Shown piece by piece: positions 1-38,843 of a stretch of 38,843 nt of DNA (positions are counted from its first letter, which is position 1; every line of letters begins with the position of its first letter). The notes under the pieces are model-generated. The model did no database searches. It saw only the letters and a list, made by a program, of their open reading frames with translations, and had not been told where the DNA came from. The position numbers were made by a program, and so were the translations under genes. The DNA comes from Verrucomicrobiota bacterium (GTDB lineage: Bacteria > Verrucomicrobiota > Kiritimatiellia > SS1-B-03-39 > UBA6053), in NCBI GenBank assembly GCA_020831635.1, contig JAFIGC010000040.1:1-38843 (forward strand), given 5' to 3'.

Positions 1-182
1 CCCCCCCCTCCCCTGGGGGGGGGCGTCGTGTGGGGGGGCGTCCTTGGGGGCGGGGATCCGGCCCAAAAAAACCCGCCCCAAAAAACGGCCCCCGCGCCGC
101 ACGCGAAAAAAAACCCGCTCCCGACGCTCGGAAAATGGTTTGGGGTTCATCGGACTCGTGATCGCGCCTGCCGATCAGCTCC

Positions 183-1478
183 TTATCGGTCCGACATGGG
201 GACGTAATCCCGCGCGTTCACGCCCGTGTAAATCTGACGGGGGCGGCTGATGCGCCGATTTTCGTCGGCCCGGAATTCGAGCAAGTGGGCCAACCAGCCC
301 GCCATGCGCCCCATGGCAAACAACACCGTGAACATTTCCTTCGGGATGCCCATGGCTTTGTAGGCGGTGCCGGTATAGAAATCGACGTTGGGATACAGGT
401 TGCGGGACACGAAATAGTCGTCTTCGATGGCGATTTTTTCGAGCTTCATGGCGATGTCCACCAAAGGTTCCTCGACGCCGAGGTCTTCCAGAAGTTCGTC
501 CACCACCTGTTTGGCGATTTGGGCGCGGGGATCGTAGGTTTTGTACACCCGGTGGCCAAAGCCCATGAGCCGGAATTCATCGTTTTTGTCTTTGGCCCGT
601 TTGATGACCGCGTCCAAATCCCCGCCCTGCATGTTGATATATTCGAGCATGTTGATCACCGCTTCGTTGGCGCCGCCGTGCAGCGGCCCCCAGAGGGCGC
701 CGATGCCGCCGCCCACGGCCGCGTAGACGTTGGCGTTGGAGCTGCTGATGACGCGGACGGTGGAGGTGGAGCAGTTTTGCTCGTGGTCGGCATGGATGAT
801 GAGCAGTTTTTCCAAGGCCTTGGCCATGATCTTGCGCTTTTCGGGGCTGACACTGCGACCAAACATGGAGTAGAGGAAATTTTCGGCATAGCCGAGGTTG
901 TTGTCGGGTGCAATGTACTTCATGCCCCGTTTGCGGCGGTAGTTGTGGGCCGCGATCAGCGGGGTTTTCGTCAAGAGCCGAACCACGTCCATGTCCAGCT
1001 CGTAATATTTATCGACGCCCAGATCGGAATAAAACCCGGTGAGGGACAGGACCACGCTGGCGAGCACGGCCATGGGATGGGATTGGGTGGGATAGTGGTT
1101 GAGTAATTCCTGCAGGCTGGGGCCGAGGAAGTTGTTTTCGTGGATTTTATCCTGAAACTGTCGGTATTGGTAAGGCGTGGGGAGTTCGCCAAGCATCAGC
1201 AAATAGGCCACTTCCAGGTAGTTGCAGTTGTCGGCCAAGTCCTGAAGCTTGTATCCCCGATGTCGAATCAGCCCCTTTTCCCCGTCGAGAAAGGTGATGG
1301 CACTGGAGCAACTGCCTGAGTTGCCAAATCCGGGGTCCAGGCAAATGGCTCCGGTTTTGTTGCGAAAATCCCGCATGTCCAAGCCCACTTCGCCTTCGGA
1401 GCCGATGAGGACATCCGTGGTGTATGTTTTGCCTTGAAATTGAACGGTTGCGGCGTCTTTTTGGGTTTCCAAATTCAT
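183..1478 (-). CDS. gltA: Citrate synthase
   Basis: Condenses acetyl-CoA with oxaloacetate to citrate, the entry step of the TCA cycle, in the cytoplasm. The product is 431 residues, the length of the larger bacterial (hexameric, type II) citrate synthases. The family's active-site segments are present: HADHEQNCSTS (229-239), GPLHGGANE with His267, GFGHRVYK with His309, and NVDFYTG with Asp366. These correspond to the catalytic His264, His305 and Asp362 of the E. coli enzyme. The arginine-rich RISRPRQIYTG segment follows near the C-terminus. An in-frame ATG lies 26 codons upstream, but the start at 1478 is preferred because GAGGA lies just before it and homology begins here. It is transcribed divergently from leuB. 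Confidence 0.97.
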   Translation of the reverse strand: MNLETQKDAATVQFQGKTYTTDVLIGSEGEVGLDMRDFRNKTGAICLDPGFGNSGSCSSAITFLDGEKGLIRHRGYKLQDLADNCNYLEVAYLLMLGELPTPYQYRQFQDKIHENNFLGPSLQELLNHYPTQSHPMAVLASVVLSLTGFYSDLGVDKYYELDMDVVRLLTKTPLIAAHNYRRKRGMKYIAPDNNLGYAENFLYSMFGRSVSPEKRKIMAKALEKLLIIHADHEQNCSTSTVRVISSSNANVYAAVGGGIGALWGPLHGGANEAVINMLEYINMQGGDLDAVIKRAKDKNDEFRLMGFGHRVYKTYDPRAQIAKQVVDELLEDLGVEEPLVDIAMKLEKIAIEDDYFVSRNLYPNVDFYTGTAYKAMGIPKEMFTVLFAMGRMAGWLAHLLEFRADENRRISRPRQIYTGVNARDYVPMSDR

Positions 1479-1637
1479 AGTTCCTCGTGTCTGATCGTGA
1501 AAGAGATTGAAATCATTTAAGGTATTCCCGGACGTTTCGCAAGCCCGGGAGAACAAAAACGATGCGGTTTCCGCTTTGCATCGCTCTGCTAAATGGTTAG
1601 AGAGCCGCTTTCAACTCCAAAATTCAGGTCAAACGAT
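1479..1637. promoter_or_regulatory. Divergent gltA/leuB intergenic region with two small stem-loops
   Basis: The 159 bp between the two divergent starts must hold both promoters. Two inverted repeats are visible: TCCCGG (1526-1531) with CCGGGA (1545-1550), and CGATGC (1560-1565) with GCATCG (1578-1583). I see no convincing -35/-10 pair and no leucine-rich leader peptide, so regulation is unresolved. The stem-loops could be transcript leaders or chance. Confidence 0.3.
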
Positions 1638-2717
1638 ATGAAAATACTTGTACTGCCCGGGGACGGCATTGGTCCCGAAGTTTGTCACGAAGCGGTTCAC
1701 ACCCTCAAAGCGCTGGCCCAAGCCCGCGGTTTGAGCATCGAATTCCACGAAGATCACGCGGGGGGCTCGGCCATCGACGCCTACAACGACCCCATGCCCG
1801 ACGCGGTGATTGCGAAGGCCAAAGCCTCCGACGGCGTCCTGCTTGGCGCCGTGGGCGGCCCCAAATGGGACCACCACACCGGGGCCATGCGCCCGGAATC
1901 CGGTCTCCTGAAAATCCGCAAGGAACTGGGCGTCTTCGCGAATTTGCGGCCCGTGGCCGTTTCCGCCGCCCTGGCCGACGCCTCCCCACTTCGTCCCGAA
2001 GCCATCGCGGGCACCGACATGCTGGTGGTGCGGGAATTGACCGGCGGCATCTATTTTGGCGAACCGCGCGGTCGCTCCGGCGAACCGGGCCATGAAGACG
2101 CCTTCAACACCATGCGCTACACCACCCCGGAAATCGAACGGGTGGCCCGCGTGGCCTTCACTTGGGCCCAACGGCGCGGCGGACGCGTCTGCTCGGTGGA
2201 CAAGGCGAACGTGCTGGTGGTGTCCCAACTCTGGCGCGACGTGGTCACCCAACTGCACGCGCGGGAGTTTCCCGACGTGGAACTGTCCCACATGTACGTG
2301 GACAACGCGGCCATGCAATTGGTGGTGCGCCCGTCGCAGTTCGACGTGATCCTCACCGGAAATCTGTTCGGCGACATTCTGTCCGACGCCGCCGCCACCT
2401 TGGGCGGTTCGCTGGGTCTGCTACCCTCCGCGAGCGTGGGCGGCAATGTGGGACTTTTCGAACCCGTGCACGGCAGTGCCCCCGATATCGCCGGTCAGGG
2501 CATTGCCAACCCCGTGGCCATGCTCCTCAGCGCCGCGATGATGATGGACGAGTTGGACAAGCCGATCATTGCCACCGCCATCCGCTCCGGCGTCGAAACC
2601 GCCCTCAACGAGGGTCTGCGCACCGCCGACCTCCATCGCGAAGGCAAAACCACGAAGGTGGGCACGTCCGAAATGGCCGCCCGCATTCGTGAAGCCGCCC
2701 TCGCCTCCCTCAATTGA
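1638..2717 (+). CDS. leuB: 3-isopropylmalate dehydrogenase
   Basis: Oxidises and decarboxylates 3-isopropylmalate to 2-oxoisocaproate with NAD, the third step of leucine synthesis, in the cytoplasm. The 359-residue length is normal. Visible family motifs are LPGDGIGPEV at the N-terminus, LTGGIYFG, VDKANVLVVSQLWR, MYVDNAAMQLV, the dehydrogenase signature NLFGDILSDAAATLGGS, and FEPVHGSAPDIAG, which fits NAD rather than NADP use. An in-frame ATG at 1593 would add 15 residues, but homology begins with MKILVLPGDG, so 1638 is chosen. The usual partners leuC and leuD are not in the window. The stop codon overlaps a possible TTG start of the next gene. Confidence 0.96.
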   Translation: MKILVLPGDGIGPEVCHEAVHTLKALAQARGLSIEFHEDHAGGSAIDAYNDPMPDAVIAKAKASDGVLLGAVGGPKWDHHTGAMRPESGLLKIRKELGVFANLRPVAVSAALADASPLRPEAIAGTDMLVVRELTGGIYFGEPRGRSGEPGHEDAFNTMRYTTPEIERVARVAFTWAQRRGGRVCSVDKANVLVVSQLWRDVVTQLHAREFPDVELSHMYVDNAAMQLVVRPSQFDVILTGNLFGDILSDAAATLGGSLGLLPSASVGGNVGLFEPVHGSAPDIAGQGIANPVAMLLSAAMMMDELDKPIIATAIRSGVETALNEGLRTADLHREGKTTKVGTSEMAARIREAALASLN

Positions 2718-2725
2718 ACGCCCCA

Positions 2726-3094
2726 ATGAAGGTCCAAACGCGCACGGGGAAAGAAATCACCCACCGCCCGATGATGGTGGTCATGCACTGCGGGGTCTTT
2801 TTTCTCGTGTACGTGGTGTTTCTCAACAGCCTCGGGCGCACTGACGTTGTAACGGACTTCGATACGATTTCGCCCACGTATATTCGGGACATGCTGATTT
2901 TGCTGAGCATCTGCTTCGTGGGCTACATCGGCCTTTGGAACCTGCGGCGCTGGGGTTTGGTGCTGCTTTTGCTTATGAGCATTCCCTTGATCGCCTTTGG
3001 CATCCATGTGAAAAGCCTGGGTCTACCCAACTTTTTGCCCCTGATTGCGGGGCTGACCAGCCTCGTGCTATGGCCCTCTCTCAAAAAGCCGTGA
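2726..3094 (+). CDS. Small multi-pass membrane protein, unknown function
   Basis: I do not recognise this 122-residue protein. After a short basic N-terminus it has about four hydrophobic stretches, around MMVVMHCGVFFLVYVVFL, MLILLSICFVGYIGLW, GLVLLLLMSIPLIAFGI and FLPLIAGLTSLVLW, so it should span the inner membrane. It lies directly behind leuB. A TTG at 2714 overlapping the leuB stop would add four residues, while the ATG at 2726 is the simpler start. Tight spacing suggests co-transcription with leuB, but nothing in the sequence points to a role in leucine synthesis. Confidence 0.7.
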   Translation: MKVQTRTGKEITHRPMMVVMHCGVFFLVYVVFLNSLGRTDVVTDFDTISPTYIRDMLILLSICFVGYIGLWNLRRWGLVLLLLMSIPLIAFGIHVKSLGLPNFLPLIAGLTSLVLWPSLKKP

Positions 3095-3113
3095 TTTTTT
3101 CGGAGTTTGCCCT

Positions 3114-3142
3114 TTGACATTCGCAAAAATCGTCTGTATATC
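3114..3142 (+). promoter_or_regulatory. Sigma-70-like promoter for tRNA-Lys
   Basis: A perfect -35 box TTGACA (3114-3119) is followed, after exactly 17 bp, by TATATC (3137-3142), close to the TATAAT consensus. The next bases are a run of C, a GC-rich discriminator typical of stable-RNA promoters under growth-rate or stringent control. The predicted start is near 3149, about 16 nt before the mature tRNA. Confidence 0.75.
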
Positions 3143-3164
3143 CCCCCGCATTCAACACCAAGGT

Positions 3165-3240
3165 GGGCCGGTAGCTCAGTTGGTAGAGCAGAGGCCTTTT
3201 AAGCCTTTTGTCGTGGGTTCGAGTCCCACCCGGCTCACCA
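3165..3240 (+). tRNA. tRNA-Lys (anticodon UUU)
   Basis: A complete 76-nt cloverleaf. The acceptor stem GGGCCGG (3165-3171) pairs with CCGGCTC (3230-3236) with one G-U pair. The D-arm is GCTC...GAGC, the anticodon stem GAGGC/GCCTT carries the loop CTTTTAA with anticodon TTT, and the T-arm has the usual GGTTCGAGTCC. The 3' CCA is encoded (3238-3240). It lies between the leuB-linked membrane gene and the acyltransferase, whose start codon follows 13 bp later, so the transcripts may be joined. Confidence 0.98.
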
Positions 3241-3253
3241 CCTTGTTTTTCAA

Positions 3254-4228
3254 ATGAAACCCCGCCCATGGTATAGAGTCTGGCCCGAATACGCGGCCCT
3301 GGTTTTCGGGATCGGCTGGGTTCCCTTTCTTCCCCGCGGCGCGATTTTGCGCCTTTCCCGTTTCATGGGACGCATGGGCTTCCGCTTTTCCAAACGCCTC
3401 CGCCAAGATGCCATGGAAAATTTGGATCTCGTCTTTGGCGATGAATTGAGTCTCGAGCAAAAAGAAACGCTCCTCCGCCGCTGTTACCAACATTTCGCCC
3501 TTCTGGTGCTCGATATCATTTGGTTTACCCGACATCCGCACGCACGCATGAAGAAATGGGTCCAGTGGGATGAGCCATCCACCGACATCCTCTTCCGCGA
3601 AGAAGCGCAAATCCTCCTGACCGCCCACTACGGAAACTGGGAAACCGTCGGCCAGGCCTACGCCGCCTTGGGGCAGCCCCTCATGAGCGTGGCCGCGCCG
3701 CTGAAAAACCCCAAAGTGGACGAAGTCTTCATCCGCATGCGCCAAAAAACCGGTCAAACCATCATTCGCCAACAGGGGGCGGCCCGCAAATTGATGCAGG
3801 GATTGCGCAACGGCAAAAAGCTCGCGGTCCTGCTGGATCAAAACACCCGCCCCCGGGATGGCGGCGTCTTCGTTGATTTTTTTGACCGGAAAGTGCCCGT
3901 GAGTTCCGCCCCCGCGGCCTTGGCCGTTAAAACCAACGCCCCGGTCATCACCGTACTCTGCGTGCCCAATGATCAGGGCGTGTACACGGTAACCGTGCAC
4001 GGCACCTTGCGCACGGATCCGCAGGCGGAAAATCCGGTGGAGGAACTGACCGGTCGCATGACCCGGAGCATGGAAAAAGTGATTCGCGACACCCCCGAAT
4101 ACTGGTGCTGGATGTACCGACGGTGGCGATTGGTTCAGAAAAGCGAATCTCTCGATCATTACCCCAGTTACGCCAGGCACATTCATGAGGGGGATCTCCG
4201 CCGTCTCCCGCGTAAAAGTGAAGCTTGA
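3254..4228 (+). CDS. LpxL/HtrB-type lysophospholipid (lipid A) acyltransferase
   Basis: A 324-residue member of the lipid A biosynthesis acyltransferase family, which adds a secondary acyl chain to lipid A precursors at the inner face of the cytoplasmic membrane. A hydrophobic N-terminal segment (about 11-30) fits a membrane anchor. The catalytic H-x4-E motif is TAHYGNWE (His125, Glu130). Downstream, LLDQNTRPRDGGVFVDFF matches the family's second conserved block around the D-Q-N/R and FFG-like turn. The length is typical. The exact substrate (lauroyl, myristoyl or other; lipid A or another lysolipid) cannot be read from the sequence. The next gene starts 32 bp downstream on the same strand. 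Confidence 0.85.
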   Translation: MKPRPWYRVWPEYAALVFGIGWVPFLPRGAILRLSRFMGRMGFRFSKRLRQDAMENLDLVFGDELSLEQKETLLRRCYQHFALLVLDIIWFTRHPHARMKKWVQWDEPSTDILFREEAQILLTAHYGNWETVGQAYAALGQPLMSVAAPLKNPKVDEVFIRMRQKTGQTIIRQQGAARKLMQGLRNGKKLAVLLDQNTRPRDGGVFVDFFDRKVPVSSAPAALAVKTNAPVITVLCVPNDQGVYTVTVHGTLRTDPQAENPVEELTGRMTRSMEKVIRDTPEYWCWMYRRWRLVQKSESLDHYPSYARHIHEGDLRRLPRKSEA

Positions 4229-4260
4229 CCCTGGACGCAAAAAAGAAGTAAGAGTGAACC

Positions 4261-4731
4261 ATGAAATATTTTGTAAAATCAAAATGGGGGGGAGTTGCTC
4301 CGGAAATCCGAATTTCGGACGAGGAGGACAAGCTGCTTTACTCCTTGAAATCCAAACGTTTGATTACCCTTCGAAACTCATTTGTCTTTCGGGATGCCGA
4401 GGATCAGGTCAAGCTCACCTCGCGTCAACGCACCACCCTCTTCTTGCCGCAATACAACCTGTATGAAGGTGATGACGTGGTGGCCAAGGTCGGGACTTTT
4501 GAACCCTCCAAGTATTATGTGGACCTCAACAACATGCCGCGCATGGAATTTCACATGACCGGATTGCGGAAAAAGGAATGGACAATCTCCGACAAGGATG
4601 GCGTTGTGGCGGTCATTCACCCGGAATTGAAAAAATGGCGATGGGCGATTGAAATCATGCCCTCGCGGGATTCCATGCACATGCTGGCCTGCATGGCGTT
4701 GCTCTATAACGAAATCATGCAACAAGGTTGA
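4261..4731 (+). CDS. LURP-one-related / tubby-C-like protein
   Basis: A 156-residue protein resembling the LURP-one-related family, a beta-barrel wrapped around a central helix and related to the tubby C-terminal and phospholipid scramblase folds. The pattern seen is a series of short beta strands such as FVFRDAEDQVKLTSRQ, VVAKVGTF, WTISDKDGVVAVIHPE and WRWAIEIMP, ending in a hydrophobic helix MHMLACMALLYNEIM that would fill the barrel. The biochemical role of bacterial members is unknown to me. There is no signal peptide, so it should be cytoplasmic. It follows the acyltransferase closely and is probably in the same transcript, ahead of a hairpin. Confidence 0.6.
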   Translation: MKYFVKSKWGGVAPEIRISDEEDKLLYSLKSKRLITLRNSFVFRDAEDQVKLTSRQRTTLFLPQYNLYEGDDVVAKVGTFEPSKYYVDLNNMPRMEFHMTGLRKKEWTISDKDGVVAVIHPELKKWRWAIEIMPSRDSMHMLACMALLYNEIMQQG

Positions 4732-4736
4732 TCTGA

Positions 4737-4788
4737 GGAAGAATCATTCGTCATTTCCGTGATCAGTCTGTCGACTGATCATTCTTCC
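4737..4788 (+). terminator. Hairpin followed by T/C-rich tract, likely terminator
   Basis: TGATCAGTC (4760-4768) and GACTGATCA (4773-4781) form a perfect 9-bp stem with the loop TGTC. An outer arm GGAAGAAT (4737-4744) also pairs with ATTCTTCC (4781-4788). The strand then runs into a pyrimidine-rich, T-rich stretch. It lies just after the stop of the LURP-one-like gene, so it probably ends that operon. Confidence 0.6.
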
Positions 4789-4865
4789 TTCTCTACTTCT
4801 TTACCTCTTCTCCTTCTTTCCGTTTTCATCATTGAGATTCCCCCGATCATCCGTAGAATGCCCCC

Positions 4866-6179
4866 ATGTCAGAACACAAAAAACTTCTTGTCATTCAATG
4901 TGCGGCTTTGGGGTGGAATCAGTTTGATATCGATCATCCGAAAATGGCGGGCATGAAATTCGCCCCCTTGCAAACCGTGAATCCCGCCCTCACTTGCACC
5001 GCACAAGCAAGCTTCCGCACCGCCGCCCCGGCCGCCAAACACGGCATGATCGCCAACGGCTTGTTTCATCGCAATCTGCGTCGTTCCATGTTTTGGGAAC
5101 AAGCCGCCCATCAAGTGGAGGGTCCGCGCATTTGGGACGATTTCCGCGCCGGGGGCGGTACCGTGGGCATGACCTTTTGGCAGCAAAGTCTGGGCGAAGA
5201 AGTGGATCTGGTTCTCTCCCCCCGCCCCATCCACAAACATTCCGGGGGCATGATTCAGGATTGCTATTCCAAACCCGACGCCCTCTACGATCAACTCGAA
5301 TCCCGCATCAAAGGGAATTTCAACCTCATGCATTACTGGGGGCCTCTGGCCTCCCAAAAATCCAGCGCATGGATCACCGACGCCATTTGCGAACTGCTCG
5401 CGATGCCGGAGGCGCGTCCCGATCTGTTGCTCACCTATTTGCCGCATTTGGACTACGACCTTCAACGCCACGGTCCCGATCACGACAAGGCCCGGACCGC
5501 CCGCGAATTTTTGTCCCTCTGCTTGAAACGCCTGTGCGCCGCCGCCGCAAAACAAGGGTATGAAGTGCTCATCTGGGGGGACTACGCCATGCACAAGGTC
5601 ACCGGCCCTGCCATTTTCCCCAACCGGGTACTGCGCGATGCCGGCTATTTGGGCACCCGCAGCCTCAAGGGCATGGCCTACCCCGATTTATTCGCGGCCC
5701 GCGCCTTCGCCATGGTGGACCACGAAATCGCCCACCTCTATATCCGCAACCCCGTGGATCTGGAACCCGTTCGGGATCAAATCGCGGCCATGGACGGCGT
5801 GGACAAGGTGGAAAAACGCGAAAACGTCCCCGAACTCAACCACCCCAACAGCGGCGAACTCATCGCCTTCGCCGCCCCGGGACGATGGTTCGCCTATCCC
5901 TGGTGGACCGATCCCAAGGAAGCGCCCGATTTCGCCACCCACGTGGACATCCACAACAAACCGGGATTTGACGCCTGCGAGTTGTTTTTCGGACGCTTTC
6001 CCTGGCAGGTCAGCCAGGACACCGCCAAAGTCGGCGGATGTCACGGCGCCATCGGACCCGAAAGCTTCACCGCCTGGTCGTCCACCACCCCCGACCTCAC
6101 CCCGATTCCCGACAAACCCGATGGTCCGCCCACTTTGTTGGACTTGGCAAGTGCCGTTCGGAAATGGTTGACGGCTTGA
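4866..6179 (+). CDS. Alkaline-phosphatase superfamily phosphodiesterase / nucleotide pyrophosphatase-like
   Basis: A 437-residue protein of the type I phosphodiesterase/nucleotide pyrophosphatase branch of the alkaline phosphatase superfamily, two-metal enzymes that cleave phosphoesters. The N-terminal block PALTCTAQASFRT...KHGMIANG aligns with the family's T-F-P-N-H...HG-x-x-x-N segment, putting the nucleophile at Thr43. Metal-ligand blocks follow: LDYDLQRHGPD, WGDYAMHKV (replacing the common SDHGM) and HGAIGPE. No signal peptide is visible, unlike many secreted relatives, so it may act in the cytoplasm. A related phosphodiesterase belongs to the ebo gene clusters, but no other ebo gene is present here. 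The substrate is unknown. Confidence 0.75.
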   Translation: MSEHKKLLVIQCAALGWNQFDIDHPKMAGMKFAPLQTVNPALTCTAQASFRTAAPAAKHGMIANGLFHRNLRRSMFWEQAAHQVEGPRIWDDFRAGGGTVGMTFWQQSLGEEVDLVLSPRPIHKHSGGMIQDCYSKPDALYDQLESRIKGNFNLMHYWGPLASQKSSAWITDAICELLAMPEARPDLLLTYLPHLDYDLQRHGPDHDKARTAREFLSLCLKRLCAAAAKQGYEVLIWGDYAMHKVTGPAIFPNRVLRDAGYLGTRSLKGMAYPDLFAARAFAMVDHEIAHLYIRNPVDLEPVRDQIAAMDGVDKVEKRENVPELNHPNSGELIAFAAPGRWFAYPWWTDPKEAPDFATHVDIHNKPGFDACELFFGRFPWQVSQDTAKVGGCHGAIGPESFTAWSSTTPDLTPIPDKPDGPPTLLDLASAVRKWLTA

Positions 6180-6201
6180 AGAAGTTGATTGGTTGGGTGC
6201 T

Positions 6202-6219
6202 GGTTGTTGGTTGCCGGTT
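6202..6219 (+). repeat. 18-nt dispersed word, copy 1
   Basis: GGTTGTTGGTTGCCGGTT occurs here and again, identically, at 26910-26927. Both copies lie within 25 nt of a plus-strand stop codon, inside reiterated GGTTG-type sequence. Confidence 0.7.
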
Positions 6220-6440
6220 TGTGAGGGCAGAAGGAGAGAAGGAAAGAGAATACCATAGCAGACTCGCATCCCCTCCGTGCCTTTGTGCCTCTGTGAGAGC
6301 CAATGAAGAGTGCTGAGTGCCCTTCCGATGCGGAGATTGGCGCTCCCTTCCCCCTCCGCCCCGTCGGTATTCGTTCAATGTTCGAAGTTGGACGTTCGAT
6401 ATTCGACGTTCGCTATCCTTCTGAATTCCCCCCTTCGCCC

Positions 6441-6494
6441 CAAAGCGGTAGCTTCGTTGCACTCGCTACACGCACTCCAAGGACGCTTCGCGTC
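6441..6494 (+). repeat. Dispersed intergenic repeat, copy 1
   Basis: This block contains CTCGCTACACGCACTCCAA followed by GACGCTTCGCGTC (from 6462). It matches the reverse complement of 27117-27170 with one mismatch over the 33-nt core, and more loosely 26961-27028. The core end is a palindrome, GACGC-TTC-GCGTC, that can fold as a three-base-loop hairpin. An AAAGCGG[T/C]AGCT segment on the left is also shared. Confidence 0.75.
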
Positions 6495-6623
6495 GCCAAT
6501 ACGGCGATTGGCGCTCCTGTCCCCGCGGCCCCGCAAAACCAAACCCAAACTAAGCCTTGAAAGTCCATTTCAAATCAGGGTTTCGATTGACCCCTTGTCA
6601 AAATTCGGTCATAGATGACCAGC

Positions 6624-9320
6624 ATGAGCCATTCCATCCTGCCCCCGTCCAAAAACGTCATCGTCTTTCACAACGCCCGCTTCACCCTCCTCACGCCGCG
6701 ACTCTTGCGCATGGAATGGGCCGAAGATCGGGTATTCGAGGATCTGCCCACCCTCACCGTCTCGAATCGGAACACCCCGAAGGTTCCATTCAAAAAAGAG
6801 GTGCAGGACCAAACCCTGACCCTCGAGACCGGCGAGCTGACCTTGGTCTACATGGAAAACGGAAAACCATTCAACCGGGGCAATTTGGAAATTCGCTTTC
6901 AACTCAACGGCAAAACCGTCAAATGGTTTCCCGGGAAAAAGGACCGTCAAAATCTGAAAGGCACTGCGAAAACGCTCGATGGCATTGACGGAAACAAAAA
7001 GCAAACCTGGGTGCCGGTGGAGGAGAAAAATCCAAACCTGCCGATCGTGGGCTACAGCCCGGATAAAAAATGGATCTATCAGGGCGAGCACAAAACCCCA
7101 CTCGAGTTATGCGACGGCCTCATTTCCCGCTCCGGCTGGGCCGTGGTAGACGACTCGACATCCTGCGTCCTCGATCCCGCCCTCTGCGACTGGCAGCCCT
7201 GGGTTCGCGAACGCGCCCCGGGCGAACGGCGGGATCTGTATTTTCTGGGCCACGGACACGATTACAAGGGCGCGGTCCGCGACGCCGCCCAAATTTTCGG
7301 CGCCCAGCCCCTTCCCCCGCGCTACGCCCTGGGATATTGGTACAGCCGTTATTGGGCCTATACCGACAAGGAACTCAAGCAACTGGTCGAAGATTTCGAC
7401 ACCATGAACCTGCCCCTGGATGTCTTGGTCATCGACATGGACTGGCACAAGCTGGGCTGGACGGGCTATTCCTGGGACCCCGATTTCTTTCCCGACCCCA
7501 AGGAATTGTTGCAATGGCTCAAGGACCGAGGCCTGAAAATCACCCTCAACCTGCATCCCGCCGACGGCGTATTCGATTTCGAAGATGCCTTCCCCGCCAT
7601 GCTCAAAGAAATGGGACTCAAGCGCGACGACCTCCCCGATTTGGAAGAGCGCTATCACCGCCTCTACGAATTGCTCGGCCTCGATCCCCTCAAGGCCAAA
7701 CGTATTCCCCTGGATATCAACGACCCCAACTACATGCGCGCCTATTTCCGCTGCCTGCATCATCCCATGGAACGCGACGGCGTGGATTTTTGGTGGATGG
7801 ATTGGCAGCAAGGCCGGGCCGGCAGCCGTTTGCCCAATCTGGACACCCTCCCCTGGATCAACGAACTGCATTGGCAGGACCAGGTCCACAACCGCCCCGA
7901 CCAACGCCCCATCAACTTCAGTCGCTTCGGGGGCATTGGCGCCGGACGCATGCCCATCGGATTCTCGGGCGACACCATCGTCACTTGGGATTCCCTCGCC
8001 TACCAGCCCGAGTTCACCGCCACCTCCGCAAACGTGCTCTACGGCTACTGGAGCCACGACATCGGCGGCCACATGCGCGGCGAACTCACCCCCGAATTGT
8101 ACACCCGCTGGCTGCAACTCGGCATTTTCTCCCCCATTCTCCGCACCCACACCTCCAAGGCCATCGAGTGCGAGCGCCGGGTGTTTCATTTTCCAGACCC
8201 CCATCGCAGCGTCATGATGCGGGTCCTGCGCCGCCGCTACGAACTGGTGCCTTACCTGTACCGGGAAATGCGGAAATGCGCCGACAATGGACTCTCCATG
8301 ATCCGGCCCATGTATTACGAGCACCCCGAAGAGACCGAGGCCTATCGGTGTGAGAATCAATACATGTTCGGCGACGACATGATCGTGGCGCCCGTCGTGG
8401 AACCTCTCCATCCCGACGACGAAATGGCATCCGCCTCCGTCTGGTTGCCGGAGGGAGAATGGTTCGACATCGAACGCGGATGCCTCCTGCAGGGCGGCCA
8501 ACGGGTCACCATACGCTACACCCTCGAAGAAACCCCCGTCTTTGTGCGCCCCGGCACCGTGATTCCCGAGCAAACCTTTGTCCGCCGCTTGGAGCCGGGC
8601 TCCTTTCCCGAAATCGTCTTCCGGGTCTACCCCGGTAAATCCGGCAAAACCACCGTGTACGAAGACGACGGCGTCAGCAACGATTGGCAAAAAGGCCTAC
8701 ACGCCGAAATATGCTTCCGGCACAAGAAAAAAGGAAATGTCCGCACCCTGCGGATTTCCAGACCCAAAGGACAAAAAAAGCCCAAATTCAAGGGGTTCCA
8801 AGCTAAACGCCCCGTGAAAATCATTTTCGAAGGCGTGGCCCCGCCCAAATCCGCGGAGGGACTGGACTGGCGATATGACGGCGATACCGCCAGCCTGCAT
8901 TTGGATGCGGGAGTGCTCGACCTCAACAAATCCCATGCCTTCACCCTTGTGGAAGCCGGTGGCAAGGTACAGAAAAAAGCCCTCGGCCTCAAAGGTCTCA
9001 TGACCCGACTGGAAAAAGTGCGGGCCCTGAACTGCATCGTCTCCCCCTGTCGCCCCATCCATGCCGACGAACGCCTGGCGGTGCGCGTGGCCCAAACCGG
9101 CAACCGCGTCAGCCTCCACCCCGAAACCTTTTCCAAAAAATTGGATCAAATGGCCGCGGACCTCAACCGCCTGCCCAAAGCCTTGGATGCATACATCGAC
9201 GCCTACGCGGAACTGGAAAAAAACACCGGCAACAGCCAGCAAAATCAAATCAAAATTCTCAAACGGGCCTCAGGCATCCTCAAAGCCACGCTCAAAGAAA
9301 TGGCCCCGACAAAGGGATGA
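6624..9320 (+). CDS. Glycoside hydrolase family 31 (alpha-glucosidase/xylosidase type)
   Basis: An 898-residue GH31 enzyme, a retaining alpha-glycosidase. Order of parts: an N-terminal beta domain (about 1-220), a TIM barrel beginning at RYALGYWYSRYWAYTD, then C-terminal beta domains, including the KTTVYEDDGVSNDW block of DUF5110. The nucleophile is the second Asp of VDFWWMDWQQ (about Asp393) and the acid/base is in GFSGDTIVTWDSL (about Asp450). There is no signal peptide, so it should act on imported oligosaccharides in the cytoplasm. The last ~100 residues form a charged helical extension not usual in the family. Specificity (glucosidase, xylosidase, lyase or transferase) cannot be told. 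An ATG at 6615 would add three residues; neither start has a clear ribosome site. Confidence 0.92.
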   Translation: MSHSILPPSKNVIVFHNARFTLLTPRLLRMEWAEDRVFEDLPTLTVSNRNTPKVPFKKEVQDQTLTLETGELTLVYMENGKPFNRGNLEIRFQLNGKTVKWFPGKKDRQNLKGTAKTLDGIDGNKKQTWVPVEEKNPNLPIVGYSPDKKWIYQGEHKTPLELCDGLISRSGWAVVDDSTSCVLDPALCDWQPWVRERAPGERRDLYFLGHGHDYKGAVRDAAQIFGAQPLPPRYALGYWYSRYWAYTDKELKQLVEDFDTMNLPLDVLVIDMDWHKLGWTGYSWDPDFFPDPKELLQWLKDRGLKITLNLHPADGVFDFEDAFPAMLKEMGLKRDDLPDLEERYHRLYELLGLDPLKAKRIPLDINDPNYMRAYFRCLHHPMERDGVDFWWMDWQQGRAGSRLPNLDTLPWINELHWQDQVHNRPDQRPINFSRFGGIGAGRMPIGFSGDTIVTWDSLAYQPEFTATSANVLYGYWSHDIGGHMRGELTPELYTRWLQLGIFSPILRTHTSKAIECERRVFHFPDPHRSVMMRVLRRRYELVPYLYREMRKCADNGLSMIRPMYYEHPEETEAYRCENQYMFGDDMIVAPVVEPLHPDDEMASASVWLPEGEWFDIERGCLLQGGQRVTIRYTLEETPVFVRPGTVIPEQTFVRRLEPGSFPEIVFRVYPGKSGKTTVYEDDGVSNDWQKGLHAEICFRHKKKGNVRTLRISRPKGQKKPKFKGFQAKRPVKIIFEGVAPPKSAEGLDWRYDGDTASLHLDAGVLDLNKSHAFTLVEAGGKVQKKALGLKGLMTRLEKVRALNCIVSPCRPIHADERLAVRVAQTGNRVSLHPETFSKKLDQMAADLNRLPKALDAYIDAYAELEKNTGNSQQNQIKILKRASGILKATLKEMAPTKG

Positions 9321-9387
9321 TGATTGCTTTGGGTGTTTCTTTTCGTCTGCGGGGAAATCCGGGAAGTCTGGGTAGGAAGTTTGCTCC

Positions 9388-9425
9388 GGGCCTGAAGGCC
9401 CATCGCTGAAACCTCGTAAACGAGG
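9388..9425. terminator. Two tandem tetraloop hairpins between convergent genes
   Basis: GGGCC-TGAA-GGCCC (9388-9401) and CCTCG-TAAA-CGAGG (9412-9425) are two perfect 5-bp stems with four-base loops, 10 nt apart. They sit between the GH31 stop and the MFS stop, which converge. A bidirectional terminator or transcript-end stabiliser is likely; there is no long T-run. Confidence 0.5.
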
Positions 9426-9455
9426 AACTCCGAACTCCGCATTCGTCACTCCCCC

Positions 9456-10715
9456 TTATCCCTTATCCAAATCCCCCGGCTTCAAATATCTCGCGGCCAA
9501 AAACATGCCCACGATCGCGAGCGCGGCCGTGGGGACGAACATCATGGAATATGAGCCGGTGAGATCACGGATCACGCCCGTGACCAGGGTCCCCGACAAG
9601 GCGCCCACCCCATACGCGGTGAAAACCAGACCATAATTCCCGGCATAGCGGGCGGGATCGAAGAGCTTCAGCGTGGCCGTGGGGGCCAGGGCCAGCCATC
9701 CGCCCAGACACATCCAGAACACACAGAAGCTTATGGCGTAGCGGATCACGTTCCCCTCTCCCACCGTCAACATCGTCAAAGACGCTGACAAAATCAGCAC
9801 AAAAGAGAGCACCGCCGCAAAGCGGGGAGACCGATGGTCCGCCAGCCAACCGAACAAAGGCCGGCCCAATCCGTTGAAGACCGCGAAAAGAGACACCAGG
9901 ATCGCGGCGGTTTCCGGGGGCAAGCGAACCACCTCCTGGGCCACGGAACTGGAAATGCCAATCACCGAAAGCCCCACGAACGTGCCGATGGTGTAACAGG
10001 CGCAGAGAATGTGAAAAACCGGCGTCCGCAAAAGATTGTCCGGATAGCGTCCCAGTGACGAGCCCGAGGCGGCCACGGCAAGAACGCTTTTGGGCGACCA
10101 GGCCGGAGGGGGATAGCGCATGAAACACGATACCAACAACAACACACAAAGAAACGCCCCTCCCAAGGTCCAAAACGTTTGTTGCACGCCCAGTTGATCC
10201 ATGAGAAATTTTGCCAAGGGCGCGGTCACCAAAGGCGAAAGGCCAAAGCCCACCATGGTCAATCCCATGGCCAGCCCCTTTTTGTCGGGGAACCAAGCCG
10301 CCGAAACCGCCAACGGCGCTCCATAGGCAATCCCCACCCCGGCGCCGCCCAAAACGCCATAACACAAAACCAAGGTCGGCGTGGATGTCGCAAAACCGGT
10401 CAAAACGTAGCCGGTGCCAATCAACAACGCCCCCAAAGCCATCATCCGTCCCGGTCCCAGGCGATTCATGTGCGCCCCCGCAAACGGCATGCACACCGCA
10501 TACATCACCAACATCACCGTGAACGGCAACAAGCTCGCGGTCGATTGAATGCCATGCAGTTCTTGCAAGGGTTTCCTGAAAATACTCCAAGAATACACCG
10601 TGCCCATGCACAACATGGCCAACACGCCCAAAAGCAAAAACACAATGCGTCCGCGTTCGGCGGAAAAACCGAAGACACGGAGTTCATGGTGTTGAGGTTC
10701 AGCTTGCGATTCCAT
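9456..10715 (-). CDS. MFS transporter, oxalate/formate antiporter-like
   Basis: A 419-residue major facilitator protein with about twelve hydrophobic segments in two halves, expected in the inner membrane. The first helix VFLLLGVLAMLCMGTVYSWSIF and the following FRKPLQE and LPFTVMLVMYA blocks resemble the OxlT-like/monocarboxylate branch (oxalate:formate antiporter family). The loop NRLGPGRMMALGALL matches the MFS motif between helices 2 and 3, and FNGLGRPLFGWLADH is its repeat in the second half. The substrate is probably a small carboxylate, but this is only by family. The start at 10715 is preferred over in-frame upstream ATGs because homology begins near here and because the upstream DNA is shared with the divergent acyltransferase gene. 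Confidence 0.85.
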   Translation of the reverse strand: MESQAEPQHHELRVFGFSAERGRIVFLLLGVLAMLCMGTVYSWSIFRKPLQELHGIQSTASLLPFTVMLVMYAVCMPFAGAHMNRLGPGRMMALGALLIGTGYVLTGFATSTPTLVLCYGVLGGAGVGIAYGAPLAVSAAWFPDKKGLAMGLTMVGFGLSPLVTAPLAKFLMDQLGVQQTFWTLGGAFLCVLLLVSCFMRYPPPAWSPKSVLAVAASGSSLGRYPDNLLRTPVFHILCACYTIGTFVGLSVIGISSSVAQEVVRLPPETAAILVSLFAVFNGLGRPLFGWLADHRSPRFAAVLSFVLILSASLTMLTVGEGNVIRYAISFCVFWMCLGGWLALAPTATLKLFDPARYAGNYGLVFTAYGVGALSGTLVTGVIRDLTGSYSMMFVPTAALAIVGMFLAARYLKPGDLDKG

Positions 10716-10799
10716 TCTGCATGCATAAACTACCCCCTTGCCCTGGTTCTGCCAAGCAGAATCCCGCATCATCTCCCACCTAACCATGTCCAACGTCAA

Positions 10800-11633
10800 A
10801 TGATCGCGAATCTCCGCTATTTTTTCAGACTCTCCGCCATCCTGCTCGCGTCGCTCATTCTGTGGATCCATGCCAAGTCTGTCCGCGCAATGACGCGCAA
10901 AAACCCTGAAAAACGTTATCGACTGATCTGCGAGGGCATGCGCGCCTACTGCCGCGCGGTGGCATGGATCATCGGCATGACCCTCCGCCTCCACGGCACT
11001 CCGCCCAAGGCGCCCTTTTTTCTGGTGGCCAACCACATCAACTTCACGGACATCCCCCTCCTCTGCGCCCTTTGTCCCGGATGGTTTGTCAGCAAAGCGG
11101 AAGTCGCCAACTGGCCCGTCTTGGGTTCATTGACCCGCAACACCCACACCCTCTTTCTCGACCGAAACAAACGACACGACGTACAACGCGTGAACCAGCG
11201 TATCGCCGAACGCGTCCGCCAAGGGGATGGGGTCGTTTTCTTCCCCGAAGGCACCACCTCCGACGGTACTTCCGTGCGCCCCTTCCAACCCTCGCTCCTA
11301 CAACCGGCCATCGAATTGGACATTCCCGTACACTGCGCCGCCATCGTCTACACCACCCCGCCGGGGGCGCCCCCGCCCTCCGAACTCGTCGGATGGGACG
11401 GCGGCACCGCCTTCGGAACCCACGCCAAAACCCTGCTATCCACCCCCGGTTTCACCGCCCACGTCCACTTCAGCGAGCAAACCGTGCAGGCCAAAACCCG
11501 CAAACAACTCGCCCTCGAAGCCCAAGCCCTGGTCGCCAACCTTCACGGCGAATTGCTCCGACGCTCAGCGTATGCCCCGGACCTCGTCCAAAATGGCGGC
11601 ACCGAAAGTGAAGCCGCCCCCGAAGGCGCATAA
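10800..11633 (+). CDS. 1-acyl-sn-glycerol-3-phosphate acyltransferase (PlsC-type)
   Basis: A 277-residue acyltransferase that should acylate lysophosphatidate, or a similar lysolipid, at the membrane during phospholipid synthesis. An N-terminal hydrophobic helix (about 8-25) anchors it. The catalytic motif NHINFTD (Asn78-His79-x4-Asp84) and the substrate block FFPEGTTSDG (about 147-156) are intact. The start at 10800 excludes a long in-frame upstream extension that lies antisense to the MFS gene. The last ~22 codons (11565-11633) run antisense to the conserved end of the ketosynthase domain of the convergent fusion gene and have a low-complexity composition, so the tail is probably a read-through with no function of its own. 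Confidence 0.88.
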   Translation: MIANLRYFFRLSAILLASLILWIHAKSVRAMTRKNPEKRYRLICEGMRAYCRAVAWIIGMTLRLHGTPPKAPFFLVANHINFTDIPLLCALCPGWFVSKAEVANWPVLGSLTRNTHTLFLDRNKRHDVQRVNQRIAERVRQGDGVVFFPEGTTSDGTSVRPFQPSLLQPAIELDIPVHCAAIVYTTPPGAPPPSELVGWDGGTAFGTHAKTLLSTPGFTAHVHFSEQTVQAKTRKQLALEAQALVANLHGELLRRSAYAPDLVQNGGTESEAAPEGA

Positions 11634-14600
11634 GCCGATTTTTTCAGCGCGGGCGCCGTTTTCAAAGAGTTCGTTCAAGGCTAGCGGAATGCTGGAGGAG
11701 GAGGTGTTCCCGTTCAACCGAATGTTACTGAAACATCGGTCATCGGCGAGTTGCAGGCGTTTTTGTACGGCGTCCAGAATCCGTTGATTGGCCTGATGGG
11801 GCACAATCAGGTCCAAATCCTCCACGCCTAGATCCACTTGCGCACAGGCTTCCAGAAGGGACTCGCTCATGAGACGCACGGCCTTGGCAAACACGGTCCG
11901 CCCTTGCATTTCGATCACCCCGTCTCCGGGCCCCAAGGGGACGGTGATGACCGACGCCCGGTCTCCGCGGGCGGAAACGAATGGCCGCCGAAGACGGGCG
12001 GACGGCGGATGCGGGATCTCCGTGCTCAGGAGGGTTGCCGTGGCGGCGTCCCCGAAGAGAATCGCGGTGTCGAAATCGTCGTTCCGAAGCAGTGGGGACA
12101 AATGTTCGCTGGTCACAATCAAGGCCTTGCCCTTGCCTCGGACGCAGAGGTGATCGTGCCCAAGTTGCAGGGCGTACAGATACCCGGAGCAGGCCGCATT
12201 CACGTCAAAGGCCTGCACGGGGGCGTCCTGATCGTCGGAGAGGCGTGCAAGCAATTCGCAGGCCATGGAGGGGGTCGTCCGCACGGGCGTGCCGGTGGCG
12301 CAGATCAGCAGATCCACATCCGAGATTGTCAGTTGATGTTGTGCGAGGGCCTTGCGAACCGCCGTTTCCGCGAGGGACAACGCGTCTTCGCCCTCCGCGG
12401 CCCGGCGACGCTCCTCGATTCCGGTGCGCGTGAGGATATCCTCCGCCGTCCTTTCCGCAAAGGCGGGGGCCATCTCTTCGTTGCCGACCCGGCGCGATCC
12501 TTTGGCCACGCAGGGTTTGCCCAAATGGACGATTAGCGGATGGGAATTCGCGCCGCTTTCCTTTCGCCGCGTCGCGCGGGGGCGCAAATGCGGAATCGCG
12601 GCATGGCGCTCCGCCTGCCCGGTCCGCGAAGTCGTTGTGGCTGCGGCCAATTCCAAAACCGGGGCGCCGACCGGAATGCGATCCCCTTCCTCCGCCAATA
12701 CGCTGAGCACCCGACCCGACAGCGGCGCGGTCAGCTCCAGAACCGCCTTGTCCCCTTCCATCTCCGCCAGCAGCTGACCCGTTTGCACTTCATCCCCTTC
12801 CTTCACGTTCCAGGTGATGATTTCCACGGTTTTGTCCGCCGGACTGGAACCCACCGCGCGGATTTCACAACGATCCGTTTCCATCGCTTCCGGCATGGAC
12901 CAACTCAGATCCAGGTCACACAATTCCGCCGCCGCTTCCAGAATGTCATTCACCGAAGGCAACAGATCCAATTGATTGGAAAAATTGCAGGGGATATACG
13001 TGTCCGCCCGCGCCACCCGCCGCGCTTGGATGGGTGAAGAAAGACGCTCCACCACCGAAGCCACCACCTCCGCCCCGAAGCCGCAGGTGATGTTGTCCTC
13101 ATGAACCACCAAGAGGCGTTTCGTCTTGCCGACGGATCGGAAAACACAATCCCGGTCCCACGGGGCGATTTGGCGGAGATCGATGATTTCACACGACACC
13201 CCGGCTTTTTCCAAATGTTCGGACGCTTTCTGCGACAAAGCGACCGTATTCCCCCAGCCCACCAAAGTCAGGTCCTGCCCTTCCTGCAAAATCCGCGCAC
13301 GTCCAATGGGCACAAAATGCTTTTCGATATCCCTCGAAGTTGCCGTGTCCATGTCGTTCAGGGCGTTTTTGGGGTAGAAAAACAAAGTGGGACGACCGGA
13401 TTGAAACGCGGCGTTGAGCATGCCCGCCGCATCCGCCGCATTGCCGGGCATCATCACATCCACGCCGGGCGTGTGCGCGGCCACGGACTCGAGGGTCTGC
13501 GCGTGAAAAGGCCCCAGCCCGGGTCGATATCCCCCGCAGGTGATCATCAGGATGACCGGACATGCCCACTCGCCTCGCGTTCGCCAGTACATGCTGCCCA
13601 GTTCGGAGGCGATCTGGTTGAAGGCCAACGGCAGAAAATCCGCGAACTGGAGAAACGCAACCGGTTTTTGCCCCGCCAACGCCCGCCCGATGGCGGTGCC
13701 GACAATGGTGGATTCGGAAAGTGGCGCGTTCACCACCCGGGCAGGATGCAGAGTGCTCAAGCCAGCGGTGACCCCGAACACATCGCCCTTGGGATCCTCG
13801 ATATCCTGCCCGTACAGAAACACCCCCGGATCCTGTTCAAGCTGAATCCGCAACACTTCATTGAGGGCCCGCCGCATGTTCAGTTCAGGCTTCTTAGGAT
13901 CTCCCCGGTACTCCGTCAACCTTTCCGGCAAAGGACGCGACGCATCCAAACAGGGTTCAGGCGCGGGCGCGAGCAAAGCCTCCCGCGTCAGCACCCGCAT
14001 GGAAGCCCGAACCGTTTGCCGCTCCCGGGACAAATCCTCCTCCGAAACGCCCCGCGCGATCAGTTCGTTTGCCAGATTCGCCAGCGGATCCTGGGTCGCT
14101 TCCGCTTCCGCCAACTCCGCTTGACGCCGGTACACCCGTTGATCATCCGCATTGGTATGGTTGGAAAGGCGTTCCGTCCGCATCACCACAATCGACGGAT
14201 TCCGCGTTTCCCGAATCTCCCCCACAACCTGCGCGAACATCCGATCACAGGCGGGCACATCCCAACCGTTGATTCGCTGAATGGGGATGCCGTAAAATTC
14301 GGATGCCTCGCCATCGGGTCGCGAGAAAAACGTTTTTCCGTCGGTGGGCACGGAAATGGACCAACGATTGTCATGAACCAGAAACAGAACCGGAAGCCGC
14401 CAACGGACCGCCTCCGCGACCGCCTCCAGAAACTCGCCCTGTTGGGTTGTACCGTCGCCCACCGAACACAAAACAACCGGACGCTCGGGCTGATCGCTGA
14501 TCGCGGAAGCCACGCCCGCCGCATGCAGGGCGTTGTTGCCCACGGGTCCGGGAATGCTGAGGATATGACGAGTCCGGTCGCTCATATGCGCGCTCATTTG

Positions 14601-14885
14601 CCGACCGCCGGAAGGACTCGACTCCCGGCAAAGCACGCTGTCCAAAAACATCCGCGGCGGCACGCCCCTCGCCAGCATCAGCGCCTTGTCGCGATAGTGG
14701 CAGTGCAGATAATCGGACGCAATCAGATGCCCCGCCAACGCCGCGCCGGCTTCGTGACCCGCACCCGACACATGGAAAAACGCCTCCCCGCGCGTCACCA
14801 ACTCCATTTCCCGTTCCTCCAAGACGCGGGCGGTCAGCATCACCCGGAAGAGTTCCCACAGGCGTTCGCTAGGATTCGGTTTCAT
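11565..14885 (-). CDS. Four-domain fusion: 2-oxoacid dehydrogenase E1-alpha, E1-beta, lipoyl domain, ketoacyl-ACP synthase III
   Basis: The 1106-residue protein joins parts normally on separate chains. Residues 1-310 are a thiamine-diphosphate E1-alpha (GDG at 143-145, closing DN at 172-173, phosphorylation-type loop near 243-253). Residues 335-660 are E1-beta with catalytic Glu391 in PLSESTIVG. Residues 683-750 are a lipoyl domain with acceptor Lys713 in EGDKAVLEL. After a charged linker (750-800), residues 800-1106 are a FabH-like ketosynthase with the full triad Cys899 (NAACSG), His1030 (PHQANQ) and Asn1060 (NGNTSS). No E2 acyltransferase or E3 domain is present. Inference: it decarboxylates a 2-oxo acid, loads the acyl group on lipoamide and primes chain elongation with malonyl-ACP. 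GGAGAGGA lies upstream of the start. Branched-chain fatty-acid priming is the likeliest role; a polyketide role is possible. Confidence 0.9.
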   Translation of the reverse strand: MKPNPSERLWELFRVMLTARVLEEREMELVTRGEAFFHVSGAGHEAGAALAGHLIASDYLHCHYRDKALMLARGVPPRMFLDSVLCRESSPSGGRQMSAHMSDRTRHILSIPGPVGNNALHAAGVASAISDQPERPVVLCSVGDGTTQQGEFLEAVAEAVRWRLPVLFLVHDNRWSISVPTDGKTFFSRPDGEASEFYGIPIQRINGWDVPACDRMFAQVVGEIRETRNPSIVVMRTERLSNHTNADDQRVYRRQAELAEAEATQDPLANLANELIARGVSEEDLSRERQTVRASMRVLTREALLAPAPEPCLDASRPLPERLTEYRGDPKKPELNMRRALNEVLRIQLEQDPGVFLYGQDIEDPKGDVFGVTAGLSTLHPARVVNAPLSESTIVGTAIGRALAGQKPVAFLQFADFLPLAFNQIASELGSMYWRTRGEWACPVILMITCGGYRPGLGPFHAQTLESVAAHTPGVDVMMPGNAADAAGMLNAAFQSGRPTLFFYPKNALNDMDTATSRDIEKHFVPIGRARILQEGQDLTLVGWGNTVALSQKASEHLEKAGVSCEIIDLRQIAPWDRDCVFRSVGKTKRLLVVHEDNITCGFGAEVVASVVERLSSPIQARRVARADTYIPCNFSNQLDLLPSVNDILEAAAELCDLDLSWSMPEAMETDRCEIRAVGSSPADKTVEIITWNVKEGDEVQTGQLLAEMEGDKAVLELTAPLSGRVLSVLAEEGDRIPVGAPVLELAAATTTSRTGQAERHAAIPHLRPRATRRKESGANSHPLIVHLGKPCVAKGSRRVGNEEMAPAFAERTAEDILTRTGIEERRRAAEGEDALSLAETAVRKALAQHQLTISDVDLLICATGTPVRTTPSMACELLARLSDDQDAPVQAFDVNAACSGYLYALQLGHDHLCVRGKGKALIVTSEHLSPLLRNDDFDTAILFGDAATATLLSTEIPHPPSARLRRPFVSARGDRASVITVPLGPGDGVIEMQGRTVFAKAVRLMSESLLEACAQVDLGVEDLDLIVPHQANQRILDAVQKRLQLADDRCFSNIRLNGNTSSSSIPLALNELFENGARAEKIGLCAFGGGFTFGAAILDEVRGIR

Positions 14886-14927
14886 GTTTGTTTTCCTCTC
14901 CGATTTCCGCGAGTTCGGTGGGTGTGA

Positions 14928-15644
14928 TTATTTATCCAGCGTTTTCACCAAAACGTCTTTCACGAAATCAGGGAGCGACATACCGGCATTCCGAGCATCG
15001 GCTTTCAAGATTTCGTATTTTTCAATCTCAGATCCTTGCCACATCAGGTCCAATCTGCGCACTTGGCGCATCGCAACATGGTTGTAGTTTTCAGGGTAAG
15101 CCCAATAGCAAGACAGGCAAACCTCTTTCTTTTTATCAATCTGCCAATTCGAGCAATGTTCACATGACCAGGATTTCGCCCGGTTCGCCGATCCGCAAAG
15201 CAACATGAAGTCATTCGGATTCAACTCGGATGCGTCTCCGGCTACTTCGAAAGGGCCTCGATGGTCGATCTGCAAATCCCTTTGCTCAACTTCTTCCAAA
15301 TAAATGAAGCATTTGCACCCATATTGTTCGATTAATTGATCTTTGATTTCCTTTGATAAACCTGTTCGCCCATCAAACCTTCGAAACTTCAACTGCGAGG
15401 GGTCCGCAAATTTGTAGGCGGCGATTCTACGTTCATCCGGACCCTCGACCCGAAAAGTTTCCAAAGGAATTCCATTTTCACGCACATCACGAGCTGCACG
15501 AGGCGGATGATTATAGCCATATTTTGACTTCAATTCATCGGTTGTAATGTGACCGTGTTTTAAAATATGATCAATAACCGTTTTTGGACGTTTGGCGGTA
15601 ACTGACTTACAAAGCTGTAGAAACTCTTTGGGGTATTTTGCCAT
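14928..15644 (-). CDS. HNH restriction endonuclease, partner of the adjacent methylase
   Basis: A 238-residue protein with three parts. Residues 20-67 look like a winged helix (VIDHILKHGHITTDELKSKY). Residues 108-160 are an HNH nuclease core: CKC (110-112), the catalytic DLQIDHRGP with Asp127-His128, and LLCGSANRAKS with Asn154. Cys161, Cys164, Cys176 and Cys179 form a four-cysteine zinc site. The tail (about 207-236) resembles a ribbon-helix-helix dimerisation segment. The start lies 38 bp inside the methylase gene, so translation is probably coupled. The role as a type II restriction enzyme is inferred from this pairing; the recognition site is unknown. The DNA is much AT-richer than flanking genes. 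Confidence 0.8.
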   Translation of the reverse strand: MAKYPKEFLQLCKSVTAKRPKTVIDHILKHGHITTDELKSKYGYNHPPRAARDVRENGIPLETFRVEGPDERRIAAYKFADPSQLKFRRFDGRTGLSKEIKDQLIEQYGCKCFIYLEEVEQRDLQIDHRGPFEVAGDASELNPNDFMLLCGSANRAKSWSCEHCSNWQIDKKKEVCLSCYWAYPENYNHVAMRQVRRLDLMWQGSEIEKYEILKADARNAGMSLPDFVKDVLVKTLDK

Positions 15645-16560
15645 ATGGGGACGTGGGTTCGAGTAGTTGCATCTGTGAAGTGTTTGCGCGATAATGTGTA
15701 CACGGCAAAGCGCTCATCTCATTTGAAAGTGTCTGGGAAAGATAGAGAGATTCAAATGTAACATCTTTCCGCCCCAATAATGTGGCCTGCGAAGATCTAC
15801 CTGCCTCGATTTCAACCAGAGTAAGGTCAAGGTAATCGGGCAAAGGTTCGCCATAGCTCTGCTCTCCAAGTCGCCCGTCATAGCTTATCATGTACCGAAC
15901 ACCCCGCGCATTGAGCTGATCAAGGGCAACCACGAAATCATCAAAGGAAATCCCGCTGACATAACGGGCGTCCCGTTCCCCACATACGCCTTGATAGGGA
16001 GGATCCATGTACACGACATCCTCGTCGCGACAGTTGGCAAGTACATCCCGATAATCCTGAGCAGTTACAATTGTCTTTCCTCTCAACAGCATTGAAACGC
16101 CAAGAATGTTATTTTTCATTCGGTCCGGATGCGTACCAAGTCTTCTTTTGTCAGGGCTTTGGTTAAACAAACCATCTGAATTATAACGAACCGAGGCTTT
16201 CACACACCTGGCCAACAAATAAAGCAAGAGCTTTGGATCATTTGTACGGTTAAATTCCTCTCTCACCTGGTAATAATGTTCCAGAGGTTCCTGGTCTTCG
16301 CTTCTCCATGTCGATTTGTAAAATTCAGACACTTCTTCGGGTTGGTTAACAATAAGACCGATCAATTGGGCAAGAGGCTTGTTGAAATCATTCAGCCAGT
16401 ATTCTTTTGCCTTCCCTCTCGCCGCACAAGCGAGTGAAAACGCGGCCGACCCTGCAAAAGGCTCGACAATTCGATGAACCCGGTGGGGTAAATACTGAAG
16501 TATCGTTGTTGCAAGGGCTCTCTTGCTGCCCTGATACTGAAAAGGTTGTGGAATTTTCAT
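15607..16560 (-). CDS. DNA adenine N6-methyltransferase, D12 class (type II modification enzyme)
   Basis: A 317-residue methylase that transfers a methyl group from S-adenosylmethionine to adenine N6. The order of motifs is that of the alpha/Dam class: PFQYQGSK (motif X, 6-13), VEPFAGSAAFSL (motif I, 32-43) and the catalytic DPPY (186-189). The middle block CVKASVRYNSDGLFNQSP (119-136) lies in the target-recognition region. The start at 16560 is set by a strong AGGTGG site five bases upstream; an ATG three codons earlier overlaps that site. It is the promoter-proximal gene of a methylase-nuclease operon, which allows protection before cutting. Its AT-rich composition suggests recent transfer. 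Confidence 0.92.
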   Translation of the reverse strand: MKIPQPFQYQGSKRALATTILQYLPHRVHRIVEPFAGSAAFSLACAARGKAKEYWLNDFNKPLAQLIGLIVNQPEEVSEFYKSTWRSEDQEPLEHYYQVREEFNRTNDPKLLLYLLARCVKASVRYNSDGLFNQSPDKRRLGTHPDRMKNNILGVSMLLRGKTIVTAQDYRDVLANCRDEDVVYMDPPYQGVCGERDARYVSGISFDDFVVALDQLNARGVRYMISYDGRLGEQSYGEPLPDYLDLTLVEIEAGRSSQATLLGRKDVTFESLYLSQTLSNEMSALPCTHYRANTSQMQLLEPTSPYGKIPQRVSTAL

Positions 16561-16647
16561 AAAAACCACCTAACACCGATCAAAAATGAAGTCCATAAAT
16601 TTTTTCAATATTCTGTACGCTTGAATAGCTTTAAGGGGTTGTGCCGT

Positions 16648-18498
16648 TCATCTACACCCAACCATCGACGATTGGCGGGTTCGGTGTGGAGCAAGCAGGA
16701 AGAATCCGACGAGGAGGATGAAAACGACGCTCATAACATTGGGAAAATGATGACCGCCCCGTTGGTATAGGGTGCGGCCGGAGGTGGTGGAGGTGTTCCG
16801 GATGGAGAATCCCTGGACTCCGGCCAGGACGCGCAGGCGCTCGATCTCGGCGACTCGTCTTTGGTGTTCGGCGAGGAGGGCGGGATCGGTGGCGATGGCC
16901 TCGACGCCGTGTTCGTTGCGGAAGGCGAGCAGCGCGTCGATGGCGACGGAATCGGGTGCCCCCACGCGGGGAAAATAGTTGCCGGATTCGTTGGTGACCA
17001 TTCCGGTATACCGTCCGGTGGGATCGACAAATCCGGAAACCCCCGCATTGGTGGCACGGGCCACGGTGGTGCGGGCTTCCACGGCCCGGAAGGCCATGGC
17101 CATCTTGCTCACGAGAATCGAATGATTGCGATGAAAACGCCCCTCGTTGGCGAGGGTGAGAATGAGGGGCTGGCGGCCTTCGGGGGATTCCGCGAATACC
17201 CCCGCACTTTCGGAATGCAGAATTTCCGAGCAAATCGCGACCACGAAAGGATGGCCGTTCATCCGCATGAGTACGCGCTCTTCCCCGGCAACGAGGTTGC
17301 CGATGGATTCGACCCAACGCCGGACCGGTGGTATCCAGCCCGCCCATCGCAGCCAGGCGTCGGTTCCACCGGGAATATACTCTCCGCCGGGAAAGAGCCG
17401 CATCTTGAATTGGCTGTCCTCCCCCTCCCCCGCGCCGGGCACAAAAAGGGTCGCGGCATTGCGCTCTTCAAAATAGTTGGGAAAGGTCCCGCCGCCGGGG
17501 CGTTGATCGGAAAGTCCCGCGAGCACGGGCAATCCAAGAGCGTGAACCCATTGTATAAATGAAGCCTGTTGCTCCGCCCGTACCTGTCGGAACCGCATCC
17601 ATTCGGCCTCGAAGGGCTTCGGATCGCTTTCGGCTTTAGCGCGCTCGGCCTCCGGCACCATGTTCGGGTGGAATTCGGCTTGCAGGAACTCCACATTGAA
17701 TAGCGGGATGTCGGCGGCCTTTTCCGGCCAGAGGATGAGGTCCGGCGGTTCGGGAGCGCGGGCGGCCTCTTCGCTCATGCGTTTCAAGTCCTGCATGAGC
17801 ATCCGTCCGTCATAGTTTTTCGCGGGATCCTGAAAAAGAAGCGCGTCGGACTGCAGCACGGCGATGCGCGGACCGGGTTGCAGCGTCTGGTCGATCCGCC
17901 GGATTCGAAATTGACCGTACCCGAAAATCATCCCCCAAGCGGCGGCGACGGCAAGCCCCCCGGGGAGGAGCGCGTGACGTAGGCGCGCTCTTCCGGGGCC
18001 ACGGGCCAACAAGGCGTCGAGCAGCGCCCCGTTGGCCGCGGCGATGGCGAAGGAAATCAGCATGGGGCCACCGAGGTCGGCCGTTTGAATCATCCAGACC
18101 TGTTCATGACAACCGAAGGCCAGGACCGCGAAGGGCAACCCGAAGGGACCGGCCATGCGCAAACTTTCCGCGCCCACCCAAGCGACGGGCAACACCCAGG
18201 CCATGCGACAGCCGCGACGCCGTCCCTCATACACGGCCAGGGCCACGGGAATCAGGGTCAAGGCATTCAGGAAGACCAGCAGATTGGCGGCGACATGGTT
18301 GTAAACCGTCAGCCTGTCCTGCTGAATGCGCAGGGCCACGAAGCCGCCGAGCAATCCGAGCCACACGCAGCCCCAACGGCTCCGGCATCGGGCGAAGGCA
18401 AAACCAAGGGGCAACGGGGTCAGGAGGATCGCCGGCCACCAACGGAAGTAACCGACTTCGCAAAACACACCGCTCAAAATCGCCAAGAAGGCCGGCAA
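16648..18498 (-). CDS. lnt: Apolipoprotein N-acyltransferase
   Basis: Adds the third acyl chain to the N-terminal cysteine of lipoproteins in the inner membrane. The N-terminal half has six to seven hydrophobic segments, followed by a nitrilase-type domain from about residue 210 and a final transmembrane helix (MSVVFILLVGFFLLA). The catalytic triad is intact: Glu259 (LILWPEKA), Lys365 (FKMRLFPGGEYIP) and Cys423 (AICSEILHSE). At 616 residues or more it is longer than E. coli Lnt (about 510), with inserts around 270-310. The only standard start near the right place is TTG at 18498, but the reading frame is open a further 12 codons and the protein resembles Lnt already at the codons just upstream, so the true start is uncertain. 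Confidence 0.88.
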   Translation of the reverse strand: MPAFLAILSGVFCEVGYFRWWPAILLTPLPLGFAFARCRSRWGCVWLGLLGGFVALRIQQDRLTVYNHVAANLLVFLNALTLIPVALAVYEGRRRGCRMAWVLPVAWVGAESLRMAGPFGLPFAVLAFGCHEQVWMIQTADLGGPMLISFAIAAANGALLDALLARGPGRARLRHALLPGGLAVAAAWGMIFGYGQFRIRRIDQTLQPGPRIAVLQSDALLFQDPAKNYDGRMLMQDLKRMSEEAARAPEPPDLILWPEKAADIPLFNVEFLQAEFHPNMVPEAERAKAESDPKPFEAEWMRFRQVRAEQQASFIQWVHALGLPVLAGLSDQRPGGGTFPNYFEERNAATLFVPGAGEGEDSQFKMRLFPGGEYIPGGTDAWLRWAGWIPPVRRWVESIGNLVAGEERVLMRMNGHPFVVAICSEILHSESAGVFAESPEGRQPLILTLANEGRFHRNHSILVSKMAMAFRAVEARTTVARATNAGVSGFVDPTGRYTGMVTNESGNYFPRVGAPDSVAIDALLAFRNEHGVEAIATDPALLAEHQRRVAEIERLRVLAGVQGFSIRNTSTTSGRTLYQRGGHHFPNVMSVVFILLVGFFLLAPHRTRQSSMVGCR

Positions 18499-18532
18499 TA
18501 GGTAGCGATTCAGGATGGAATCCGCGTCAGCT

Positions 18533-20896
18533 TTAATCCGGGATCACCAAACGGTAGATGATGGGTTTGTCTGTTCCATCGGCGAGTTCAAGTTCTTCCA
18601 GATGCCCGGTGGTTTTGGGGTCGGTGATCTTCAAATTGCCCCCCAAGGCAATCACCCGTCCCACGTAGATCCAATCTTGCAAATTGTAGGTCCCTTCCAC
18701 ATGATAGAGTCTGCCGGGTTCCCCCTCACCCTCGATCACCAAGGTGCTTCCGTCCTCCACGCGTGAAGCGGTGAGCACGGGAGCTTCGTCGGTGAAGGCC
18801 GTGGCCACCAAGGGCAGTTCAACCGGATCACCGCCACCGGCGGGGACCATCAGGTGCTGCTCTGGAAATTCCGACAACCCGGCCCGTCGCAAGGTCGAGT
18901 GGCTGATATGAAAGTGCCAATGCCCGCTCTTTGCCGGTATGACCGCCACGCCATTTTCATCGGTGAGTCCGAAGGCGTCATAGGTGTCTTCGCCAGGGGC
19001 AGTCATGAGATGCGCATGCATCGGAATACCGGATACTGGATTGTCCTCCGCATCCAGAATGGTGACATGGATGAAGATCTCCGGATCCACCGCGAAAATA
19101 TTTTCCACAATTGACTGGGTCTCGTCCTCATCGTGGACAATGTCCAGCAGCGGCAGGTTTTTCAGCAGCAACTGCCGCCGGGCGGCTTCCCGGGGATCGG
19201 GAATCACGAACCAGTGCCCTTCCGAAAGATGGATATTAAAATAGCCGTTGGTTTTGTAGGTGGACTGAAACACGGAAGTCAGTTCGCTGTTCACAATATT
19301 TTGCGCCCAAAGCGTCAGTCCGCCGACCGGCTCACCATCCTTATCGAGGTCAGCGCTATCGAAGAGAATCGACCCTTCGAGAATCGCGGACAATTTCGGC
19401 GCGGTATGAACATATTCAACCGACTGGTTGGGGGCGGTCAACTTGACGCGGGTCTCCAGGGCACCGGGATGCCCGACCCGTTCCAGATCATAGGAAAACG
19501 GAGTCACTTCCCAGACCCCGGCGGTCACGGGCAGGGTGAACACCCCGTTTTGCAAGGTATATCCGGAGGTGGTCTGCCCGGTCTCGCGGTTGATCGCCGA
19601 CATTTGAACTTTCCACAGGGGGTTGCCGTCGTCATCCCGGAGATAACCGCCAATCACACTATCGGCCTCAATGAAGGAGATGACAACACCCGTTTGATTC
19701 ACTTCATCGGTCGTATCGACGATGAGATCCGGCTCATTCGGCAACTCAAGGAGGTTGCGGGAGGAGGCTTCGTAGCTTTTGACAAACACAATCCAACGGT
19801 CGGGCGTCACCATCACGAAAAAATCTCCGTTGGCGTCCGTCCAGGTGTGGGTCATCAGCCGGCCGTCGACGATGCCGTTTTCGTCCACGGTGAGGAAGGT
19901 CACCGGCAGTCCCGCGATGGGTTCTTCGGTGGCGTTGCGCTCAGCCCGCCCCGCAATCTCCACCGTACCCTTCGTGAGCACAATGTCGTGTTCCAGTTCG
20001 TCGTCGAATTCGATCAAGCGGTTGTTGCCTCTTTGAAAGGGTCCGACATATCCGGGCGCCACGGCCACGAGATCCACTTCGAGCGGATAATGGGGGCTCG
20101 CAATATAATAGTACCCGTCCTCATCCGCCTGTTTCGCGAAAAGAATATCCGAGTAGGCACCCAATTGCTGGAGGAGGCCGACAATGGCATTGGGGATGCC
20201 ATCCCCTTCCTCATCCACGACATACCCCCAAAAATACTCATCGGTCCAAATTTCATCAATGGTGAGATAGCCATCCACCGGATCAAAGGCATCGTTCGGA
20301 CTCGAAACGCGGATCACATACTCGCCGGCCATATTGGACATGCCGCCGAACATGCCGAGCTGAGTTTCGATGGTGTCGTCCACTTCTCCGTCCCAGTCCA
20401 AAACCATGTTGGTGTTAAAAAAGAAATCCCCGAACATCGGGCGGTAGCCCTCCTGAACCAGATGACTCTCCACCAGCACCGCGTTTTCGTTGACAATGCC
20501 TTCATCGTTGTCCACCAGAAAACGCTCGATCAGCACCGTCTGTCCATTCGACAACCCGGAAATTTCAACATCCACCCAATCAAAGCGGTCCGCGTCGATG
20601 GTCTCGGGTGAAACGATAACCGTGATTGGGCCTTCCGACTCGGGCTGCACCGCCTCGGGACGCTCCCAGGTCTCGTAGTCGCCGTCAATCGGCGCGTTCC
20701 ACGCGGGTGCCAGGTTGTCGCCGATCCGCTCGGCGAAGCACACGTTCGACATGCTCACCCGAAAGACCGAGGCCCATGCGGTCGGGGAGAACAGGGTCAG
20801 TGCGGCAAGGAACAACGCGCGGCCCATCCATGCGCATGTCTTTGGATGGCGGACGTTGGAAAAAAGAAAGGGGAGCAATATGGAGTTGATTTTCAT
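18533..20896 (-). CDS. Large secreted protein with carboxypeptidase-regulatory-like beta domains
   Basis: About 787 residues. A textbook signal peptide MGRALFLAALTLFSPTAWA is present; it starts at an internal ATG (20827), which may be the real start, since neither ATG has a good ribosome site. The mature part is acidic and built of repeated beta modules of the carboxypeptidase-regulatory/CNA-B type, recognised by phrases such as GYVVDEEGDGIPNAIVGL, YYYIASPHYPLEVD, IGGYLRDDDGNPLWKVQM and VTILDAEDNPVSGIPMHA. The C-terminus (GEPGRLYHVEGTYNLQDW...RLVIPD) is a module also found at the end of the ice-binding protein at 28.6-31.1 kb and common in Verrucomicrobiota secreted proteins. Probably cell-surface or extracellular; function unknown. 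Confidence 0.75.
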   Translation of the reverse strand: MKINSILLPFLFSNVRHPKTCAWMGRALFLAALTLFSPTAWASVFRVSMSNVCFAERIGDNLAPAWNAPIDGDYETWERPEAVQPESEGPITVIVSPETIDADRFDWVDVEISGLSNGQTVLIERFLVDNDEGIVNENAVLVESHLVQEGYRPMFGDFFFNTNMVLDWDGEVDDTIETQLGMFGGMSNMAGEYVIRVSSPNDAFDPVDGYLTIDEIWTDEYFWGYVVDEEGDGIPNAIVGLLQQLGAYSDILFAKQADEDGYYYIASPHYPLEVDLVAVAPGYVGPFQRGNNRLIEFDDELEHDIVLTKGTVEIAGRAERNATEEPIAGLPVTFLTVDENGIVDGRLMTHTWTDANGDFFVMVTPDRWIVFVKSYEASSRNLLELPNEPDLIVDTTDEVNQTGVVISFIEADSVIGGYLRDDDGNPLWKVQMSAINRETGQTTSGYTLQNGVFTLPVTAGVWEVTPFSYDLERVGHPGALETRVKLTAPNQSVEYVHTAPKLSAILEGSILFDSADLDKDGEPVGGLTLWAQNIVNSELTSVFQSTYKTNGYFNIHLSEGHWFVIPDPREAARRQLLLKNLPLLDIVHDEDETQSIVENIFAVDPEIFIHVTILDAEDNPVSGIPMHAHLMTAPGEDTYDAFGLTDENGVAVIPAKSGHWHFHISHSTLRRAGLSEFPEQHLMVPAGGGDPVELPLVATAFTDEAPVLTASRVEDGSTLVIEGEGEPGRLYHVEGTYNLQDWIYVGRVIALGGNLKITDPKTTGHLEELELADGTDKPIIYRLVIPD

Positions 20897-21017
20897 TGCT
20901 TGACCAAAACGAGGGTGAAAATGCACGGGACAAAAAGGACAGAACAACTCAGAAAGGATTTGAAATCTTGACAGCATATCCCAAGTCGTTGTATTGATTA
21001 TACATTGAAAGCTCTGC

Positions 21018-21035
21018 CATAGGCAAGTACCTATG
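21018..21035. promoter_or_regulatory. Inverted repeat, candidate operator
   Basis: CATAGG-CAAGTA-CCTATG is a perfect 6-bp inverted repeat with a 6-bp spacer in the divergent region between the secreted-protein gene and the AraC-type gene. An overlapping pair, AGGCAA (21021-21026) and TTGCCT (21038-21043), extends the symmetry. It could bind the neighbouring regulator, which is inference. Confidence 0.4.
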
Positions 21036-21113
21036 TTTTGCCTTTAGTCTCCAAAAATTCGCATCCAGGCTCACCCTCTGCCAAGTGGCGTTTCGCCAAA
21101 ACGCCGTCAAACG

Positions 21114-22166
21114 ATGAGTTCCCTTCCTTTTTCACAGTTTTCGACGGCCTCTCTTCCCCGGAAAGACCGCTTCGACGCTTGGCGGGAATCCATCGAGGTC
21201 CTCTTTGACGTGGAGGAGTTGCCTCGCCGGGACGGGAACCCCTTCCATGCCGAGCTTCAGACCCATCGCATCGGCGAAATGCTGGTCGCCCGCCTCGATT
21301 CGGAAACCGCCCGTTACATCCGACCGCGCGAGCGCATTATCCAAGACGGCATGGACATTCTCATGATCCAATTTTTTTTAGAGGGCGAGGTGCTGTTCCG
21401 CACCGGTAAAGAAAGTAATCGCGGCAAGCCCGGGGATCTCATTGTGTTCGATTTCGCGCGTCCGCTGGACAACATCAACACGCGTTTTCGTCATTTGTCC
21501 CTTCTCGCCCCCCGCGACCGGCTGGAAGCCCATGTGCCGGGCATCGCCCGCTATCACGGTCGCCCCCTGCCCCGGGACCTTCCCGGCGTGAACATTCTCC
21601 GCGAACATCTCCTCACCCTACACAACTCCGCCAGTGGACTCCCGGAGAACCTCGCCGCGCCCCTCAGTGACGCCACCTTTTCACTCGTCGCCGCCGCTTT
21701 CAGCCAGGCCCCGGGAATTTCCCGGGGACTCGGAGACCCCACCTCCGTCTCCGCCGGTATCTGCCTCATTCCCCGGATCCGCCGCCACATCCTTGACAAC
21801 CTGGGCCGCAACGACCTTTCTCCCTTGGCCATCGCCCAACACTTCGGCATCTCCAAAGCCCAACTCTATCGGGTGATGGAACCCGTGGGCGGCGTCGCCG
21901 CCTTCATCCGACATCAACGCCTCCGCGCCTGCCGACGCGATCTGCACAATTCCGCGTTTCGCCACCTCCGCATCGCCGAAATCGCCTACAAACACGGCTT
22001 TACCAACATTGCCTCCTTCAACCGCCAGTTCCGCCAGGAATTTGGGTGCGCCCCGGGGGACGCGCGCGCCACCGCGCCGGACGAAATGTTGGAAAGCGCC
22101 ACAAACGGCAAGTCCCAAGCCGAATACCAGGACTGGATCCGGCTCATCAACGCCGTCGGGGGATGA
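21114..22166 (+). CDS. AraC-family transcriptional regulator
   Basis: A 350-residue DNA-binding regulator. The N-terminal ~200 residues form a cupin-like sensing domain of the AraC-binding-like type (RPRERIIQDGMDILMIQFFLEG, KPGDLIVFDFARP). The C-terminal domain has two helix-turn-helix units, about 236-257 (SPLAIAQHFGISKAQLYRVM) and 284-306, and the AraC signature around IAEIAYKHGFTNIASFNRQFRQEFG. It is divergent from the large secreted-protein gene and precedes the Verru_Chthon-type genes, so either could be its target. The inducer is unknown. Confidence 0.92.
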   Translation: MSSLPFSQFSTASLPRKDRFDAWRESIEVLFDVEELPRRDGNPFHAELQTHRIGEMLVARLDSETARYIRPRERIIQDGMDILMIQFFLEGEVLFRTGKESNRGKPGDLIVFDFARPLDNINTRFRHLSLLAPRDRLEAHVPGIARYHGRPLPRDLPGVNILREHLLTLHNSASGLPENLAAPLSDATFSLVAAAFSQAPGISRGLGDPTSVSAGICLIPRIRRHILDNLGRNDLSPLAIAQHFGISKAQLYRVMEPVGGVAAFIRHQRLRACRRDLHNSAFRHLRIAEIAYKHGFTNIASFNRQFRQEFGCAPGDARATAPDEMLESATNGKSQAEYQDWIRLINAVGG

Positions 22167-22348
22167 AGCGGAAACAGAGGGATTGATGCGCATTTGACTG
22201 TAAACCTGCCCCGAGACTTGTTGAACGGAACATCATACGGTAGTGTCAAAATTCTTCGTGAACTTTGATCACGGTTTTTGTCCGGCATTCGAACAAAGTC
22301 CATGAAGCCCCGCCTGTCGTTCAGCACCCTCATCACTGGAGAATTTTC

Positions 22349-23032
22349 ATGAAAAAACTGCGATTGCTTTTATTAGGGTTCCCTCTTTTTTTTCCTTTCG
22401 CTTACGGGCAACAAGTCGCAAATCAGGAGGACATCACGGTACGAGTGCAGGCCCTTTCCGCCGGCAACCTGGAAATCGAGGGTCTGTTTTGGGTGAAAGG
22501 CCAGGAATGGGAACAAGTTCAGGTGCCCGTGGAATTTTTGTCCACCGCTGAATCCTACACGGGACCCAACCCCATCACCTTTTACCGGGAAGGTCCCCCT
22601 GAGGACGGAGAGGAAGCGCCTGGCTACGTGCCCGTGGCCCAAGTGCGGATTCCCGCAAACACGGATGAGGTGGTCATTCTCTTTCAGGAGCGTGAACAAC
22701 AGATCGCCGGAACCGCAATTCCCCTGCGCGCACAGAATTTCCCCCAAGGCAGCTATATGGTGTTTAACCGCTCCGGTCAGGATGTGGTCATGTCTTTGGA
22801 TGGAGCCCCAGCAACCCTCGCTTCCGGAGGCGTGCAGGTGATCCGCCCCGAGAATCGGGAGCGCCGACCAATTCCCGTGGTTTTGCAACATCGGCGGGAT
22901 CCTGAAAACCGTTCCTTGATCACCACCACTTGGTTTTATCACCCCGAACGGCGGCGCTTTGTTTTTCTCCTCCCCGAAGAGGACCGGATCCAAGTCCGAA
23001 GTATAGGCTGGTTCCCTGGAAATCAGGAGTAA
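22349..23032 (+). CDS. Secreted protein upstream of the Verru_Chthon A-like gene
   Basis: A 227-residue protein with a clear signal peptide (MKKLRLLLLGFPLFFPFAYG) and a beta-rich mature part that I cannot assign to a named family. The start at 22349 is supported by GGAG seven bases upstream; an in-frame TTG 28 codons earlier gives no signal-like sequence. It lies 80 bp upstream of the pseudopilin-like giant protein on the same strand, so the two probably form a unit. Phrases such as GSYMVFNRSGQDVVMSLDG and GGVQVIRPENRERRPIPVVL suggest an export-linked or structural role rather than an enzyme. No catalytic motif is visible. Confidence 0.75.
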   Translation: MKKLRLLLLGFPLFFPFAYGQQVANQEDITVRVQALSAGNLEIEGLFWVKGQEWEQVQVPVEFLSTAESYTGPNPITFYREGPPEDGEEAPGYVPVAQVRIPANTDEVVILFQEREQQIAGTAIPLRAQNFPQGSYMVFNRSGQDVVMSLDGAPATLASGGVQVIRPENRERRPIPVVLQHRRDPENRSLITTTWFYHPERRRFVFLLPEEDRIQVRSIGWFPGNQE

Positions 23033-23112
23033 AAAGACTTAAGTTTACCGTAAAACTGGAAAACATTTCGCGGCGCGTAAACATTCCGTGTCGGAAGGGG
23101 TATGATAATCAT

Positions 23113-26100
23113 ATGAAGTTTACTCGATTTTCACGTCCTATTTCTCAAACCCGCGAAGGGTCCGCCTTGTTGGTGACCCTGTTGGTGATCAGCCTCATGT
23201 TGGTGACCGTCCTGACGTTTACCCAAGTGGTGCGGATGGAGTTGCGGAAAGTCATCTCCCACCAAGAGATGCTCCAGGCGAAAGGCAATGCGCGGCTGGG
23301 GGCGGAGTTGGCCCTCGCGCAAATCCAGCATCTGCTGGGTCCCGACCAACGCGTCAGCGCCCCCGCCGATGTGTTGCGGGGAAGCGAAGGGAACCTGTAC
23401 CGTCCTTCCTTGAACCGTCATGCCAACAAACGGCATTGGGTGGGGGTCTGGGATGCGGATGGATTTGATGAGCGGTCCGCGGCGAACAAACCTTTTCTGG
23501 GCTGGCTGGTGTCTGGTCCTCCGGCGGAATCGGCTGAACAGGACCTCTCCAGGGTTTCCAGCGCACCGACCGGCACGAATTTGGTGGCCCTGGTGGGCGA
23601 GGGTTCCGTGGAACGGCCCGAGGACGGCATCACCCTCGCCCCCACGCCGCTCACCAACGCGGTGGGCACCTACGCGTATTGGGTCAGTGACGAGGGCACC
23701 AAAGCCCGATTCAATTTGCAAGACCCCTTTCGCGGCACCTCCGACTTCACCGAACGGCAGTTCAGCATGAAATCGGCCCAACGGCACGCGGCGGAACTGT
23801 TTACCTATGACAATGTGAATCCCCTTTCGTCGAGCGGACTGTATCCGCTGGATGACGACGGATTCACGGAAATGCGGGAACGACTGGCCAACATTGAGCA
23901 ATTGCCCTTGATCCCCCCGGCTGGCAGTGCCGCGGCGGGCGCGTATCGGCAACTCTATCGGAACCGCTTCCACGACATGACCTTGGTTTCCCGGGGCGTG
24001 CTGGCGGATGTTCGCAACGGCGGACTGAAAACGGATTTGAGCCTGGCCTTTGAAATGCCCTTGGCGGAATTCAATCAGTCTGAATTCGGGGCCGGCTCCC
24101 CCTATGCCGAAGATCCGGTCCATCGTCCCCCCGGCTATCCCGCCAATGAAAAAATCACCCCGATGTTCCGCATTTCCGATTTCACACCCTTCGGTTTTGA
24201 GCCAGAAAACAGTCCCAACCGGGGAACGTATAACAGCACCCATGAGATGTGGGCCAATCCTCAGAAAAACATCGCCCCCGTTCTCCGCGGCCCGCCCTGG
24301 CACCTTTTGCGCAATTATTATCGGATTTACAAACAAAACGATCCCGACCGGGGGGCCTATGGTCTGAACCAGACCTCCTTTGTCACCTCAGGCGGGCGAC
24401 AGGTCTACCAAGGCCGTGGATTTTTCCCGGAGCCCGTGGGGTTTTCCTTTGCCAGACGATATGCGCAGGATCCGCATGTCTGGACCTATGCACAAGGTTA
24501 TGGCCCCTTGGGGACAAACCTGACCAGTTCCCTCGAACTCGGCCGCCCCATTTTTCCGGCCATTTCACCCGTCCCCCTGCGCGTACAAGTGGTGACCAGT
24601 CTGCGCATGCGTCCGCATACGGTCACGGATGAAGAAGGTGAAACGGCCACACATTATATTCCCGACGTCTACATCGACCCGATTGTGGTGCTCTGGAACC
24701 CCTACAACGTCCCCGTACGAACCGGCACCCAACAGGGGCAGCCCCTGCAAATCAGTGTGCGTTTCATTGATTTCATCATGGATCTTGAAACCGACGGCAC
24801 CAGCAACAAGGTGCGCCTGCGCAACCTTTTCAAGGACAGCAATGGCAGTCATCTCAGTTATGATCCAAATTCCTCGGAAGCCTTTATGTTGACCCTGGAC
24901 GACGGAGGTTCGGGGTTGGTGTTGGAGCCGGGAGAAGTGGTGATTTTCACCGGCACCGCGCAAAGTGTCACCTATGAGCGGATTCCAGGGTCGGACAGTT
25001 TCCAGGTGTATAGCGGCGTCAATCTGAACATGCGGCCCGGCATTGTTTCGTATCTGCCTGAAGATTCCGGAATTCTTTTTGAAGACCCATGGGAGCTGTC
25101 GCTTCCAGCGGAAACCTCCGTCCGTTTCCAGACCACAAATGTGAATGTGGATCCGATGACGGGCCAAACGGTCAATTTGATCCACAAGTTTCAATTCGGG
25201 GGCGTGAGCCGAAATTTGCCAAGCGGAAATCCATCGGGCATTTCCCCGTTTTTCAGCTCGGCCGAAGCGGGTGGGACCAACATGAATACAGCTTGGTCCG
25301 CCTCAATGAGCGCGAACTCCGCCGAGCTTGTGGATGAGAAAAGACCCTTCTTTCTTTACGACGCGATGCTAAAATCGGAAAATTCCGATTTTCCGGTCAA
25401 CATGCTGGCACAGTATAACGTGAGGGCCGCAACCTTTGACCAAGGCCTCTTCACAAATTCGGAATCCATGAAGCACCTCCCCTCCACACGGCAGGATGAT
25501 CTATGGCTTGGACGGTCCTTTCGCCTTCAGTTTGGTTGGGACAGCCTTTTTTCCACCCATATTTCCACGGAAGGAAGTCGCGGCGCTTTTTGGGGCGGCG
25601 GCCCCACCAGTTCCAGTGGCAGCCCGAGGGTCACTTTGTTTGAAATTCCTCGTTTACCTCCCTTGTCACTGGCCTCTCTGCAACATGCACAAGTCCTTCT
25701 CATGGGGGACGAACCGTCTTTTGCCATCGGCAATTCCATCTTGCCCATTTTTGTACGCCCCGGGGAAAAAATCAGTAGCCAAGCTTTGAATAACAGGACG
25801 GGTTCAGCGAGCACCTTCCCGAATAACTTGCGCGTCTGGAACGAGGCCCGTTCCCCCCGCAGCCGCAATCCCTGGACCATGACCCGTCCGGACTGGTCCT
25901 ATTTGCTCAATGAAACCCTCTGGGACGGATATTATCTCTCCAGCATCAGCCCCATCAATGGTTTTGCCTCCGCCCATGACAGTTTTGCGGCCCTGCAAGA
26001 AGGCCAACCCCTGCCCAATTCCACCCTGCGCGCAGTGAAACGTCCCGGAGAGACAGAGGCCGATGTGCGGGACAAGTTGTTCCACAGTGGGGGCAACCGC

Positions 26101-26898
26101 GAGATCCGCGGCGACGCCCCCCGGCTGGTCAGCGAAAACCTTCTCGTGGAAGGCGCCTTCAACGTCAACTCCACCTCCGTCGAAGCTTGGCGGGCCTTGT
26201 TGTCCTCCACCCGGAATCTGATTATCAATCTCCAGGATCAGCCCCAGCCCAGGGAATTGGACGGCACCGCCTTTACCCGTACCGCCCTGCCCTTTGACTT
26301 TGAAGACGACAAATGGCACGGCTTCCGCAACCTCACAGACGCGCAGATTGACCGTCTCGCCCGGGAACTGGTACTTCAGGTCCAGACACGAGGACCTTTT
26401 CTCAACCTCGGCGACTTCATCAACCGACGCTTGGCGCCGTCCGGGCATGCCTCCCAACGCTCCGGCCCCCTTCAGTCCGCCATTGATGCCGCCGGGCTGA
26501 ATGATTCCTTCAATGTAACCCTGCAAAGCCGGGGATACAATGCGAACAACATCACCCCCCATGTGGCGCCACAGGTACAACCCGGTTCACCCGTAGCCAT
26601 GAACGCGCCCGGCTGGCTCAATCAGGCGGATATTCTGACCCTGATCGGCCCCCTACTCTCCGCGCGCGCCGACACCTTCACCATCCGGGCCTATGGAGAA
26701 CACGCCGGCTCACGGGCCTGGTGTGAAATGGTCGTCCAGCGGGTTCCTGAATATGTGGACAGCACCCGCAAAAAAGACCAACCCGCGCGCTGGGATCCCT
26801 CCGAGACACCTCCAGACTCCGACAGTTACGATACAACAACCCCCCGCCGCCGTTTTATCGTCACCCAGTTCCGATGGCTGAACCCAGAAGATGTTTGA
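23113..26898 (+). CDS. Verru_Chthon cassette protein A-like, pseudopilin-type giant protein
   Basis: The 1261-residue protein starts with a basic stretch and a type IV pilin-like/PilX-like helix: REGSALLVTLLVISLMLVTVLTF (about 15-37), followed by an amphipathic helix with QAKGNARLGAELALAQIQ. This is the layout of Verru_Chthon cassette protein A, a family described from Verrucomicrobium and Chthoniobacter with pseudopilin-like partners B, C and D. The long remainder contains DEGTKARFNLQDPF and a late helical region (YWVSDE, FLNLGDFINRRLAP) as in such proteins. It is probably anchored in the inner membrane, facing the periplasm. No B, C or D partner is adjacent. The start follows a GGAAGGGG site; a TGA-terminated four-codon frame lies just before it. 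Confidence 0.85.
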   Translation: MKFTRFSRPISQTREGSALLVTLLVISLMLVTVLTFTQVVRMELRKVISHQEMLQAKGNARLGAELALAQIQHLLGPDQRVSAPADVLRGSEGNLYRPSLNRHANKRHWVGVWDADGFDERSAANKPFLGWLVSGPPAESAEQDLSRVSSAPTGTNLVALVGEGSVERPEDGITLAPTPLTNAVGTYAYWVSDEGTKARFNLQDPFRGTSDFTERQFSMKSAQRHAAELFTYDNVNPLSSSGLYPLDDDGFTEMRERLANIEQLPLIPPAGSAAAGAYRQLYRNRFHDMTLVSRGVLADVRNGGLKTDLSLAFEMPLAEFNQSEFGAGSPYAEDPVHRPPGYPANEKITPMFRISDFTPFGFEPENSPNRGTYNSTHEMWANPQKNIAPVLRGPPWHLLRNYYRIYKQNDPDRGAYGLNQTSFVTSGGRQVYQGRGFFPEPVGFSFARRYAQDPHVWTYAQGYGPLGTNLTSSLELGRPIFPAISPVPLRVQVVTSLRMRPHTVTDEEGETATHYIPDVYIDPIVVLWNPYNVPVRTGTQQGQPLQISVRFIDFIMDLETDGTSNKVRLRNLFKDSNGSHLSYDPNSSEAFMLTLDDGGSGLVLEPGEVVIFTGTAQSVTYERIPGSDSFQVYSGVNLNMRPGIVSYLPEDSGILFEDPWELSLPAETSVRFQTTNVNVDPMTGQTVNLIHKFQFGGVSRNLPSGNPSGISPFFSSAEAGGTNMNTAWSASMSANSAELVDEKRPFFLYDAMLKSENSDFPVNMLAQYNVRAATFDQGLFTNSESMKHLPSTRQDDLWLGRSFRLQFGWDSLFSTHISTEGSRGAFWGGGPTSSSGSPRVTLFEIPRLPPLSLASLQHAQVLLMGDEPSFAIGNSILPIFVRPGEKISSQALNNRTGSASTFPNNLRVWNEARSPRSRNPWTMTRPDWSYLLNETLWDGYYLSSISPINGFASAHDSFAALQEGQPLPNSTLRAVKRPGETEADVRDKLFHSGGNREIRGDAPRLVSENLLVEGAFNVNSTSVEAWRALLSSTRNLIINLQDQPQPRELDGTAFTRTALPFDFEDDKWHGFRNLTDAQIDRLARELVLQVQTRGPFLNLGDFINRRLAPSGHASQRSGPLQSAIDAAGLNDSFNVTLQSRGYNANNITPHVAPQVQPGSPVAMNAPGWLNQADILTLIGPLLSARADTFTIRAYGEHAGSRAWCEMVVQRVPEYVDSTRKKDQPARWDPSETPPDSDSYDTTTPRRRFIVTQFRWLNPEDV

Positions 26899-26909
26899 GG
26901 TTGGTTGTG

Positions 26910-26927
26910 GGTTGTTGGTTGCCGGTT
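26910..26927 (+). repeat. 18-nt dispersed word, copy 2
   Basis: Identical to 6202-6219 and likewise placed just after a plus-strand stop codon. Confidence 0.7.
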
Positions 26928-26960
26928 AAAGGTTGCGGGTTGACTTCCCTCCCCCCCGGC

Positions 26961-27028
26961 CCCGAAAGCGGCACACCTCCGTTCGTCCCTCACTGCGCTA
27001 CCGCAGTCCAAAGACGCTTCGCGTCCGG
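26961..27028 (+). repeat. Dispersed intergenic repeat, copy 2
   Basis: Contains GCAGTCCAAAGACGCTTCGC and the GACGC-TTC-GCGTC palindrome, with AAAGCGGC on the left as in the other copies. The central part has diverged. It is in the same orientation as copy 1 and opposite to copy 3. Confidence 0.65.
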
Positions 27029-27116
27029 GCATGGAGAGTTGTGGCGGCATGACTTGGCAGTGGCGGATTCGGAAGAAACGGTAACTCGACAAAGTGCCCC
27101 GTTTCGAAAAGGGCCC

Positions 27117-27170
27117 GGACGCGAAGCGTCTTTGGAGTGCGTGTAGCGAGCTTGCGAGCTGCCGCTTTCC
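27117..27170 (-). repeat. Dispersed intergenic repeat, copy 3 (inverted)
   Basis: The reverse complement holds CTCGCTACACGCACTCCAAA followed by GACGCTTCGCGTCC, one mismatch from copy 1 in the core. Left of it, GGCAGCTCGCAAG corresponds to the AGCT-containing part of copy 1. Confidence 0.75.
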
Positions 27171-27240
27171 GCAACCCGAGATCCTTGCCGATGCGGCTGT
27201 CAGTTATCCGTTAAAAATTATCGGCAAGGGACTGCCGATC

Positions 27241-27305
27241 TACTCGTCATTCGTCACTCATCATTCGACACTCGCCATCACTCGCCATCACTCCGCACTC
27301 GTCAG
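27241..27305. repeat. Reiterated CACTCGCCAT / TCATTCGTCA words
   Basis: Short near-repeats follow one another, including CACTCGCCAT twice in a row, then CACTCCGCACTCGTCA. Similar wording (ACTCCGCATTCGTCACTC) occurs at 9433-9450. Both stretches lie immediately after the stop of a minus-strand gene. Confidence 0.6.
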
Positions 27306-28573
27306 AATCTTCGCCCAATGGCCAGTTCGAATTGGTAGCCGGACAGATCGATCCGAACGCGGTCGGGACCTACATTCAGATGGGTGGACTTGACCCATTC
27401 GTAGCCGCCGGAACCGTTGAGGTACCAGTTTTCAGACAAGCAGGCTTGGAGACCCACTTGAATGCCCGCACCCCAACGCCAGGACTGGTCGTCCGCATCG
27501 TCCCGCCAAGTGGCGATCTGACGTCCGTTGGAATCGCGGTAGTATTCATTCCGAGTCGCGGAGGCATCGATCAAGTTCAGCGTGGCCAATGGTTGGACGA
27601 AAAGCGAAACCCCTTCTTTTTCGCCCCAGACCCAACGGGGGCCGAATTGAAAAGTAAAGGCTTCAACGTCCAGTTCCAAATCCACTAAGCTCTGGGTCTG
27701 AAATCCCGAAGTGCGCGTGCTGCTTTGGGGAGAATCCGTTCTGGACAGGGTGTTGACGCTGTCCGGGGTGTCGGAAATCATGGGTCCAACGCCGCTGGGA
27801 TCACTCATGGTATAAGGCGCGGTTGGGAAAAAGGGATTCCCAAAGGTGTCGTAAGTGAACTGTTGCACTTCCGAACTGGTGACGGATGAGGTCACGCTGC
27901 GGGTGCTCACGTTTTGCCCAAACGCCGAACGGTTTCTGAAGTTCGCACCCAGGCCTTCAAGCCAACCCACCCGGAAAAGCAAACTCAACTCGTGGTTGCG
28001 TTCTTCTTCGCCCCGTTCCAGGTCTTCTTCGGTGGTTCTTTGACGCAGGTGATACCCAACGGCGGCCATGACCCCGAACCCATTGGTCTTCGTGGAATCA
28101 TTCCACCCGGACGGTCCGCTGTCTGTGACTTGCGTGGTGGTGCGGGTCGAGGACCCACTGGTCGCGGTCAACGAGCGTGTGAAAGTCAGGGTGCTCGCCC
28201 CGGCGTCGTATTGTCCCGGGGTTTCGTAAGCAAAAAACTGGGTCACTCCGGCCTCTTGGGCCCAAACCCAACCGGAAGGACCCACATAACCGTCGTCGAA
28301 CTGGCGAAATACCGCTGCGGAGCCGTCATCCGTCAAAAGCGCTCCGGGTGCCATGCTGGCAGCGCCCCGCGAACCGGGCGTGGCGACGTTGATTCCGGAG
28401 CCGGCGGCACGGGACCCGCCATCCACGGAGATTTTGACCCCTCCGCGATAGAAAGGGCCCGCTTCCACAAACCAATCCGCTTGTGCGGGGACTGCGGAAG
28501 AGACGAGGAGGATTGTCAGGAGCGCGAGCCCATTGGCCGATATTGCGCGCTTGTTTGTCTTTGGAGTTTTCAT
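27302..28573 (-). CDS. Outer-membrane beta-barrel protein
   Basis: A 423-residue protein with a signal peptide (basic MKTPKTNKRA, hydrophobic LALLTILLVSSAVPAQA) and alternating amphipathic strands ending in a terminal Phe (FELAIGRRF), the mark of proteins inserted into the outer membrane by BAM. The barrel-like strands are clearest in the last 150 residues (FTFQFGPRWVWGEKEG, VSLFVQPLATLNLI, GAGIQVGLQACL, WYLNGSGGYEWV). The start at 28573 is favoured by AAGGAA five bases upstream. It lies 41 bp after the ice-binding protein gene, so the two probably form an operon and may act together at the surface. Specific function unknown. Confidence 0.78.
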   Translation of the reverse strand: MKTPKTNKRAISANGLALLTILLVSSAVPAQADWFVEAGPFYRGGVKISVDGGSRAAGSGINVATPGSRGAASMAPGALLTDDGSAAVFRQFDDGYVGPSGWVWAQEAGVTQFFAYETPGQYDAGASTLTFTRSLTATSGSSTRTTTQVTDSGPSGWNDSTKTNGFGVMAAVGYHLRQRTTEEDLERGEEERNHELSLLFRVGWLEGLGANFRNRSAFGQNVSTRSVTSSVTSSEVQQFTYDTFGNPFFPTAPYTMSDPSGVGPMISDTPDSVNTLSRTDSPQSSTRTSGFQTQSLVDLELDVEAFTFQFGPRWVWGEKEGVSLFVQPLATLNLIDASATRNEYYRDSNGRQIATWRDDADDQSWRWGAGIQVGLQACLSENWYLNGSGGYEWVKSTHLNVGPDRVRIDLSGYQFELAIGRRF

Positions 28574-28614
28574 GGGATTCCTTTTCAGTTTCAAATGTTG
28601 GATGGGCTTGTGGG

Positions 28615-31122
28615 TCATGGGGTGACGGCGCGAACACGATAAAAGCGGCTATTGGTCATCGGGGCGGTGGCGGGAGGACCCTGGTCAATCCACTGGGTGA
28701 AATTCGCCCCCGCAAGCAGGTCCAAGGCCACCGTGTGCCATGTACCACCGTTGAGGTCATCCGTGTAGTCGATTTGATAATGGGTTCCGGCCACACTCGC
28801 GAATTCGATAAACACCCGACCGTCGTCCATCGTTTGAATGCGAGTGATGTTGGGCGCCAGATCCCCTTCCGCGGGCTGCGGGGTGTCGGCCATAATGAAT
28901 TGAATCTCGATCGTGGGCGGATGCTGGTCGGGACGGAAAGCCCCGGTGGAAAGATACACCACCGACAAATCGACGCTGGCGCCGGATTCAAAGGGAAACG
29001 CCATGGAAATGGCGACTCTTCCGTCCGGTTCGGGCGCGGTTCCGTTTTGGTTTTCCACCACGATACCGTCTTCTATGTCTGAGAACAGCAACCGAATGCC
29101 AATCGCATCGCAGGGCTCGTCGTTCCGCACCGTGATTTCCTGGGTAAAGCGGGGATTCCAAGGCTCCCAAGGAAGGAAGTCACTGCTGACCGTGGTGGGA
29201 TGTCCCACCACGTCAATGAGTAGAACCATCACTTGGTCGGGGACTTCCAGATCCGAGGCGGTCACCGTAATTTCCACCTGGCCCATGGAGAGGGCCTCCG
29301 TGCGGAGCTTGTTGTCCGCAGTGATCACCGCAGTCATAATCGTGGGATCACTGGAACTGGCCGTGTAGAACAAATTCTCTCCCGTAAAGCTACCTGACAA
29401 GTCATTTTCAAGCAAAGTTCCCAAGGTAATCGGGATTCCGCAGGACGGGGGAGCGGCCACGAATTGCGCCTCCACGGTGACATCCGCTTGGACATTGGTG
29501 TCGGTGCGGGGATTGTCGTTGGAGGGGTGGGTGCCCAACCATTCCACAAACACAAAACCGGGGGCGGCCTCGGCCGTGACTTCCGTCCCGTCGTCGCCTT
29601 CGTTGACAATCTGCGGGGAGACGCCATTGATACTTCCCCCAATGCCCGCGGTATAGGTTAGCGTATAGGTCACGGCTTCAAATTGCGCCTCCACGGTGAT
29701 GTCTTCCTGAACATCGGTGTCGGTCCGGGGATTGTCGTTGGAGGGATGGGTACCCAACCATTCCACAAACACAAAACCGGGGGCGGCCTCGGCCGTGACT
29801 TCCGTCCCGTCTTCCCCTTGGTCGACGATCTGCGGGGAAACGCCGGAAACGCTACCCCCGGGACCCGCCGTATACGTCAGGACAAACTGATTGGGCAAAA
29901 TTTCAACAAACTGCGCCTCAACGGTGATATCTTCCTGAACATTGAGGTCGGTGCGGGGATTGTCGATGGACCCGTCACTCCACTCCACGAACACAAATCC
30001 GGGTTCGGCGTTGGCCTCGACTTGGGTTCCGTCATCCCCTTCGGCGACGGTTTGCGGAGAAACCCCGGAAATATTGCCGCCAAGGCCCGCGGTATAGGTT
30101 AGGGTATATTCGGTAACAAACTGCGCCTCCACGGTGATATCTTCTTGAACATTGAGGTCGGTGCGGGGATTGTCGATGGACCCGTCACTCCATTCCACAA
30201 ACACAAAACCGGGTTCGGCGTTGGCCTCGACTTGGGTTCCGTCTTCGCCTTCCATCACAAACTGTGGAGAGTCTCCAAGAATGGAGCCCCCCAAACTTGC
30301 TTCATAAATCAAGGTGTATTGATTGATCTGTTCCGAATCCACAATGATGTTTTGGTCTAAATTTACAGCCGTCTGCGCCAAGAGCTTCCCGTTGAACGTG
30401 GCGTTGGTGAGCAAGTCGATCTTCGTTGCGGTCAACAGCACCCCTTCAAAATGCGCGGTGGTGCCAATCACGGCTCCGGAGCCACCCGCGACCTGCCAGA
30501 AAATATTCTTGGCTTGTGCACCCCCGGCCAAAATCACACTTTGGCCGCTCGATACGTTCAAATCACCTTCAATCTGGAAGATAAAGACCGCATCGGGGAC
30601 GCCACCGGCATCCAGCGTTACATTGTTACTGATCCCTACGCCCGTTCCCCATTTGTGAAGACCGGGGGAGATGGTCAGTCCGCCGATTTCTCCGCCACCC
30701 AGATTGGTGGTGTCCGGATCCGTCCGCCCAGCGGCTACCGTATAAGCCGTTTCCATGTCCGAGATGGCCGTGGTCATTTTGGTGGGGGTGGGTGGTGAAT
30801 AGTCCGAGGCATAGATTTCCCCAGTGACTTGGGCGGAGGTGGAAAACTCATTCGAGCTGTCCATGATCAATGCAAAGCCGGTGATGGCGGTGGAGTCGAT
30901 GGGACTCACCCCCATGTCGCCGGTGATGTCGGAGTCCGGCACATTGGTGATCCCGGACTTGGCCAGAATCACGAAATCACCGGCGGAGTTCAGGTTGATC
31001 GGATCTTCGGGGTGTCCGGCTTTGGCGGACGGGACCAAAAGGGCCGAACCAAGAATCAGGAGATGCATCCAACGGGAAATACCAATGCCGGAATATGATG
31101 AATTGAATATGGGGAATTTCAT
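28615..31122 (-). CDS. Surface protein: DUF3494 ice-binding domain plus four InlB-type repeats
   Basis: An 835-residue protein. A signal peptide (LLILGSALLVPSAKA) is followed by a DUF3494 ice-binding domain at about 44-262, recognised by NSAGDFVILAKSGITNVP, ITGDMGVSP, MSDMETAYTVAAGR-like SDMETAYTVAAGR, LGGGEIGGLTISPGLHKW, FIFQIEGDLNVSSG and GGAQAKNIFWQVAG. Four repeats of ~72 residues follow (269-556), each with PGFVFVEW and ITVEAQF, typical of divergent InlB B-repeats. The C-terminus (about 755-835, TRIQTMDDGRVFIEF...SRFYRVRAV) is the phylum's common terminal module, shared with the protein at 18.5-20.9 kb. In known family members DUF3494 adsorbs to ice or limits recrystallisation; the repeats suggest display at a distance from the cell. 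Ice binding has not been shown here and is inferred from the domain. Confidence 0.88.
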   Translation of the reverse strand: MKFPIFNSSYSGIGISRWMHLLILGSALLVPSAKAGHPEDPINLNSAGDFVILAKSGITNVPDSDITGDMGVSPIDSTAITGFALIMDSSNEFSTSAQVTGEIYASDYSPPTPTKMTTAISDMETAYTVAAGRTDPDTTNLGGGEIGGLTISPGLHKWGTGVGISNNVTLDAGGVPDAVFIFQIEGDLNVSSGQSVILAGGAQAKNIFWQVAGGSGAVIGTTAHFEGVLLTATKIDLLTNATFNGKLLAQTAVNLDQNIIVDSEQINQYTLIYEASLGGSILGDSPQFVMEGEDGTQVEANAEPGFVFVEWSDGSIDNPRTDLNVQEDITVEAQFVTEYTLTYTAGLGGNISGVSPQTVAEGDDGTQVEANAEPGFVFVEWSDGSIDNPRTDLNVQEDITVEAQFVEILPNQFVLTYTAGPGGSVSGVSPQIVDQGEDGTEVTAEAAPGFVFVEWLGTHPSNDNPRTDTDVQEDITVEAQFEAVTYTLTYTAGIGGSINGVSPQIVNEGDDGTEVTAEAAPGFVFVEWLGTHPSNDNPRTDTNVQADVTVEAQFVAAPPSCGIPITLGTLLENDLSGSFTGENLFYTASSSDPTIMTAVITADNKLRTEALSMGQVEITVTASDLEVPDQVMVLLIDVVGHPTTVSSDFLPWEPWNPRFTQEITVRNDEPCDAIGIRLLFSDIEDGIVVENQNGTAPEPDGRVAISMAFPFESGASVDLSVVYLSTGAFRPDQHPPTIEIQFIMADTPQPAEGDLAPNITRIQTMDDGRVFIEFASVAGTHYQIDYTDDLNGGTWHTVALDLLAGANFTQWIDQGPPATAPMTNSRFYRVRAVTP
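29455..30318 (-). repeat. Four tandem coding repeats (InlB B-type)
   Basis: Units at 30109-30318, 29887-30108, 29668-29886 and 29455-29667. Units 1 and 2 share SDGSIDNPRTDLNVQEDI; units 3 and 4 share LGTHPSNDNPRTDT. The pairs are nearly identical even at the DNA level, so recent pairwise duplication or gene conversion is likely. Confidence 0.85.
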
Positions 31123-31214
31123 GGTCGTGCCTTTTCGTGGGAGCGTGTTTTAAGTGGAATAAATGTCTTTTTGAATATGTGTGTAATGTAACACAGCCAC
31201 GTAAATGAAACCAT

Positions 31215-31232
31215 GGGGTATTACCCTACCCC
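31215..31232. promoter_or_regulatory. Inverted repeat, candidate operator upstream of the ice-binding gene
   Basis: GGGGTA-TTACCC-TACCCC is a perfect 6-bp inverted repeat with 6-bp spacer; an inner 11-mer GGGTATTACCC is also symmetric. It lies 93 bp upstream of the ice-binding gene start, in the 285-bp region divergent from purD. It has the same 6-6-6 layout as 21018-21035. Confidence 0.4.
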
Positions 31233-31407
31233 GACCCGGAGCACGCGCATCTGACCGATCAATGCAAGAATTTGTCTCAAACTTTGTCGATTTCACGACC
31301 CTCCGCGTTTTTTCGCTTTCCTATTGCAATTCCCGCTCGCCTGATTAGTGGAAAGAACCATCTTACCTGACGCCCCATTTCACAAGATTCCCGAGGAAAG
31401 CCCACGC

Positions 31408-32655
31408 ATGAAGATCCTGATTGTTGGCAAAGGCGGGCGCGAACACGCCTTGGCCCGTGCCCTGAAAGATTCCCCCTCCCAACCTGAAATTTATGCCTGT
31501 CCGGGCAGCGAAGGCATGTCTGCAGTGGCCCAACCGGTCCCCGGCATTCCCGATATCGCCGCCCTGATCGATTGGATGCGGCATCATGAAATCGATCTTT
31601 GCGTGGCCGGCGAGGAGGCCTGGCTGGCCCAAGGACTGGCGGACGCCTGCATCGCCGTCGGCATCCCCTGCTTCGGCCCTCCCATGAAAGGCGCACAATT
31701 GGAGAGCAGCAAAATCCACGCGAAGGAATTCATGACCCGCCATCAGGTCCCCACCGGGGGCTTTGAAGTGGTCGATTCCGCCGAAGCCTGCCGCGCCGCC
31801 ATTCACGCCTATCCCGCCGTGCTCAAATACAACGGTCTCGCCGCCGGCAAAGGCGTCGCCGTCTGCACCGGTCCGGAAATGGCGGAGGAATTCATCGACA
31901 TGGTTTTTACCCGCAAACAATTCGGCGAGGACCAAGTCTTCGTCGAGGAATTTCTCGAAGGCAAGGAAGTTTCGGTCATTTGCGCGGTGTCCGATGGCAA
32001 AGCCCTGTATTTTACCCCGGCCCGGGATTACAAACGGCTTAAGGAAAACGACGAAGGCCCCAACACCGGCGGCATGGGCGCGGTCGCCTCCCGTCGGCTT
32101 CTCCCCAAGGAAACCATCGACCAAATTCAGCGGGAAGTCATCGACCCCACCCTGCGCGGACTGGTGGAAGACGACCTGAACTACCGCGGTTTTCTCTATT
32201 TCGGCATCATTCTCACCCAAGATGGCCCCAAAGTCCTCGAATTCAACTGCCGCTTCGGAGACCCCGAGGCCCAGGCGGTGTTGCCGCTCATCGAAGGCGA
32301 CTTCGCCCATTTCCTCCTGAAAGCGGCCCAAGGCGAACTCGATCCCGGCCTCATACAATTCAACGAAGGTTGGTGCATCACCCTGGTGCTCGCCACCCGC
32401 GACTACCCTCGCAGCTCCGGCTCCGGCAGCCCCATCCACGGCCTCGATGACGTCACCGACGGACGCGTCTACCATGCCGGCACCCGCAAAACCGCCGACG
32501 GCGGCTTCGAAACCAATGGTGGACGCGTCCTCGCGGTCTCCCAAACCGGCGCCACCCGCGTGGAAGCCCGCGACGCCGCCTACGACGATCTCGCCAAAAT
32601 CACCTTCGACGGCGCCCAATTCCGCACCGACATCGGCACCCTACATTTCGAATAA
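31408..32655 (+). CDS. purD: Phosphoribosylamine-glycine ligase (GAR synthetase)
   Basis: Joins phosphoribosylamine and glycine with ATP, the second step of purine synthesis. The 415-residue length is normal. The ATP-grasp enzyme's landmarks are present: GKGGREHALA at the N-terminus, YNGLAAGKGVAVC, EEFLEGKEVSV, NTGGMGAV and the metal-binding LEFNCRFGDPEAQAVLPL. GAGGAAAG lies eight bases before the ATG. It is the first gene of a compact operon; pyrR begins four bases after its stop. A purine gene leading pyrimidine genes is noteworthy but not unknown in principle. Confidence 0.97.
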   Translation: MKILIVGKGGREHALARALKDSPSQPEIYACPGSEGMSAVAQPVPGIPDIAALIDWMRHHEIDLCVAGEEAWLAQGLADACIAVGIPCFGPPMKGAQLESSKIHAKEFMTRHQVPTGGFEVVDSAEACRAAIHAYPAVLKYNGLAAGKGVAVCTGPEMAEEFIDMVFTRKQFGEDQVFVEEFLEGKEVSVICAVSDGKALYFTPARDYKRLKENDEGPNTGGMGAVASRRLLPKETIDQIQREVIDPTLRGLVEDDLNYRGFLYFGIILTQDGPKVLEFNCRFGDPEAQAVLPLIEGDFAHFLLKAAQGELDPGLIQFNEGWCITLVLATRDYPRSSGSGSPIHGLDDVTDGRVYHAGTRKTADGGFETNGGRVLAVSQTGATRVEARDAAYDDLAKITFDGAQFRTDIGTLHFE

Positions 32656-32659
32656 GCTC

Positions 32660-33204
32660 ATGCGCGAAACCATCCTTTCCCAAGGCGAAGAAATCGAGGC
32701 CCTCCTCCAAAAGCTGGCCCGGGACCTCCACGCCGCCCACGGCGACAAACCCCTCGCCTTTGTCGGTATCCGCACCCGCGGCGTGATCCTCGCGGACCGC
32801 TTGGTGGCCATCCTCAAACCCCTGCGCGGACACATCGAACAGGGCACCCTCGATATTTCCCTCTATCGCGACGACCTCGACAATCTCGCCGCCCTCCCCC
32901 ACATCGAGGGCTCCGACATCCCCTTCGACGTCGAAGGCGCCACCGTCATTCTTTGCGACGACATCCTCTTCACCGGACGCACCATCCGCGCCGCCATGAA
33001 CGTGTTGCTCGACTACGGTCGCCCCGAGTGCATCGAGCTGGCCGTTCTGGCCGACCGGGGCCACCGCGAACTCCCCATCGCCGCCACTTGGTGCGGCGCC
33101 CGCGTCGAAACCCGACGCGAGGACTACCTGCGCGTTCATTTCAAAGAGACCGACGGACGCGACGACATCACCCACTATACCACCAAAGAGGCAAGGGAGA
33201 CCGA

Positions 33205-33208
<4 letters not shown>
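32660..33208 (+). CDS. pyrR: PyrR: pyrimidine operon regulator / uracil phosphoribosyltransferase
   Basis: A 182-residue phosphoribosyltransferase-fold protein. The PRPP-binding loop is VILCDDILFTGRTIRAAM, and LYRDDL and AVLADRGHRELP are conserved in the PyrR family. Family members bind pyr mRNA to promote attenuation when UMP is high and may also have uracil phosphoribosyltransferase activity. I found no recognisable PyrR-binding hairpin or attenuator upstream of purD or within the operon. It overlaps pyrB by ATGA, so translation is coupled. The order pyrR-pyrB-pyrC is the classical one. Confidence 0.94.
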
Positions 33209-34163
<955 letters not shown>

Positions 34164-34167
<4 letters not shown>

Positions 34168-35441
34168 GCCACCGCATCTTCCAACAAGCCCGGGTGATTC
34201 TGCCCGGCCAGACAGAACCGAAAACCGTCGATCTTCGCGTCCACGACGGACGCATCGCCGAAATCGCCCCGAACCTGCAACCCGCCGAAGGCGTGGATGT
34301 CATCGACTGCCGGGGCCGCATCCTCATGCCCGCCCTCTGCGATGCCCATGTGCATTTGCGCGAACCCGGACAAGAGGACGCCGAAACCATCGAAAGCGGC
34401 ACCGAAGCCGCCATCGCCGGTGGATTCACCCGCATCCTCGCCATGCCCAACACCGATCCGCCCATCGACACCGGCGGCATGGTCGGCTTCGTGCAAAGCA
34501 TGGCCAAAACCCGCTCCCGCATACCCGTGTCCGTGGCCGGATGCCTCACCAAAGGACGCGAGGGCATCAAACTCGCCGAAATCGCCGACATGGCCGACCA
34601 AGGCGCGGTCATGGTCACCGACTGCAACCACGCCCTCCAAGATGCCTACGTCCTCCGCCGTGCCTTGGAATACACCCGACATTTCGACATGATCGTCGGC
34701 GTCTACCCCGACACCCCCGCCCTGTCCGCCGGCGGAGTCATGCACGAAGGCGCCGCCTCCTTCCGCCTCGGACTGCCCGGCATCCCCGCCATGGCCGAAG
34801 AGATCGGCATCGAACGCGAACTCCGCGTCGCCGCCGCCGTCAACGGACGCATGCACATCCAGAACGTCTCCACTGCCGAAGGCGTCGCCTCCATCCGCCG
34901 CTGGAAAGCCCGGGGCGTCAACGTCACCGCCGAAACCACCCCCCACCACCTGCTCTTCAACCACGAAGACCTGCGCGCCTACAACACCGCCTTCAAAATG
35001 ATGCCCCCCCTACGCACCCGCGAAGATCAGGAAGCCCTGCTCGAAGGTTTGTGCGACGGCACCCTGGACATGATCGCCACCGGTCACGCCCCCCACACCG
35101 ATTTTGCCAAAAACCTCGACTTCAATCACGCCCCCTTCGGCATCATCGGCCTCGAAACCGCCCTCTGCGCCCTCCACGACGCCCTCGTCGTCCCCGGCAA
35201 ATTCTCCTGGTCTCAGCTCATCGAACGCCTCGCCCTCGCCCCCCGCAAACTCCTCGGACTCCCCGGAAACGCCTTTGAAGTCGGCGCCCCCTTCGAAGCC
35301 CTGCTCTTCGATCCCGAAGAAAAAACCCACATTTCCCGCGACACCCTCAAATCCCGCAGCTTCAACACCCCCTGGCTCGGCAAAACCCTCCAAGGCGCCA
35401 TACAACAGGTGTATCTGGGCGGCCAAGATTTGAAGTCCTGA
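34164..35441 (+). CDS. pyrC': Dihydroorotase-like protein, probably catalytically inactive (PyrC')
   Basis: A 425-residue class I dihydroorotase by length and overall sequence. The first metal motif is kept (DAHVHLREPG, His62 and His64). Other active-site positions are changed: the S/T-D-D-G motif reads TDCN (152-155); the histidine of V-A-E/H-H is Tyr181 (IVGVYPDT); the histidine of HVST is Asn234 (HIQNVST); K-M/V-N-PPLR reads KMMPPLR (Met280); and the catalytic Asp of ATDHAPH is Gly307 (ATGHAPH). It should therefore not close the dihydroorotate ring. In Pseudomonas a similar inactive PyrC' is needed for aspartate transcarbamoylase assembly, and the gene order is the same. An active dihydroorotase is expected elsewhere in the genome. 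Confidence 0.85.
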
Positions 35442-35494
35442 ACACGGTTTCGCAAAACGAAGCGCGCAAACTCCCTTCCGCAATATTTTCCCCT

Positions 35495-35540
35495 TTCCGA
35501 ACGTCGGAAGCGTTTTCAAAAAGTCTTCCGACGCTCGGAA
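35495..35540. terminator. Long inverted repeat after the pur-pyr operon
   Basis: TTCCGAACGTCGGAAG (35495-35510) pairs with CTTCCGACGCTCGGAA (35525-35540), 16 bp with one G-T wobble around a 14-base loop. It lies 53 bp after the operon's last stop and may end the transcript or protect its 3' end; no T-run follows. CCGACGCTCGGAAA also occurs at 121-134, near the window's left edge. Confidence 0.55.
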
Positions 35541-35574
35541 ACTCATAAGCCAGCCAGAAACTGAACAACATTCC

Positions 35575-36090
35575 ATGAAAATTCTCCGACCTACCGTTTC
35601 CAGATGTTTGTCCCGCTCATTTCAACCGATCATTTGTCTGATCCTCTTCTGCGCGACCGTGCCGCTTTACGGCGAGCCTCGGGAACCAGCGGAGGTCAAA
35701 GCAAAAATCCGTGCCCTGGAAAAAGAGATGGCGGTGGCGTTGGTTGAAACGGATGTGGAAACCCTTCTGCGATTGTGGGCCGAGGACTTCATGGTCAACA
35801 ATCCCGGCAACACCGTGCTCTCCAATCGGGCGCAGGTCATGGAACGCGTACACGCGGGCATCATTCAATACGAAAGCTTTGCGCAAAACATTGAAGAAAT
35901 CCGGGTCTATGAAAACATCGTCATGGTCATGGGAGAAGAAACCGTGTTGCCCTCGGACGGCGCCCCCGGAGCCGGACAACTTCTCAAACGCCGATTCACC
36001 AACATCTGGATGCGAAAAGACGACACCTGGATCCTCACCGCCCGCCACGCGAACGTCATCCCCCCACGCCCCGCACCCAGCGGGCCCTAA
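35575..36090 (+). CDS. Secreted SnoaL/DUF4440-like protein
   Basis: A 171-residue protein with a long signal peptide (hydrophobic FQPIICLILFCATVPLYG) and a mature domain of the NTF2/SnoaL fold: a first helix with KAKIRALEKEMAVALVETDVETLLRLWAEDFMVNNP, then strands ending in RRFTNIWMRKDDTWILTARHANVI, as in DUF4440 proteins. Such domains bind small ligands or act as simple isomerases or hydrolases; no specific role can be assigned. The signal peptide is closely similar, also at DNA level, to that of the gene at 37082, although the mature domains differ. Confidence 0.75.
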   Translation: MKILRPTVSRCLSRSFQPIICLILFCATVPLYGEPREPAEVKAKIRALEKEMAVALVETDVETLLRLWAEDFMVNNPGNTVLSNRAQVMERVHAGIIQYESFAQNIEEIRVYENIVMVMGEETVLPSDGAPGAGQLLKRRFTNIWMRKDDTWILTARHANVIPPRPAPSGP

Positions 36091-36140
36091 ATTGAAGGTG
36101 GATTGAAATAAATTCCCCCACTCCAAAATCCCAGTCTTCA

Positions 36141-36164
36141 TCCTAATCCTAATCCTAATCCTAA
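36141..36164 (+). repeat. Simple repeat (TCCTAA)x4
   Basis: Four exact TCCTAA hexamers in the 101-bp gap between two secreted-protein genes. It may be slippage-prone. It is too short and internal to be a telomere. Confidence 0.85.
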
Positions 36165-36191
36165 TCGTACTCCGAATCGCATCAAAACGCC

Positions 36192-37085
36192 ATGTCTAAC
36201 AGGTTTCCAAGGTCCACGCTCCTTTTCTGCTCCCGAGCAGGTTGGGCGTGCCTGTTGATTTGGATGACGATGCGCCTCTGTTTCGCGGATTCGCCTGCCT
36301 CTGAGGAAGCCAAGGATATACCGGAGTCTTCCATGCCTTCGTTTCGGCTGATGGTCGAAATTGAATTTACAAAACCGTTTTTGGAGGCGTTTTTTGAAGA
36401 CATTGGCAAAAACATGCCACGCGGGAACGTTCCGATGCTCGAAATCTTTCTCAATCAAGAACAAATCATTTATGGGACGGGGAGGCACGAAGTGCTCGAT
36501 GGGACAAATTCCGCAGTGTTGCTTTCTCATCAGTACATGCAAAACATCGGGGTAATTCCCCGCAATGACATTGATCTTTTGCTGAAGCACGCCGCCCGTT
36601 TCCCCGCCACATTTTCCATCCCCGCCCCTGCGAAAAGAGAACAGGACGGCTACCATCTTTCCGTGCAGGTTTCGTTTCACGGCGCATCATGGAGCGTGAA
36701 ATACAAAAACCTGCAAGCGGATGACGCGCTTCCAGAGGACATCCGGCAACTGCTGGCCGTCCTGCGACGAAACCTGATCTCTGAGTACGATTCATTGTTC
36801 GATTATCTGAACATCCCGGAACTTCCTCCCGTCGATGCACCCATACCCGGACAATTCCCTTCCTGCCCACTTCACGACAAACCGATGAAAGTGGGCAACT
36901 TCCCCATCCCCCCAAAGCATACCCCTTTGGAGTACCGGCAATCCCGGGACGCGCGTTTCCCCAACTCCCCATGGCCAACCGCGCCATTGTTGGAACGATC
37001 AAGAATCTCGCATGAACCCAGTCTGTATTGCCTCGAATGTGTGAAAGAGGCCAGAAAATGGCACGAAAGGAACAACTTTCCATGA
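36192..37085 (+). CDS. Secreted protein of a paralogous pair, with a possible zinc-ribbon tail
   Basis: I do not recognise the family. The 297-residue product has a hydrophobic export signal (about 16-31), then an acidic domain. Residues 180-216 (LPEDIRQLLAVLRRNLISEYDSLFDYLNIPELP) match LPEALIELLGILRIHLPEVYDNLLDDLGIP in the next gene, and VPMLEIFLNQEQIIYG matches NQSLELYLYAGKVLSG, so the two are paralogues. This one has an extra tail with Cys225-x2-His228 and Cys280-x2-Cys283, which could bind zinc. Its stop overlaps the next start (ATGA), so translation is coupled. Function unknown; possibly a periplasmic or surface protein. Confidence 0.7.
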   Translation: MSNRFPRSTLLFCSRAGWACLLIWMTMRLCFADSPASEEAKDIPESSMPSFRLMVEIEFTKPFLEAFFEDIGKNMPRGNVPMLEIFLNQEQIIYGTGRHEVLDGTNSAVLLSHQYMQNIGVIPRNDIDLLLKHAARFPATFSIPAPAKREQDGYHLSVQVSFHGASWSVKYKNLQADDALPEDIRQLLAVLRRNLISEYDSLFDYLNIPELPPVDAPIPGQFPSCPLHDKPMKVGNFPIPPKHTPLEYRQSRDARFPNSPWPTAPLLERSRISHEPSLYCLECVKEARKWHERNNFP

Positions 37086-37792
37086 AAATCCTTTCCCTTT
37101 CTATTTCCGGTTGTTGGTCTAAATCCTCCTTCCCCATCGTTTGTCTGATATGGTTATGGGTGGCAGTCCCACTTTATGGCGACCCAAAAGTACCCCCCGA
37201 TCCCTCTCATGGTGAACCTTGTCATCTGACAGTGCGGTTCTCCTTTTCGACGGTCTACTTGGCCGAAAAAATAGATATTGCCCAACAAAAACCTGACAAA
37301 TCGAAGAACCAATCCTTGGAACTCTACCTGTATGCAGGCAAAGTTCTGAGTGGTCCACTTGAGCATCCGGTTTTGACCGGGACCGACTTAAGTGAGGATC
37401 GAAAACCCAACGAACATGGGTTTGATGAACTGTTCACGGGTGAACTTCCTCCAAAACTGGCCACGCTTTCTCAAAATGACCAAGCCCTACTTTTCGAAAG
37501 AATTCTTCCGGCTTTTCGTTCACTTCGCATCCCGGAGCAGGCACCGGATTTTGAAGACCATCCTGAGCACATTTTCATTTCATTGCGTTTGGAGATGCAA
37601 CTTCAAATCGCCTCCGTCACCTTCCCCCCTTTTTTTCCTGGGGAGGAGGACCTGCCCGAAGCCCTCATTGAGCTTCTGGGAATTCTCCGAATCCATCTCC
37701 CGGAAGTCTATGATAATCTCCTCGATGACCTCGGGATCCCCAAGGTTTCTTTGCCTGACGAAAATGAACCTGTCCTCGACGAGAAACGGTAA
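37082..37792 (+). CDS. Secreted protein, second member of the paralogous pair
   Basis: A 236-residue protein of unknown function, related to the preceding gene product over its core (residues 79-222) but without the Cys/His tail. Its signal peptide (MKILSLSISGCWSKSS followed by FPIVCLIWLWVAVPLYG) instead resembles that of the DUF4440-like gene at 35575, position by position. This mosaic (export signal of one neighbour, body of another) suggests local recombination or gene conversion. It begins with the ATG overlapping the previous stop. No enzymatic motif is visible. Confidence 0.7.
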   Translation: MKILSLSISGCWSKSSFPIVCLIWLWVAVPLYGDPKVPPDPSHGEPCHLTVRFSFSTVYLAEKIDIAQQKPDKSKNQSLELYLYAGKVLSGPLEHPVLTGTDLSEDRKPNEHGFDELFTGELPPKLATLSQNDQALLFERILPAFRSLRIPEQAPDFEDHPEHIFISLRLEMQLQIASVTFPPFFPGEEDLPEALIELLGILRIHLPEVYDNLLDDLGIPKVSLPDENEPVLDEKR

Positions 37793-37941
37793 ATTTGCCC
37801 AGCGTCTGAAAACCTGAAGAGAAAAGACAATATGATCGCCGCAGTGGATCGTACTGGAGCCTTGTCAAAAAAAGCCCCTCCGACTTGCAAAATCTCGATT
37901 TCAAGGCAAGTTCAACCGAACACTTGAACTTGGAGCCACGA

Positions 37942-38688
37942 ATGAAAATTTTTCTCCCCCTGATCTGCCTGTGTATGGCACTCACCGCTTTTTCCGATGG
38001 CCGAAGCGTGGACTATGAAGTCGATGGCGAGCGCTACGAGGGCTATTTTGTTTCGCCCGCGGAAGATGCGCCTCTGGTGGTCTTGATCCATGACTGGGAG
38101 GGGTTGACCGACTACGAAATGAAACGCGCCCGGATGCTGGCCGAAGCGGGATACGCGGTGTTTGCCGCCGACCTTTTTGGCAAAGGCATCCGTCCCACGG
38201 AAATGGTCGACCGCCGTCAACATACCGGCGAACTGTACACGGACCGGGAGAAAATGCGTCGTTTGATGCGTGGAGCGTTGGCGGCGGCGGAAGCCGAGGG
38301 AGCCAATACGGAACGGGTGGTGGCCATGGGCTATTGTTTCGGTGGAGCTGCGGTTTTGGAATGGGCCCGTTCGGGCGATCCCCTGAAAGGCTTCGTCAGC
38401 TTCCACGGTGGGTTGTCCACCCCGGAAGGTCAGTCGTATGCCGAAACCAAAGCCCCGGTCCTCATTTTTCACGGCACCGCCGATACCGCCATCCCCATGG
38501 AGGAATTCGTCACCCTCGCCAAGGAACTCGACGAGCACGACGTCCCCAACGAACTCATCACTTACGGCGGCGCCCCGCACGCGTTCACGGTTTTTGATTC
38601 CGACCGATACCGCGAAATTCCGGACAAACGATCCTGGGCCCGCTTTCTGGATTTTCTGAGCGAAGTTTTTGAAACGAATGCGGATTGA
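37942..38688 (+). CDS. Secreted dienelactone hydrolase-family protein
   Basis: A 248-residue alpha/beta hydrolase with an N-terminal signal peptide (IFLPLICLCMALTAFSDG). The dienelactone hydrolase triad is intact: nucleophile Cys132 in MGYCFGG, Asp181 in HGTADTAIP and His213 in GGAPHAFTVF; HDWEGL (about 50-55) holds the glutamate that tunes the cysteine in this family. GGAG lies seven bases before the start; an in-frame ATG 19 codons earlier lacks a signal-like sequence. Family members hydrolyse lactones or esters, but the substrate here is unknown. It follows the paralogous pair by 149 bp with no clear terminator. Confidence 0.87.
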   Translation: MKIFLPLICLCMALTAFSDGRSVDYEVDGERYEGYFVSPAEDAPLVVLIHDWEGLTDYEMKRARMLAEAGYAVFAADLFGKGIRPTEMVDRRQHTGELYTDREKMRRLMRGALAAAEAEGANTERVVAMGYCFGGAAVLEWARSGDPLKGFVSFHGGLSTPEGQSYAETKAPVLIFHGTADTAIPMEEFVTLAKELDEHDVPNELITYGGAPHAFTVFDSDRYREIPDKRSWARFLDFLSEVFETNAD

Positions 38689-38843
38689 GGGGAGCGAAAA
38701 GATCCGCGGCCAACTTGTCTACCACCGCGTCCACGACTTGTTGCACGGGGATTTGGGCAATGAAATCATTACCGGGGCGTTTGTAGGTGGCGAGTTCGCG
38801 GGGCTGGCGCGATGGCTGCGGGGATCGGGGGCCTGCAGCAGCC
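38585..38843 (-). CDS. Possible 3' end of a minus-strand gene running off the window
   Basis: Reading leftward from the edge, one frame is open for 85 codons to a TGA at 38585-38587. Its first part (ELATYKRPGNDFIAQIPVQQ then VVDAVVDKLAADLFAPLN) looks like real protein with an amphipathic helix. The rest is antisense to the end of the hydrolase gene. The opposite strand is also open through this stretch, so the call is tentative. I do not recognise the product. Confidence 0.3.
   Translation of the reverse strand, partial: AAAGPRSPQPSRQPRELATYKRPGNDFIAQIPVQQVVDAVVDKLAADLFAPLNPHSFQKLRSENPESGPRIVCPEFRGIGRNQKP

What the first reader, a model, noticed from the sequence alone, without database searches (positions are those of the whole stretch)
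11565..14885. One polypeptide links 2-oxoacid dehydrogenase E1, a lipoyl arm and ketoacyl-ACP synthase III
Seen: E1-alpha, E1-beta, a lipoyl domain with Lys713 and a FabH-type domain with Cys899/His1030/Asn1060 in a single 1106-codon frame, with no E2 acyltransferase or E3 domain. Known: normally E1 loads lipoyl-E2, E2 makes acyl-CoA, and FabH takes acyl-CoA to start a chain. Inference: the acyl group is handed from dihydrolipoamide directly to the ketosynthase cysteine, bypassing free CoA, to prime branched-chain fatty acids or a related product. I do not know of a described system with this layout; that needs a literature and database check.
Basis: partly seen in the sequence, partly recalled or inferred. 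Interest (0 to 1): 0.9.

Follow-up and report, generated by a model that had tools for sequence, protein, structure and literature searches.

The report
Lipoyl-armed E1–ketosynthase III fusion enzyme
A single bacterial protein, found in several phyla, appears to turn a keto acid (probably branched-chain) into an activated acyl group on a built-in lipoyl arm and pass it straight to a built-in fatty-acid-starting enzyme, skipping the usual coenzyme A intermediate; this has not been tested at the bench.

Summary
Window 11565-14885 (-) is one 1106-codon frame encoding E1-alpha, E1-beta, a lipoyl domain (Lys713) and a KAS III domain (Cys899/His1030/Asn1060). It is not an assembly error: 72 full-length single-frame proteins were analysed, from Verrucomicrobiota, Spirochaetota, Planctomycetota, a cyanobacterium, Marinobacter and others.

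Three new findings favour direct lipoyl-to-ketosynthase transfer. (1) The residues FabH uses to grip the CoA adenine (Thr28/Trp32/Arg151) are absent from every fused ketosynthase (0 of 72) but kept in free FabH of such genomes (24, 29 and 25 of 29); the catalytic triad and the ACP-site arginine are kept in all 72. (2) A sister clade has the same E1-lipoyl chassis ending in an E2 acyltransferase domain, and one E2 version is nested inside the ketosynthase clade: the end-domains are interchangeable. (3) In the home genome it is the only E1 of this type; the separate E2s lie in PDH-like and 2-oxoglutarate-dehydrogenase-like loci, and free FabH sits in plsX-fabH-fabD.

The E1 is closest to branched-chain 2-oxoacid dehydrogenases, so branched-chain priming is likely but unproven. 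Ten open-access literature searches found no description.

The parts
11565..14885 (-). Whole E1alpha-E1beta-lipoyl-KAS III frame, 1106 aa
   Evidence: 72 full-length single-frame proteins analysed
13953..14846 (-). E1-alpha domain, aa 14-311 (PF00676); GRQM and HTNADDQ motifs; best solved relative is Thermus branched-chain 2-oxoacid dehydrogenase alpha
12969..13883 (-). E1-beta, aa 335-639 (Transket_pyr + Transketolase_C); QFADF motif, invariant E391 and H461
12636..12872 (-). Lipoyl domain, about aa 672-750 (PF00364 686-746)
12747..12749 (-). Lys713 codon, predicted lipoyl attachment site (EGDKA)
   Evidence: 44/44 conserved; invariant in 39
12501..12629 (-). Linker aa 753-795, flexible stretches between lipoyl domain and ketosynthase
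   Evidence: pLDDT below 50 at 753-760 and 772-782
11589..12500 (-). KAS III domain, about aa 796-1099
   Evidence: PF08545/PF08541; NF006829 252.2 bits, over its cut-off; FabH fold
12189..12191 (-). Cys899, nucleophile (E. coli FabH C112)
   Evidence: 72/72 fused
11796..11798 (-). His1030 (FabH H244)
   Evidence: 72/72 fused
11706..11708 (-). Asn1060 (FabH N274)
   Evidence: 72/72 fused
12438..12440 (-). Asp816 at the position of FabH Trp32, which stacks on the CoA adenine: lost
   Evidence: W in 29/29 free FabH, 0/72 fused; role from PMC4606726
12450..12452 (-). Arg812 at the position of FabH Thr28, H-bond to CoA adenine: lost
   Evidence: T in 24/29 free, 0/72 fused
12072..12074 (-). Phe938 at the position of FabH Arg151, which stacks on the CoA adenine: lost
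   Evidence: R in 25/29 free, 0/72 fused

Best explanation
It is a self-contained chain-starting enzyme: a branched-chain-type 2-oxoacid dehydrogenase in which a KAS III condensing domain stands where the E2 acyltransferase would be. Proposed cycle: (1) the ThDP-dependent E1 part decarboxylates a 2-oxoacid, probably branched-chain; (2) it reductively acylates the lipoyl group on Lys713; (3) the lipoyl domain swings on its linker and the S-acyl-dihydrolipoyl group acylates Cys899 of the KAS III domain, with no acyl-CoA released; (4) the KAS domain condenses the acyl group with malonyl-ACP to give a 3-ketoacyl-ACP that enters fatty-acid synthesis beside the ordinary acetyl-CoA/FabH route; (5) a shared E3 reoxidises the dihydrolipoyl group. 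Shown by sequence: the domains, their catalytic residues, the missing CoA-adenine site, the E2/KAS exchange, and E3 and lipoyl synthase in the genome. Inferred: steps 1-5 as chemistry, lipoylation, substrate and product.
For: All six domains with catalytic residues conserved over several phyla. The CoA-adenine residues of FabH, Thr28/Trp32/Arg151 (roles: PMC4606726), are kept in 0 of 72 fused KAS domains, versus 24, 29 and 25 of 29 free FabH; Cys/His/Asn and Arg249 are 72/72, Asn247 71/72, Arg36 58/72. Phe87, at the primer pocket, is Thr in 70/72 fused but Phe in 22/29 free. Sister clade with an E2 acyltransferase at the same place, and one E2 version nested in the KAS clade. E1-alpha nearest to branched-chain enzymes: 2e-39 Thermus BCKDH, 4e-25 human BCKDH, 3e-22 bacterial PDH. 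The home genome has no other E1-alpha/beta of this type; in G381 (one contig), G032 and G084 the fusion is the only E1_dh protein. E3 and lipA present. Free FabH lies in plsX-fabH-fabD.
Against: No biochemistry. Loss of the adenine site lowers, but does not exclude, CoA use; it was inherited within one clade, so 72 sequences are not 72 independent cases. The lipoyl-lysine arm (about 14 angstrom, from general knowledge) is shorter than the phosphopantetheine arm that fills the FabH tunnel, so reach to Cys899 is not assured, and the monomer model cannot test this. The ACP-side Lys214 is only partly kept (16/72). The substrate is inferred from homology alone. Most loci have no lipid genes beside them. 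Fatty acids of the organism are unknown.
Confidence: 0.62

Rival explanations
1. Proximity only: acyl-CoA remains the intermediate. A separate E2 (of PDH or OGDH) takes the acyl group from the fused lipoyl domain to CoA, and the fused KAS III uses that acyl-CoA; fusion just raises local concentration.
For: Every genome tested has at least one PF00198 match (46/46), and an E2 can in principle act in trans. NF006829 (general KAS III subfamily) is just passed (252 vs 249 bits).
Against: CoA-adenine residues lost in all fused KAS, while even the divergent CoA-using KAS III PqsD is described with Thr28, Phe32 and Arg153 at its CoA site (PMC3734052). No branched-chain E2 recognised in the home genome. 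KAS takes the exact place of E2.
Confidence: 0.15
2. The KAS domain works as an acyltransferase, moving the acyl group from lipoyl through Cys899 onto an ACP (acyl-ACP starter) without condensation; or it serves a specialised lipid or signal rather than membrane fatty acids.
For: In a few genomes the gene lies near lipid-tailoring genes: Xenococcus PCC 7305 (SDR, fatty-acid hydroxylase, alpha-oxoamine-synthase-like enzyme, AMP ligase), a planctomycete with an AMP ligase-PP protein, another with a desaturase.
Against: Cys-His-Asn and the GNTS motif of decarboxylating KAS III are kept in all 72. Neighbours differ between lineages and most loci show no lipid cluster, which fits a general role better.
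Confidence: 0.15
3. Same hand-off mechanism, but the E1 part uses pyruvate or another 2-oxoacid, so the product is straight-chain or unusual rather than branched (this overlaps the best explanation and differs from it only in substrate).
For: NCBIfam hits to the E1 part are PDH-named, all far below cut-off; for the beta chain BCKDH and bacterial PDH score similarly (1e-55 vs 2e-51).
Against: Alpha chain and GRQM/QFAD motifs are nearer to branched-chain enzymes; Thr at position 87 implies a roomier primer pocket than acetyl-specific FabH (role of residue 87 from general knowledge).
Confidence: 0.25

Closest known systems
Branched-chain 2-oxoacid dehydrogenase (BCKDH/Bkd) E1, e.g. Thermus thermophilus 1um9, human 1dtw
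   Same: E1-alpha and E1-beta folds, ThDP-enzyme motifs, GRQM, QFAD and active-site Glu/His; lipoyl acceptor
   Different: alpha, beta, lipoyl and KAS III in one chain; no E2 catalytic domain and no peripheral-subunit-binding domain match
Bkd then FabH route to branched-chain fatty acids (S. aureus, PMC8524195)
   Same: 2-oxoacid decarboxylation, acyl activation, KAS III condensation with malonyl-ACP (as proposed here)
   Different: the known route uses separate proteins and free acyl-CoA primers; here one chain and no CoA-adenine site on the KAS
FabH / beta-ketoacyl-ACP synthase III (TIGR00747)
   Same: fold and Cys-His-Asn triad, ACP-site Arg249
   Different: 219 vs 292-bit cut-off (own free FabH 435); Thr28/Trp32/Arg151 all lost; fused; forms its own clade
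Actinobacterial OdhA/KGD 'two-in-one' E1-E2 2-oxoglutarate dehydrogenase (PMC10415282)
   Same: E1 and its acyl acceptor enzyme fused in one polypeptide
   Different: acceptor is an E2 succinyltransferase making acyl-CoA and E1 is of the OGDH type; no lipoyl-KAS arrangement
E1alpha-E1beta-lipoyl-E2 fusions in Planctomycetota and one spirochaete (found here: L173, L174, L175, L177, L178, L190, L191)
   Same: same E1-lipoyl order, about 40% identity in E1, sister clade
   Different: end with a PF00198 acyltransferase (tested in three of the seven), so presumably make acyl-CoA

Membership tests
FabH (NCBIfam TIGR00747) | Score above curated cut-off 292.1 bits | tested here: not met
   219.4 bits; own free FabH 434.5
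FabH (NCBIfam TIGR00747) | Cys-His-Asn catalytic triad | tested here: met
   72/72
FabH (NCBIfam TIGR00747) | CoA-adenine binding Thr28/Trp32/Arg151 | tested here: not met
   0/72 at each position
General KAS III subfamily (NF006829) | Score above cut-off 249 bits | tested here: met
   252.2 bits
2-oxoacid dehydrogenase E1 (alpha/beta, BCKDH type) | E1_dh, Transket_pyr and Transketolase_C domains with conserved active-site residues | tested here: met
2-oxoacid dehydrogenase complex | E2 acyltransferase catalytic domain with the lipoyl domain | tested here: not met
   no PF00198 match; KAS III in its place
2-oxoacid dehydrogenase complex | Lipoylated lysine | not testable with these tools
   Lys713 conserved 44/44 and lipA present; the modification itself cannot be seen
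2-oxoacid dehydrogenase complex | E3 available for reoxidation | tested here: met
   lipoamide dehydrogenase over cut-off in 7/7 genomes tested; its use by this enzyme not tested
Branched-chain 2-oxoacid dehydrogenase | Preference for branched 2-oxoacids | tested here: inconclusive
   closest solved E1 is the Thermus branched-chain enzyme; no assay

The most novel reading that the evidence does not exclude
An E2-free, CoA-free initiation of fatty-acid synthesis: dihydrolipoamide itself is the acyl donor to a ketosynthase, with KAS III having replaced E2 as the acyl acceptor of a 2-oxoacid dehydrogenase chassis.
Probability: 0.55. Interest if true: 0.9.

Novelty: new variant of a known kind. 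Interest (0 to 1): 0.77.

Why it matters
If true, lipoic acid would be a direct acyl donor to a carbon-carbon bond forming enzyme, joining 2-oxoacid oxidation to chain initiation inside one protein. It would let a cell choose its fatty-acid primer by enzyme rather than by competition within the acyl-CoA pool, and would give a compact single-gene starter for engineering. It predicts a testable split: housekeeping FabH for acetyl-CoA, the fusion for branched primers.

Tried and rejected
Assembly artefact: rejected, with 72 full-length single-frame proteins analysed and a congener at 80% identity. Literature: 10 searches of the open-access library found no such architecture; subscription papers are not covered. 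Gene neighbourhood as a guide to function: mostly uninformative. In Verrucomicrobiota the neighbours are lineage-specific; in Spirochaetota it sits divergently beside an aconitase-type gene in 26 loci, often with NeuB-like and seryl-tRNA synthetase genes, read as local synteny. The scripted DKA motif count missed 12 sequences, probably because its fixed search window does not fit N-extended proteins; the alignments are the valid test. L036 has no aligned residue at one or more of the FabH 28/32/151 positions, probably because its domain was cut short by the fixed-length trim.
Full report
OBSERVATION. The frame at 11565-14885 (-) is 1106 aa, starts with ATG and is uninterrupted. Pfam finds E1_dh, Transket_pyr, Transketolase_C, Biotin_lipoyl, ACP_syn_III and ACP_syn_III_C in that order and no E2 or E3 domain. 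K713, C899, H1030 and N1060 are as stated. AlphaFold2 with 39 aligned sequences gives mean pLDDT 87.8, pTM 0.68, and confidence below 50 only in the lipoyl-KAS linker and at the C-terminus; the best fold matches are E1-beta chains and KAS III enzymes.

IT IS A REAL, WIDESPREAD FAMILY. One scan of species genomes gave 54 related loci, about 43 of them full-length single frames from Spirochaetota, Planctomycetota, Verrucomicrobiota, a deltaproteobacterium, Devosia, Marinobacter halodurans and the cyanobacterium Xenococcus sp. PCC 7305; shorter fragments came from Hydrogenedentota. In Verrucomicrobiota 36 of 388 genomes have a match, in 16 of 199 genera: patchy, not universal. In samples of Spirochaetota 10 of 296 genomes and of Planctomycetota 9 of 294 pass the cut, but some of these are broken or end in E2 (below). 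All 39 aligned members have all six domains. The nearest relative, in a congener, is 80% identical.

THE KETOSYNTHASE HAS LOST THE CoA-ADENINE SITE. In FabH the CoA adenine H-bonds to Thr28 and is stacked between Trp32 and Arg151, while Arg36 and two Asn hold the pantetheine (PMC4606726). I aligned 72 fused KAS domains with 29 free FabH proteins, 28 from fusion-bearing genomes and one (L122) from the genome of the E2-ended variant, and with E. coli FabH. Thr28, Trp32 and Arg151 occur in 24, 29 and 25 of 29 free enzymes and in none of the 72 fused ones (L036 lacks an aligned residue at one or more of these positions). In the rows printed, the alignment is ungapped between the conserved RTGI and FGD anchors and the changed positions. 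Cys112, His244, Asn274 and Arg249 are 72/72, Asn247 71/72, Arg36 58/72. Phe87, at the primer pocket, is Thr in 70/72. This is what a KAS III would look like that still takes malonyl-ACP but no longer receives its primer from CoA. The fused KAS domains form one clade (SH-aLRT 100), so this is best read as one event since maintained, not 72 independent ones.

E2 AND KAS ARE INTERCHANGEABLE ENDS. Six planctomycete genomes and one spirochaete encode E1alpha-E1beta-lipoyl followed by an E2-like end; Pfam was run on three of these seven (L173, L175, L191) and on L157 and found the 2-oxoacid dehydrogenase acyltransferase in all four. In an E1 tree the seven are the sister of the KAS fusions (both groups supported at 99 or more); L039 (the same place as L157), an E2-ended protein, falls inside the KAS clade (96), with 57.6% identity to the window protein over E1. 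So the domain that normally takes the acyl group from lipoyl and the KAS III domain appear to have been exchanged on one chassis at least twice. L039 rests on one low-coverage metagenome contig, and the tree is a quick one with long outgroup branches.

GENOME CONTEXT. In the home genome (96.5% complete) E1_dh occurs only in the fusion, in a 1025-aa frame at C131 followed by an E2 frame (OGDH-like layout) and weakly at C129; the fusion used as query finds no other E1 of its type. E2 domains lie at C131 and C148, the latter followed by E3, a PDH-like layout; the PDH and OGDH names rest on this layout. A lipoyl synthase is present. In G381 (single contig), G032 and G084 the fusion is the only E1_dh protein. 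Free KAS III proteins were found beside the fusion in the genomes searched (read from frame lengths), and here one lies in plsX-fabH-fabD. So the fusion is an extra initiation enzyme, not the only one.

SUBSTRATE. The alpha chain matches Thermus branched-chain dehydrogenase at 2e-39, human BCKDH at 4e-25 and bacterial PDH at 3e-22, with the GRQM motif; the beta chain is less decisive. Branched-chain 2-oxoacids are the best guess. In S. aureus the same overall chemistry runs through separate Bkd and FabH with free acyl-CoA (PMC8524195).

MECHANISM AND LIMITS. Best reading: E1 acylates lipoyl-Lys713, the arm delivers the acyl group to Cys899, and condensation with malonyl-ACP follows; E3 resets the arm. 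The chemistry, lipoylation and substrate are inferred. The main rival keeps acyl-CoA as an intermediate made by a PDH or OGDH E2 in trans; the lost CoA site and the E2/KAS exchange count against it but do not exclude it.

NOVELTY. Ten searches of a 5.39-million-paper open library found no such protein. The closest fused enzyme known to me is the E1-E2 OdhA/KGD of actinobacteria (PMC10415282). I rate it a new variant of a known kind; if the direct hand-off is proved it would be a new kind of reaction.

Noticed in passing
window 14868-16691: About 1.8 kb holding a Dam-type adenine methylase (15607-16569) and a winged-helix protein with cysteine motifs (14928-15644), possibly a restriction-modification pair, lies between lnt and the fusion; the congener (L130) has about 235 bp there.
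   Followed up: partly
L173, L174, L175, L177, L178, L190, L191: E1alpha-E1beta-lipoyl-E2 single-chain fusions in planctomycetes and one spirochaete; an apparent one-protein E1-E2 acyl-CoA maker.
   Followed up: partly
L157 111-3356 (same place as L039): E2-ended protein nested in the KAS clade, 57.6% identical to the window protein over E1: an apparent domain swap-back.
   Followed up: yes
L038 9550-15677 (Xenococcus sp. PCC 7305): Beside the fusion: SDR, fatty-acid hydroxylase, 816-aa alpha-oxoamine-synthase-like/GNAT protein, AMP ligase; looks like an aminolipid or signal cluster.
   Followed up: partly
window 10179-11633 (+): PlsC-type acyltransferase, nearest NCBIfam models lyso-ornithine-lipid acyltransferases (137 vs 300-bit cut-off), convergent with the fusion and overlapping its 3' end by about 69 bp; also adjacent in the congener L023.
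   Followed up: partly
L152 2248-5766 and L041 5594-8995: One planctomycete genome (G403) carries two copies of the fusion.
   Followed up: no
L179 5823-9315: A spirochaete copy broken into three overlapping frames, with breaks inside domains: decayed or frame errors.
   Followed up: no
L155 7097-8374 (home genome C23): Chalcone-synthase-like type III PKS.
   Followed up: no
window 28615-31122 (-): Ice-binding-like domain followed by InlB B-repeat domains.
   Followed up: no
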